Shown here: one piece after another, positions 1-42,451 of the stretch
How the letters are laid out: every line of letters starts with the position of its first letter
Position numbering within the stretch: position 1 is the first letter of the stretch
From: a virus
Strand: one strand, 5' to 3'
IMG/VR virus record: IMGVR_UViG_3300020215_000032
Span: 1 to 42,451 of that record
DNA: 42,451 bases
The notes under the pieces: model-generated
What the model was told of the DNA's origin: nothing
Database searches by the model: none
The model's input: the letters and a program-made list of their open reading frames with translations, nothing else
Position numbers and translations under genes: made by a program

Positions 1-127
1 CCAACCTTTTCGAACAGGTCGTGGTGATCCTTGAAGTCCTTCATGGAGCTGATTCCTCTCCCTGCGATGCTCTATTGGCTTCGGCAGCAACACGCAGTGC
101 CTCGAACCATTTCAGGTAGCCATCGCG
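1..127. repeat. Terminal direct repeat, left copy
   Basis: These 127 bases are identical to the last 127 bases of the window. Genes continue in frame and with normal ATGA overlaps across the junction, so this is the overlap of a circular or circularly permuted assembly rather than two copies in one molecule. The length of exactly 127 is a common de Bruijn k-mer size, which favours an assembly overlap over a biological terminal redundancy. Confidence 0.9.
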
Positions 128-232
128 CCCGTGCTTGAAGTACTGCAGCAGTCCACGCTTCGCGTCACGCACGACCGACCACATTCCGGGTGCATGACAC
201 CAGGGTCGCCACGGATTCGCCTTACGCGGCAT
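41..232 (-). CDS. Hypothetical early protein, 63 aa
   Basis: Small basic, tryptophan-rich protein of no recognised family (MPRKANPWRPWCHAPG at the N-terminus). The ATG at 232 is chosen because it gives a short overlap with the stop of the upstream 218-aa gene; a longer form would run deep into that gene. Its stop overlaps the ATG of the next leftward gene, whose start is also found at 42368 in the right copy of the terminal repeat. This makes it a middle gene of the leftward early operon. Function unknown. Confidence 0.6.
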   Translation of the reverse strand: MPRKANPWRPWCHAPGMWSVVRDAKRGLLQYFKHGRDGYLKWFEALRVAAEANRASQGEESAP

Positions 233-878
233 CGCCCGCTCCCTTCGTTGGAGAGGGCCGACTGGCCTCCAGCTCACCTAGGGTCGCGATGTAGTGAAAC
301 GCTCGTATTGCCTCTTCCTCTGTCTCAAACGAGAAGCTGAGGCGATTCCCCTTCTGCACTCCGGTAGCCTTATTGAACAACTGGCGAACAGGGAGTGGCG
401 GTTGCGCTGCTCGCAGCTGTTCGAGTTCAGCCATGCGTTCGGCCGCAAGCGCCGGCACATCGAGATGCAGATCACCGCTGTCAGGCGGCTCCTGCGGTGG
501 CATGCGGCCACTCCACTCACCATCACCGCCGAGCGCGATGTGCGTCTCCTGCAGCTTATCCTGGGCGTAGTCTCGCTCCTCCAGTGCTTTCTCGCAGTCT
601 GGACACTCAGCCGGCGGTTCGTGAGCTGCTACCTGATCGCGGAGCACTCGGACGTGCTGCTCAGCTGCGTCAAGCATCCCCTGCAGCGCCGACTTCGTGT
701 GCGCAAGGTCCGCGTTCTCTTTCTGTAGCCGCTCGATCTCGTCGGCTGCCTCTCGCATCACTCCAGACATTCGGAATGGCCCAAGGTGATCGTGGACGCG
801 AAGTTCGGAGACTAGGTCCTTCGATGCGGGCTGCTCTTGCTTCTCGCGATAGAAGCGGTTGTCCGTTGGATCGCTCAT
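222..878 (-). CDS. Hypothetical coiled-coil early protein, 218 aa
   Basis: Not a recognised family. The first half after about residue 45 is rich in heptad-like E/L/K/R segments (ADEIERLQKENADL and similar) that should form a coiled coil, followed by a CPDC pair that may be half of a metal site. The C-terminal part (FNKATGVQKGNRLSFSFETEEEAIRAF) looks like a small compact domain. The ATG at 878 leaves a 4-base overlap with the upstream gene. It is one of the longest genes in the leftward early arm; possibly a regulator or anti-host protein, but nothing shows this directly. Confidence 0.7.
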   Translation of the reverse strand: MSDPTDNRFYREKQEQPASKDLVSELRVHDHLGPFRMSGVMREAADEIERLQKENADLAHTKSALQGMLDAAEQHVRVLRDQVAAHEPPAECPDCEKALEERDYAQDKLQETHIALGGDGEWSGRMPPQEPPDSGDLHLDVPALAAERMAELEQLRAAQPPLPVRQLFNKATGVQKGNRLSFSFETEEEAIRAFHYIATLGELEASRPSPTKGAGDAA

Positions 879-1099
879 ACGGTCCGCTCCCGGTCGAACT
901 TGTGCATCAGGCATCGCAGACCGACGCGAGCGCCGCGCAGGCCGGACAGTGAGTCAGAGAGATACTTCCGAACCTCTCGATTGCGCTTATTACCGTCGTA
1001 AAGCGCCTCGACGCGCGACAGCAGTCGATATAGATCGCAGTCAAGCCGATCAGCATCGCGCTGAAGTGACGTGCGCTCGGGGACTCTCTCATTTGTCAT
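875..1099 (-). CDS. Hypothetical early protein, 74 aa
   Basis: Highly charged, arginine-rich helical protein without recognised motifs. A GAGGAA Shine-Dalgarno lies about 8 bases before the ATG. Start and stop overlap neighbours by 4 bases (ATGA), the regular spacing of this operon and the main evidence that it is translated. Function unknown. Confidence 0.65.
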   Translation of the reverse strand: MTNERVPERTSLQRDADRLDCDLYRLLSRVEALYDGNKRNREVRKYLSDSLSGLRGARVGLRCLMHKFDRERTV

Positions 1100-1359
1100 T
1101 CTTGTGATTCCTCAAAGATCGTCCTGGCATTACCTGGATCGTTGCACTCCATGTCACGGCGGGCCTTGCGCAGTTGGTTCGTCAGCCTGACTGCCAGCTG
1201 CTTAGCGTCTTTCAGCTCGCCCATCATCACGATCCTGCCGTTCTCGTAGCGAGCCGCCTGCTCGCGAAGTGCCTGCACGGTCCGCTCCAGGTACAGCACG
1301 TAGCCAACGCCTTCACGTGGGCCGTCCCAGTCATCTGCGGAGACATGCTCGGTGCTCAT
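1096..1359 (-). CDS. Hypothetical early protein, 87 aa
   Basis: Unrecognised. Predicted to be mostly helical, with a central coiled-coil-like stretch (YLERTVQALREQAARYENG) and an acidic C-terminus. It is coupled to both neighbours through ATGA overlaps. Short helical proteins of this kind are common in lambdoid early left arms, where they often block host functions, but this sequence alone does not assign a role. Confidence 0.65.
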   Translation of the reverse strand: MSTEHVSADDWDGPREGVGYVLYLERTVQALREQAARYENGRIVMMGELKDAKQLAVRLTNQLRKARRDMECNDPGNARTIFEESQE

Positions 1360-1532
1360 TTCTGGATCACCTCAAAGTTCTGGCATATCCACTTGAACGC
1401 AGTTTCAAGAGCGGCGCGCTCTACAGGAACAAGTGGGGAGGAAATCCCTTGCTTCACCTGTCCACGCCAATGGAGATAGAACAAGTTCAGAATCCGCTTA
1501 GCGGCTTGCTCATCTTTGGTCGGATGACTCAC
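1356..1532 (-). CDS. Small early protein, 58 aa, GTG start
   Basis: A 58-aa reading frame that exactly fills the space between its neighbours. It begins with a GTG whose last two bases start the upstream stop (GTGA) and ends in an ATGA overlap with the next gene. The product begins VSHPTKDEQAAKRIL and ends AFKWICQNFEVIQK; it is helical, soluble and unrecognised. The tight coupling on both sides is the reason for calling it despite its size. Confidence 0.65.
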   Translation of the reverse strand: MSHPTKDEQAAKRILNLFYLHWRGQVKQGISSPLVPVERAALETAFKWICQNFEVIQK

Positions 1533-2077
1533 AGAGCCTCCAGCTTCTTCAGAGCGAGTGCGGCGCGGCGGAAATCACCGCTGGTCAGAATCGTCATATC
1601 GCTGGCGATTCCTCGCTGACAAGCAAGCTCTCCCAGGTCATCACCTACGCGATCCATCTCTGCGAATACCTTCAGGGCCTCCGCACACTCGACGAGGGCC
1701 GACAGCACTGGCCGTGATATCTCCACGGGAACGCATTCCGGATCGCCCTTCATGTACCAGCCTTCCAAGTCCTTCATCGCTCGGCGCTGCAAGCGAGAGA
1801 GCAGGGAGTCCGAGGTGGTCGGGTCTTGTTCGCTAATAGCTGGCGCAGCCGCGAAATGAACGTGTTCGTAGTCGCTCGCTAGATAGCTGTACCACTTACG
1901 CGTTGTCTTGCCGTTCCAATGGGCGAGGCGCAGATTCCCGGCTCCGTCGGTCGATATCACCTCGCACCAATGCTCAGGATTCTTGCGCTTAAGCCATCGG
2001 TCGCCCACGCAGGTACTCCGGGCATGCTTCAGGCGCTCTGCGAAGGTCCGCTTCTCAGAAGATCGCTGCTCGCTCAT
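1529..2077 (-). CDS. Hypothetical early protein, 182 aa
   Basis: Unrecognised protein. The N-terminal half (CVGDRWLKRKNPEHWCEVIS and LRLAHWNGKTTRKWYSYLASDYEHV) looks like a small beta-rich domain; the C-terminal half is helical with acidic clusters. Translation is coupled to neighbours by a GTGA overlap downstream and an ATGT-type overlap upstream. Possibly two domains joined by the PTTSDSL linker near residue 88. No function can be assigned. Confidence 0.65.
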   Translation of the reverse strand: MSEQRSSEKRTFAERLKHARSTCVGDRWLKRKNPEHWCEVISTDGAGNLRLAHWNGKTTRKWYSYLASDYEHVHFAAAPAISEQDPTTSDSLLSRLQRRAMKDLEGWYMKGDPECVPVEISRPVLSALVECAEALKVFAEMDRVGDDLGELACQRGIASDMTILTSGDFRRAALALKKLEAL

Positions 2078-2277
2078 GTCGCCACCCTCAGTCCGCGCGA
2101 CAACTGCAATGCATCGACCAGCGACGACACCTGCTCCGAGCTGAGCGTCAGGAAGACGCTCTCCGGCGCTACCTCAGCATCGCCTGGCACCATCAGCGTC
2201 AGTTTCGTTGACGAGCTTCCGTTGCGCTCTGTCTCGACAATCGCAATAGCTGGCTTCAGGTCAATGACCGTTCTCAT
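2074..2277 (-). CDS. Hypothetical early protein, 67 aa
   Basis: Small protein with an alternating hydrophobic pattern (TKLTLMVPGDAEV) suggesting a beta sheet, followed by LSSEQVSSLVDALQLSRGL, which resembles a short helix-turn-helix or capping helices. It is translationally coupled to both neighbours. No family is recognised. Confidence 0.6.
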   Translation of the reverse strand: MRTVIDLKPAIAIVETERNGSSSTKLTLMVPGDAEVAPESVFLTLSSEQVSSLVDALQLSRGLRVAT

Positions 2278-2450
2278 CTCGCGCGCCTCTTGAGTTCAGC
2301 CGCAGCCCGTTCTCTCCTGCGCTCCTCGTTGAACCGAATGCGAGCGCGCAGTACCTCATCGAGCGTGGGCATCCGGGGCAGTCCAGGGCGCCAGCCGGTG
2401 ATGCCCTCAATGTGACGCCAATCGCCGGGAGTGAATCTGTCTTCGTTCAT
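2274..2450 (-). CDS. Small early protein, 58 aa
   Basis: The frame is open further upstream, but the ATG at 2450 gives MNEDRFTPGDWRHIEG and an ATGA overlap with the YbcO-like gene, so this start is preferred. The N-terminus contains W and G residues of a small folded unit; the C-terminus is a strongly basic helix (RFNEERRRERAAAELKRRAR) that may bind nucleic acid. No assigned function. Confidence 0.6.
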   Translation of the reverse strand: MNEDRFTPGDWRHIEGITGWRPGLPRMPTLDEVLRARIRFNEERRRERAAAELKRRAR

Positions 2451-2767
2451 GCGGCCACCACGACTACGATCTCGTTTTTCCAAAGCCATTCGAGCCACTG
2501 GTTCTGAGCGCGGCACATCTCTGCACGTAGCTGCACCGGCGTGTAGACCTTCTGAGAGGTACGGCCGTCGATGACGTCGTGACAAGCCTTGCAGCCTGGC
2601 ACTCCACAGATGTCCGGAGGCTTCAGTGCTGTACCGCCAGTGCCTCCTATCCTCAAGTGGCACAGCGCCGACTGCCCGCCGGTGCAGAACGGGTACAGGC
2701 GCAGGTAGCACTCCTGAGTACGTGCGATCTTTCTAAGATCCTTAGCCACCTTGCCTCCGGTTCGCAT
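2447..2767 (-). CDS. YbcO/DUF1364-like nuclease-domain protein
   Basis: A 106-aa protein with the pattern of the DUF1364 (YbcO) family: a YLRLYPFCTGG segment with an early cysteine, a conserved H (CHLRIGG) and a C-x-x-C-H motif (GVPGCKACHDVIDGR) typical of HNH-like metal-binding nucleases, then a basic region and WLEWLW near the end. In lambdoid phages such genes sit in the nin or recombination region and encode structure-specific or single-strand nucleases. Its place next to SSB-like and ERF genes fits a role in recombination. The family call rests on motif pattern, not a search. Confidence 0.7.
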   Translation of the reverse strand: MRTGGKVAKDLRKIARTQECYLRLYPFCTGGQSALCHLRIGGTGGTALKPPDICGVPGCKACHDVIDGRTSQKVYTPVQLRAEMCRAQNQWLEWLWKNEIVVVVAA

Positions 2768-3068
2768 TCAGTGAGCGCCAAGTCTCAACGACGATAGACT
2801 CAGTGCCTCGCTTGTTCCTCATCGCGTTGAACTTCCGGTGAGCCTCGAAATACTTCTCATAGGCTGCTTCGGTGTCTGGATGCGTGTCGGCCAGCGCATT
2901 GCGCTCTGCCACAGAACCAGCCGATAGCGTGAAAACAGTAGACTTCGTTCGCTTGGCTCGGAACTCAGCGCGCTCCATATCTGCACCAAGCTCTGCGCAC
3001 GCCTCGTCGGTGTCAGAAAGGTATTCAAGAGCTTCCTCCATACGACTTTGAGTGACCGGGCCGCGCAT
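2742..3068 (-). CDS. Hypothetical protein of the recombination cluster, 108 aa
   Basis: Helical, highly charged protein (MEEALEYLSDTDEACAELGA near the start; YEKYFEAHRKFNAMRNKRG in the second half). It overlaps the YbcO-like gene by 26 bases and is followed upstream, after 3 bases, by the SSB-like gene, so it probably belongs to the recombination module with SSB and ERF. No catalytic motif is visible. Alternative start: internal ATG 10 codons downstream (MEEALEY). Confidence 0.65.
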   Translation of the reverse strand: MRGPVTQSRMEEALEYLSDTDEACAELGADMERAEFRAKRTKSTVFTLSAGSVAERNALADTHPDTEAAYEKYFEAHRKFNAMRNKRGTESIVVETWRSLNANRRQGG

Positions 3069-3071
3069 GGA

Positions 3072-3338
3072 TCAAAATGGAATGTCTGTATCCTGAAAGT
3101 CATCATTCGCAGTCGCCGCGGCAGGCTTCTCTGGCTTGGGTTCGCCCCTCTGCTTTGGCTCGTAGAAGTTGATCCAGCCGCTGAACTCAGCCCCAAGGGG
3201 CAGCGCCTCTAGCTTTAGCGAATACTGATTCCTTTCATTGACGAACACGGCCCCGACGGTGAGGTATCGGTTTTTCTCCTTGCCCTCTCGGTCGGTGTAT
3301 TTGCCGGTCGTAGCTACTGCGTCGTAAACCTTCTTCAT
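3072..3338 (-). CDS. Single-stranded DNA-binding-like protein
   Basis: Protein of 88 aa. The N-terminal part alternates hydrophobic and polar residues in short strands (YLTVGAVFV, QYSLKLEALPL, FSGWINFYEP), compatible with an OB-like fold. A proline/lysine linker follows and the protein ends NDDFQDTDIPF, the acidic DIPF tip by which bacterial and phage SSB proteins recruit partners. It lies just downstream of ERF in the operon, the usual setting for a phage SSB. It is shorter than E. coli SSB (178 aa), so it may be a reduced, viral version. Start chosen at the ATG preceded by GGGGAG; an upstream in-frame start exists 17 codons earlier. Confidence 0.72.
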   Translation of the reverse strand: MKKVYDAVATTGKYTDREGKEKNRYLTVGAVFVNERNQYSLKLEALPLGAEFSGWINFYEPKQRGEPKPEKPAAATANDDFQDTDIPF

Positions 3339-3413
3339 GACGTGTGAGTCTCCCCGCGATCGATGCCTAGATTCAGATACTCGCGCCATGCCTTCTTGCT
3401 GACGACGCGTAGC

Positions 3414-4106
3414 TCATGCTGCCGCCTTCTTGTAGATATCGACGTACTTGCGGATTGCGTTCTTGTACTTGCTTCCAAGCGCATCGCCGATGTCTATGTA
3501 CAGACCAGCGTCGGTCGCCACCTCAAGATGGATCTTGTAGACGTCGGCTGCGATTTCTCGCTCTTCCTTGTCGGCCTCCATCGCCTCCGTGAACCGCTTG
3601 ACGAATTTCGCGACCAGCTGAGGGTCAGCCTTGCCAGCCAGGTCCCCACGCGGATCGACCGTTCGAACCCCGCGGGGGCGGTCCAAGTCCTTGCTCCCGG
3701 TATCACGCCCCACAGCCGTCTCTCCGTCGTCATCGTCATCACCCACCACGCAGGCAATACCCTGCAGAGCGATGCGCTTGGCGTATGTGCCAGCAGCACC
3801 GATCCCCTGGGCATCCTGCTTTGACAGCGGGACCACCAGTGGCCCGTACGTCCTTTCCTCGCCAGAGGAGTGCAGCAGCGTCGTGAAGCACGCCACCCCG
3901 CGCTCCGTCGTCTGCAGGTCCTGAATGATGCTCAGGCCGTTCTTGGCGTAGACGGGAACCAGAGCGTTTCGCACGGCCGCCAGGCTCGCGAACCTCGACC
4001 GGAAGTGCGGGTTCTCCTTGTCGAAGGTCGGGTTGTGGATCTCCGCGTTCGCCTTCGCCAGCGCTGCGGCTAGCGCCGGGGTGCCGGGCTTTAACTCTTC
4101 GCTCAT
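3414..4106 (-). CDS. erf: ERF-family single-strand annealing protein
   Basis: Protein of 230 aa matching the ERF superfamily: an N-terminal helix rich in A/E (TPALAAALAKANAEI), then the characteristic P-x-F-D-K-x-N-P-H-F-x-S-x-F-A-S-L segment, and later GIGAAGTYAKRIALQGIACVVGDDDDDG, the G-(A/S)-x-x-T/Y-x-(K/R)-R-Y/I core followed by an acidic stretch. ERF proteins anneal complementary strands in phage recombination, for example to circularise DNA with terminal redundancy. Start ATG is preceded by GAGGAG; the longer frame would overlap the 43-aa gene upstream. The SSB-like gene follows in the operon. Confidence 0.88.
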   Translation of the reverse strand: MSEELKPGTPALAAALAKANAEIHNPTFDKENPHFRSRFASLAAVRNALVPVYAKNGLSIIQDLQTTERGVACFTTLLHSSGEERTYGPLVVPLSKQDAQGIGAAGTYAKRIALQGIACVVGDDDDDGETAVGRDTGSKDLDRPRGVRTVDPRGDLAGKADPQLVAKFVKRFTEAMEADKEEREIAADVYKIHLEVATDAGLYIDIGDALGSKYKNAIRKYVDIYKKAAA

Positions 4107-4234
4107 GCTCGTCTCCTCAGCCGCGCGACATTGGCCGGCGGTCTCTTGAATGCTCGTCGCCACCAGGACACGAAGCGAGCCATCGGTGGCTTACCATTGC
4201 GGATGTCCACGTAAGGCGGGAATCTGATAATCAC
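4103..4234 (-). CDS. Small basic protein, 43 aa, GTG start
   Basis: A short frame that begins with a GTG overlapping the stop of the upstream gene (GTGA) and ends with an ATGA overlap on erf. The product starts VIIRFPPYVDIRNGKPPMAR and is very basic and aromatic (WWRRAFKRPP), ending RLRRRA, so it could bind nucleic acid. The perfect coupling on both sides supports translation; its other role may be to carry ribosomes into erf. Confidence 0.6.
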   Translation of the reverse strand: MIIRFPPYVDIRNGKPPMARFVSWWRRAFKRPPANVARLRRRA

Positions 4235-4515
4235 GGCCGATCCTTTGCGCGCTCGCGCTTCTCGTTGCTTTCACGGATACGGTCTGCAACGGCGAACAGG
4301 ATGTTCGAGACACGCCGCCCGATGGCAAGCTCATCGCCGTCCTGGAACTCGTCCAGGACCCGCGTCCAATGCACGTGAAAGGCTTCCAGGATTTCATCCA
4401 GGGCGACGTCCTTCCCGATCTCATCGCGCTGGATGTCGAATGCAGCAGATCTGCGCTGGGTCTGCCCGGTGATCCGGTCGATTGCAGCCGAGGTGTGTTT
4501 GGCTAGTGCGTTCAT
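4231..4515 (-). CDS. Hypothetical early protein, 94 aa
   Basis: All-helical protein with a balanced charge pattern (DEIGKDVALDEILEAFHVHWTR). No recognised domain. It overlaps both neighbours by 4 bases. It lies directly upstream of the recombination genes. Confidence 0.65.
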   Translation of the reverse strand: MNALAKHTSAAIDRITGQTQRRSAAFDIQRDEIGKDVALDEILEAFHVHWTRVLDEFQDGDELAIGRRVSNILFAVADRIRESNEKRERAKDRP

Positions 4516-4700
4516 GCGGCTCTCGTTTCGAACTCACGAAGAAGCTCATTGATGCGATCGACAGTCATCTCCAGGATGGCGCTCGCCTCGATGTCCCGAG
4601 ATGTGCGCCGAGACAGGATGACCGGGCAGCGCGGATGCCGTTTCAGCTCTCGCTTGCGCTGAGCAACCAGGTATTCGGCGAGGTCGGCTTCGTGGTTCAC
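4512..4700 (-). CDS. Hypothetical early protein, 62 aa
   Basis: Small helical protein (MNHEADLAEYLVAQRKREL) with a basic centre. ATG is preceded by a GGAGAAAA-type ribosome site. The stop overlaps the next gene by 4 bases. Unrecognised. Confidence 0.6.
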   Translation of the reverse strand: MNHEADLAEYLVAQRKRELKRHPRCPVILSRRTSRDIEASAILEMTVDRINELLREFETRAA

Positions 4701-4712
4701 GTTTTTCTCCAG

Positions 4713-4841
4713 AGTGCTACTTAGCGGTTGGTCGGTTTGCTATGGTCCGGGCGATCAAGTTGGACGTCGCTTAAATCGCTGACTTCCCACAAGGTGGCGG
4801 TTGTACTTCCCACCACGAGCCGACCAACCCTGAGTAGCACT
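4713..4841. repeat. Long imperfect inverted repeat
   Basis: Arms at 4713-4735 and 4820-4841 pair over 22-23 bases (AGTGCTACT at the outer end, GGTTGGTCGG at the inner end) with mismatches only in a 3-4 base patch between these blocks. The 84-base interior contains a further GGTGG/CCACC pairing and two copies of GTGGGAAGT on the minus strand. In the leftward transcript this would fold as a long hairpin. It may be a processing site, an antitermination or attenuation element, or the relic of a tiny mobile element. Confidence 0.7.
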
Positions 4842-4849
4842 ACGTTCAT
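4721..4849 (-). CDS. Possible small protein, 42 aa, inside the inverted repeat
   Basis: A frame from an ATG to TAA giving MNVVLLRVGRLVVGSTTATL then a polar tail. It lies almost exactly within the inverted repeat, and its Shine-Dalgarno is weak. It fills the otherwise empty space between two called genes, but the repeat itself could be the real function of this DNA. Low confidence as a protein-coding gene. Confidence 0.35.
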   Translation of the reverse strand: MNVVLLRVGRLVVGSTTATLWEVSDLSDVQLDRPDHSKPTNR

Positions 4850-4860
4850 GTCAGTTCGTG

Positions 4861-5070
4861 TTACCTGACCTTCTTCGCGCTCAGCCTGTCTTCCAGCGTG
4901 TGCACGACATTGCGTGCCTGGTAGTACGCCCAGGCTTCGCCCGCGTGGAACATCGCTTTCGCGACGCTTGCCATGTTGAGATTCACACCGTCCATCGCAG
5001 ATCGGAGGCTGTAGCACGCCGCCCATTTCGCATCGGCAGCAGCACGATCTAGTTCTTTCAGTGTTTCCAT
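4861..5070 (-). CDS. Hypothetical early protein, 69 aa
   Basis: Helical soluble protein (METLKELDRAAADAKWAACY; AGEAWAYYQARNVVHTLEDRL). Its stop lies 11 bases before the ATG of the small frame inside the inverted repeat. A GAGAG ribosome site precedes the ATG. Family not recognised. Confidence 0.6.
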   Translation of the reverse strand: METLKELDRAAADAKWAACYSLRSAMDGVNLNMASVAKAMFHAGEAWAYYQARNVVHTLEDRLSAKKVR

Positions 5071-5088
5071 CGGTGCGCTCTCTGAGGG

Positions 5089-5394
5089 TTAGCGGGTCTG
5101 CGTCAGTGTCGTGGCTATGCGGCCGTTGATCCGTTCCAGCTCGCCGCGGAACTTGTCTTCCAAGTCGCGCGAGCTGACGCACTGAGCGAATGCGGCGCAT
5201 GCCGGACTGGCCATCGACTTGAACTGGCCGTGCACCTTCTCTGGTGCGCACGTGGTCTTCATCCAGTGGGCGCAGTTCCCGCAGAGGCGGGATCGAACAG
5301 AGTCGATCTGCTCTTGCTTCCGCAGCGCCTGATCACGAAGAGCGACGATGTCGGAAGCCTTCATGAATGCGTCGAAGATGCCTGCAACGTTCAT
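5089..5394 (-). CDS. Cysteine-containing hypothetical phage protein, 101 aa
   Basis: The middle part carries LCGNCAHWMKTTCAPE and later SPACAAF, a C-x2-C-x6-C-x(n)-C arrangement that resembles small phage zinc-binding proteins. Long helices flank this core. It is preceded by a GAG-rich ribosome site. Unknown role; probably structural zinc rather than catalysis. Confidence 0.65.
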   Translation of the reverse strand: MNVAGIFDAFMKASDIVALRDQALRKQEQIDSVRSRLCGNCAHWMKTTCAPEKVHGQFKSMASPACAAFAQCVSSRDLEDKFRGELERINGRIATTLTQTR

Positions 5395-5409
5395 TGCGCT
5401 CTCGCTCTA

Positions 5410-5577
5410 TCAGAAGGTCGCGGCGGCGCTGTCATTGAGGAATTCGACCATCGCGGCGCGCGAGCCCCAGTTCCACAGATCGCCGCCTTTGCTGACCCAC
5501 AGGCCCCACATGTCCTGTCCGTCCCACGTCTTCGCATTGCCGATCTTTCGGAGGATCACTGTGCGTCGGTTATTCAT
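5410..5577 (-). CDS. Hypothetical early protein, 55 aa
   Basis: Start at 5577 gives MNNRRTVILRKIGNAKTWDG; a GGAGAACGAC ribosome site is just upstream. The product is tryptophan-rich (WGLWVSKGGDLWNWGS), suggesting a small beta-rich fold. Family not recognised. Confidence 0.6.
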   Translation of the reverse strand: MNNRRTVILRKIGNAKTWDGQDMWGLWVSKGGDLWNWGSRAAMVEFLNDSAAATF

Positions 5578-5605
5578 GTCGTTCTCCAGAGCAGGTGATG
5601 ATTTG

Positions 5606-5953
5606 TTAGCTGGCCTTACCGCTGCCGCCACAAACAGAGCAGGGCGGCTCTTTGGTCGAGTACCGCGTTCCATCGTGATGCACGTGACCGGACTCGCCAC
5701 TGCCCTCACATTCAACGCAGTCGGGGGCGCTCATCTCCCACAGCTCAACAGGCGATTGCCCGACGTATTCGCCTTCGTGCATGCCGCCGAGAATCCAATC
5801 TCGGAAACGATCTAAGCGTTCAAGTCTGGCGGCGGCGTCAATCAGGTATTCCGTGCAGGAGCCGTCCTCGGCGAACGCCAACAAGGCGAGCTTCTGACTC
5901 GCACCGATGCCACGCAGGCGTGAGGCGAGCTGCTTGTTCGTGAGGTGGCTCAT
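5606..5953 (-). CDS. DnaJ-type zinc-finger protein, 115 aa
   Basis: The N-terminal two thirds is helical (LTNKQLASRLRGIGASQKLALLAF). The C-terminus contains two CxxCxGxG motifs (CVECEGSGE and CSVCGGSG) separated by HVHHDGTRYS, the pattern of a single DnaJ-like zinc-binding module. Phage proteins of this layout are frequent in early operons, and may act as adaptors. Overlaps the upstream gene by 4 bases. Confidence 0.7.
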   Translation of the reverse strand: MSHLTNKQLASRLRGIGASQKLALLAFAEDGSCTEYLIDAAARLERLDRFRDWILGGMHEGEYVGQSPVELWEMSAPDCVECEGSGESGHVHHDGTRYSTKEPPCSVCGGSGKAS

Positions 5954-6177
5954 GCCGCCACCTTCAAGTAATCGCCTTCGGCGAGATCGACGAGGATCAC
6001 GCCGCTGCGCACATCCCAGTCACGACCACGGAAGCCAGAGAGCGGGGCCGGGAAGTCGATTTCTAGCTCGATGTTCTGGGTGCGCTCGTTCAGGCGGTTG
6101 CTGCGAACCGTGCCCGTGAACTCGACGCCGAGGTAGCGCCCTTTCACTGCGTCGCCTTTCTTTAGGTTCTGGAACAT
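5950..6177 (-). CDS. Hypothetical beta-rich early protein, 75 aa
   Basis: Start ATG at 6177 gives MFQNLKKGDAVKGRYLGVEF. The pattern of alternating hydrophobics with G-rich turns (FTGTVRSNRLNERTQNIELEIDF) suggests a small SH3- or OB-like barrel. It is the second gene of the leftward operon. A longer frame upstream overlaps the first gene and is not used. Function unknown. Confidence 0.62.
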   Translation of the reverse strand: MFQNLKKGDAVKGRYLGVEFTGTVRSNRLNERTQNIELEIDFPAPLSGFRGRDWDVRSGVILVDLAEGDYLKVAA

Positions 6178-6199
6178 GCTCAACTCCCGATCTGTCCGA

Positions 6200-6370
6200 T
6201 TACTTCCGCTTCGCTGCCAGCCGTGTCTGCAGCAAAGCTGCAGCTGCTCGCTCGTGCGCCTTCTGCGCAGCCTCCATCGCCTTCGCGCGACCTTTGTTAG
6301 AGATAGCGCCGTGAACTGCGGCGCAGACGCTGATGTAGAGGAGGTGCTGTTCGCGCTTGGTGAGGTGCAT
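6200..6370 (-). CDS. First gene of the leftward early operon, 56 aa
   Basis: Small helical alanine-rich protein (MHLTKREQHLLYISVCAAVHG). The ATG at 6370 lies exactly 6 bases after the -10 box of the predicted leftward promoter, so the mRNA would begin at or next to this ATG and be leaderless; no Shine-Dalgarno is visible before it. An ATG 6 codons upstream lies within the promoter and operator and is rejected. The position corresponds to that of N in lambda, but there is no arginine-rich N-like motif at its N-terminus. Confidence 0.6.
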   Translation of the reverse strand: MHLTKREQHLLYISVCAAVHGAISNKGRAKAMEAAQKAHERAAAALLQTRLAAKRK

Positions 6371-6376
6371 GGAAGT

Positions 6377-6418
6377 ATTGGACACCAAATGGTGTAAGCT
6401 GTCAACACCAAATGGTGA
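6377..6418 (-). promoter_or_regulatory. Leftward early promoter PL with operators OL1 and OL2
   Basis: On the minus strand TTGACA (6400-6405), a 17-base spacer and TCCAAT (6377-6382) form a good sigma-70 promoter. Two copies of the operator ACACCA-AA-TGGTGT (6382-6395) and ACACCA-AA-TGGTGA (6405-6418), 23 bases apart, cover its spacer/-10 and its -35. The same operator type recurs three times at 7231-7285, so repressor bound here should shut the whole leftward arm in a lysogen. Confidence 0.88.
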
Positions 6419-6447
6419 AACTGCGGGTGCACGAGATCTCTGGCCAC

Positions 6448-6472
6448 AAAAAACCCGGCGCTGGGGCCGGGT
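6448..6472 (-). terminator. Rho-independent terminator of the repressor operon
   Basis: Read on the minus strand it is a 7-bp stem (ACCCGGC/GCCGGGT) with a 6-base loop followed by six T residues. It sits downstream of the lipoprotein gene and just upstream of the PL operators, separating the repressor transcript from the leftward early transcript. Confidence 0.92.
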
Positions 6473-6497
6473 CCTTGGGTGTATTGCCGAACAGGTG

Positions 6498-6782
6498 CTA
6501 TTTGCAGACGATCATCATGGAGCGGTTGTGCGTGCTACCACCGAAGACGCCGTACTGGGTTCCAGAGACGGCCACGCCCTGCTCGTCACTCTTCTGGATC
6601 ACGTCGTAGCCGTTTTCCTTGCATATCTCTCCGGCTTTCTCGTAGCACAACGACCAATCCAGAGCAGAGCCGCTGCATCCGATCGCATAGCCCTGGCGAC
6701 CGTCTGGAAGATAGACGGCTTTCTGGCTGGCGCAGCTAGCTAGGGCGACGGTGAGAGCCAGTAGGGCGCTTTTGCCTTTCAT
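6498..6782 (-). CDS. Lipoprotein co-transcribed with the repressor (moron)
   Basis: Protein of 94 aa with a lipoprotein signal peptide: MKGKSALLALTVALASC with C17 as the lipidated cysteine. The mature part has the sequence PDGRQGYAIGCSGSALDWSLCYEKAGEICKENGYDV and ends with NRSMMIVCK, with four cysteines that could pair in the periplasm. It resembles small secreted proteins that are widespread in proteobacterial genomes and prophages. It follows the repressor by about 40 bases on the same strand and is closed by a strong terminator, so it should be made in lysogens. A GGGGAGACTCAGG ribosome site precedes the ATG. Possible roles: superinfection exclusion or altered host envelope. Confidence 0.82.
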   Translation of the reverse strand: MKGKSALLALTVALASCASQKAVYLPDGRQGYAIGCSGSALDWSLCYEKAGEICKENGYDVIQKSDEQGVAVSGTQYGVFGGSTHNRSMMIVCK

Positions 6783-6822
6783 CCTGAGTCTCCCCTTGCT
6801 GTTGGGTGTCTATGGGGGGGGC

Positions 6823-7209
6823 TTAGACCGCGACTTTTCGGCGTGTGCCGCGGCGAGCCTGAATCTTCCGAATAGCGGCCAGGGCCTCTCGCTGCTCGTC
6901 CCGGTCAAGGTCATCAATCGTCGATAGGAGCGTGTCTTTGACGACATCCTTTCGAGTGTGGTCGATCAGAAGGGGGCTATTACGGATGTCGAGTTGGCCG
7001 AGTACGAGCCCTACAGCCTGTTCGATCTTCCTGGCGGCCTTTTCCCCGAAAGACTTGCCGCTGCTGGGACGGAGGATGTCACTGAAGTACTGAGGCTTTG
7101 GGTTTTGAGGGTCATGGATTCGCGCGATAGCAGACAGATTGCCGGCGAAATCCCGCTCGATGAGTCGAGCTAGGTTCGCTCTTCGTATGCCGGCCATCGA
7201 GTTTTCCAT
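6823..7209 (-). CDS. cI: cI-like repressor, helix-turn-helix only
   Basis: Protein of 128 aa from the ATG at 7209. Residues about 8-60 (RRANLARLIERDFAGNLSAIARIHDP, then ILRPSSGKSFGEKAARKIEQAVGLVLGQLD) match the Cro/C1 helix-turn-helix pattern including the FGEKAARKIE segment. The rest is helical and basic. There is no S24 peptidase domain, so RecA-driven self-cleavage as in lambda CI is not expected. The frame stays open to 7638, but the ATG at 7209 lies 6 bases after a predicted -10 box and the longer form would cross the operators and the cro gene. Probably represses PL and PR through the five operators. Confidence 0.85.
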   Translation of the reverse strand: MENSMAGIRRANLARLIERDFAGNLSAIARIHDPQNPKPQYFSDILRPSSGKSFGEKAARKIEQAVGLVLGQLDIRNSPLLIDHTRKDVVKDTLLSTIDDLDRDEQREALAAIRKIQARRGTRRKVAV

Positions 7210-7215
7210 GTCCTC

Positions 7216-7245
7216 ATTGTCGGCGGACGAACACCAATCGGTGAA
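7216..7245 (-). promoter_or_regulatory. Repressor promoter (PRM-like)
   Basis: On the minus strand TTCACC (7240-7245), an 18-base spacer and GACAAT (7216-7221) give a moderate sigma-70 promoter. The repressor ATG follows the -10 box after only 6 bases, so the transcript would be leaderless, as for lambda cI from PRM. The operator at 7231-7244 overlaps its -35, as OR3 does in lambda. Confidence 0.6.
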
Positions 7246-7285
7246 TTCTCCATTTGGTGTTGCATTTTCTATCACCGCATGGTGA
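7231..7285. promoter_or_regulatory. Operator cluster OR (three sites)
   Basis: Three 14-bp sites: ACACCA-AT-CGGTGA (7231-7244), TCTCCA-TT-TGGTGT (7247-7260) and TCACCG-CA-TGGTGA (7272-7285). Each is a near-palindrome with 6-base arms and 2-base centre, the same form as the two OL sites. Centre spacing is 16 and 25 bases. The first overlaps the repressor promoter, the other two overlap the -35 and -10 of the cro promoter, so the arrangement is functionally like lambda OR3-OR2-OR1. Confidence 0.88.
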
Positions 7286-7289
7286 TAAT
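7260..7289 (+). promoter_or_regulatory. Rightward early promoter PR
   Basis: TTGCAT (7260-7265), 18-base spacer and GATAAT (7284-7289; 5 of 6 consensus). It drives cro and the replication operon and overlaps the two right-hand operators. The GTG of cro follows the -10 box after 5 bases. Confidence 0.7.
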
Positions 7290-7294
7290 TGGGC

Positions 7295-7543
7295 GTGGAC
7301 TTCAAGACCTTCTGGAAATCACTTACGCCAGCCGACCGAGAGTCGTTCGCAGATGACTGCGAAACGACGGTCGGGCATCTACGAAACATCGCGTACGGCT
7401 GCCGAGAGGCAGCTGAGTCCCTAGCCATTCGCATCGAGAAGCGCTCCGGAGGCGCCGTTAAATGCGAATCGCTCAGATCCGACGTGGATTGGGCGTATCT
7501 CCGTGGTTCGTTGTTGACGACCAAGCGCAAGTGCGCTGGCTGA
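7295..7543 (+). CDS. Cro-like (YdaS-type) transcriptional regulator
   Basis: The frame gives an 82-aa protein from GTG at 7295: a helix-turn-helix core LTPADRESFADDCETTVGHLRNIAYGCREAAESLAIRIEKRSGG followed by VKCESLRSDVDWAYLRG, the C-terminal W-x-Y-L-R signature of YdaS/Cro-type antirepressors. It diverges from the repressor across the operators. There is no ATG; a TTG lies 2 codons upstream inside the -10 box. With PR as drawn, the mRNA begins at the GTG and has no leader. Confidence 0.8.
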   Translation: MDFKTFWKSLTPADRESFADDCETTVGHLRNIAYGCREAAESLAIRIEKRSGGAVKCESLRSDVDWAYLRGSLLTTKRKCAG

Positions 7544-7950
7544 GGCTTCCTGGTCATGTGTGTCCGTCCCGCTGATGTAGTTATCGAACGGGGTCGGAGT
7601 TTCCATATTGCGCGGCCACGCGCAACGCGGCGATGCAACAGCGGTTTTTATTCGGGGAATACCGTAGATCACGGTTAGACCTTCGAAAACGCAAACATGC
7701 AGCACGTCAGGTACTTACGTTGCGGATTTATGACGAGCATCGTGTTCGTACAGTTTTCCGGGAAATTCGACTTGCTATTTTTTGCGCAAGCTGAAAATCG
7801 ATTCGTTGCTCGATCAAAGGTTTGCTTGATTCCGTTTTGGAATTTGCTGGTTTCACTAGCGTGCTTCGCAAGGGTTTGTCTTAGACGCAGTGCCATAACA
7901 CCAGAGTCCTCCGCCGTGTTCCTGGCTTCGCGTCATACGGCGTCATAAGC
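7544..7950. other. Intergenic region between cro and the cII-like gene
   Basis: About 400 bases without a convincing gene. The part from 7690 to 7870 is clearly A+T richer than its surroundings. Open frames exist on both strands (plus 7697-7948; minus 7675-7896), but neither has a good ribosome site or a recognisable product. A GCGCG/CGCGC hairpin near 7609-7622 is not followed by a T tract. By position this is where lambda carries nutR and tR1, so it may hold antitermination or termination signals, which I could not identify. Confidence 0.5.
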
Positions 7951-8361
7951 ATGAATAACCAACGGATATTCCAGGACGACAAAGAGTGGGAAGCCGCGCT
8001 GGAGGCAGACGTTGCAGCGGCTGGAGGCCCTCAAGTAGTTGGACACATTCTTTGGCCGCATCTGGATCCGATCACTGCTGGCAAGAAGGCGTCCAATGCA
8101 GCGAATCCAAAGCAGCGGCAAGAGTTCACGCCGAAAGAGATCCGAAGGATTAAGAGCCTGGCGCGAGCGGCGGCTGGGCGATCACAGCTTCACGCAGTTG
8201 AATCTGGCGAGCTGGACTGCGAGATCAAGTGGACGACTCTCGAAGAAAAAATCGAGCTGGCGAACCAAGGGCTAGCGGCAGCAATGGAGAGCATGCAGGG
8301 GCAGCTTGCCCAGGTGCAGCGCTGGCTAGCAGAGATCAATAAACAAAGGGCGAATCGATGA
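7951..8361 (+). CDS. CII-like regulatory protein
   Basis: Protein of 136 aa. The segment AAGGPQVVGHILWPHLDPITAGKKASNAANPKQRQEFTPKEIRRIKSLARAAAG resembles the helix-turn-helix region of phage CII/CP76-type regulators (GG-x-x-x-VG-x-x-L-W-P then N-P-x-x-x-x-x-x-x-x-E-x-x-x-I). The C-terminal part is a coiled coil (LEEKIELANQGLAAAMESMQGQL) suited to oligomerisation. First gene of the replication operon after cro, the place of cII in lambda. Call rests on position and sequence pattern. Confidence 0.65.
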   Translation: MNNQRIFQDDKEWEAALEADVAAAGGPQVVGHILWPHLDPITAGKKASNAANPKQRQEFTPKEIRRIKSLARAAAGRSQLHAVESGELDCEIKWTTLEEKIELANQGLAAAMESMQGQLAQVQRWLAEINKQRANR

Positions 8362-8543
8362 TCGCCGAAGCCGCCCTGACCGACGACCAGCTCGAGTTGC
8401 TGATCGACATCGAGGCAATGCTTCTGCACACCGCAAAGACGCCTGACGCCAGGCGGGCAGCGATGTCGATGCTGACGAAGCTCCACCAGCTGCGATCGCC
8501 GAAGAAGGTGGCGCAGATGGAGCAGAAGGCGGGCCTTCGATGA
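8358..8543 (+). CDS. Hypothetical replication-operon protein, 61 aa
   Basis: Helical protein (MIAEAALTDDQLELLIDIEAML) with a basic C-terminus (RSPKKVAQMEQKAGLR). ATGA overlaps on both sides couple it to the cII-like gene and the initiator gene. It could be a helicase-loader accessory, but no motif supports this. Confidence 0.6.
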   Translation: MIAEAALTDDQLELLIDIEAMLLHTAKTPDARRAAMSMLTKLHQLRSPKKVAQMEQKAGLR

Positions 8544-9322
8544 GGCCGTACGCGACCGTCTCACCATTGTTCTGGACGGGATCAACCGGAAAGCGGTTGC
8601 GTACTTCGCCCGACGCTCAGCGCGTCGCCTTCTATCTCATGACTAGCCCTCACTCGCATCAGAGTGGGGTCTATTACTTGCCACTGATGTATCTGTGCCA
8701 TGAGGTTGGAATCTCTCAGGAAGGGGCTTCTAAGGCCCTTCGTAGCCTATCGGAGGATGGGTTTTGCAAGTACGACGAAGCCTCTGAATGGATCTGGGTT
8801 TGCGAGATGGCTGCGTGGCAAATCGGTACGGAGCTGTCCGAGGCCGATAAGCGCTGCAGAGGTCTGCAGCAGTACCTGACAACCCTTCCGGAACTCCCGT
8901 TTATTGCCGAGTTCGTCGAACGCTACGCCTCCGATTTTCACCTCAGGCCCCTTCAGGCAAGGGGCTTTCAAGGGGCTTCAGAAGGGGCTTCCTCTGAACA
9001 GTTAGGATCAGGAACAGAGAAGGAACAGGATCAGAGAAGACCGGACGACTCTCCATCTCGGAAAACTTCCGAACCAAAGAAACGCGCTAGCAAACGCTGT
9101 CCCGCGGACTTCGCAGTCACACCTGAACTGCGCGAGTGGGCCGGGTTGAAGTACCCAGGCGTAAATTTGGATCGGGAAACCGAGAAGTTTCGAGACCACG
9201 AGTACAAAGATCCGAAGTCAGACTGGCCAGCTGCTTGGCGCACGTGGATCTCGAAGGCCGCTGATTTCGGGCGAGACTCATCGCGATCCGAAACTCCTCG
9301 AGCCAGGGCGTTCCCGTCATGA
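8540..9322 (+). CDS. O-like replication initiator
   Basis: Protein of 260 aa. The N-terminal region contains SPDAQRVAFYLMTSPHSHQSGVYYLPLMYLCHEVGISQEGASKALRSLSEDGFCKYDE, a winged helix-turn-helix of the type found in phage replication proteins (O, DnaT-like). A disordered charged linker follows (residues about 135-180, SEGASSEQLGSG), then a C-terminal domain with DFAVTPELREWA and DWPAAWRTWISKA, which is shared by many phage replication proteins. The iterons at 8947-8990 lie inside this linker as lambda ori lies inside O. The DnaB-like helicase gene follows with an ATGA overlap. Confidence 0.82.
   Translation: MRPYATVSPLFWTGSTGKRLRTSPDAQRVAFYLMTSPHSHQSGVYYLPLMYLCHEVGISQEGASKALRSLSEDGFCKYDEASEWIWVCEMAAWQIGTELSEADKRCRGLQQYLTTLPELPFIAEFVERYASDFHLRPLQARGFQGASEGASSEQLGSGTEKEQDQRRPDDSPSRKTSEPKKRASKRCPADFAVTPELREWAGLKYPGVNLDRETEKFRDHEYKDPKSDWPAAWRTWISKAADFGRDSSRSETPRARAFPS
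8721..8740 (+). repeat. Outlying AAGGGGCTT iteron copy
   Basis: One AAGGGGCTT (8721-8729) followed after two bases by the related AAGGCCCTT (8732-8740), about 230 bases before the main iteron cluster in the same gene. Confidence 0.5.
8947..8990 (+). repeat. Iteron cluster, candidate replication origin
   Basis: Three direct copies of AAGGGGCTT at 8959, 8970 and 8982, spaced 11 and 12 bases (one helical turn), preceded by an inverted GCCCCTT at 8947. The following 8995-9075 is purine-rich and poorer in G+C. Both the location inside the initiator gene and the helical phasing fit an O-type origin. Confidence 0.72.
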
Positions 9323-10611
9323 CCGACACCACCCAAGCGCGCGAGCGGATCCTCCTCGGCGCGTTGATGCTCGACAACGCGCAAATCCGGCAGGTGTCGC
9401 TTACCGCTGGCGACTTCACAGTCACTGCTCACGGCCAAGTGTTCGACGCCGTTCGCAGGGTTATTGGCGCCGGGAAGCTCGCAGACGCCCTCACCGTTGC
9501 CGAGCTTTTGGAGGCTGAGACCAAGCGAAAGGGATGGCTGCAGATCACGGCCGAGATGGTCCAGGAGTGCCTATCTCCGGCCAACGCGCCGACGTACTCG
9601 GACCTGATTCGCAAGGCGTCGGTAGCACGTCAAGCGGCGCAGATCGGCGAAGCCCTGAAGGACGGCTGCGAGATCGGCGAGGCGATCCGGAAGCTGATCG
9701 CGCTCGACAGCGTTGACCGCGACTACGTTTGCCACGTCCTGGACGCGATGCAGGACGCGATAGACGAGCTTTCCAGGATCACCGAAGGCGAGCTGCCGGG
9801 CGTACGCACGGGCATCAAGGACCTGGACGAGGCGCTGGGCGGGATGCACAACGAGGATTTGATCGTGATCGCTGCTCGTCCGGCGATGGGCAAGACGGCT
9901 TTCATGTTGAACCTTGCTGCCTCGGCGAATTGCGGCGTGGGGATCTTCTCGGGAGAGCAGGGAAGGGCGCAGCTCGGTATGCGTCTGATATCGATCGACG
10001 GCCCTGTGAGCCTGCATCGCATGCGCACTGCAAAGCTCCACGACGACGAGTGGGTGCGTGTGTCCGCCGTAATGAACGCGGCGAAGAACAAGCCGATTTG
10101 GATCTACGACAAGCCGGCTCCGACGATCTCCGAGATTGTCTCGCAGGCTCGTGCTTGGAAATTTCACAACAGCATCGGGATTGTGATGATCGATTACCTG
10201 CAGAAGCTTCGCGGAGGCGCAGGGGAGAGCTTCAGGCTGCAGGTTGGCGATATCACTACGCAGCTCAAAGACCTTGCTCGCGAGCTGAAAATTCCTGTGG
10301 TGGCGTTGGCACAGGTTAAGCGCGAAGTGGAGAACCGCCAGATGGGTCAGGACGGTATGGGTCGCATGCCGTACATGAGCGACATCGCGGAGGCGTCGAT
10401 CATCGAGCAGGAAGCCGACCAGATCATCACGCTCTACCGACCAGAGGTGTACGAGGAGGCGCCGCAGTACCGCGGCCTTGCGTTCGCAAACGCCTGCAAG
10501 AACCGGCACGGACCGGTCGGGCACATCCGCCTGTCGTGGCGCGGTGAATATCTGAAGTTTGGCGACCTGGCGCGGACAGAGATCGCAAACGATCGTTGGA
10601 ATGCCGCATGA
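9319..10611 (+). CDS. dnaB: DnaB-type replicative helicase
   Basis: Protein of 430 aa with both DnaB domains. The N-terminal helical domain (residues 1-105) starts with ERILLGALMLDN. The RecA-like domain begins with GVRTGIKDLDEALGG; Walker A is RPAMGKT (187-193), the loop GIFSGEQ follows, Walker B is VMIDYLQ (289-295), and ALAQVKREVENR is the DNA-binding/sensor region. It is slightly shorter than E. coli DnaB (471 aa). ATGA overlap with the initiator gene. It would unwind the phage origin after loading by the O-like protein. Confidence 0.93.
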   Translation: MTDTTQARERILLGALMLDNAQIRQVSLTAGDFTVTAHGQVFDAVRRVIGAGKLADALTVAELLEAETKRKGWLQITAEMVQECLSPANAPTYSDLIRKASVARQAAQIGEALKDGCEIGEAIRKLIALDSVDRDYVCHVLDAMQDAIDELSRITEGELPGVRTGIKDLDEALGGMHNEDLIVIAARPAMGKTAFMLNLAASANCGVGIFSGEQGRAQLGMRLISIDGPVSLHRMRTAKLHDDEWVRVSAVMNAAKNKPIWIYDKPAPTISEIVSQARAWKFHNSIGIVMIDYLQKLRGGAGESFRLQVGDITTQLKDLARELKIPVVALAQVKREVENRQMGQDGMGRMPYMSDIAEASIIEQEADQIITLYRPEVYEEAPQYRGLAFANACKNRHGPVGHIRLSWRGEYLKFGDLARTEIANDRWNAA

Positions 10612-10805
10612 AGTTCAAGCACGCATCCTACAGCCTTGCTTACAGCGAATGCGGTCGGTTCGAGCGCCGTACATCGACCATGCAGGTCCTGCGAAAGGAC
10701 TACTTCAACGTCTGGGAAGTGGAAACCGGCAAGCATATCGCCGCCGGATTCAGCGCTGATGACGTCAGCAAGCAGTGCGATAGATACCTGGAGCGTCAGC
10801 AATGA
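10608..10805 (+). CDS. Hypothetical protein, 65 aa
   Basis: Start ATG overlaps the helicase stop (ATGA). Sequence MKFKHASYSLAYSECGRFER then YFNVWEVETGKHIAAGFSADDVSKQCDRYL looks like a small alpha/beta domain. No family recognised. It overlaps the next gene by 4 bases. Confidence 0.62.
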   Translation: MKFKHASYSLAYSECGRFERRTSTMQVLRKDYFNVWEVETGKHIAAGFSADDVSKQCDRYLERQQ

Positions 10806-11104
10806 GTGATGCAGTTCAAGCGTTCCACGCGGAGCCATCCGTAGAGCAAATGGCCGATGAGCTGATCGCCGACCGCAAGAGCCGGCGCAGCAAGCTCCCT
10901 TGGAAGCCGTCCCGATACCGCGGACTGGACAGCAATCGCTCTCACCGCGGCAAGTACGACGCTGACCAGCGCGTCAAGATTCACGGCGGAAGCGTGCGGA
11001 AGCTGTCGCGCAAGGAAATCCGTGAGTGGTGTATCCGGATGCAGCAGATCGTGGATCCGGGCTCTGTGGCTGTTCTTGCTCCATCCAGGCGGGCCATCGT
11101 TTGA
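10802..11104 (+). CDS. Hypothetical basic protein, 100 aa
   Basis: Rich in R/K/S (DRKSRRSKLPWKPSRYRGLDSNRSHRGKYD), likely a nucleic-acid or protein-binding linker, then a helical segment SRKEIREWCIRMQQIVDPG. Overlaps neighbours by 4 bases on both sides. Function unknown; location between helicase and a nuclease-like gene suggests DNA metabolism. Confidence 0.6.
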   Translation: MSDAVQAFHAEPSVEQMADELIADRKSRRSKLPWKPSRYRGLDSNRSHRGKYDADQRVKIHGGSVRKLSRKEIREWCIRMQQIVDPGSVAVLAPSRRAIV

Positions 11105-11370
11105 AGTACCGCGGCTATGACGCGAAGCGCGACCTGAACGAGAAGGGGATCGTGAAGGACTTGGAGAAGGTGGGCGCGAAAGTGCACCGGCTCAGCAAAC
11201 CGTGTGACCTGCTAGTCCGCTTTCGTTACCAGCTATACCTGATCGAAGTAGCCAATCCTGAGTACCCGAACCGGCAGCGCGAGAAGGAGCAGCTGGAGTT
11301 TTTCGAAGAGTTCGGCGTGCCGATCGTAACAACCAGTGACGAAGCGCTCCGGATCATCGGTGCCATGTGA
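11101..11370 (+). CDS. PD-(D/E)XK-like nuclease fold protein, 89 aa
   Basis: From the TTG at 11101 the protein is MKYRGYDAKRDLNEKGIVKD with KVGAKVHRLSKPCDLLVRFRYQLYLIEVANPE, then EQLEFFEEFGVPIVTTSDEAL. This follows the layout of small phage proteins with a D-x(n)-E-x-K nuclease core (normally PDLLV...LLEVK). Here D is present (CDLLV) and E is present (LIEV), but the position of the catalytic lysine reads asparagine (EVAN). A divergent or inactive nuclease fold is likely. The TTG overlaps the upstream stop (TTGA) and is preceded by AGGCGGG; a GTG 25 codons upstream is less likely. Confidence 0.65.
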   Translation: MKYRGYDAKRDLNEKGIVKDLEKVGAKVHRLSKPCDLLVRFRYQLYLIEVANPEYPNRQREKEQLEFFEEFGVPIVTTSDEALRIIGAM

Positions 11371-11588
11371 AGGACATACACCACGTGAGCCGAGCTGGTC
11401 TGTATGGCCTTCTGGCTTGCGTCCTGATTGGCATTGCAATGGTCATTGCCTTCCTGGTGTCGCATGACAGAGTTTCAGCTGTTCCGTCGGGCCCATCAGT
11501 GGAGAGCGCTCGCTCGCGGTGTGCTCTATATGGCCGCTGCTGTCGGCCTGGTTGTCGTTTTGTGGAGGTAAGGTGGCCGCAGTCATGA
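11367..11588 (+). CDS. Small membrane protein, 73 aa, GTG start
   Basis: GTG overlaps the upstream stop (GTGA). One transmembrane helix at residues about 10-32 (GLYGLLACVLIGIAMVIAFLV), followed by a cysteine-containing tail (CALYGRCCRPGC). The second half overlaps another small membrane-protein frame, so the C-terminus may be only partly meaningful. No family recognised. Confidence 0.5.
   Translation: MKDIHHVSRAGLYGLLACVLIGIAMVIAFLVSHDRVSAVPSGPSVESARSRCALYGRCCRPGCRFVEVRWPQS
11464..11571 (+). CDS. Small membrane protein, 35 aa
   Basis: ATG to TAA frame giving MTEFQLFRRAHQWRALARGV then LYMAAAVGLVVVLWR, a basic amphipathic start followed by one membrane helix. It is nested in another frame within the 3' part of the 73-aa gene and ends right at the ribosome site of the Q-like gene (its TGG AGG TAA contains GGAGG). 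Two overlapping membrane frames here are unusual; either may be the real one. Confidence 0.4.
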   Translation: MTEFQLFRRAHQWRALARGVLYMAAAVGLVVVLWR

Positions 11589-11998
11589 GCGAGACGCGCG
11601 CGAAGAACCGCAACGGCGTACCTGCTGAGGTGCACGCGCTGCTGACGATGTGGGGCAACTACAGGCAGCGTACTCGGGTAGGGCCGCAGGGATACCCCAA
11701 GGAGTCGCCTTTCGTGAAGGCCGCGCTATACGGGAAGCTGGGCATTCCACAGGAATCCAACGTCCGAGTTGACGACGACAGCATGCCCGCTCTTGTGGAG
11801 TGGATAGACAAAATCGTTCTCGTAATGCCCGAGGAGCTGCGGCAGATCATCGACACGCGCTATCGACCGCCGCTGAACGAGTACGGCAACGAGCCGCCCT
11901 TCGAGGCGATGGCCAAGAGTCTGTACATGAGTCCGAGCACGTTCCGTACTCGCCTGGAGAGTGCGCAGTGGTACGTGTACGCGCGGATGTATCCGTAG
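11573..11998 (+). CDS. Q-like late antiterminator / ArpU-type regulator
   Basis: Protein of about 141 aa from GTG at 11573, or 137 aa from ATG at 11585 (MSETRAKNRNG); GGAGGT precedes both. The C-terminal part VMPEELRQIIDTRYRPPLNEYGNEPPFEAMAKSLYMSPSTFRTRLESAQWYVYARM has the form of a sigma-region-4-like helix-turn-helix as in phage antitermination Q and ArpU proteins. Last regulatory gene of the early right operon, directly before the late region, which is where Q stands in lambda-type genomes. Probably lets polymerase pass the terminator at 12939. Confidence 0.72.
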   Translation: MAAVMSETRAKNRNGVPAEVHALLTMWGNYRQRTRVGPQGYPKESPFVKAALYGKLGIPQESNVRVDDDSMPALVEWIDKIVLVMPEELRQIIDTRYRPPLNEYGNEPPFEAMAKSLYMSPSTFRTRLESAQWYVYARMYP

Positions 11999-12019
11999 GA
12001 TTTGAGAGATAGCTCCAAA

Positions 12020-12451
12020 ATGAAACCCTATGCACTTCAGTTTGTTCACACGCACGAGACGACCAAATGGGTGATTCTTGAGGATGTGTGGAGCCTGCGC
12101 CCGGACTTCCGCTGGAGGTGGATGTCGAAGTTTGCGGGATGGTTGATCCGAAAGATCGGCGTGAATGCGCGCGATCAGGTTGTCGAAGTTCAGCGCCTCG
12201 TGATTGATCCTCCCGCGATCATGCAAAAACTATTCGAGCAGCACAGCGCCATGCTCGATATGGGATACGAACCGAAGCGATTGCTCATTGGCTCCGAAGA
12301 CTTCGCCGAGCTTATGAGGCAGCCGGAGATGCACCACCATTTCACCATTGATGCCGAGTACTACAAAGGCGGTCGAGATGGCCGGAGGGTGCTCGGTCTC
12401 ACCATAGAGGTTATTCCCTGGATGCGCGGGATCCTCGTCATGCCGAACTGA
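12020..12451 (+). CDS. Hypothetical protein, 143 aa
   Basis: Begins MKPYALQFVHTHETTKWVIL; the ATG follows AGAGATAGCTCCAAA. The second half (EPKRLLIGSEDFAELMRQPEMHHHFTIDAEYYKGGRDGRRVLGLTIEVIPWMRGILVMP) resembles a capsid- or decoration-type beta fold often seen in phage proteins that end in a conserved I-P-W-M-x-G segment. No family is assigned. It lies between the Q-like gene and the putative late promoter. Confidence 0.62.
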   Translation: MKPYALQFVHTHETTKWVILEDVWSLRPDFRWRWMSKFAGWLIRKIGVNARDQVVEVQRLVIDPPAIMQKLFEQHSAMLDMGYEPKRLLIGSEDFAELMRQPEMHHHFTIDAEYYKGGRDGRRVLGLTIEVIPWMRGILVMPN

Positions 12452-12456
12452 AGCAA

Positions 12457-12487
12457 GTTAACTTGATGTTAACCGGGCCAATATAGA
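12457..12487 (+). promoter_or_regulatory. Putative late promoter with GTTAAC repeat
   Basis: TTAACT (12458-12463), 18 bases, TATAGA (12482-12487) forms a candidate sigma-70 promoter in the gap after the Q-like operon. Two GTTAAC palindromes at 12457-12462 and 12468-12473, 11 bases apart, overlap its -35 and could be a regulator site. About 450 bases downstream is a terminator, the layout of a Q-dependent late promoter. Confidence 0.5.
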
Positions 12488-12543
12488 GACTCGGCGCAAT
12501 GGAATATGCCCGCTCACCCGCGGCTTTTTAGAGCATGAGGTAA

Positions 12544-12816
12544 GTGGGCATAAGACTGTTGAATCGTCGGCCTTGTGCGCAATGCCGAGAGGACACGCTC
12601 CACTACTCAACGGTATGCCGCCAGTGCGGCTCTGTGAACCTGGATTCGGATGGCGCTACTTCTCGCGCGTACGAGAGGATTCGAAAGCCGTACATGACCG
12701 GGGGTATGGCTGGCGCGGAAGCTTACTACGAGCTTCGAAAGAGAATCGGTGTTGAGCGGGCCAGGTACTTAAAGAAATCCGGCGGTCGGCACAAAGACCG
12801 ACCGAGTAGGGCTTGA
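12544..12816 (+). CDS. Zinc-ribbon-like small protein, 90 aa, GTG start
   Basis: Begins near GIRLLNRRPCAQCREDTLHYSTVCRQCGSVN, two C-x-x-C pairs spaced 13 residues as in zinc ribbons. The rest is basic (YERIRKPYMTGGMAGAEAYYELRKRIG). GAGG lies 3 bases before the GTG. It could be a transcription-associated factor or lie within the late leader; no family recognised. Confidence 0.55.
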   Translation: MGIRLLNRRPCAQCREDTLHYSTVCRQCGSVNLDSDGATSRAYERIRKPYMTGGMAGAEAYYELRKRIGVERARYLKKSGGRHKDRPSRA

Positions 12817-12828
12817 AGGCCCACTGAT

Positions 12829-12891
12829 TGCCCCGGCCCCGGCCGCCCCTTATGGCATGCAATTACGCATACGCCGTGATGCGCCGGGGCA
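12829..12891. repeat. 9-bp inverted repeat, structured leader
   Basis: TGCCCCGGC (12829-12837) pairs perfectly with GCCGGGGCA (12883-12891), with a 45-base loop. The loop holds a possible 16-codon frame (12852-12902, beginning MACNYAYAV) without a ribosome site. It lies between the zinc-ribbon gene and the terminator, inside the presumed late leader. Confidence 0.5.
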
Positions 12892-12938
12892 TCTACAACT
12901 AGCTGCCGCTTGTTTGCCCAGGCGCACAGCACTGCTTG

Positions 12939-12959
12939 CCCGCCTCGTGCGGGTTTTTT
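12939..12959 (+). terminator. Rho-independent terminator before the late genes
   Basis: CCCGC, 5-base loop, GCGGG, then six T. It lies 15 bases before the first late structural gene and after the putative late promoter, so it would stop transcription unless antitermination occurs, as tR' does in lambda. Confidence 0.85.
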
Positions 12960-12973
12960 ATTTGGGAGTCACG

Positions 12974-13990
12974 ATGCGATTGATCGCAGGACTGGTGCTG
13001 CTCGTTTCGGCTGGCATCAGTGCAGCGCCTGTCTCGTACACGACCAAAGGCAGGATCGTCCTGTCCTGCGGGGGCGTAGAGATCTCGCAGCACATTGTGG
13101 AGACTGAGGCGAACGAGCGCGTGGTCAACTATGCGCTTGCGAACGGTGGCAAAGCCTCGTGCGTGCTCAAGTACCCCGACAAGGTTGTCGTCATCGACAT
13201 TCCCGTGGCACCAGCGGCGCCTGTTTGTCCAGCGAAGCCCGCGGACGAGACGCAGACTGCGCAGTGCCCGGCAGGATCGACTGGTAGCTGGTCGCAGACA
13301 CGGACGTACTCGAGCGTGGCAGCGCCAGCGTGTTGGACGGCAGGGGAGTGGATCCCGGCTACTGCGCCCGCGGGCGCTTGTGTTGCCGATCTCACTGCGC
13401 CAGTGCTGAGTGCGACCCGAGTTGACGGAGCTGTGGCCGGCAGGCACAGCGCTAATCTCTCCTGGTCAGCTGTGCAGGGCGCTGCGACGTACGAAATCGA
13501 GCGCTGTACTGCGGCTGGATGCACGAGGTTCGCACCGTTGGCTACGGTCGCGGCGCTGGCATACGCGAATACAGGACTCCCTGGAGGCTTCACGTGGCGC
13601 TATCGCGTCAGGGCCATCGATGGCGCCCGGCAAGGGCAGTTTTCGAACGTTGTGGATGTGACAACGCCCGCTCCACCGCCGCCAGAGCCGCCTGACGTTC
13701 CGCCGCCTCCACCTCCGCCGGCCAATGGCTCAGCAACACTCAAGTGGACGCCGCCAAGCCACAACAACGACGGGTCTGCGCTTACCAACTTGGCGGGCTA
13801 CAAGCTCTACGTGAGCAATGACGCAGACCCGCCTGGCGGGGGAAGCGTTATCGAAATCGCAAATCCCTCTGCTACATCGTACGTGGTGGAGGGCCTGAGC
13901 GCTGGCACGTGGACGTTTCGCATGACATCGCTTAGCGCGAGCGGTGCTGAGAGTCTTTCGTCTAACTCGGCAACCAAGGTCGTGCAGTGA
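12974..13990 (+). CDS. Secreted-type fibronectin III domain protein, 338 aa
   Basis: Start ATG follows GGGAG. The N-terminus MRLIAGLVLLVSAGISA is a signal peptide with cleavage near residue 18. The centre has a cysteine-rich WSQTRTYSSVAAPACWTAGEW segment, then two fibronectin type III units (about residues 145-235 with SANLSWSAVQGAATYEIERC, and about 255-338 with ATLKWTPPSHNNDG and WTFRMTSLSASG) joined by a polyproline linker. FnIII domains on phage particles usually help to bind cell surfaces. The signal peptide is unusual for a virion protein and suggests export or a periplasmic role instead. Confidence 0.78.
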   Translation: MRLIAGLVLLVSAGISAAPVSYTTKGRIVLSCGGVEISQHIVETEANERVVNYALANGGKASCVLKYPDKVVVIDIPVAPAAPVCPAKPADETQTAQCPAGSTGSWSQTRTYSSVAAPACWTAGEWIPATAPAGACVADLTAPVLSATRVDGAVAGRHSANLSWSAVQGAATYEIERCTAAGCTRFAPLATVAALAYANTGLPGGFTWRYRVRAIDGARQGQFSNVVDVTTPAPPPPEPPDVPPPPPPPANGSATLKWTPPSHNNDGSALTNLAGYKLYVSNDADPPGGGSVIEIANPSATSYVVEGLSAGTWTFRMTSLSASGAESLSSNSATKVVQ

Positions 13991-14193
13991 TGCTCCCCTC
14001 TGCAGGCGTCCTGTTGACCGCGGAGCAGAGCTACAGGCTGTCGATCATCGACAACGCCAGCCGGGACCAGATCATTGAGTTGATTGCTGCCCACTTGCGA
14101 AGTGCTCAGAAAGCGAAACACCGGATACCTAGCGTTTCGGGCTTGAGTCTGCGCGAGTCCTACCAGCTGCCGCTGGGTAGAGACAGGCTGTAG
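13990..14193 (+). CDS. Hypothetical protein, 67 aa
   Basis: ATG overlaps the upstream TGA by one base (TGATG). Helical (EQSYRLSIIDNASRDQIIELIAAHL) with a basic end. Family not recognised; by position part of the late accessory block. Confidence 0.6.
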   Translation: MLPSAGVLLTAEQSYRLSIIDNASRDQIIELIAAHLRSAQKAKHRIPSVSGLSLRESYQLPLGRDRL

Positions 14194-14196
14194 GCG

Positions 14197-14682
14197 ATGG
14201 CATCCAAATTCTTCCTCCCGGCTGCTGCATGCGAGCCGCGGTCGTCCGCCATTGTTGAGGAGATTGACGCCACGCGGCGCAGGCTTGTTGTTCGGTTCGG
14301 TGGTGCTGCGGCTTCTAACGCCTACTACACGGTCATTATTCCGCAGGATGTGAACCTGACCGGCGATCCCAGCCTCGTTTTGTATTGGTTCTCCGCGGGC
14401 ACGGCAAATGCAGTGGAATGGGAGTGCGAGGTTGAAGCGATCACCCCAGGTGACTCGACGGACCTCGATGCCGCCGATTCGTTCGACGCGACAAACGCCG
14501 CAGCTGCGGCTACGGTCCCTGGAACCGCGGGCTTCCTGACCACAACCACGATCGCGCTCACCAACCGTGACAGCATGGCGGCCGGTGATCACGTACGCCT
14601 GCGCATCACGCGCGATGCCGTGAACGACACGAACAACGACAACGCGTATCTGTCGATGATCGAGTTCCGGGATGTGGCGTAA
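14197..14682 (+). CDS. Structural-type hypothetical protein, 161 aa
   Basis: Beta-rich sequence with T/A/N-rich turns (LVLYWFSAGTANAVEWECEVEAIT) and a centre repeating T/A, ending YLSMIEFRDVA. It has the look of jelly-roll decoration or tail-adhesion proteins that in many phages precede lectin-like genes. The stop overlaps the next start (TAATG). Confidence 0.62.
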   Translation: MASKFFLPAAACEPRSSAIVEEIDATRRRLVVRFGGAAASNAYYTVIIPQDVNLTGDPSLVLYWFSAGTANAVEWECEVEAITPGDSTDLDAADSFDATNAAAAATVPGTAGFLTTTTIALTNRDSMAAGDHVRLRITRDAVNDTNNDNAYLSMIEFRDVA

Positions 14683-15461
14683 TGGGCCTGCGCGCTGACA
14701 CCTCGGGCGAGGGGCTAACCAGAACAGACAACCCGACGGGGGCCTGCACGGCGTTCTGGCGCCAGCGCTCCACGGTCGTCAACCGCACGTTCGATGTCGT
14801 CTACTACGCGGGAGATAGCACCGCTAGTACGTACGAGAACGGCGTCATGGTGATGTTCGGCGACTTCGGGAACCGCCTTGAAGTATGGCTGCGCTCGACC
14901 GCCTTCGTGTACCAGATGACCAACACGATGGCAGCCAATACCTGGTATGACTGCGCCGTTGTGTACAACACTGGCGCCTCGCAGGCGGGCGCTCTGTATG
15001 TCTGGGCGCATGGATCCGCTACGAACCTAGCCGGGTCATTTACTGGCGGCAGTGCTGGCACTGCAGTCTCAGAAAACATGTTCTGGGGGGATGACCCTAC
15101 AGGTGACGCTGCGCAAGCGACGCGCATTGCTCATCCGCGCGTGTGGAATGCTGCGCTGACCGAAGCGGAGCTGATTCGCGAGCGGTGGTCGCGAACCGCT
15201 GTTAGGCGCAGAGACCTGTGGGCCGGGTGGAGTTTTCAGAACGACGGGCACGGCCTTGTTGACTACAGTGGCAACGGTCGAGACCTCACGGAGTCGGGCA
15301 CGGTGACGGTGGAGGATGATCCGCCGGGCATTGCGTTGGTACCCTGGAGTCCGGTGTTCTTCGGTGCTTCGGAGGGTGGTGGCGAACCGCCCGCAGCAGC
15401 GTGGGGGCGTCTGGTTCACGGCAAGTTGATCGGGGGCAATCTCGTAAGGCGTGCAGCATGA
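14682..15461 (+). CDS. LamG/concanavalin-A-like lectin-domain protein, 259 aa
   Basis: Residues about 25-175 carry the LamG-like pattern: FDVVYYAGDSTAS, MVMFGDFGNRLEVWL, WYDCAVVYNTGASQAGALYVWAHG, RIAHPRVWNAALTEAEL. After this comes a second W-rich unit (WAGWSFQNDGHGLVDYSGNGRDL) and a C-terminal WGRLVHGKLIGGNLVRR tail. Such proteins are common on phage particles, where they bind glycans or decorate the capsid. It overlaps the neighbour by 4 bases on its 3' side. Confidence 0.75.
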   Translation: MGLRADTSGEGLTRTDNPTGACTAFWRQRSTVVNRTFDVVYYAGDSTASTYENGVMVMFGDFGNRLEVWLRSTAFVYQMTNTMAANTWYDCAVVYNTGASQAGALYVWAHGSATNLAGSFTGGSAGTAVSENMFWGDDPTGDAAQATRIAHPRVWNAALTEAELIRERWSRTAVRRRDLWAGWSFQNDGHGLVDYSGNGRDLTESGTVTVEDDPPGIALVPWSPVFFGASEGGGEPPAAAWGRLVHGKLIGGNLVRRAA

Positions 15462-16420
15462 GAGACATCACGCTCGGCGAGACGATCGACTTCAAGTTCA
15501 CGACCTGCGAACCGGACACGGGCGCTCCTGCGACACTTTCTGGGACGCCGGTCATTTCCGCGTACGTTGGCAACTCGACCACGCAGATAACGGCCGGCAT
15601 CACGCTCACGGTCGACTTCGATGGCGTGACCGGGCTCAACAACGTGCGCGTAGTGGCATCTGCTGGTAACGGCTTTGCGGATGCCACGGACGTAGCCTTG
15701 ATCATCACCACTGGCACTGTCGATGCCGTAAGCGCGGTGGGCTACAAGGTAGCCGAATTCACGATCGGGCGGTCCGCTGCCCATACGAGGCTCGGCGCTC
15801 CGGCGGGCGCGTCTGTTTCTGCCGATATCGCTGCGATAGAGGCTCAGACCGATGACATCGGTGTTGCCGGCGCGGGGCTAACTGCCATTCCGTGGAATGC
15901 GGCATGGGACGCAGAGGTACAGAGCGAGGTAGCGGATGCGCTCGCCGTTTACGATCCGCCGACAAATGCTGAGATGGAGGCACGAACGCTTGTTGCTGCG
16001 AGCTACGCGACGGCTGCTGCGGTGGGGGCGATCGAGACGGATACGCAGGACATCCAGGCGCGTCTCCCCGCGGCGCTGGTAGGCGGGCGGATGGACTCGA
16101 ACATGCAGGCCGCGGCTGCTGGGGTCATTACTGCATCTGTAGTGGCGACCGGTGCAATCGATGCGGACGCACTGGCAGCGGATGCGGTGACAGAGATTGC
16201 GGACGGCATCCTTGACCGCAACATGGCGACTGGAACAGACAGCGGCAGTCCGACAGTACGCACACCTCGCCAGGCACTTAGGGCGCTTCGCAACCGGGTG
16301 GCAGTGGCCGCCGGCACGGCTACGGTATATGCAGAGGACGACAGCACTGCATCATGGACTGCGGCTGTAACGACCGCTGCCGGGAACCCGATAAGCGAAG
16401 TTGATCCAGCCAGTGCGTAA
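15458..16420 (+). CDS. Phage structural protein of the late accessory block, 320 aa
   Basis: Start at 15458 (MRDITLGETIDFKFTTCEP) overlaps the previous stop (ATGA); a longer in-frame form is not used. N-terminal 110 residues form a beta-rich domain (VISAYVGNSTTQITAGI and LNNVRVVASAGNGF); an alanine-rich helical stretch with repeating D-I-A-A-I/A-V motifs follows, ending RQALRALRNRVAVAAGTATVYAEDDSTASWTAAVTT, a C-terminal signature seen in many phage accessory fibre or decoration proteins. Probably a virion protein; exact location unknown. Confidence 0.68.
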   Translation: MRDITLGETIDFKFTTCEPDTGAPATLSGTPVISAYVGNSTTQITAGITLTVDFDGVTGLNNVRVVASAGNGFADATDVALIITTGTVDAVSAVGYKVAEFTIGRSAAHTRLGAPAGASVSADIAAIEAQTDDIGVAGAGLTAIPWNAAWDAEVQSEVADALAVYDPPTNAEMEARTLVAASYATAAAVGAIETDTQDIQARLPAALVGGRMDSNMQAAAAGVITASVVATGAIDADALAADAVTEIADGILDRNMATGTDSGSPTVRTPRQALRALRNRVAVAAGTATVYAEDDSTASWTAAVTTAAGNPISEVDPASA

Positions 16421-16670
16421 CCTCATTGCCCGCTTTGCCGTATGGCTGGCAGCTCAGTCCGGCGTCATTCTGGTCCAGAGGCCGAGCGAGGGATACCTCG
16501 CATCAGCCTTGCAGTTCGCGAAGCACGTCGAGAGTCAGCCAGAGCCCTGGGAGTGGAAGCAGCGCCAGGTGCTGCGAGCGCTCATGAATCGATTTCCCAA
16601 GGCAAAGGTTCGTGACCTGAACCTCGCCATTGAGATTGTGGTGCAGGAATGTTCGGTTTCAGGCCGCTGA
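16413..16670 (+). CDS. Hypothetical protein, 85 aa
   Basis: GTG at 16413 overlaps the previous gene by 8 bases; a TTG 4 codons earlier also fits. Helical protein with aromatic and basic clusters (LASALQFAKHVESQPEPWEWKQRQVLRALMNRFPKAKV). Precedes the terminase genes. Family not recognised; could be an accessory packaging factor. Confidence 0.58.
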   Translation: MRNLIARFAVWLAAQSGVILVQRPSEGYLASALQFAKHVESQPEPWEWKQRQVLRALMNRFPKAKVRDLNLAIEIVVQECSVSGR

Positions 16671-16789
16671 GCCTTTGGAGCTTCACGAATAACGCTGAAG
16701 CTCCAGCAGCGCCGACGCACCGAGCTGTTGTCGTTCGTGGTTGCGGAATGTTGGTGAGATAGGGGAGCTACCCGAGAGGGCGCTTATGT
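16671..16789. promoter_or_regulatory. Terminase leader with a strong hairpin (possible pac/cos region)
   Basis: The gap before the small terminase contains a perfect 10-bp inverted repeat TGGAGCTTCA (16676-16685) and TGAAGCTCCA (16696-16705) with a 10-base loop and no T tract, so it is not a normal terminator. A GAGAGG ribosome site precedes the next ATG. Packaging initiation sites often lie in or just before the small terminase gene; the hairpin is a candidate for that or for mRNA stability control. Confidence 0.5.
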
Positions 16790-17017
16790 ATGGCAGCAAG
16801 AAAAGACGGCCTGCACTCTGAGCGAGTTAGGCAGCGGATCAAGCTAAGTCAGCTCGTTACGCGCTTGGAAAAGAATAGTTTGGGCGAAATAGAGATGACC
16901 CAAGCCCAAATCGACAGCGCTAAGTTCCTGGTGAACAAGGCAATGGGCAATCCGCCAGAGAAAAAGCAGCTGGAGCACAGCGGGGAAGTCGCTACACGGC
17001 TGATCATCGATGGCTGA
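16790..17017 (+). CDS. terS: Probable small terminase subunit, 75 aa
   Basis: Short protein with SERVRQRIKLSQLVTRLEKNSLGEIEMTQAQIDSAKFLVNKAMGNPPEKKQ, consistent with the DNA-binding helical part of small terminase subunits, and typical of reduced TerS-like proteins placed directly before terL. Its stop lies inside the first codons of the large subunit gene (8-base overlap). The family call rests mainly on position and general pattern. Confidence 0.6.
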   Translation: MAARKDGLHSERVRQRIKLSQLVTRLEKNSLGEIEMTQAQIDSAKFLVNKAMGNPPEKKQLEHSGEVATRLIIDG

Positions 17018-18398
17018 TATTCGCTACAGCTACCGCCACGTTCCGACAATCAAGCAGTTCACGCAATCCCGGAAGTTCATCCGCGGATTGATGGGGCCTT
17101 TTGGCTCTGGCAAGTCATCCGGCTGTGTGATCGAGCTGGTGAAATGGGGCGCGCGACAGAACGAGTACAACGGCAAGCGCCGCGCTCGGTTCGCGGTCAT
17201 CCGGAACACATACCGTCAGCTGCAGGACACTACGATACGCACCTTCATGGACTGGGTGCCGGATCGCACGTTCGGTACATACACGAAGACGGATCACTCG
17301 TTCCTTGTCGATAAGCTGGACGAGGGGCTAGAGATCGAGGTTCTGTTCCGGGCGCTGGATCGGCCGGAGCATGTAGCGAACCTGCTGTCGCTGGAACTGA
17401 CAGGAGCCTGGGTCAACGAGGCGCGCGAGATTCCCTTCGCGGTGATCAAGGCACTGCAGGGACGAGTGGGGCGGTTCCCCAAGGTGCTCGAGGGTGGTTG
17501 CGTCGATCCTGGTGTGATCATGGACACCAACCCGCCGGACGATGACAGCTGGTGGTACAAGCTGTTTGAAGAGACGCGACCCGCCAACGCGCAGATATTC
17601 AAGCAGCCATCAGGCGTTTCGCCGGAAGCAGAGAACAAAGCTTTCTTGCCGGCGAACTATTACGAGAACCTGATGATGGGCGCGGATGAGGATTTCATCC
17701 GCGTGTACGTCAAGGGAGAGTACGGCTACGTAAGGGATGGCAAGCCGATCTACCCCGAGTACAGCGATGCGATTCACTGCAAGGAAGTCGAGCCTGTGCC
17801 TGGAGTCGTCATACAGCGAGGCTGGGACTTCGGTCTCACGCCGGCATGCGTGTTCACGCAGATCCATCCGGACGGCCGCTGGCTCATCTTCGATGAGCTG
17901 GTAGCCGACGACCTAGGAATCGACACCTTTGCTGATCAAGTGAATCTGCACTGCGCTCAGAAGTACTCGCAGTTTCAGTTCGAGGACTACGGCGATCCTG
18001 CCGGCAGTCAGCGCTCCGCGATGTCGGCGGATAAGGACGAGAAGACCTGCTTCGACATCCTGCGCGGCAAGGGGATCAAGATTCAGCCGAGCGCGCAGAA
18101 CCTCACGATACGCCTCGAGAGCGTGAAGAAGCCGCTGAACACGCTGCACAGGGGCAAGCCTCAGCTGCAGCTGCATCCGCGCTGTAAGACGCTCAGGAAA
18201 GGCTTCCAGGGCCGGTATCAGTACAAGCGGCTGAAGATCGCTGGTACTGAAGAGCGATTCCACGACACGCCGGACAAGAACCAGTACTCGCACCCGCACG
18301 ATGGGCTGCAGTACGTAGCTGTGAAGGTGTTCGGTGGGCCGGTCAGGTCGAGAACGGAGAGAACCGTGCAGTTGAGATACGAGGCAGTCCCGGCATGA
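17010..18398 (+). CDS. terL: Terminase large subunit
   Basis: Protein of 462 aa. The ATPase has Walker A GPFGSGKS (29-36), Walker B region ELTGAWVNEA (E137 catalytic) and motif III MDTNPP (171-176). The nuclease domain has RGWDFG (D273), FEDYGDP (D326/D329) and HPHDGLQ near residue 427, matching the three acidic positions of RNase H-like terminase nucleases. It packages DNA into the prohead through the portal encoded downstream. Overlaps terS and the 46-aa gene. Confidence 0.95.
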   Translation: MADIRYSYRHVPTIKQFTQSRKFIRGLMGPFGSGKSSGCVIELVKWGARQNEYNGKRRARFAVIRNTYRQLQDTTIRTFMDWVPDRTFGTYTKTDHSFLVDKLDEGLEIEVLFRALDRPEHVANLLSLELTGAWVNEAREIPFAVIKALQGRVGRFPKVLEGGCVDPGVIMDTNPPDDDSWWYKLFEETRPANAQIFKQPSGVSPEAENKAFLPANYYENLMMGADEDFIRVYVKGEYGYVRDGKPIYPEYSDAIHCKEVEPVPGVVIQRGWDFGLTPACVFTQIHPDGRWLIFDELVADDLGIDTFADQVNLHCAQKYSQFQFEDYGDPAGSQRSAMSADKDEKTCFDILRGKGIKIQPSAQNLTIRLESVKKPLNTLHRGKPQLQLHPRCKTLRKGFQGRYQYKRLKIAGTEERFHDTPDKNQYSHPHDGLQYVAVKVFGGPVRSRTERTVQLRYEAVPA

Positions 18399-18535
18399 GC
18401 ATTGCTTTGCAGAATCGCGTGGCGGAGCTGGAGAGGCGAGTATCTGCGCTTGAGAGCGTGATACGGCAGCTCGCCGACTCGAAGCAGCTGCAATCTCGCC
18501 CGAAACTGACTCTGCCCGAGAAGAAAAGCGCCTAA
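18395..18535 (+). CDS. Small coiled-coil protein, 46 aa
   Basis: ATG overlaps the terL stop (ATGA) and the TAA is followed at once by the portal ATG. The product begins MSIALQNRVAELERRVSALE and continues with leucine heptads, a typical short dimeric coiled coil, then a basic tail. Similar tiny coiled-coil proteins occur between terL and portal genes in related podoviruses. Role unknown, possibly a packaging or portal assembly adaptor. Confidence 0.7.
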   Translation: MSIALQNRVAELERRVSALESVIRQLADSKQLQSRPKLTLPEKKSA

Positions 18536-20524
18536 ATGGCCAAGCTCACCGAAGACGAGCAGCGCGCCATCGTTGGCAAGCGCTTGTCTGACACGCTCAA
18601 CTCATCCTATGCCGAGCTGAGGAACGATCGCGAGAAGGCCCTGGACTTCTATCACGGCCGCCCCATGGGCAACGAGCAGGAGGGCCGCGCGCAGGTAGTG
18701 TCCAAGGACATGATGGACACCATCGAGTGGATGATGCCCAGCCTGTTGCGCATCTTCGCGAACAAGGATGCGGTGCAGTTCGATCCCGTTGGGCCAGAGG
18801 ATGAATTGCTAGCCAAGCAGGAGACTGCGTACGTCACGCACGTCCTGTGGAAAAAGAATCCGGGTTTCATGATCCTGTACAGCTGGATCAAAGACGCTTT
18901 GATGCAGAAGGTTGGCTACGTCAAATACTGGTGGGAGGACGAGGAGAAGGTCTGCTTCGACCACTACACGGGGCTGAATGACGAACAGCTCGTGCTCACG
19001 ATGCAGAGCCTGCAGGAGCAGGGCGAGGTAGAGGTTGTCGGCTCCGAGCAGGACGATGACGGCACCTGGTCTATCAAGATCAAGCAGAAGAAGAAATACG
19101 GTTGCGCCAAGATCGAAGTGACGCCGCCTGAAGAGATCATCGTTGACAGCCAGTGTCGCGGTGATGTGAAGAAGGCGAAGTTTGCCGGGCATCTACGCAA
19201 GCTGACGCGCTCGGACCTGTTGCAGATGGGCTACTCCCGCAAGCAAGTCGAGGCAGTCACGGACTACCGGCATGAGATTACGTCCGAGGAGCTTGCCAGG
19301 GATACGGTCAACGAGACCTTGGACGATGACAAGCAGGGTGTGGACTGGGCGACGACTGAGCTAACGCTGCTTGAGTGCTACACGTACCTCGATGTCGATG
19401 ACGATGGCATTGCGGAGCTGCGCCACTACCTGATGGGCGGGAACGAGATCCTGGAGAACGAGGAGTTTCCGGAGATCCCGCTTGAATCGTGGACGCCGAT
19501 CCCGGTTCCGCACCGCCATGTCGGCCTGTCGATCTACGACATCATGGAAGACCTGCAGCGGATCAAGACCGCCTTGCAGCGTGGATTGCTGGATAACGTC
19601 TACTTCACGAACGCTCCACGTCTCCTATACGACAAGAACACTATTGACGTAGGGATGCTGCAGATCAATCGACCTGGCGGTCACATCGCAAACGATGGCC
19701 CGGTTATGGGTGCGGCAATGCCGGTGCCAGTGAACCCGATGGCCGGTCAACTGCTTCCCGTTATCGACTACGTGGATGCAGTAAAAGAGACGCGCACCGG
19801 TGTTGGCCGCATGACATCAGGCGTCGATGCGGACGTGCTCGCTCAGTCCACGAAAGGCGCCTACACGGACGCCAAGAGCGCTGCGAACCAGCGCATCGAG
19901 GCGATTGCTCGCATCTTTGCCGAGACCGGCATGTCCAGTCTGTACGGCTCGCTCCATCGCCTGCTGTCGCGTCACCAGGATTGGCAGACGCGCTTCAAGC
20001 TCAAGTCTGAATGGGTCGAGGTAAATCCCACAGAGTGGCAGGAGCGGGCGAACATGACCGTCTCTGTGGGCCTGGGGAACTCCAGCAAGGACGAGATCCG
20101 GCAGAACCTGTCACTCATGGCGATGGCACAGGAGAAGCTACGCGCTGGCGATCCTGGACTCGTTCAGTCAAAGAACATGTACGCCCTTTTCAGGCGCTTC
20201 CAGACCGAGATGGGCTTCGAGAACGACGAGTTTGCAACGGATCCCGGCTCGCCTGAGTACAAGCAGTACATGGAGTCGCAGCAGGGCCAGAAGGATCCGT
20301 TCGTCGAGGGCGAAGAAATCAAAGCACAGGCCAACATGGCCGGGAAACAGATTGATGCAACTATCAAGCGCGAGCAGATGGCTCAAGACCGCGATCTCGC
20401 GATTACTGAAATGGAGCTCGGCGCAGGAGTTGATCTTGCCAAGGCCGGAATCGGTGCCGAGGTCGCCGCTCAGCGTGGAGCAGCGCAAGCAGCGCGCGGT
20501 AACGGCGCAACAGCTGCTCGATAA
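18536..20524 (+). CDS. Portal protein
   Basis: Protein of 662 aa, in the size range of podovirus portals such as P22 gp1 (725 aa). Early segments DREKALDFYHGRPMGNEQEGRAQVVSKDMMDTIEWMMPSLLRIF are characteristic of this portal class (conserved D-E-W-M-P-S-L). The middle holds SWTPIPVPHRHVGLSIYDIMEDLQRIKTALQRGLLDNVY, the stem/wing boundary helices. The C-terminus is a helical barrel-like, Q/A-rich tail. It forms the dodecameric ring at the packaging vertex. The next gene overlaps its 3' end. Confidence 0.93.
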   Translation: MAKLTEDEQRAIVGKRLSDTLNSSYAELRNDREKALDFYHGRPMGNEQEGRAQVVSKDMMDTIEWMMPSLLRIFANKDAVQFDPVGPEDELLAKQETAYVTHVLWKKNPGFMILYSWIKDALMQKVGYVKYWWEDEEKVCFDHYTGLNDEQLVLTMQSLQEQGEVEVVGSEQDDDGTWSIKIKQKKKYGCAKIEVTPPEEIIVDSQCRGDVKKAKFAGHLRKLTRSDLLQMGYSRKQVEAVTDYRHEITSEELARDTVNETLDDDKQGVDWATTELTLLECYTYLDVDDDGIAELRHYLMGGNEILENEEFPEIPLESWTPIPVPHRHVGLSIYDIMEDLQRIKTALQRGLLDNVYFTNAPRLLYDKNTIDVGMLQINRPGGHIANDGPVMGAAMPVPVNPMAGQLLPVIDYVDAVKETRTGVGRMTSGVDADVLAQSTKGAYTDAKSAANQRIEAIARIFAETGMSSLYGSLHRLLSRHQDWQTRFKLKSEWVEVNPTEWQERANMTVSVGLGNSSKDEIRQNLSLMAMAQEKLRAGDPGLVQSKNMYALFRRFQTEMGFENDEFATDPGSPEYKQYMESQQGQKDPFVEGEEIKAQANMAGKQIDATIKREQMAQDRDLAITEMELGAGVDLAKAGIGAEVAAQRGAAQAARGNGATAAR

Positions 20525-20726
20525 CCCCGTGCTGCAGGAAGCATTCAATGCTGTGCAGGCCGACATGCTGCAGCAGATCAAGTCCTGCCGCCTGGACGAC
20601 AAAGACGGCCACACGAGGCTCGTGATGGCCTTGCAGATGTCTCAAGCAGTCACTCGCCATCTGTGGCTTCTGATTCAGGACGGGCAGGCGGCACAACTTA
20701 ACGTGCGCGGATCGCGCATCGACTAA
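20475..20726 (+). CDS. Portal-adjacent hypothetical protein, about 83 aa
   Basis: From GTG at 20475: VEQRKQRAVTAQQLLDNPVL, then QEAFNAVQADMLQQIKSCRLDDKDGHTRLVMALQMSQ. Small proteins with the same R-A-x-x-A-x-x-L-L-x-x-P-x-L-x-E-A-F pattern directly after the portal gene are seen in many podoviruses. The start is uncertain because the frame is open upstream inside the portal gene; other GTG/TTG codons lie at 20454 and 20436. The following gene has a strong AGGAGA ribosome site. Confidence 0.65.
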   Translation: MEQRKQRAVTAQQLLDNPVLQEAFNAVQADMLQQIKSCRLDDKDGHTRLVMALQMSQAVTRHLWLLIQDGQAAQLNVRGSRID

Positions 20727-20737
20727 CAGGAGAAAAC

Positions 20738-21559
20738 ATGTCTACGACTTTTACGGCGTCGCTGCAGTCGCTACCCGACCAATTTGCTGCTGGCCCCGAT
20801 CATGAACTGCTCGTTCGCAGCGGCAATGTCATTCTTGGCGCCCCCGGCGCGCAGATATACCTGCCGTCGAATGAGAAGGTCGCGTTCTTCGAAGACTTCG
20901 AGAAGTCAGGCCAGGCGTATTCCACGACCGCAGTCGATGGATGGCTTTCCAGGGTGGGCACGACCAACACGGTTAACTGGACGGTGACTGAGGCGGTCAG
21001 CGGCACAGTAGTGGGCACGATTGGTGACACGACAGCATCAATGGCTGTTTCGGGTGTACAACTTTCGCGCGGTCTCAACTGGAAAGCGAACCAGGGGAAT
21101 CTCGTGTTCGAGGCTCGCGTCAAGCTGAGCCAGGTCACCACGATTTCGGTGTTTGTGGGACTTACGGATCAGGTCAGCGCACTTGAGATGCCGATTCAGT
21201 CCGCCGCGTCTGCGGACACGATCACGACCAATGCAACTGATGCCGTTGGTTTCATGTTCGACACGAGCATGGCCACCGACAATTGGTGGCTCGTAGGCGT
21301 TGCGAACAACGTCGATGCTACGGCACAAAACATGGGCTCAGCACCGGTTGCCGATACGTACGCGACTTTTCGCATTGAGGTGAGTTCTGCGGGTGTTGCA
21401 ACGTTCTACTACAACGGCACGGCGGTCGGTACGGCGATGACTGGCGCTGTGACCGCGACTGTTGCATTGACTCCGGTGATCGCCGGATTCAACCGTACTA
21501 CGACTGGAACGCCGACCGTCACCGCTGACTACGTTCACGTCAGCGCCGATCGAGCCTAA
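20738..21559 (+). CDS. Putative capsid decoration or lectin-like protein, 273 aa
   Basis: Strong ribosome site CAGGAGAAAAC before the ATG. The body is a beta-rich sequence resembling a concanavalin/jelly-roll fold (KVAFFEDFEKSGQAYSTTAV, NLVFEARVKLSQVTTISVFVGLTDQ, ATFRIEVSSAGVATFYYNGT, TADYVHV). Located between portal and scaffold genes. Likely a highly expressed virion protein; not a recognised family. Confidence 0.62.
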   Translation: MSTTFTASLQSLPDQFAAGPDHELLVRSGNVILGAPGAQIYLPSNEKVAFFEDFEKSGQAYSTTAVDGWLSRVGTTNTVNWTVTEAVSGTVVGTIGDTTASMAVSGVQLSRGLNWKANQGNLVFEARVKLSQVTTISVFVGLTDQVSALEMPIQSAASADTITTNATDAVGFMFDTSMATDNWWLVGVANNVDATAQNMGSAPVADTYATFRIEVSSAGVATFYYNGTAVGTAMTGAVTATVALTPVIAGFNRTTTGTPTVTADYVHVSADRA

Positions 21560-21575
21560 CTCTTAGGAGACCTTT

Positions 21576-22676
21576 GTGTCCGATGAAGCAGCTACCCCCA
21601 CCGGGGGCGCTGAGACTTCCGCACGTCCGGACGTTTCAGCTACGACCGAGAAACCGTCCGTTCATGACCGCCTGAAGTCGTCGCTATTCGGCAGTCCAGA
21701 ACCGGGGAAGCCCAAGCCGCAAGTGGCTCGGGCTGAAACAGAATCGAAGGCTGAGCCGACTGAGGCTGAGCCTGAGCAGGAGGAGCAACCTGTAGAAGCT
21801 CAAGATGAACCGGAAGACGACGCTCAGCCCGAGGAAACGGAAGCCGAGCCTGAAACCCTCGAAGAGTTGGCCGAACGCCTGGGATGGGACCTAGATAAGG
21901 TTCTCAGTCTCAAGACCAAGACCAAGATCGACGGGAAGGAAGGCACGCAGCTACTCCGCGACCTCGTTAAGAGCTATCAACTGGAGGGGCATCTCAATCA
22001 GAAGCTGATGACGCATGCAGAGGAGCGAAAGGCGTTCGAGACAGAGCGTCATAACTTCTTTCAGACGTCGCAGCACAAGCTCCAGCAACTAGATACTGGA
22101 GTGAAGATCGCTCAGAAGCTGCTCGAGGGCGACTTCTCGCAAGTGAACTGGCAGGAGCTTCAGGACCAAGATCCTGTCGCTTTCGCACAGAGGTTTGCGG
22201 GGTTCCAGCAGCGCAAAGCGCAGATCGATCATGTAGCCAACCTTTTGGCTCAAGAGCATCAGCAATCGCAACAGCAGGCGGCTGCACAAACGCAAGCCTA
22301 CCTCGCTGAGCAGATGAGGCTCTTGGAGTCGAAGGTTCCGGAGTGGTCGAGTGATGCTGGCAGGACGAAATCATTGGGGGAAATGGCCCCGGTGTTTACC
22401 TCAGCCTACGGCATTTCTGCCGAAGAGCTGGGCAACGTGTCGGATCACCGAATGTTGCTCGTCGCTCGTGACGCATGGCAGTGGCAGAAGCTTCAGAAAG
22501 CCAAGCCCGCCATCGTCAACAAGGTCAAATCCGCACCGAAGTTACTCAAGCCGGGAGCACCGCAATCCCGAGCTGCGCAGGAAGGTCTGCTGCTCAAACA
22601 AGAGCGCGACCGCTTGCGCAAGTCCGGCAAGGTAAGCGATGCGAAAGCGCCTCTAAAGAGGCTACTATTTTCATAA
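21576..22676 (+). CDS. Scaffolding protein
   Basis: Protein of 366 aa from a GTG after TAGGAGA. The N-terminal third is acidic and disordered (repeats of E/Q/P such as AEPTEAEPEQEEQPVEAQDE), the middle is helical with Q-rich coiled coil (QEHQQSQQQAAAQTQAYLAEQMRL), and the C-terminus is basic (LLKQERDRLRKSGKVSDAKAPLKRLLFS), the usual layout of scaffolds whose basic tail docks on the capsid protein. It precedes the capsid gene directly. Confidence 0.82.
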   Translation: MSDEAATPTGGAETSARPDVSATTEKPSVHDRLKSSLFGSPEPGKPKPQVARAETESKAEPTEAEPEQEEQPVEAQDEPEDDAQPEETEAEPETLEELAERLGWDLDKVLSLKTKTKIDGKEGTQLLRDLVKSYQLEGHLNQKLMTHAEERKAFETERHNFFQTSQHKLQQLDTGVKIAQKLLEGDFSQVNWQELQDQDPVAFAQRFAGFQQRKAQIDHVANLLAQEHQQSQQQAAAQTQAYLAEQMRLLESKVPEWSSDAGRTKSLGEMAPVFTSAYGISAEELGNVSDHRMLLVARDAWQWQKLQKAKPAIVNKVKSAPKLLKPGAPQSRAAQEGLLLKQERDRLRKSGKVSDAKAPLKRLLFS

Positions 22677-22691
22677 CTCGGGATTGCCGAG
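22649..22691 (+). promoter_or_regulatory. Two hairpins in the scaffold-capsid gap
   Basis: GCCTC-TAAA-GAGGC at 22649-22662 overlaps the scaffold stop region and is followed by TACTATTTTC; CTCGG-GATTG-CCGAG at 22677-22691 lies just before the capsid ATG. The first may act as a weak terminator or 3' stabiliser, the second may control capsid translation, because no strong Shine-Dalgarno is visible. Confidence 0.45.
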
Positions 22692-22700
22692 CAGATTTCG

Positions 22701-23663
22701 ATGACCCAACCAGCAAATGTATATAGCGTCTATGACGCATCCGGCGCTTCGGGCGTCGGCAAAGGCAACCGGGAGGATTTGGTCAACACCGTCTACGACA
22801 TTTCCCCCACCGACACGCCCATCCTGACGGCGCTTCCGCGTGGTACGGCGAAGGCCGTGTTTCACGAGTGGACGACTCATGCCCTGGCAACTGCTGCGGC
22901 TAACGAGAAGGTCGAAGGCGACGACGCTACGATCGACGCGGCGACTGCAAAGACCCGCCTGGGCAACTACTGCGCGATCTCGAACAAGGTCGCAGGCGTC
23001 ACCAAGACGCAGCAGGCCGTGGATAAGGTCGGCATGCAGGACGCCATGGCCGAGGAAGTCGGCTACAAGATGAAGGAGATCAAGCGCGACATGGAAGTGA
23101 TGATCTGCGCCAACACTGCGCGGGTCGCTGGCAATGACACGACTGCGCGTAAGTCGGCGGGCTTCCCGACTTGGCTTAAGGACAACGAGAGCCGCGGCGC
23201 GACCGGAGCAGATCCGACTGGCGATGGCACCAACACGGCGACGGATGGCACGCAGCGTGCGTTCGCCGAGTCTCAGCTGTTGGAGGTGTCTCAGGAGTGC
23301 TATGACTCTGGTGGCTCACCGTCTCTTTTGGTCGTTGGCACGTTCAATAAGCGTGTGGCGTCCGGTTTTGCCGGCAACCAGACCCGGCAGACGGATGCGG
23401 ACAAGAAGAAGCTTATCAACAGCGTGAGCGTGTACGAGGACGATTTCAATACGTTGAAGATCGTCCCGGATCGCTTCTCGCGCTCGCGTGATGCGCTTCT
23501 GATCGACACCGAATACGCCAAGATTGCCTACCTGCGTGCGTTCGAGACGTGGGATCTCGCAGTTACAGGCTCCTCGCTGCGCAAGCAGATCGAAACGGAG
23601 TGGTGCTTGGAGGTGTGCAATCCGGCTGCCCATGGCGTGGTGGCGGATCTGACGACTTCGTAA
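22701..23663 (+). CDS. Major capsid protein (SU10/DUF5309 type)
   Basis: Protein of 320 aa with features of the HK97-fold family of SU10- and BPP-1-type capsid proteins: N-terminal region DLVNTVYDISPTDTPILTALPRGTAKAVFHEWTTHALATA, ARVAGNDTTARKSAGFPTWLKDN, and C-terminal LKIVPDRFSRSRDALLIDTEYAKIAYLRAFETWDLA. No N-terminal protease-cleaved delta domain is visible; the separate scaffold upstream serves this role. A strong terminator lies 28 bases after the stop, as usual for a highly transcribed gene. Confidence 0.92.
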   Translation: MTQPANVYSVYDASGASGVGKGNREDLVNTVYDISPTDTPILTALPRGTAKAVFHEWTTHALATAAANEKVEGDDATIDAATAKTRLGNYCAISNKVAGVTKTQQAVDKVGMQDAMAEEVGYKMKEIKRDMEVMICANTARVAGNDTTARKSAGFPTWLKDNESRGATGADPTGDGTNTATDGTQRAFAESQLLEVSQECYDSGGSPSLLVVGTFNKRVASGFAGNQTRQTDADKKKLINSVSVYEDDFNTLKIVPDRFSRSRDALLIDTEYAKIAYLRAFETWDLAVTGSSLRKQIETEWCLEVCNPAAHGVVADLTTS

Positions 23664-23690
23664 TCCTCGCAATCTGCAAGCTCGACTTTA

Positions 23691-23718
23691 GGGGCCTCTT
23701 CGGAGGCCCCTTTCTTTT
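23691..23718 (+). terminator. Terminator after the capsid gene
   Basis: 8-bp GC-rich stem GGGGCCTC/GAGGCCCC with a TTCG tetraloop followed by TTTCTTTT. A very stable intrinsic terminator that would lower transcription of the connector genes relative to the capsid gene. Confidence 0.92.
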
Positions 23719-23730
23719 GGAGAATCTGAA

Positions 23731-24072
23731 ATGCCTCTTCCTCTGAATTGGTACACGCTGAACGGCGAACTGACGGATGTCAGTGCTGCCAGTCAACTGC
23801 GCTTTGTTGCCCCGACCGCTGGATATCTGCGCAAGGTTGAGACCGTTTTGGGCGGTGCGATTACTGGCGCTGATGCGGTGATCACTGTTTCGGTTGACAA
23901 CACTGCATTGACGCCGACGATCACAATCGCCAACGCGAGTTCTGCTGAGGGTGACTTCGATTCCGCCGAGTACTACTACCCGGTGAAAAAGGGCAGTTGG
24001 GTTGAAGTCGCATCTGGTGGCGAGTCATCGACGACTGCAGTCCTTGCGGTCAGTGTCACGTTCAGCGGGTGA
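23731..24072 (+). CDS. Small virion protein, 113 aa
   Basis: Beta-rich protein, MPLPLNWYTLNGELTDVS then YLRKVETVLGGAITGADAVITVSVDNTAL and SGGESSTTAVLAVSVTFSG. TTTTGGAGAATCTGAA before the ATG is a strong ribosome site. The fold suggests a capsid stabiliser (decoration) protein located right after the capsid gene. Confidence 0.68.
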   Translation: MPLPLNWYTLNGELTDVSAASQLRFVAPTAGYLRKVETVLGGAITGADAVITVSVDNTALTPTITIANASSAEGDFDSAEYYYPVKKGSWVEVASGGESSTTAVLAVSVTFSG

Positions 24073-24075
24073 TCT

Positions 24076-24375
24076 ATGCCGAGAACAATCGACAGTACGC
24101 TGCGCTGGACGGGTGAATCCGACGTTGTTGCGTACAGCACGAGCAGCGCTCAGTCTGCCGCGATCTCGGCGAACATCTTCGACGTCAGAGTCGTCTGCAC
24201 GTCGAATGCGTGGATCAAGATCGGCACGGATCCGACTGCCGTCGCTGCTACGGACGACAACATTTACATGCCCGCGGGAGTCGTAGAGTACTTCCACGTG
24301 TCTCCTGGACAGAGGATCGCGGCGATCCGTGACACGGCAGATGGGAATCTCGTAGTTGCGGAGATGACTCGGTGA
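24076..24375 (+). CDS. Small virion protein, 99 aa
   Basis: Beta-rich protein with RTIDSTLRWTGESDVVAYST then YMPAGVVEYFHVSPGQRIAAIRDTADGNLVVAEM, a pattern found in small phage proteins that may coat the capsid or line the connector. It lies 3 bases after the preceding gene. Function unknown. Confidence 0.62.
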   Translation: MPRTIDSTLRWTGESDVVAYSTSSAQSAAISANIFDVRVVCTSNAWIKIGTDPTAVAATDDNIYMPAGVVEYFHVSPGQRIAAIRDTADGNLVVAEMTR

Positions 24376-24698
24376 TCGACACCAGCACGGGCGTCTCCAC
24401 GGCAATCAAGTGTCGTAACGGTCAGATGCTCGTCAAGAGAGAGCAGGACGTAGCCCCGGTCCTGGACCACAACAAGCGTTTGCAGGCGAACCAAGTCGGC
24501 GGCTGGAGAAGGGCCTCTCGTACGTGCATGCGCTATTTGGGTGAGATTCCAAACATCGTCATTGAGCAGTGGCTAAAAGAAGGCTTCAACATCTTCCAGG
24601 TCTCAGAAAGAGAGCTTCGGGCCAAGCTTGATCACCCGGATTGGTCTTATCTGAAGACCATCCCCGGAAGAATAGGGCAGCGTAGCAGGCACATCTAA
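24372..24698 (+). CDS. Connector-region protein, 108 aa
   Basis: GTG start overlapping the previous stop (GTGA). The sequence contains QDVAPVLDHNKRLQANQVGGWRRASRTCMRYLGEIPNIVIEQWLKEGFNIF, conserved in form with small podovirus proteins located before the adaptor gene. A helical RNA- or head-binding unit is possible; not assigned. Overlap of 1 base with the adaptor gene. Confidence 0.6.
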   Translation: MIDTSTGVSTAIKCRNGQMLVKREQDVAPVLDHNKRLQANQVGGWRRASRTCMRYLGEIPNIVIEQWLKEGFNIFQVSERELRAKLDHPDWSYLKTIPGRIGQRSRHI

Positions 24699-25327
24699 TG
24701 GCTGTGATCTCTGGCTACGCCTCTCTGCAGACAGCGGTGGGCGATTGGCTCGCAAAGTCCAATCTAACGACGTTCATCCCGAACTTCATTCAGAACTGGG
24801 AGGAGCGTTTCTACCGGCAGCCGAAGAACTTCGGTCGCTGGATGGAGACCTCACTTAACTCTGCAATCGCATCGTCTGTTGTGGCCGTCCCCACCGCGTA
24901 CTTGGGGTTGAAGTACGCCTACGTTGATGGCTCTCCGGCCTCAAGACTTGATCGAGTGTCGCTCAATCAGCTCTACGGCCGTTACCCGAGGGGTGGGGAC
25001 AGCGCGAGACCTGTTTGGATCTCTCGCGACACAACCAATTTCGTGTTTGGTCCGGTTCCGGACTCCGATTACACGATCAAGGGCGTGTATTGGGCGAAGC
25101 CCACGCTCATGCGTAGCTTTGCGAGCGATGCGGCAGCCCACTGGATCATCGTGAACGCTCCTGATCTCGCCTTGTACGGCGCTCTGTCGGAATCCGCACC
25201 GTTTTTGCAGCGTGATGCACGTCTTGCGACATGGAAAGGGCTGTATGCGGAGTGTCTGCAGGATTACCGCGACCTGCATGCAGAGGAGGACGTTTCAGGC
25301 TCGCCAGTTCAGGAGGTTCTGGCGTAG
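24698..25327 (+). CDS. Head-tail adaptor protein
   Basis: Protein of 209 aa that begins MAVISGYASLQTAVGDWLAKSNL then IPNFIQNWEERFYRQPKN. This pattern and length fit the phage adaptor family (SU10/P22 gp4 type) that sits under the portal ring. The helical N-terminus is followed by a beta domain ending YALYGALSESAPFLQRDARLATWKGLY-like helix (residues about 155-185). The next gene begins 1 base after its stop. Confidence 0.78.
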   Translation: MAVISGYASLQTAVGDWLAKSNLTTFIPNFIQNWEERFYRQPKNFGRWMETSLNSAIASSVVAVPTAYLGLKYAYVDGSPASRLDRVSLNQLYGRYPRGGDSARPVWISRDTTNFVFGPVPDSDYTIKGVYWAKPTLMRSFASDAAAHWIIVNAPDLALYGALSESAPFLQRDARLATWKGLYAECLQDYRDLHAEEDVSGSPVQEVLA

Positions 25328-26827
25328 ATGTTCCTCGAAGACCTGCGAATCAAGCTCGGAGAATGGCTTCCGGACCTGCCATTCAACGAAAACCCCGGCT
25401 TGGCTGAAGCGCGCAACTGCATTCCGGTAGACAGGTTCTACAAGGACTATCTGCCGCTTGTGACATCCGGAGATGCGCTATCTACCCGTGTAGTCGGCGC
25501 ATTTGCGGCGCTGGATTCGGCGGGCGATACCTTCATCTACGCCGGTATCGCAACGGATTTGTACGTGAAGAACGGTACGAGCTGGACCGATCTTGGCGGG
25601 CCGTTCACGACAGCAGATCAGGGCTACTGGCGGTTCGCGCAGTTCGACACGACCGTCATCGCGACGAACTACGCGGACACGCCGCAGGCAATATCGGCCG
25701 GCGCATCGACCACGGCAGTACTTGCGACCTCCGGCACTGCTCCCAGAGGCAGGCAGGTCGGTGTCATTAACCGCTTTGTAGTGCTCGGAGACACTGATGG
25801 GGTCGGCGGAACTGTTCCTCATAGGGTCCAGTGGTCAGCGATCAATGATCCGCGCGATTGGCCGACTCCAAACTCGGCCGATGCGAGAACCAAGCAGTCC
25901 GGAGCGCAGACATTGCCTGCCGTTTACGGGGCAGTGACTGCAATCGCGGGCGGTGAGTTCTACGGCCTCGTGTTCCAGCGCCGGGCGATCAGCCGATTTA
26001 CCTACGTCGGCGGCGATGTCGTGTTTCAGGTGCAGGACTACGAGAAGACGCGCGGATGCTGGTTCCCGCAATCGATGATCCAGGTTGGCAGCCTGTGTTA
26101 CTTCATCGCAGCCGATGGCTTCTATGTGACTGACGGTCAGTCCGTGCAGCCGATCGGTGATGGCAAATTCGACAAGTACTTTTTCGCCGACTGCGACCAG
26201 ACCTATGCGGAGCGCGTTACGGCAGCATTCGACTACACCAACAAATGTGTGGTGTGGTCGTATCCGAACTTCTCTGCAACAAATGGCATTCCGAACAGGC
26301 TCATCATCTACAACACCATCGAGCAGCGCGGCTCAAGGGCCGAAGACACGATGGAGCTGATATTTCCGTCGGTCTCTGACGGCTACACGCTGGATCAGCT
26401 GGATTCTCTTTACTCGAGCATCGACGACATTCCGGTATCCCTCGACGCTGCCGTATGGCAGGGCGGAGCCAATACCATGATGGCGTTCGGCTCAAATCAT
26501 GCCCTGGGAACGTTCTCCGGTGCTTCTGCAGTGGCTCGATTTGAGACCGGCGAGTACGACCTGAATCCGTTCGGATACATGTTCATTCGCGGTGTGCGGC
26601 CTAGAGTCACAGGCAATCCGTCGAACATTACGGTTGCGATCGGTTCTCGGGATAACCAGGACAACGCATCGCGCAGCTTTGGGACGGCCGTTACGCGCAC
26701 GAGCAGAACGGGTCTGTGCGACTTTCGTGACAACGTGAGGTTCGGAACGCTCCGGATGGAGATCACCGGCGGCTTTGATCGAGCGCTCGGCATGGAAATC
26801 GACGGAGAGGCATCGGACGGCGTATGA
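25328..26827 (+). CDS. Tail nozzle / hub protein, 499 aa
   Basis: Protein with repeating WD-like blades typical of podovirus nozzle proteins (P22 gp10 class): FAALDSAGDTFIYAGIATDLYVKNG, YWRFAQFDTTVIATNYADTPQAI, VGVINRFVVLGDTDG, HRVQWSAINDPRDWPTP, FVYFIAADGFYVTDGQSV-like segments and VVWSYPNFS. It probably forms the short tail tube below the adaptor. Domain borders are approximate. Coupled to the adaptor gene and to the next gene by a 4-base overlap. Confidence 0.78.
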   Translation: MFLEDLRIKLGEWLPDLPFNENPGLAEARNCIPVDRFYKDYLPLVTSGDALSTRVVGAFAALDSAGDTFIYAGIATDLYVKNGTSWTDLGGPFTTADQGYWRFAQFDTTVIATNYADTPQAISAGASTTAVLATSGTAPRGRQVGVINRFVVLGDTDGVGGTVPHRVQWSAINDPRDWPTPNSADARTKQSGAQTLPAVYGAVTAIAGGEFYGLVFQRRAISRFTYVGGDVVFQVQDYEKTRGCWFPQSMIQVGSLCYFIAADGFYVTDGQSVQPIGDGKFDKYFFADCDQTYAERVTAAFDYTNKCVVWSYPNFSATNGIPNRLIIYNTIEQRGSRAEDTMELIFPSVSDGYTLDQLDSLYSSIDDIPVSLDAAVWQGGANTMMAFGSNHALGTFSGASAVARFETGEYDLNPFGYMFIRGVRPRVTGNPSNITVAIGSRDNQDNASRSFGTAVTRTSRTGLCDFRDNVRFGTLRMEITGGFDRALGMEIDGEASDGV

Positions 26828-27147
26828 GCATTCCGGTTCTGCAGCCGTATATCTCCGATATCAAGACCAATCTGCTGCAGGCGATCAGCACTATCAATGA
26901 GCTGCTGAAAGGTCGCGCCAACAATGTTGGCGAGGTGACGCTTACTGAGAATGCGACGACCACGACGACGACCGACACGCGCATCAAGTCGCAAATGATG
27001 ATCTTTCTGTCGCCGCGCACTGCGAATGCAGCTGCGGCATTGACCAACGTCTATGTCTCGGCGGTAGCTGATGGAAGTTTCGAGCTTACACACGCCAACG
27101 CAGCCACAGTTGACCGTACGTTCGATTACGTCATCCACGGGGGCTAG
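26824..27147 (+). CDS. Tail-associated hypothetical protein, 107 aa
   Basis: Begins MSIPVLQPYISDIKTNLLQA, a helical start, then LKGRANNVGEVTLTENATTTTTTDTRIKS and a beta-rich C-terminus (AALTNVYVSAVADGSFEL, VDRTFDYVIHGG). The last part resembles short tail-needle or accessory strands of phage tails. Role not assigned. Confidence 0.62.
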   Translation: MSIPVLQPYISDIKTNLLQAISTINELLKGRANNVGEVTLTENATTTTTTDTRIKSQMMIFLSPRTANAAAALTNVYVSAVADGSFELTHANAATVDRTFDYVIHGG

Positions 27148-27547
27148 GCTCTTCACGGTTCAGCCGTGGGAGATAGATAACTGGTGGCCGCACGTTGCGC
27201 GCCATGTGGAGCGGTGGACGGATTACGACGAAACGTGGACGGCGAACGAGGTGAAGGAAGAACTAAAGGCGCGCAGAGCGCAGCTGTGGTGCCTCCACAA
27301 GGACGATATCAAGGGGATCTGGGTCACTCGTATCGAGTGCACGAACACCGCGTCGTGGGGCGTGGTGTGGGGCTGCGCCGGTGATTTCCAGTCGAACAAG
27401 GACGACGCCATTGCCTTCTTCGGCATCATCGAAGACTGGTTCCGGCAGCAAGGTTGCGAGTTCGTCGAATGGGTTGGGCGCGATGGCTGGGCTCGCCTGT
27501 TCCCTGAATACCAAAAGCACGCTGTTATCTTGAGGAAACGACTGTAA
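27071..27547 (+). CDS. GNAT-fold-like phage protein, about 158 aa
   Basis: The frame from ATG 27071 overlaps the previous gene by 77 bases; a TTG at 27110 is an alternative. The body RLFTVQPWEIDNWWPHVARHVERWTDYDETWTANEVKEELK followed by KGIWVTRIECTNTASWGVVWGCAGD, a helical stretch, then EFVEWVGRDGWARLFPEYQKHAVILRKRL is the pattern of an acetyltransferase-like fold present as an uncharacterised protein (T7 gp13-like) in podovirus tail clusters, where the GRDGWARLFPEY motif is conserved. A structural rather than catalytic role is likely. Confidence 0.62.
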   Translation: MEVSSLHTPTQPQLTVRSITSSTGARLFTVQPWEIDNWWPHVARHVERWTDYDETWTANEVKEELKARRAQLWCLHKDDIKGIWVTRIECTNTASWGVVWGCAGDFQSNKDDAIAFFGIIEDWFRQQGCEFVEWVGRDGWARLFPEYQKHAVILRKRL

Positions 27548-27912
27548 TGGGAATGGGAAACAGGTTTCGCGATGTGATGGCGCAGGTGAATGCAGCCGCG
27601 CAGCAGCACCAGGATCAGTACCTTGCTACCGCCGGACAGCAGCCGATTCCGGGTCTCACCGGGCCGACGAACTCTGGTGCGAGCGTCCTCCCGGTCGGTA
27701 TGGCACCGCCGAACCCTCAGATCCAAGGTCCAGCGCCGCAGCCGTTCATGGCATCCGGCCCCTATGGTCAGCAAGCGATGCAGTTGGCCGGACTCTTGGG
27801 CGGTGGGATGCAGATGCCTCAACAGCCGATCAGCGGAATGCAAGCACAGGGGTTGCTTGGAGGCGCCGTTAAGGGAATGCGGGTTCCCTTCTACCGGCCG
27901 CCGGGTAAGTAG
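27547..27912 (+). CDS. Gly/Gln/Pro-rich internal virion protein, 121 aa
   Basis: Low-complexity protein (GMGNRFRDVMAQVNAAAQQHQ, LTGPTNSGASVLPVGMAPP, LLGGGMQMPQQPISGM), disordered with hydrophobic glycine runs near the end. Such proteins are ejected with DNA in podoviruses. Starts right after the stop of the GNAT-like gene. Confidence 0.6.
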   Translation: MGMGNRFRDVMAQVNAAAQQHQDQYLATAGQQPIPGLTGPTNSGASVLPVGMAPPNPQIQGPAPQPFMASGPYGQQAMQLAGLLGGGMQMPQQPISGMQAQGLLGGAVKGMRVPFYRPPGK

Positions 27913-27913
27913 C

Positions 27914-28876
27914 ATGGGCAGCAGTTCAACCCCTTCTCGCACTACGCAGACGACTGAACCGCCTGGCTTCATTCAGCCCTTCATGCGGCACGGTGCCGAG
28001 CAATCGCTCGCGCTGTACAACACCGGCGGCCCTCAGTATTACCCAGGCAGCACGGTCGTACCGTTCTCGTCGCAGACCGAAGCAGCGCTTGCTGGAACGC
28101 AAGCCCGAGCGATGAATGGCTCGCCCGTCACGCAGGCCGCGCAGAACTATGCAACGGGCGTCCTTGGGTCGAGTCCGTCATCTCAGTTCGGTTCTGCCGG
28201 TAATCCATTCGCCTCTGGTGCCAATCCATACGGGGGCGCGTCGAACCCCTATCTAGACGCGACATTCAACCGCGCGGCTGACTCTGTGCAAAACCGACTG
28301 CAATCGGGTTTCGCGGGTGCCGGACGCAATATCGATGCTGCGCGTCCCGTTGCTGCGCAAGAGATGAACGACCTAGCCACGCAGATATACGGCGGGGACT
28401 ACGCAGCAGAGCGCAATCGACAGCTTGCCTATGGTCAGCAGCAACTCGGCATCGGTGCAACGGGGTACGAGAACGAACGCAACCGCATGGCAGACGATCT
28501 TGAAAGACAGCGTTCAATGCAGTTCGCTGTAGCGGGGCTTTCGCCGACGCTAGCGAATCAGGATTACGTCGACCTGCAGGCGCTCGGTGGCGTTGGCGGT
28601 CAAGTCGAAGATCTCGCAGGCCGCCTCATGGAGGACCAAGCAGCGCGCTGGGACTTCAGCCAGAACGCGCCGCAGATCAACCTGGATAACTACATTTCTC
28701 GCATCGGTGGGTCGTTCCCTGGGCAGAGTACGAGCGCAACGACGCCTATTCACCGAAATAGGACGGCTGGTGCGCTCGGTGGCGCAATGGGCGGTGCTCA
28801 GCTCGGCTCGACATTCGGTCCGTGGGGAACGGCGATTGGCGCGATTGCTGGCGGCTTGCTTGGAGGGTATGGCTGA
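27914..28876 (+). CDS. Internal virion / DNA ejection protein, 320 aa
   Basis: Start ATG at 27914 (MGSSSTPSRTTQTTEPPGF), 1 base after the preceding stop; the open upstream frame is a shadow. S/G/N-rich N-terminus, helical middle (AADSVQNRLQSGFAGAGRNIDAARPVAAQEMNDLATQ) and a C-terminal glycine zipper (AGALGGAMGGAQLGSTFGPWGTAIGAIAGGLLGGYG), which should form a membrane hairpin. This is typical of ejection proteins that line the channel across the host envelope. Confidence 0.72.
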   Translation: MGSSSTPSRTTQTTEPPGFIQPFMRHGAEQSLALYNTGGPQYYPGSTVVPFSSQTEAALAGTQARAMNGSPVTQAAQNYATGVLGSSPSSQFGSAGNPFASGANPYGGASNPYLDATFNRAADSVQNRLQSGFAGAGRNIDAARPVAAQEMNDLATQIYGGDYAAERNRQLAYGQQQLGIGATGYENERNRMADDLERQRSMQFAVAGLSPTLANQDYVDLQALGGVGGQVEDLAGRLMEDQAARWDFSQNAPQINLDNYISRIGGSFPGQSTSATTPIHRNRTAGALGGAMGGAQLGSTFGPWGTAIGAIAGGLLGGYG

Positions 28877-29961
28877 TGGCTGTTATGGGCTTTCGCGATC
28901 CGCAGAGCTTGCAGCAGCCGACCGAGAATCCCTTGCTGCAGAAAGTGCTAGGTGGTCTCCTTGGGCAACCGCAGTCCTATGGCGGCCTTTTGGGTGTGCA
29001 GGATCAGAAAGCAGCTCAAAGGCAAGCCGCCATGGCGATGGCCGCGCAGCTCATGTCTGCTAGCGGCCCATCGCAAACGCCTGTCTCGTTCGGCCAAGCG
29101 CTCGGACCTGCACTGATGGCAGGTCAACAGGCACAGCAGCAACATGGTCAGGACATGCTGCAAGCGATGCTGCTCAAGACGAAGTTGCAGCAATCGAAGG
29201 TCGCGAAGACGCCTTCTGCCGTCCAAGAGTTCGAGTACGCCAAGGCGAATGGCTTCAATGGCACGTTTGAGGAGTGGAAGCGCGTAGCGTCGGCGCAGCC
29301 ACAGGAGGCTAGCGCCATTGCTGTTCACAAGTATTTTGAGAGCCTAACCCCAGAGCAGCAGAAGGCATTTCTACAGACGCAGCGTAGTCCTGTGCTGCCA
29401 CAGCTCGCCGTGGTTAACGGCGTGCCGACTTTAGTAGACCGCACCGGAGCAGCGCCTCCTCAGCCGCTGAGCACTCAGGAATCAGAAGTTGAAGCTGCGC
29501 GCCAAAGGAAGGAAGCGGAGGCCGCGGGCGCTGCAGTGGGGAAAGTCACAGGTGCCCGAGAGGGTAAGGCGCCTACTGCCTTTGCAGCGTATCAGTCCGG
29601 CGTATCAGCGCTCGAAAAGTCCATGAGCGAGACTGCAACTGGACCTATCGCAGGTCGTATTCCTGCGATCACGGCCAAGCAACAGACTGCAGAGGGCGCG
29701 GAGGCGACTATGGCTCCCATCCTCAAGCAACTGTTCAGAGATTCCGGCGAGGGCACATTCACGGATGCCGACCAGGCGCTGCTCATGAAAATGGTCCCGA
29801 CGCGAAAGGATCACCCGGAAGCGCGCAAGGCGAAAATAGAGATGATCGACGGGATCGTACGCGCGAAACTGGCGATCGAGCGCTCGCCACAGGGCAGTGC
29901 TATGTCCGGCGCTCCGAAACGTGTTCGGGTAGACGCCCAGGGTAACGTCGTTGGAAATTGA
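28876..29961 (+). CDS. Internal virion / DNA ejection protein, 361 aa
   Basis: ATG overlaps the previous stop by one base (TGATG). The protein is A/Q-rich and helical, with coiled-coil segments (STQESEVEAARQRKEAEAAGAAV) and a late LLMKMVPTRKDHPEARKAKIEMIDGIVRAKLAIERS helix. No catalytic motif. It is the second of three large ejection-type genes. Overlap of 11 bases with the next gene. Confidence 0.68.
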   Translation: MAVMGFRDPQSLQQPTENPLLQKVLGGLLGQPQSYGGLLGVQDQKAAQRQAAMAMAAQLMSASGPSQTPVSFGQALGPALMAGQQAQQQHGQDMLQAMLLKTKLQQSKVAKTPSAVQEFEYAKANGFNGTFEEWKRVASAQPQEASAIAVHKYFESLTPEQQKAFLQTQRSPVLPQLAVVNGVPTLVDRTGAAPPQPLSTQESEVEAARQRKEAEAAGAAVGKVTGAREGKAPTAFAAYQSGVSALEKSMSETATGPIAGRIPAITAKQQTAEGAEATMAPILKQLFRDSGEGTFTDADQALLMKMVPTRKDHPEARKAKIEMIDGIVRAKLAIERSPQGSAMSGAPKRVRVDAQGNVVGN

Positions 29962-31438
29962 GCTGCCTGACGGCACCATTCTCGAAGCTCCGGACGATGC
30001 AGATCCGTCCGCGGTCGCGCGTGCCTACATGTCCAGGCAGGGTGCAGCTGATTCGCCAACGACTGGCCAGCAACTGAAGCGGCAGTTGGGCCTGACGGCG
30101 CGGATGCCTATCGATCTGCTAGCCTCGATACCACTCGCTGCTGCTGATGCAGGGATTGCGGCTCGCAACCTCATTACTGGATCGAGCTACGACTCCGCCT
30201 CCAAGATGTACGACGAGGCGATGTCGAATGTGTTCCCCAGACCTGAGACCGGCATAGAAAAGGGCGTGAACATTGCCGGGCAGGCGTTGCTAGGTAGCAA
30301 AATTCCTGCGCCACAGGCTGCTACGCAAGCGCCTGATGGATTCATCGCCAAGAATCTGTCGCCGAGTGCTTTGCAGTTCTCTCAAGCACAGCAACGCGGG
30401 TACGCGCCTACCGACTACACTTCCGAGTCCTTCGCGAAGTATCAGCAGACGAACGATCCTTCTGTGCTTCGCCCTGCTCAAAAGTATGTCGTCCCTCCGG
30501 CGACCATCAATCCGAGCAGAACGAACAAGGTGCTGGAGAGTGTCGGTGGCAAGATCGCAACTGAACAGGATGCATCTCTCGCGAATCAGGCCGTGACAGA
30601 TACGCTGATGAAGCGCTCTCTCGGCCTGAATGCAGCTACGCAGATGTCCGAGGACGTGCTGCCTGCACTCCGTTCGCAAGCCGCTGGCCCCTATAAGGCG
30701 CTGCGAAGCGTCGGCACGATGCGCGCGGATGCGGAGTATGGGAAGGCGCTGGATGCGATCACGAGCCAATATCGAGGCGCTGCAAAGGACTTCCCGGACT
30801 TGGCTCGCACCGACATCCTGGATGCCGTTGAAGCGGTCCGTAAGCCCTCGTTCGATTCTGATTCTGCTATGGACGCGATCGCGATCCTGCGTGACAAGGC
30901 ATCTACTGCTTATGGACAGGGCGATAAGGCACTCGGAAAGGCATATCGGGAAATCTCTGGAGCGATGGAGGGTGCGATCGAGCGCAGCCTCGCGAGGCGA
31001 GGCGAGGACTCGGCGAAGCTCCTAAAGGAGTTCCGACAGGCTCGCCAGCTGATTGCAAAGTCGTATACCGCGGAAGGCGCGCTCAACCCACAGACGGGCA
31101 GCTTCAATGCTACGAAGCTGGCAACGCAGCTGGCCAAGGGCAAGCCCCTCTCCGGAGAAGCAAAGAAGGTCGCGGAGTTCGCGACTGCCTTCCCAAAAGC
31201 AGCAAAGCTCGTCCTCGACAGCGGATCTGTCCGAAATACGGACGTTATCCTCGGCGCTGGGACCGCAGCTCTATCTCGGGAGCCGTCGTATCTGCTCTAT
31301 CCTTTCCTTCGCCAAGCGGTGAGGGCGGGCTTGCTGTCGAATGCAGGTCAGAGAGTACTGACCCAGCCAGGGATGCAGCCCATGCCGCAAGCAGCCATGG
31401 GGCTTGCCTTCGGTACGGAAGGCTTACTCAGTCAGTGA
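29951..31438 (+). CDS. Large internal virion / ejection protein, 495 aa
   Basis: Likely TTG start at 29951 giving MEIELPDGTILEAPDDADPSA (a region often found at the N-terminus of podovirus ejection proteins). The rest is helical and alanine-rich, with a hydrophobic segment RMPIDLLASIPLAAADAGIAARNL around residue 50 that may be membrane active, and long helices through the C-terminus. No lytic transglycosylase motif was seen. It likely crosses the host envelope during infection. Confidence 0.7.
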   Translation: MEIELPDGTILEAPDDADPSAVARAYMSRQGAADSPTTGQQLKRQLGLTARMPIDLLASIPLAAADAGIAARNLITGSSYDSASKMYDEAMSNVFPRPETGIEKGVNIAGQALLGSKIPAPQAATQAPDGFIAKNLSPSALQFSQAQQRGYAPTDYTSESFAKYQQTNDPSVLRPAQKYVVPPATINPSRTNKVLESVGGKIATEQDASLANQAVTDTLMKRSLGLNAATQMSEDVLPALRSQAAGPYKALRSVGTMRADAEYGKALDAITSQYRGAAKDFPDLARTDILDAVEAVRKPSFDSDSAMDAIAILRDKASTAYGQGDKALGKAYREISGAMEGAIERSLARRGEDSAKLLKEFRQARQLIAKSYTAEGALNPQTGSFNATKLATQLAKGKPLSGEAKKVAEFATAFPKAAKLVLDSGSVRNTDVILGAGTAALSREPSYLLYPFLRQAVRAGLLSNAGQRVLTQPGMQPMPQAAMGLAFGTEGLLSQ

Positions 31439-31549
31439 GTTTGACAGCTCCCAGAGTATCGGCAGGGACAGGATCCCCAGCCAGATATTGATTGTCCCGA
31501 TCCCGACACAGATCAGGCCGCACACGAGAGTGATTGCGGCTTTCTTCAT
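31424..31549 (-). CDS. Possible antisense membrane protein, 41 aa
   Basis: Minus-strand ATG to TAA frame in the gap between the ejection and fibre genes: MKKAAITLVCGLICVGIGTI then NIWLGILSLPILWELSNSLTE. A lysine start with two hydrophobic helices is coherent for a small inner-membrane protein, which is unlikely by chance in this G+C range. Against it: no Shine-Dalgarno upstream and no promoter I could identify. It may be a moron gene. Confidence 0.38.
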   Translation of the reverse strand: MKKAAITLVCGLICVGIGTINIWLGILSLPILWELSNSLTE

Positions 31550-31565
31550 TTGAGGTCGATTCTAA

Positions 31566-32528
31566 ATGACTGTCCAGCAATGGGCTACAACGGCTGCTGA
31601 CAACAACAGTTCCCCGCCTACTGGCGCCCCCGAAGGCATGGCGCCGTCCGCGGTCAACAACACCATGCGCGAAATGATGGCGTCCGTTGCCGTCGAAGCG
31701 CAGATCAATCGAGTCAAGGTGCTGGGTGGTCCGGTAGCCGGCACAAACACGATCACCGGTACGATGACGCCGGCGCTGACGGCGTATTCGGCCGGGATGC
31801 TGGTGGTATTCACGCCAGCCGCCAACAACACCGGCGCAGCTACGCTCAACATCAACAGCCTGGGCGCGCTCGACATCCAGAAGGCGGATGGGGACGCGCT
31901 CGTATCCGGGGATCTCGTCGCCGGCATCCCCGCACTGCTTATGCTTGATTCAGGCGCTGATGATTGGATTTTGCTAAACCCGCAAAATCTGAATATCCCT
32001 GAGTTGCGCCTTACCAAAAACGCCGCCTCGCTCTGGCTTATTCAGTCAGATGCATCCGCCAACAACGGTAAGTGGCTCATCGACCAAGATAACGAAGAAC
32101 TGGCGCTGTTAGCGGTCAACGACGCAGAGAACTCTTTCACCACGTTGCTCAGGTTCTCTCGCACGGGCGTCATCACCACGGCTAACTCGTCGGCAGCTGA
32201 GACTGGCTTCAAGGGCATTCCGCAGAACGTTCAGAACGGCAATTACACCTGTGTCCTCGCTGATGCGGGAAAGCAGATATATAGCCAGGGAGCGGGTCCA
32301 TACACATGGACGATTCCAGCTAATGCATCTGTGGCATTCCCTGTGGGAACGGTCCTCACGTTCGTAAATTTCACCTCGAACAACGTCACGATTGCAATCA
32401 CGTCTGACACACTGACTCTCGCAGGCGCTGGGTCGACAGGTTCGCGCACGCTTGCATCTAACGGCATTGCATCTGCCGTAAAGATCAACTCTACCAACTG
32501 GTGCATTAGCGGTACCGGGCTGTCATGA
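31566..32528 (+). CDS. Tail fibre protein, 320 aa
   Basis: TGAGGTCG ribosome site. N-terminus MTVQQWATTAADNNSSPPTG with AVNNTMREMMASVAVEAQINRVKVLGG is a conserved virion-attachment head of fibre proteins. A beta-rich middle with TPALTAYSAGMLVVFTPAANNTGAATLNINSLGALDIQKADG fits fibre repeats, and the C-terminus (LTFVNFTSNNVTIAITSDTLTLAGAGSTGSR) a receptor-binding tip. Relatively short; may work with the next gene. No C-type lectin-like variable region as in BPP-1 Mtd. Confidence 0.82.
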   Translation: MTVQQWATTAADNNSSPPTGAPEGMAPSAVNNTMREMMASVAVEAQINRVKVLGGPVAGTNTITGTMTPALTAYSAGMLVVFTPAANNTGAATLNINSLGALDIQKADGDALVSGDLVAGIPALLMLDSGADDWILLNPQNLNIPELRLTKNAASLWLIQSDASANNGKWLIDQDNEELALLAVNDAENSFTTLLRFSRTGVITTANSSAAETGFKGIPQNVQNGNYTCVLADAGKQIYSQGAGPYTWTIPANASVAFPVGTVLTFVNFTSNNVTIAITSDTLTLAGAGSTGSRTLASNGIASAVKINSTNWCISGTGLS

Positions 32529-32983
32529 GTGGCGCGTTAGGGGCACTGGTAGCGCGTGGGAGGAGTATTCAGCTTCCTCCTAACGGCACATACAACGCGA
32601 ACACGACCGGCGGAGGCACTGCGACGTTTCGGTTCAGATTTAATAGTGTTGGAGACGTGGACACGACCAGCGAATCAACATCCAACGGCAATGCCACAGT
32701 AGATCGAAAGCCCGCTTGGGCTGGGTACTATCAGGACCAGCCGGCATCTGTTGGTTCGCCTTATGAGATTAGGCTAACGGTTACGAGTGGCACATCTCCG
32801 AATGAAGTCGGAAGTGACACAACTGGCAGCTGGCTTGCTCTATCTAGCAATCGCCAGTGGGGCTTAACCAGAACTGGAACTGGAACGACCCAGGGAACTT
32901 ACACAATTGAAATTCGCGCCGCGGCCAGCGGCACAGTAATGGCCAGCGGCTCATTCACATTCCAATGTGTGGTCAACGCCTAG
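32525..32983 (+). CDS. Fibre-associated protein, 152 aa
   Basis: Overlaps the fibre stop by 4 bases. Beta-rich, T/G/N-rich sequence (GGGTATFRFRFNSVGDVDTTSE, VGSPYEIRLTVTSGTSPNEVGSDT, GTYTIEIRAAASGTVMASGSF). Probably the receptor-binding part or a chaperone of the fibre. Its stop overlaps the 3' end of a minus-strand gene. Confidence 0.65.
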   Translation: MSGALGALVARGRSIQLPPNGTYNANTTGGGTATFRFRFNSVGDVDTTSESTSNGNATVDRKPAWAGYYQDQPASVGSPYEIRLTVTSGTSPNEVGSDTTGSWLALSSNRQWGLTRTGTGTTQGTYTIEIRAAASGTVMASGSFTFQCVVNA

Positions 32984-33314
32984 CGCGAAACGGAAACCAG
33001 CGCGCCCTGATTCCAACGCCGTTAACGCCGCGATCCTTGTCCGACTTCATGCTGCTGTCATGGAATAACTCTGCTGACAGGTCAACAGACCTGAACTTCA
33101 GCTGATAGCCGATCGCGTTGCGCATATACGGACTTTCCTGCTCGTAGCTAATCGTTGAAACGAAGGCCGTTTCGATGACGCCCGATCTCGGCCGCGGGCT
33201 GACGTTTTTCCAGTAGTGATACGGCACGGCGCGGTCCTGATAGGACATCTCCGTGTCGACGTAGAAACCACCCCAAGAGAAGCATGCGATGAGGGTTGCC
33301 AGTGTGCATTCCAT
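32973..33314 (-). CDS. Opposite-strand secreted or outer-membrane-like protein (moron)
   Basis: Read from ATG at 33314 (an alternative ATG is 3 codons upstream). MECTLATLIACFSWGGFYVDTEMSYQ is signal-like, then alternating strands (VIETAFVSTISYEQESPYMRNAIGYQLKFRSVDLSAELFHDSS, GVGIRARWFPFRARR) give a beta pattern as in small outer-membrane barrels or PagL/surface proteins. It is the only clear opposite-strand gene in the late block and has its own promoter. Probably expressed in lysogens and changing the host surface; convergent with the fibre operon. Confidence 0.62.
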   Translation of the reverse strand: MECTLATLIACFSWGGFYVDTEMSYQDRAVPYHYWKNVSPRPRSGVIETAFVSTISYEQESPYMRNAIGYQLKFRSVDLSAELFHDSSMKSDKDRGVNGVGIRARWFPFRARR

Positions 33315-33347
33315 GTTTTCCATTCCCGCTGTTTTGTTGGCGAGTCA

Positions 33348-33376
33348 ACTGTAGATCGAGTCGATGAAACCTACAA
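33348..33376 (-). promoter_or_regulatory. Promoter of the opposite-strand moron gene
   Basis: On the minus strand TTGTAG (33371-33376), a 17-base spacer and TACAGT (33348-33353). Spacing is optimal and both boxes match 4 of 6 consensus. It points to the gene starting at 33314 with a leader of about 27 bases. Confidence 0.6.
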
Positions 33377-33434
33377 ATATTTCTCGCCCAGGCGCTACTG
33401 CATTGCTCCTCGTTCTGTTAACTGCGGGTGGGAG

Positions 33435-33659
33435 ATGAACGATCTGCAGCGGGATGTAGGCGCTCTCGAAGCCAGGGCAGACGCACAGGAAGAGCGTCTA
33501 AAGCGCATCGAGGACAAGGTAGACGTGCTTGTAAATGCGATCGCCCAGAGCAAGGGCGGCATACGAATGCTGATAGCGGTGGGATCAATCGCCGCGACTC
33601 TCGCCGGTGTCCTCGGCGCATGGGTGTCGAAGCTCCTGCACATAGGTAGCAGTTCGTGA
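33435..33659 (+). CDS. XhlA-like membrane protein of the lysis cassette, 74 aa
   Basis: MNDLQRDVGALEARADAQEE continues with a coiled coil (RLKRIEDKVDVLVNAIAQSKGG), then one transmembrane helix (IRMLIAVGSIAATLAGVLGAWVSKLL). This coiled-coil plus single-helix layout matches XhlA-type proteins which accompany holins and endolysins. ATG follows GGGTGGGAG. The stop overlaps the endolysin start. Confidence 0.75.
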   Translation: MNDLQRDVGALEARADAQEERLKRIEDKVDVLVNAIAQSKGGIRMLIAVGSIAATLAGVLGAWVSKLLHIGSSS

Positions 33660-34108
33660 TCGACCGCGAGCGCTTGAGAGCGCAGCTCGCCAAGCATGAA
33701 GGCAATCGGCCATTCGTGTACGACGATGTAACTGGTCGTCCGATAGGCGAGGGGACGTTCGTTCGCGGCCTGCCGACCGTTGGCGTGGGCCGGAACTTGG
33801 CAGGGAAGGGTCTCTCAGAGGACGAGATACGGTACCTGTTAGACAACGACATCAACGACTGCGCTACGCAGGCGCTCAAGTATCCGTGGTTCTCGAAGCT
33901 TGATCCCGTGCGCCAGAACGCAGTCGTAGAGCTTCTATTCAATCTTGGTCCTACCCGCTTCGCTGGCTTCAAGAAGTTCATCGGCTTCATGAATGAGGGT
34001 CGCTACACACACGCGGCCCACGAACTGCTGGACAGCAAGTGGGCTCAGCAAGTGAAGGGTAGGGCAGTGACGATTTCTGAAATGGTTCGCACGGGAGAAT
34101 GGCCTTGA
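33656..34108 (+). CDS. Endolysin, T4 lysozyme-like (GH24)
   Basis: GTG start; 150 aa. The glycoside hydrolase 24 triad is E15 (KHEG), D24 (VYDDV) and T41 in the motif LPTVGVGRNL; the usual spacing between D and T (about 6 in T4) is expanded here by an insertion PIGEGTFVRG. Later LFNLGPTRFAGFKKFIGFMNEG matches the C-terminal lobe. No signal peptide, so export depends on a holin. It cleaves the glycan bond in peptidoglycan at lysis. Confidence 0.9.
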   Translation: MIDRERLRAQLAKHEGNRPFVYDDVTGRPIGEGTFVRGLPTVGVGRNLAGKGLSEDEIRYLLDNDINDCATQALKYPWFSKLDPVRQNAVVELLFNLGPTRFAGFKKFIGFMNEGRYTHAAHELLDSKWAQQVKGRAVTISEMVRTGEWP

Positions 34109-34302
34109 ACACTCTCATCACCAACCACAAGACGAAGGCGATCGGCGTCATTTCGATCATCTGCGGGACGCTCCAGGCGAGCGGTCAACTGCAGTCTCTC
34201 CTCTCTGCCGAGCAATACGGCTGGGTCACGGTCGTGCTCGGCGTAGGCACCGCTGTCTGTGGCTTTCTCAACTCTCAGAAGGACGTTTCAAATGCTAGCT
34301 AA
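34105..34302 (+). CDS. Holin, 65 aa
   Basis: Two hydrophobic helices (IGVISIICGTLQASGQLQSLL and VTVVLGVGTAVCGFL) with charged ends (NHKTK, NSQKD) make a small class II holin. TTG at 34105 is preferred because GGGAG lies 7 bases before it; the ATG at 34099 is only 1 base after GGGAG. Overlaps the endolysin stop. It times lysis by pore formation. Confidence 0.75.
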   Translation: MNTLITNHKTKAIGVISIICGTLQASGQLQSLLSAEQYGWVTVVLGVGTAVCGFLNSQKDVSNAS

Positions 34303-34708
34303 CGTTGTTGTAGTGTTCATACTTTCGGCGCTACTTTTATCCGGCTGCTCATCCAATCCCTCCGCGCGCGATGAAACTCTTGTCGGTATCGCCGTCCAAT
34401 ACGCCACCGCTAAGATCGTCGAGCAATCGAGCCGTCCGAACACTCGGGATACCATCGTCCGCATTGCGACCGATCTCAAGGCGCTCGCCTCTGGCGAGGC
34501 TGTAACGCTGCTGGCTTTGGAGGAGGTCGTAGGCGGTGAGCTGAACAAGCTCTCGCTGTCTCCTGCCGATCGCGTGCTCGCTGATGCGCTGGTGTCCCTG
34601 GTGGTGGCGGAGCTGCAAGCCAAGGTTGGCGATGGGCTCCTGGAGCCTGATCAGCGGGTGAAAGTCGAGCGGATATTGGACCTCATTATCTCCGCAGCGC
34701 GTGCGTAG
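34292..34708 (+). CDS. Lipoprotein of the lysis cassette, 138 aa
   Basis: ATG 34292 gives MLANVVVVFILSALLLSGCSSN, a lipoprotein signal with C19 in the LSGC lipobox. The mature part is helical (ETLVGIAVQYATAKIVEQSS, ALEEVVGGELNKLSLSPADRV), without a C-terminal membrane segment. By position after endolysin and holin it could be the outer spanin partner (Rz1-like role) or another lysis-related lipoprotein; no inner-membrane spanin is visible next to it. Confidence 0.65.
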   Translation: MLANVVVVFILSALLLSGCSSNPSARDETLVGIAVQYATAKIVEQSSRPNTRDTIVRIATDLKALASGEAVTLLALEEVVGGELNKLSLSPADRVLADALVSLVVAELQAKVGDGLLEPDQRVKVERILDLIISAARA

Positions 34709-34713
34709 TTCCC

Positions 34714-34920
34714 GTGAAGGACGACGAATATCAGGACGCCAGCGATGCATGGGTCCAGGTAGGACGGTTTACACATCACGCCTGCTGTGAGTGTGGATTG
34801 GTTCACCGGCTGCGTTACCGCTGGAACAAGAACGGCCTGCAAGAGCGCTGGACGATGAGCGAGAAGCTGACCCGCCGCCAACGTCGCAAGGTTGGGATAA
34901 AGGTGACTCGTGGGAGCTAA
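34714..34920 (+). CDS. Hypothetical Cys/His protein, 68 aa
   Basis: GTG start 5 bases after the lipoprotein stop. Sequence VKDDEYQDASDAWVQVGRFT then HHACCECGLVHRLRYRWNKNG has a CC-x-C/HH cluster typical of small zinc-binding phage proteins, with a basic C-terminus (LTRRQRRKVGIKVTRG). Function unknown. Confidence 0.55.
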   Translation: MKDDEYQDASDAWVQVGRFTHHACCECGLVHRLRYRWNKNGLQERWTMSEKLTRRQRRKVGIKVTRGS

Positions 34921-35929
34921 TCGCCGAGAGATCACTGACGAGATGCGGATTGCAGCTATCGAGCGCTTCGGCGGTAATTGCACTGAAGCGGCTATGGAAC
35001 TCGGTCTCAACCCGACAACCCTGCAACGCTTCGTGCGGAGGCGTTCGCAGCCGTTCACGATAGCGGATCTGCCGGACGTCGACTTGCCCGTAGAGGAGCT
35101 GGTAAAGCACCGAAAGCGGCAGTTTGAGGCGAAGCGCGCGTATGAGGAAGCGCATCGGCTGATTCAGGTTCGCGTGAACCTGGACGGTCCGATCGGCATC
35201 CTGCACTTCGGCGATCCCCATGTGGACGATGACGGCACGGACATAGCTTTGCTCGAGTCGCATGCGAAGCTTACGCGCGACGTAGACGGCTTGTGGGGAG
35301 CGAATGTCGGAGACAGCACGAATAACTGGATCGGCCGTCTTGCGCATCTGTACAGCCAGCAGGGGACGACTGCCAAGCAGGCATGGATGCTAGGCGAGTG
35401 GTTCGTGAAGTCGGCCCGGTGGCTCTATATGGTCGGCGGGAATCATGATGCATGGTCTGGTGCTGGCGATCCCCTGAACTGGATCGCGAAGCAGACCGGG
35501 ACGCTCTACAAGGACAGCCAGGTCAGGCTTGCGCTCAACTTCCCAAACGGGCGATCGGTGCGTATCAACTGCCGGCACGATTTCGCCGGCTCCTCGCAAT
35601 ACAACTCAGCCCACGGCGCGACCAAAGCGGCGATGTTCGGCGTGCGTGACCATATCTTTGTCGCCGGCCACAAGCACGAATCGGGATACAACGTGTGGAA
35701 GGATCCAGCCGAGCAGTTCGTGATCCATTTAATGAAGGTCGCGAGCTACAAGGTCTACGACCGCTACGCGAAAGAGAAGGGATTCCGAGATCTGTCGTTC
35801 GGTCCGGCCTGCGTGACGACGGTCAACCCACGGTTGCCGGAGAGTCATCCGGACATGATCAAGGTGTGGTGGAGCCCGGAGGAGGGGGCAGATTTCTTGA
35901 GGTGGCTACGGTCCAGGAAGGCTGCATGA
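34910..35929 (+). CDS. HTH-fused metallophosphoesterase, 339 aa
   Basis: GTG start with 11-base overlap with the previous gene. N-terminal 40 residues (EMRIAAIERFGGNCTEAAMELGLNPTTLQRFVRR) form a helix-turn-helix. Then a calcineurin-like phosphoesterase with the metal motifs GDPHVD (D102, H104), NVGDS (D135), GGNHD (176-180), RHDF (H223) and AGHKH (252-256). All expected metal ligands are present, so it should be an active nuclease or phosphatase. Fusion of HTH and calcineurin domain occurs in phage proteins that may process DNA. Followed by a 4-base overlap. Confidence 0.83.
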   Translation: MGANRREITDEMRIAAIERFGGNCTEAAMELGLNPTTLQRFVRRRSQPFTIADLPDVDLPVEELVKHRKRQFEAKRAYEEAHRLIQVRVNLDGPIGILHFGDPHVDDDGTDIALLESHAKLTRDVDGLWGANVGDSTNNWIGRLAHLYSQQGTTAKQAWMLGEWFVKSARWLYMVGGNHDAWSGAGDPLNWIAKQTGTLYKDSQVRLALNFPNGRSVRINCRHDFAGSSQYNSAHGATKAAMFGVRDHIFVAGHKHESGYNVWKDPAEQFVIHLMKVASYKVYDRYAKEKGFRDLSFGPACVTTVNPRLPESHPDMIKVWWSPEEGADFLRWLRSRKAA

Positions 35930-36093
35930 GTGATCTGATCGACCACCTGAAATCTGCACGGGACTATTGCGACCCACATCCTGACCTGACTCGGGCACAG
36001 CTGCTGTTTGAGATGGAGCGCGCAAAGCGCACCCTCGATTACGTGATCGGCCAGCTCGCGCCAGAACGCGATCGTTCTGGTCAGGGCTCATGA
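35926..36093 (+). CDS. Small protein, 55 aa
   Basis: ATG overlaps the phosphoesterase stop (ATGA). Acidic/basic helical protein (MSDLIDHLKSARDYCDPHPD, RAKRTLDYVIGQLAPERD). Overlaps the next start by 4 bases. Translation coupling indicates a functional link to the phosphoesterase. Family not recognised. Confidence 0.6.
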   Translation: MSDLIDHLKSARDYCDPHPDLTRAQLLFEMERAKRTLDYVIGQLAPERDRSGQGS

Positions 36094-36635
36094 TCTACGC
36101 GCACGCAGGTAGCCTGCCACGGCACCATTACGTTCTCATCGAGCCCAACGCCATAGGCACCCACGGCTGGCTCAAGGCTGTCTGGTTCGGCCTCACCTCG
36201 TACCCCGGCCGGGCCTGGGGCTGCCACGTGCTGCTCGAATGCGGGGCGGTTTACCGCAACGTCCCGCTGCATCAGATCGCGATGCGTGAGACCGACACGC
36301 CGTGGACGCCATCGCAGGCAGCAACCTGGGACGCCTACGGCTGGGAGTTCTCCACCATTGAGTACCCCTATCTTTGTTCCGTGAACGCCAGGGTGAGGCT
36401 AAGGGACAAGAGCGAGCACGATGGACAGTACCTGTTCACCGCGGTGCCGATCGGCGATGCGTTCTCGGCCTATCCTGAGCAAAGCAAAGAATTCTTCTTC
36501 GTCGCCCTGGACAACGGCCGGATCACTGCGCAGCCGACCAATCACGTGCTCATTGAGGAGCGCAGCTTCACCCGCGAGATCGAGTGGCCGAAGTTCCTCA
36601 AGCGCCAGGATCAGGTGTGGAGCGCTGAGGACTGA
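36090..36635 (+). CDS. Conserved-type hypothetical phage protein, 181 aa
   Basis: Begins MIYAHAGSLPRHHYVLIEPN with W-rich GWLKAVWFGLTSYPGRAWGCHVLLECGAVYRNVPLHQIA and ends in ITAQPTNHVLIEERSFTREIEWPKFLKRQDQVW. Proteins of this form are common late or accessory genes in proteobacterial phages and have no known function. The histidine-rich start and conserved G/W motifs suggest a compact alpha/beta domain. Ends convergently with a minus-strand gene, 38 bases overlapping. Confidence 0.65.
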   Translation: MIYAHAGSLPRHHYVLIEPNAIGTHGWLKAVWFGLTSYPGRAWGCHVLLECGAVYRNVPLHQIAMRETDTPWTPSQAATWDAYGWEFSTIEYPYLCSVNARVRLRDKSEHDGQYLFTAVPIGDAFSAYPEQSKEFFFVALDNGRITAQPTNHVLIEERSFTREIEWPKFLKRQDQVWSAED

Positions 36636-36882
36636 TCCAATGCTCCATCAGCCGCTCTGTCGTCGCGGCTTCCTTCCATAGTGTGACGCAGATGATCTGC
36701 CGAGACCCGCACTTAGTGCACCGCAACTTGGGCAGAATTTTATAGACGATGAAATCCGGCCCGAAGCGCTCCAATAGCTGATGCAGATCAATCTGCCTGG
36801 TTTCCTTGCAGGCCCTGCAGTTCGCGCCGTAGACGATCAGGTCAACCGCTTCGGCGAGGGTGAGGTCATCGGCGGATTTCAT
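36598..36882 (-). CDS. Zinc-ribbon protein next to HigBA, 94 aa
   Basis: NCRACKETRQIDLHQLLERFGPDFIVYKILPKLRCTKCGSRQIICVTLW contains two C-x-x-C pairs separated by about 33 residues, a zinc ribbon interrupted by a helix. It lies 13 bases after higA on the same strand and probably belongs to the same transcript. It may be a third component of the module or an unrelated passenger. Overlaps convergently with the 181-aa gene. Confidence 0.62.
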   Translation of the reverse strand: MKSADDLTLAEAVDLIVYGANCRACKETRQIDLHQLLERFGPDFIVYKILPKLRCTKCGSRQIICVTLWKEAATTERLMEHWISPQRSTPDPGA

Positions 36883-36895
36883 CGCTCCGGCTGGT

Positions 36896-37204
36896 TCAAG
36901 CTGCTCTCAGCGGCTCAATTTGGCTGAGTTCCTTCGCGAGCTTCGCCTTGGCGATCCTGCGCTCATAGTCGGCCTGGAGGTTGATCCAGAACTGCTCCGT
37001 GGTGCCGAAGTACGCTGACAGGCGCAAGGCCATTTCAGGCGAAATGCCGCGCTTCTCCAATACGATGTCGTTCAGCCGCGGAAGCGGCACATGGATGGCC
37101 TTGGCGACCTTGTACGGGGTCAGGCCAAGGGCGTCTATGAACTCCTCTCGCAGTATTGCGCCCGGATGCGCAGGCTTCAGCTTTGCGGCCATATCTTGCT
37201 CCAT
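36896..37204 (-). CDS. higA: HigA-type antitoxin
   Basis: Protein of 102 aa: LKPAHPGAILREEFIDALGLTPYKVAKAIHVPLPRLNDIVLEKRGISPEMALRLSAYFGTTEQFWINLQADYERRIAK is the standard HigA/VapI helix-turn-helix. ATG overlaps the toxin stop by one base (TGATG). The antitoxin follows the toxin, the order characteristic of HigBA/GraTA. It should bind the two GTAACG operators at the promoter and repress its own operon. Confidence 0.92.
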   Translation of the reverse strand: MEQDMAAKLKPAHPGAILREEFIDALGLTPYKVAKAIHVPLPRLNDIVLEKRGISPEMALRLSAYFGTTEQFWINLQADYERRIAKAKLAKELSQIEPLRAA

Positions 37205-37485
37205 CAATGATAGTCAACTATCTCCACGTCGTAAGCGTTCCCGCTTTCCCAACGGAAACAGAGCCTCCACTGCTGATTGATGCGAATGCTCCATTGCCCC
37301 AGGCGGTCGCCCTTGAGCGCTTCGAGCTGGTTGCTAGGCGGGATCCGCAAGTCCTTTAGGTCGCCAGCGGCGTCCAACTGCTGCAGTTTCACGAGCGCAC
37401 GCTGTTGGATGGACTTGGGCAGCTTCCGGGAGAACCGCTCCTCGTAGATCGCGGCCGTCTCTTTGCAGCGGAAGCCCTTTATCAT
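37204..37485 (-). CDS. higB: HigB/RelE-family toxin
   Basis: Protein of 93 aa with the GraT/HigB-1 layout: MIKGFRCKETAAIYEERFSR, then LPKSIQQRALVKLQQLDAAGDLKDLRIPPSNQLEALKGDRLGQWSIRINQQWRLCFRW and YDVEIVDYH at the end, including the catalytic-type R, K and H residues of ribosome-dependent mRNases. It has its own promoter with -10 box 6 bases before the ATG and no visible ribosome site, so the mRNA is probably leaderless. Confidence 0.92.
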   Translation of the reverse strand: MIKGFRCKETAAIYEERFSRKLPKSIQQRALVKLQQLDAAGDLKDLRIPPSNQLEALKGDRLGQWSIRINQQWRLCFRWESGNAYDVEIVDYH

Positions 37486-37491
37486 GGACGT

Positions 37492-37527
37492 ATAGTAACG
37501 ACATGCGTTACTAACGTCAAACGTTAC
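37492..37527 (-). promoter_or_regulatory. higBA promoter with two HigA operators
   Basis: On the minus strand TTGACG (37515-37520), 17-base spacer, TACTAT (37492-37497). Two 17-bp inverted repeats, GTAACG-N5-CGTTAC (37495-37511, perfect) and GTAACG-N5-CGTTAG (37511-37527), cover the -10 and -35 and are joined end to end, 16 bases apart. HigA-type antitoxins bind such repeats to autoregulate. Confidence 0.88.
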
Positions 37528-37691
37528 CTACAGCTCGCTTTTGTGTTGTGGGCTGTTCTTTCCAGCAGGTCGGCATACTCTTCGATCGCGATCCATGCAT
37601 GCATGATCGTTACGCCGTCGTAGTCGCCTGACTTCAACAGCACACGCAAGTGCCGAAGGTGCTCGACCTTCTCTTTTGTGGCCTCATTCAT
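37524..37691 (-). CDS. Small protein upstream of HigBA, 55 aa
   Basis: Start at 37691 (MNEATKEKVEHLRHL), with GGGCGG ribosome site. Product is mainly helical (GVTIMHAWIAIEEYADLLERT). The 3' end overlaps the higBA operator. Belongs to the leftward early operon. Unrecognised. Confidence 0.58.
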   Translation of the reverse strand: MNEATKEKVEHLRHLRVLLKSGDYDGVTIMHAWIAIEEYADLLERTAHNTKASCR

Positions 37692-37914
37692 GCTCACCGC
37701 CCTCCTGATCCGCTGGTAACTCAATCATCCAATCCTTCGGACAATCCGGACACTTCCGCCCGCGACTTGTATAGGGCCTGCAGTCGCCGCGCGCCTCGCA
37801 GGCCATAACGCATCCGCTGTTGTGCTCCGCGATCAATGCGCCGAGCTTATCGGCCTCGGCCTTGTATCGCTGCGCATCCATCTGAAACACCCGCACCATT
37901 TCATCGGTTGCCAT
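37684..37914 (-). CDS. Cysteine-rich small protein, 76 aa
   Basis: MATDEMVRVFQMDAQRYKAEADKL helical start, then cysteine-rich CVMACEARGDCRPYTSRGRKCPDCPKDWM. The pairs could coordinate zinc. An upstream ATG 2 codons earlier is an alternative start. Overlaps both neighbours. Function unknown. Confidence 0.58.
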   Translation of the reverse strand: MATDEMVRVFQMDAQRYKAEADKLGALIAEHNSGCVMACEARGDCRPYTSRGRKCPDCPKDWMIELPADQEGGEHE

Positions 37915-38149
37915 CGTCATCCCCGTTCAGAGGAGGTGTTGCTGGTAACGGCAACCAGTGCGTCGGCTTTGACTCGTTCGCCAGCTCATACCATCCATCC
38001 GCCTCGCCCCACCAGTCCCACCCAGAGCGCTCGGTTCGAGGGTGCCTCTCGTGCCACACGATCCAGGTAGGCAATTCCCAATTGGGCGCCCACGCCAGCA
38101 CCGGCCCGCCGTGCGGCGCGGTTCCTATCGGTTGCCACTCACTGACCAT
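37901..38149 (-). CDS. DUF551-like protein, 82 aa
   Basis: Contains MVSEWQPIGTAPHGGPVLAW with W-x-P-I-x-x-A-P, followed by WELPTWIVWHERHP, WDWWGEADGWYEL and ends SKPTHWLPLPATPP, the W-x-x-L-P-x-P-P signature of DUF551. Such genes are common in phage early regions with no known function. Located just downstream of the integrase in the leftward transcript. Confidence 0.75.
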   Translation of the reverse strand: MVSEWQPIGTAPHGGPVLAWAPNWELPTWIVWHERHPRTERSGWDWWGEADGWYELANESKPTHWLPLPATPPLNGDDDGNR

Positions 38150-38168
38150 CTCTTACCTCATGGGTGCC

Positions 38169-38375
38169 ACTGGCAAGTAACTGGCAAGTGACATCGCATA
38201 AGTCTTTGATATCATGCGTCGCCACTAGTCGTCATTAGCCGGCTTAAGTCTCTGAAAAGACTCAAGTAGCTGATCCTTGACATGGTAGGGGTCACAGGTT
38301 CGATCCCTGTCGCGCCCACCAACAATCAACAACTTGGATTCACGTGGAACGTCGACTGGCAAGTAACTGGCAAGC
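38169..38375. promoter_or_regulatory. attP with arm-type integrase sites
   Basis: Core at 38275-38321 equals the 3' half of a tRNA-Val(GAC): anticodon-loop TTGACAT, 5-base variable loop GGGTC, T stem ACAGG/CCTGT with TTCGATC loop, acceptor CGCGCCC, discriminator A and CCA. It is flanked by two identical 20-bp tandem pairs of ACTGGCAAGT (38169-38188 and 38355-38374), 11 bases apart within the pair, which are the likely arm-type sites of the integrase. Integration would occur into the tRNA-Val gene and restore its 3' end. Confidence 0.9.
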
Positions 38376-39379
38376 CAGCTCGGTCTAATTTCTCTCAGCA
38401 GACGCTCTACCGAGTCCGCCGCGGCACGCATGTACTCAGGGCGGTAGTGGGCGTAGCGCTCGGTCTCGCCGCCTATGGCGTGTCCCAGCATGCCCTTGAT
38501 GTCCCATTCGTGGACGCTCTCACGCCGCAGCCAAATCGAGACCGCTTTGCGGATCCCGTATGCGGTCCCTGCAACCTTCGCTCGCGTAGCGATCCGGCCG
38601 AACGTCATCTTGTGGCCGGCGAGCTGGCGGCCGTTCCACTGGATGACTGGGCCGATCGATCGGCGATCGTTGAAGTAGGCGAGGGCAGGGGTGCACAGAG
38701 GCGATTTCGCTCGACGCTTCTTCGTCAGCTTCCGGCCAGGCACCACGTAGTCGACGACGCCGGTTTCTGCATTGATGCGATCCCAGGTTAGATCCAGCGT
38801 GGCCCCAGGCCGCGGAGCTGTGGACACCATCAGTAGGAAAAATCTACGCTCGTGCTCGTGTACGCAGCCCTCCGCTAGACGCTTGAGCTGCTCGATGGAG
38901 AAGGGCGCGACGCCCTCGCCATCGGTCGCCTGAATCTTCATCAGCGCGGGCAGCGACGGAAGCTCGCCGCCGTCAACTGCCCACTGGATAGCGGCACGCA
39001 CAACGCCCCAATAGCGGCGCTGGGTACTGCCCTTTGTTGCGAGCTTTGCCGCAAACTCTTTCTGCTTCCCGATCGGCCAGTCGTAGACGCGGGTGGTCGG
39101 CTCGTGCTCGGCAACCAGCCCCATCACACGACGCACTGTGTCGCTGGCGAAGGTGTCCTTCGCGTAGTGCTCCCAATAGCGCAACAGCACCCAAACGACC
39201 GTCGCGTCATTGATCAGCTTCCGCTGGGGGAGTTTGAGGATGTGCTCCGCGAGCTTCTTCTCCGCGGCTGCGCGATCTGCCGTGCGAGTGCTAAAGCGTG
39301 GGCATTGTCCGGTGGCGGGGTCGTATTCGTAGATGTACCAGTTTGGGCTGCCTTCTCTCTTGTCAAGGTAGCAATGCAT
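38225..39379 (-). CDS. int: Tyrosine-recombinase integrase
   Basis: Protein of 384 aa. N-terminal arm-binding domain (WYIYEYDPATGQCPRFSTRTADRAAAEKKLAEHIL), core-binding part (RYWGVVRAAIQWAVDGGELPSL), then the catalytic domain with first arginine in APRPGATLDLTWDRI, K in the RKLTKKRRAKSP loop, box II YGIRKAVSIWL (tyrosine instead of the usual histidine of HxxR) and LGHAIGGETERYAHY with the nucleophile Y. The last 32 codons lie on or beyond attP, so integration would change the C-terminal residues. It catalyses site-specific integration into tRNA-Val. Confidence 0.93.
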   Translation of the reverse strand: MHCYLDKREGSPNWYIYEYDPATGQCPRFSTRTADRAAAEKKLAEHILKLPQRKLINDATVVWVLLRYWEHYAKDTFASDTVRRVMGLVAEHEPTTRVYDWPIGKQKEFAAKLATKGSTQRRYWGVVRAAIQWAVDGGELPSLPALMKIQATDGEGVAPFSIEQLKRLAEGCVHEHERRFFLLMVSTAPRPGATLDLTWDRINAETGVVDYVVPGRKLTKKRRAKSPLCTPALAYFNDRRSIGPVIQWNGRQLAGHKMTFGRIATRAKVAGTAYGIRKAVSIWLRRESVHEWDIKGMLGHAIGGETERYAHYRPEYMRAAADSVERLLREIRPSWLASYLPVDVPRESKLLIVGGRDRDRTCDPYHVKDQLLESFQRLKPANDD

Positions 39380-39555
39380 CTCTGGCTCCGCAGGTACTCA
39401 TCGATATCTTGGTCGGTCGTGAAGACCTTCTTTCCGACGCGAGTAAACCCCAGCAGCTTGCGTCTACGCAACCTAGCGACGGTCTCCTCCGAGCAGCGAA
39501 GCGGCACAGCCGCCTCGGCATCGGTGTAGAGCTTTGGGATTTGGACAACGCTCAT
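39214..39555 (-). CDS. xis: Excisionase-like HTH protein, about 113 aa
   Basis: From ATG at 39555: MSVVQIPKLYTDAEAAVPLR then CSEETVARLRRRKLLGFTRVGKKVFTTDQDIDEYLRSQR is a MerR/HTH_17-type DNA-binding domain as in phage excisionases. The remaining residues, read from the region shared with the integrase, are low complexity (TNTTPPPDNAHALALAR and an R/S-rich tail). It overlaps int by 166 bases, an unusually long overlap, so the real stop could be earlier through a frameshift or the overlap may be real. Together with int it controls excision. Confidence 0.78.
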   Translation of the reverse strand: MSVVQIPKLYTDAEAAVPLRCSEETVARLRRRKLLGFTRVGKKVFTTDQDIDEYLRSQRCIATLTREKAAQTGTSTNTTPPPDNAHALALARQIAQPRRRSSRSTSSNSPSGS

Positions 39556-39559
39556 CGTG

Positions 39560-39880
39560 CTAGGTCTGGGCAGCTCGCTTCTTTGCTTCACGCTTGTTTC
39601 TCCGCCTGATGGCGTCCTCTGCTTCAAAGCGATCCTCCCATGGGATCACGCTGCCGGTATTGCCGCCTACCTTGACCCACTCGTCGTGGCTGGCGTGGTG
39701 CGATTCGATCACCGTAGCGGCGTTACAGTGGATCCCATTGGCATGCCTAGCGGCGACATCAACCGGCTTACCACGCTGCGCCTCCATGATCGCGCGGGCG
39801 AGGTTCTTGTCGAACTCAGGATCTTTCTCGATGAACGACAGTGCGTCATTCATCACCACGACTGTTGTGTTGTAACCCAT
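39560..39880 (-). CDS. Hypothetical phage protein, 106 aa
   Basis: MGYNTTVVVMNDALSFIEKDPEF begins like a family found in many phage genomes; NLARAIMEAQRGKPVDVAARHANGIHCNAATVIESHHASHDEWVKVGGN follows, with several histidines that could bind a metal, then a basic C-terminus (DAIRRRNKREAKKRA). Function unknown. It lies 4 bases upstream of the excisionase in the transcript. Confidence 0.7.
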   Translation of the reverse strand: MGYNTTVVVMNDALSFIEKDPEFDKNLARAIMEAQRGKPVDVAARHANGIHCNAATVIESHHASHDEWVKVGGNTGSVIPWEDRFEAEDAIRRRNKREAKKRAAQT

Positions 39881-39989
39881 CAGATACTCCGGTCAGCAAT
39901 TCAGAGAAGCGCTGGGATTCTCGCAGGCCAACGCGCCCAGCACGGTTTGTAGCTAACAGTCACTGGCAACTGCCCCTGCATCACGTCTG
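39881..39989. other. Short gap with possible hairpin
   Basis: About 110 bases without a gene. It contains GCTGGG/CCCAGC (a 6-bp stem with a 20-base loop) and one CACTGGCAACT sequence related to the integrase arm repeats but 1.6 kb away. No promoter or terminator is convincing. Confidence 0.4.
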
Positions 39990-40169
39990 TCACTCGCTGC
40001 TGTTCTTGGCATCACGCTTGGCAGCCATGTAACCCGCATACCAACCGACGCGATAATCGATCGCCTTCTCGGCTGCCTCGATCGGGTCATACTTGAGGTC
40101 TTCTCGTAGCATCCGTTCTCGACGCTCTCCGACTCGCAATGCTCTATCGAGCAAACTTTCGGGCTTCAT
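39990..40169 (-). CDS. Small protein, 59 aa
   Basis: Start at 40169 (MKPESLLDRALRVGERRERML). Predicted helical with a tyrosine-rich IDYRVGWYAGYMAAKRDAK segment near the C-terminus. ATGA-type overlap upstream. No family recognised. Confidence 0.6.
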   Translation of the reverse strand: MKPESLLDRALRVGERRERMLREDLKYDPIEAAEKAIDYRVGWYAGYMAAKRDAKNSSE

Positions 40170-40414
40170 GGCTGCTTCACTTTCTTGCCATGGGCTGGCA
40201 CAAACATGCGGCACTGCTCGTTCACGAGCCCGTCGTTGCTACGTGGAATCAGCATGTGCAGAAAACTGTCAGGCTTGTTGCACTCGTCGTAGTTGTGCAG
40301 CATGTGCAAGGTCCACACCGGGCAGTACGGGCCGTCCTTATTGTTGTGGATGCAACGAGAGCAGTAGTCCTCTTCGTAGCACATGCCCTCTGTTCCGTTA
40401 CTGAAATAACCCAT
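40166..40414 (-). CDS. Cys-rich conserved phage protein, 82 aa
   Basis: MGYFSNGTEGMCYEEDYCSR then CIHNNKDGPYCPVWTLHMLHNYDECNKPDSFLHMLIP. The C-x2-C-x7-C with H-rich segment matches a small zinc-binding type frequent in phage early regions (GYFSNGTEGxxYEExYCxRC). Function unknown; likely structural zinc. Confidence 0.72.
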   Translation of the reverse strand: MGYFSNGTEGMCYEEDYCSRCIHNNKDGPYCPVWTLHMLHNYDECNKPDSFLHMLIPRSNDGLVNEQCRMFVPAHGKKVKQP

Positions 40415-40416
40415 CG

Positions 40417-40740
40417 TCAGCTCCCCATTAGTACTCGGCTCGCGATCTCATGAACCCTGCGCCCGTGGCAACCGGTAGTAATGCTGTCGCAGCACAATGG
40501 GCACTCCTGAATCTCGCGCAGCGCCTTCTCCAGCTCCTCAATCCTCTCTTGCATCCACGCCGCCTCACTGCGCGCCTTGTCGCCCTTGGCTGCGGCGTCG
40601 AGCGCCATAGCGAGCTGTCGCTGCAGCTCCTCTACCTCGATCGCCAGGTACACGTCCCGAGCCTCGCCATCCGGCGGCATGGGTACATTCGAGCCCCGCT
40701 CGTTGCGGGCGTAGAGGTTGTAGGCGGTTAGCTTTTCCAT
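40417..40740 (-). CDS. Coiled-coil protein with zinc motif, 107 aa
   Basis: ATG at 40740 is preceded by AGGAAG. MEKLTAYNLYARNERGSNVPMPPDGEAR starts a short fold, then a long coiled coil (LAIEVEELQRQLAMALDAA; WMQERIEELEKALREIQ), then ECPLCCDSITTGCHGRRVHE with a C-x2-C pair. Resembles other early coiled-coil proteins in the genome. Function unknown. Confidence 0.62.
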   Translation of the reverse strand: MEKLTAYNLYARNERGSNVPMPPDGEARDVYLAIEVEELQRQLAMALDAAAKGDKARSEAAWMQERIEELEKALREIQECPLCCDSITTGCHGRRVHEIASRVLMGS

Positions 40741-40742
40741 TG

Positions 40743-40874
40743 CTACTTCCTGAATGGCGCCATGCGCAGAGCTTCGGCGAGCCGCTTGCATCCGGTCTCG
40801 ATCCCGATGCCGATCATCAGGCCGGCTAGGTAGATGCCGGCACCGAGTAGTAATGCTGAAATTATTGTTTGCAT
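40743..40874 (-). CDS. Small membrane protein, 43 aa
   Basis: A frame of ATG to TAG: MQTIISALLLGAGIYLAGLM followed by IGIGIETGCKRLAEALRMAPFRK. One transmembrane helix (residues 4-25) with a basic cytoplasmic tail. GGAAGAG lies 6 bases before the ATG, and its stop region carries the ribosome site of the next gene. Small membrane proteins in early operons often affect superinfection or host membrane functions; this one is unassigned. Confidence 0.6.
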   Translation of the reverse strand: MQTIISALLLGAGIYLAGLMIGIGIETGCKRLAEALRMAPFRK

Positions 40875-40886
40875 GTAACTCTTCCG

Positions 40887-41123
40887 CTATGAGCGTGACG
40901 GCACGACAACGCAGGTGCCGGCGTCGCTGTCCACTTCGACGGTTAGGTATTCACCGTATCGCCACCACTTGCCGCACAGCTCCTGCAGGCGCTCCGTGCG
41001 TAACTCGGTGAGCGCTTCGATCTCATCCGGGTCGGTGATCGACTTGCTCACGTCTGCCTTGACGGCTTCCTGGATTGCGTCGATCAGCACATCCGGGTCT
41101 TTCATCTGTACTTGGAATTTCAT
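40887..41123 (-). CDS. Hypothetical protein, 78 aa
   Basis: Start at 41123 (MKFQVQMKDPDVLIDAIQEA) with GGAG upstream. Contains LTELRTERLQELCGKWWRYGEYLTVEVDSDAGTCVVVPS, a pattern of phage proteins with W-x-x-Y-G-E-Y-L-x-V-E-x-D. No function known. Confidence 0.65.
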   Translation of the reverse strand: MKFQVQMKDPDVLIDAIQEAVKADVSKSITDPDEIEALTELRTERLQELCGKWWRYGEYLTVEVDSDAGTCVVVPSRS

Positions 41124-41147
41124 GTTGTTCTCCGACTTACTGATCAA

Positions 41148-41426
41148 CTATCCGATGCTCTCGTACGTGCGCGCGAACACATCCGGATCGCATGCGTACA
41201 GCTCGCCATCGACGCCGCGAATGATCCAGTGGCCTAGTGGCACTGCCAGCCACTGCCTTTCCTTCGTGTTCCAGACGACCACTTGTTCCTGATCGTCCCA
41301 GTTGTACTCGACCTCCTTGGCGTCAGCGCGGCCCCAGTTGTGCCCGCAGAAGTCATCTAGGCAGGCCCAAGGACCGCCAAGCCATCGAATCGCATCGACC
41401 TCGATTGGTCGCTTCCGATATCTCAC
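41148..41426 (-). CDS. Conserved-type hypothetical protein, 92 aa, GTG start
   Basis: GTG at 41426 with GAGGAGAAAGTCG before it. VRYRKRPIEVDAIRWLGG begins a family that in phages reads M-K-Y-R-K-K-P-V-x-x-E-A, and the C-terminal segment LGHWIIRGVDGELYACDPDVFARTYES matches P-G-D-W-I-I-K-G-V-x-G-E-x-Y-P-C. These proteins are common in phages; function unknown. The longer frame upstream is not used. Confidence 0.75.
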   Translation of the reverse strand: MRYRKRPIEVDAIRWLGGPWACLDDFCGHNWGRADAKEVEYNWDDQEQVVVWNTKERQWLAVPLGHWIIRGVDGELYACDPDVFARTYESIG

Positions 41427-41650
41427 CGACTTTCTCCTCGACGCAGACCTGGCCAGCCCCCGGCGAGGGAGCACCCTACGCCGGGAGTGGCTGCGGTATT
41501 GGGGGCGGCACTGCGAGCGCGCCAGGTGTCCGAGCATCTTCGCTCGGGTCTGCAATGGCCTCGTCTCTCGCAGAAGACTTCGGCTCGAATGACTTTGCCC
41601 CGTGCTTGCATCACGGTTAGCCCCACTGGTGGTGTATCCAAAAACGTCAC
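41423..41650 (-). CDS. Possible protein between exonuclease and GTG gene, 75 aa
   Basis: GTG to TGA frame that fits exactly between its neighbours (2 bases after the exonuclease stop and a GTGA overlap with the next gene). Start MTFLDTPPVGLTVMQARGKV is plausible, but the second half is R/G/P-rich and could be a frame artefact, and the ribosome site is weak. Another frame in the same interval also reads coherently (KSFEPKSSARDEAIADPSED) but lacks a start codon, so a frameshift is possible. Confidence 0.42.
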   Translation of the reverse strand: MTFLDTPPVGLTVMQARGKVIRAEVFCERRGHCRPERRCSDTWRARSAAPNTAATPGVGCSLAGGWPGLRRGESR

Positions 41651-41652
41651 GC

Positions 41653-42093
41653 TCAGGTTCTCTGCCCAGCTCGCTCGATCTCGAGCCCGATATGCGACGC
41701 TCGGATCGCTCGAGCGTCGTGGAGGGCGTTGTGTGGGACTGCGGACGGGATCAGATCAAGGTCGCGCCGGATCTCCATCGTCAGCGCCGGCGTGTTGATT
41801 CGCTCGCCAGGCCCGGTGATCAGCGACTGGCAGAAGTGAGCGATATCCTCGGGCCAATCAGCGATCACATGCACAGCGTCGTAGTGCGCTAGCCAGAGGT
41901 ACAGAGACCGCGAGAACGCCGCGCGGCCAATCGGTTGTTTCCCGAGGATCGGCATGACGTGCTGCGCGACCCATGCGCCGGGTTTTTCGCAAGGGAGCAC
42001 GCAGTACCATTCCCGACCGTCTTCCGAGACGAGCGCCATCGAGATCAGGTCGCCCTTGAACTCGTTGAACTCGCAGTCGATCCACACTCTCAT
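41653..42093 (-). CDS. DnaQ/RNase T-like DEDD exonuclease
   Basis: Start at 42093 (MRVWIDCEFNEFKGDLISMALV), with GGGGAG upstream. The exonuclease I motif is DCEFNE (D6, E8), and the third motif is HNALHDARAIRASH near residue 125 (H and D of the DEDDh signature). The middle is helical with IADWPEDIAHF (second D). Length of 146 aa is short compared with classical DnaQ (about 240) but typical of phage versions. It probably trims single-stranded 3' ends during recombination or degrades host nucleic acid. Confidence 0.85.
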   Translation of the reverse strand: MRVWIDCEFNEFKGDLISMALVSEDGREWYCVLPCEKPGAWVAQHVMPILGKQPIGRAAFSRSLYLWLAHYDAVHVIADWPEDIAHFCQSLITGPGERINTPALTMEIRRDLDLIPSAVPHNALHDARAIRASHIGLEIERAGQRT

Positions 42094-42368
42094 GTATTCG
42101 CTCCCCGGTTCTGCGAGATACATCGCGCACTCACGCCGCCCGCCAAACTGTGGAGTCCGTCCTCAGCAACGAACCCGTCCAAGCAAAACGGGCACTCTGT
42201 TCTCGTTTCCGGAGCGGACGCAGCCTGTTCTTCCAGCATCCGAGCCTTGAACGCCTGATAAAGGTCTTCGACGCTGACGGGCCAGATGCTCTCGCCCCAA
42301 TACTTCGGGTGCAGGTATTGCTCGCCAACCTTTTCGAACAGGTCGTGGTGATCCTTGAAGTCCTTCAT
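42090..42368 (-). CDS. Zinc-motif protein across the genome junction, 92 aa
   Basis: MKDFKDHHDLFEKVGEQYLH then HPKYWGESIWPVSVEDLYQAFKARMLEEQ and TECPFCLDGFVAE. The ECPFC pair may be a zinc half-site. The start lies inside the right copy of the terminal repeat and the same ATG is at position 44 in the left copy, where it overlaps the stop of the gene at 41-232. Function unknown. Confidence 0.65.
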   Translation of the reverse strand: MKDFKDHHDLFEKVGEQYLHPKYWGESIWPVSVEDLYQAFKARMLEEQAASAPETRTECPFCLDGFVAEDGLHSLAGGVSARCISQNRGANT

Positions 42369-42451
42369 GGAGCTGATTCCTCTCCCTGCGATGCTCTATT
42401 GGCTTCGGCAGCAACACGCAGTGCCTCGAACCATTTCAGGTAGCCATCGCG
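42325..42451. repeat. Terminal direct repeat, right copy
   Basis: Identical to positions 1-127. Removing one copy gives the circular unit of 42,324 bp. See left copy. Confidence 0.9.

Follow-up and report, generated by a model that had tools for sequence, protein, structure and literature searches.

A PaaR2/YdaS-type phage immunity switch with predicted leaderless cro and repressor genes and a possible third leaderless start at PL

Introduction

How many of the first genes of a lambda-like immunity switch can be read from transcripts that begin at the start codon itself? The question is raised by a viral sequence of 42,451 nucleotides (IMG/VR record IMGVR_UViG_3300020215_000032; the whole stretch is called the window below), in which a first-pass annotation had placed an immunity region with matched operators and leaderless first genes at all three of its promoters, an arrangement that it called unusual. 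The lambda cI mRNA made from PRM is leaderless, and lambda cro and N have leaders. Leaderless phage genes (lambda cI, PaaR2, PY54) are usually treated as isolated oddities. "Unusual" needs qualifying, however: the PaaR2 repressor of prophage CP-933P was found to be leaderless by RACE and protein sequencing (PMC8630535), and RACE placed the starts of both the cI and the cro transcripts of PY54 at the AUG (PMC4488713). Given these precedents, the window is to be viewed as a variant of known leaderless switches. What appears to be new is a leaderless cro geometry conserved in a YdaS-type family and, possibly, a third leaderless gene.

Results

The switch has the lambda-type layout, with repressor and cro genes diverging over shared operators and a further operator region (OL) at the leftward promoter. 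The repressor gene (6823..7209, minus strand) encodes a PaaR2-like protein of 128 amino acids without an S24 peptidase domain; it has no Pfam domain, and its PHROG repressor matches are weak only. Used as a single sequence, the protein matches PDB entry 7nkv ("phage repressor protein CI") with E=0.0015 over 37 amino acids. In that stretch 7nkv is identical to the repressor (L159) of Evi, a phage of the CP-933P type; the Evi repressor begins MQKKE, which is the PaaR2 N-terminus as reported (PMC8630535). A repressor family profile, which itself includes the Evi sequence, matches 7nkv at 2e-18. The cro gene (7295..7543, plus strand) starts with GTG and encodes a YdaS-type protein of 82 amino acids, matching Pfam YdaS_toxin at 4.8e-5, under the family's curated cut-off. 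The consensus of its family retrieves the Evi Cro at 6e-10, and the Cro profile matches PDB 8c7k at 4e-26. Since the repressor matches PaaR2/Evi and Cro is YdaS-type, the switch is, as judged from its protein sequences, homologous to the PaaR2/YdaS switch of E. coli O157:H7 CP-933P.

Downstream of the repressor lies a small lipoprotein-like gene (6498..6782, minus strand; phrog_5685), a position often taken by genes for lysogenic conversion or exclusion. The interval behind cro where a YdaT/CII-like gene was looked for (7951-8361) gave no Pfam match; its sole PHROG match, phrog_24214, has no assigned function. Another record (IMGVR_UViG_3300021061_000226; L006/L029) contains a 4.8-kb fragment that is identical to the window across the whole switch; a DNA-level search of the switch region against phage and plasmid collections, and a search of Rfam, returned no match.

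The five operators of the first-pass annotation are all present, at 6382, 6405, 7231, 7247 and 7272, and they flank the repressor and cro genes, which supports its description of an immunity region with matched operators. The pattern it had given, ACACCA-NN-TGGTGT, proved too tight: the five sites depart from the consensus ACACCANNTGGTGT by 0, 1, 2, 2 and 3 mismatches. A better core is CACC-N4-GGTG, whose only exact copies in the whole window are those at 6383, 6406, 7232 and 7273; the fifth operator, at 7248, reads CTCC-N4-GGTG. Looser copies elsewhere in the window occur at chance level, the clustering being the signal. The sites, to which no strand is assigned, overlap the predicted promoters. 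OL1 (6382..6395, ACACCAAATGGTGT) overlaps the PL -10 box by its first base and OL2 (6405..6418, ACACCAAATGGTGA) covers the first base of the PL -35; OR3 (7231..7244, ACACCAATCGGTGA) holds the PRM -35, OR2 (7247..7260, TCTCCATTTGGTGT) lies over PR, and OR1 (7272..7285, TCACCGCATGGTGA) runs into the PR -10. Promoter parts are thus supplied by OL2 (PL -35), OR3 (PRM -35) and OR1 (PR -10). The literature searched contained no phage-related use of these operator words.

The putative PL (6377..6405, minus strand) consists of TTGACA (6405-6400), 17 nt, TCCAAT (6382-6377) and 6 nt to the ATG at 6370. PRM (7216..7245, minus strand) consists of TTCACC (7245-7240, in OR3), 18 nt, GACAAT (7221-7216) and 6 nt to the ATG at 7209, and PR (7260..7289, plus strand) of TTGCAT (7260-7265), 18 nt, GATAAT (7284-7289) and 5 nt to the GTG at 7295. 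As sequence, then, a -10-like hexamer does end 5-6 nt before each start codon, as had been claimed, and all three distances fall in the range taken as leaderless (about 5-8 nt). Shine-Dalgarno sequences are absent before the cro start and before that of the first PL gene. At the repressor gene, GAGG stands 2 nt upstream of the ATG; a relative (L013) has GCGCTC there, so that GAGG is not conserved. An in-frame TAA at 7286-7288, inside the PR -10, confines the cro start to TTG 7289 or GTG 7295. GTG is a poor leaderless start in E. coli; the start codon is ATG in 57 of 60 relatives. By consensus the predicted boxes are weak (PL lacks the A at -11; PRM and PR each match 8/12), and a generic sigma-70 scan of the window reported none of PL, PRM and PR. 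One genome alone could therefore not establish them, and the case rests on conservation in relatives.

The L013 locus, whose Cro is 48-49% and whose repressor is 64% identical to those of the window, keeps the three OR sites with their positions and spacings, as well as GATAAT-5-ATG at cro and GACAAT-6-ATG at the repressor. More relatives were collected with two degenerate operator patterns: one describing the OL pair and an intervening TTGA (64 viral-contig and 65 bacterial-genome stretches) and one for the OR triple (16 matches). Among the bacterial matches, a Cro homologue is also present in records of, for example, Paraburkholderia, Variovorax, Rubrivivax, Sterolibacterium and Lysobacterales. 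Counting copies, 80 loci with Cro were identified by profile, and in 71 a divergent repressor adjoins it. The operator pair also recurs without a Cro homologue in Clostridia/Oscillospiraceae genomes (L088, L091, L093-L094, L096, L099-L101 and similar), possibly as the site of another regulator with a similar target. These Clostridial matches, not found by the Cro profile and also devoid of the PL hairpin signal described below, were left out.

For each start, the best promoter within 60 nt was taken by a score that rewards the -35, the -10, their spacing and an extended -10. An earlier score demanding A at -11 had been dropped because it missed common TGTAAT boxes. The -10 of the best promoter ended 4-9 nt before the cro start in 48 of 59 loci, mostly from the operator-pattern set, and before the repressor start in 26 of the 53 genes of that set; the same placement was seen in 9-11% of shuffled upstream sequences (9.5% for cro) and in 11.5% of 600 control genes from the same loci. 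Of the cro genes 8%, and of the repressors 11%, had strong Shine-Dalgarno pairing, compared with 30% of controls; the last figure is likely an underestimate, since control starts were simply the first ATG. The operator-pattern set is not an independent test, as the replacement score was chosen after the TGTAAT boxes had been seen. Because that set had been collected by its operators and the score revised once on it, the test was rerun unchanged on loci collected by Cro protein only. These came from a 7-sequence profile, one of 22 Cro sequences being too divergent for scanning; the search was biased to proteins beginning MDLK, and some contigs are shared with the operator-pattern set. Here 34 of 42 distinct loci, with several different operator sequences, had the leaderless cro geometry, and 2 had a strong Shine-Dalgarno; repressors had the geometry in 15 of 36. 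The lower counts for the repressor are as one would expect from a weak promoter and an uncertain choice of start.

Two readings would remove the leaderless starts of cro and the repressor altogether. Motifs as short as these, and promoter scans of single genomes, are unreliable, so that the boxes might be chance matches in operator-rich DNA; this is most improbable, since the cro geometry recurs across dozens of distinct loci and is 5 to 8 times as frequent there as in shuffled sequences or control genes. Alternatively, the genes might be ordinary leadered ones, with promoters farther upstream, operators within their 5' leaders, and ribosome sites that are weak or unusual. The weakness of the boxes by consensus would suit that arrangement, and cro does have a leader in 10 of the 12 named YdaS-type phages examined (including mEp043, SfV, Evi, 587AP2 and PG1). 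Most loci, however, lack a Shine-Dalgarno sequence, and conservation of the TTG at -35, the 16-18 nt spacing and the fixed distance from -10 to start far exceeds that in controls and extends to loci with other operator sequences; we regard leadered genes as an unlikely explanation. On a poorly resolved Cro tree, the leaderless/leader label needs six changes. The predicted leaderless start of cro is thus strongly supported by conserved geometry and the near absence of Shine-Dalgarno sequences in relatives, and the feature is probably real because it recurs in dozens of diverse phages. For the repressor, geometry and the scarcity of Shine-Dalgarno sequences in relatives give moderate support.

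Among loci with YdaS-type cro genes but very different operators, of TTTAGT or TAGC types (L197-L212, L007-L009), the leaderless geometry is mostly kept. Four loci (L198, L200, L202, L203) have TAAACT 29-33 nt before the ATG and short leaders without Shine-Dalgarno sites.

The first PL gene (6200..6370, minus strand) would encode 56 amino acids, with its ATG at the predicted +1, and is followed by a gene (5950..6177, minus strand) that has GGGAG before its ATG. The product of this second gene, at 75 amino acids, gives a weak but above-cut-off Pfam match to Glyoxalase_8, which is odd for a phage protein of that size. The operator-promoter layout of PL recurs in dozens of contigs, and most relatives have a Shine-Dalgarno leader before their first PL gene. 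An ORF starting 6-7 nt after the PL -10, with no near Shine-Dalgarno alternative, was found only in the window and in L015 (the same contig as L068), L033 and L112, where the ORFs span 42-156 amino acids.

A rival reading is that only cro and the repressor are leaderless, the PL RNA being conventional and the GGGAG-led gene at 6177 the first that it really carries; the ATG at +1 would then simply reflect the pyrimidine-then-A motif that PL starts of the family commonly share. Bases 1-6 after the -10 are mostly C or T and are followed by a purine, chance ATGs at +1 do occur (for example in L017 and L064), and a homologue search with the 56-amino-acid protein finds only a fragment identical to the window. 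These observations, with the usual Shine-Dalgarno-led first gene of relatives, lend the idea some weight. Yet it would leave a leader of about 190 nt, three relatives have ORFs at the same place, and codon usage supports coding in the frame of the 56-amino-acid ORF and speaks clearly against the other frames. We hold a conventional PL RNA to be doubtful, though a good deal less so than leadered cro and repressor genes. A leaderless PL gene is plausible from the sequence but exceptional in the family; since PL is mostly Shine-Dalgarno-led in relatives, three leaderless starts are plausible for the sub-lineage of the window and are no family rule. The prediction of three leaderless first genes is thus strongly supported for cro and moderately for the repressor, and is a plausible exception at PL.

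In those relatives, a pyrimidine-rich arm separates the PL -10 from the expected +1 (positions 7-8, the usual place of the first purine after this arm), and its bases tend to be complementary to the Shine-Dalgarno arm. In 39 YdaS-family PL loci with a strict Shine-Dalgarno match, arms paired better with their own partners than with swapped ones (mean longest helix 5.4 versus 4.0; permutation p about 2e-4, an optimistic value because related loci are not independent). L018, L044, L046, L059, L074 and L077 are examples of covarying regions. Upon folding, mean accessibility of the Shine-Dalgarno sequence was 0.44 in PL-started RNA, 0.15 in read-through RNA and 0.29 with shuffled upstream sequence. 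Read-through RNA should thus hide the ribosome site and PL-started RNA should not, forming a predicted lock. The arrangement resembles those of phage T4 gene e and IS10, in which the ribosome site is hidden in read-through RNA.

Discussion

The favored reading, which we consider likely, is a lambda-like PaaR2/YdaS switch with leaderless Cro and repressor mRNAs and, in the sub-lineage of the window, a first PL gene that is probably leaderless too. From the sites, the geometry, its conservation and the scarcity of Shine-Dalgarno sequences we infer binding, transcript starts and mode of initiation as follows. The repressor would bind the five CACC-N4-GGTG operators; given their placement, it would shut both early promoters through OL1/OL2 over PL and OR1/OR2 over PR, and limit its own promoter through OR3 over the PRM -35. 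Cro, by analogy with CP-933P, would compete for the same sites. The PR and PRM transcripts would begin at the first codon or 1-2 bases from it, with the likely consequence that switch genes are translated from RNA of their own promoter and not from read-through RNA. Early expression may then be tied to 70S initiation, as the first-pass annotation proposed.

In lambda, too, the repressor mRNA is leaderless, as predicted for the window, and repressor and cro diverge over shared operators. Lambda CI is self-cleaving; the window repressor, of 128 amino acids, differs in lacking the self-cleaving (S24) domain. CP-933P (PMC8630535; PDB 7nkv, 8c3k, 8c7k, 8co2) has a homologous repressor and Cro, and shares the divergent layout and operators at both OR and OL. 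Its operators, however, are GTTTAGTAA-type repeats, whereas those of the window are CACC-N4-GGTG; the window shows no counterpart of its paaA2-parE2 toxin-antitoxin genes and has the lipoprotein-like gene behind the repressor instead; and in Evi, a phage of the CP-933P type, a Shine-Dalgarno leader precedes cro, unlike in the window. For PY54, whose repressors were grouped with the N15/lambda kind and which has a single Cro operator, two leaderless genes were reported, not three (PMC4488713). The immB region of N15/phiKO2 differs in its operator motif (T-A-N10-T-A), in that Cro bound only to OR3, and in that OL controls a plasmid replication gene (PMC4997575).

The apparent conservation of the cro geometry despite divergent phages and different operator sequences suggests selection, and its apparent spread over dozens of such phages offers a large natural set for asking why. 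One possible reason is insulation: leaderless genes, and a PL Shine-Dalgarno sequence locked by a hairpin that only read-through RNA would form, would ignore read-through from outside the switch. Shielding from read-through is suggested as the common theme of the leaderless starts and the PL hairpin. More tentatively, and with less than even confidence, translation of the whole switch may be coupled to its own promoters across a widespread phage family, with leaderless Cro and repressor and a PL gene either leaderless or hairpin-locked. In the window, a terminator-like hairpin with a T run (6452..6475, minus strand) also separates the repressor operon from PL, though shuffled sequences yield hairpins of this kind at least as often. 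The PL leaders of L048, L060 and L079 carry, soon after PL, sequences resembling boxA (CGCTCTTTAACA-like), which would fit antitermination.
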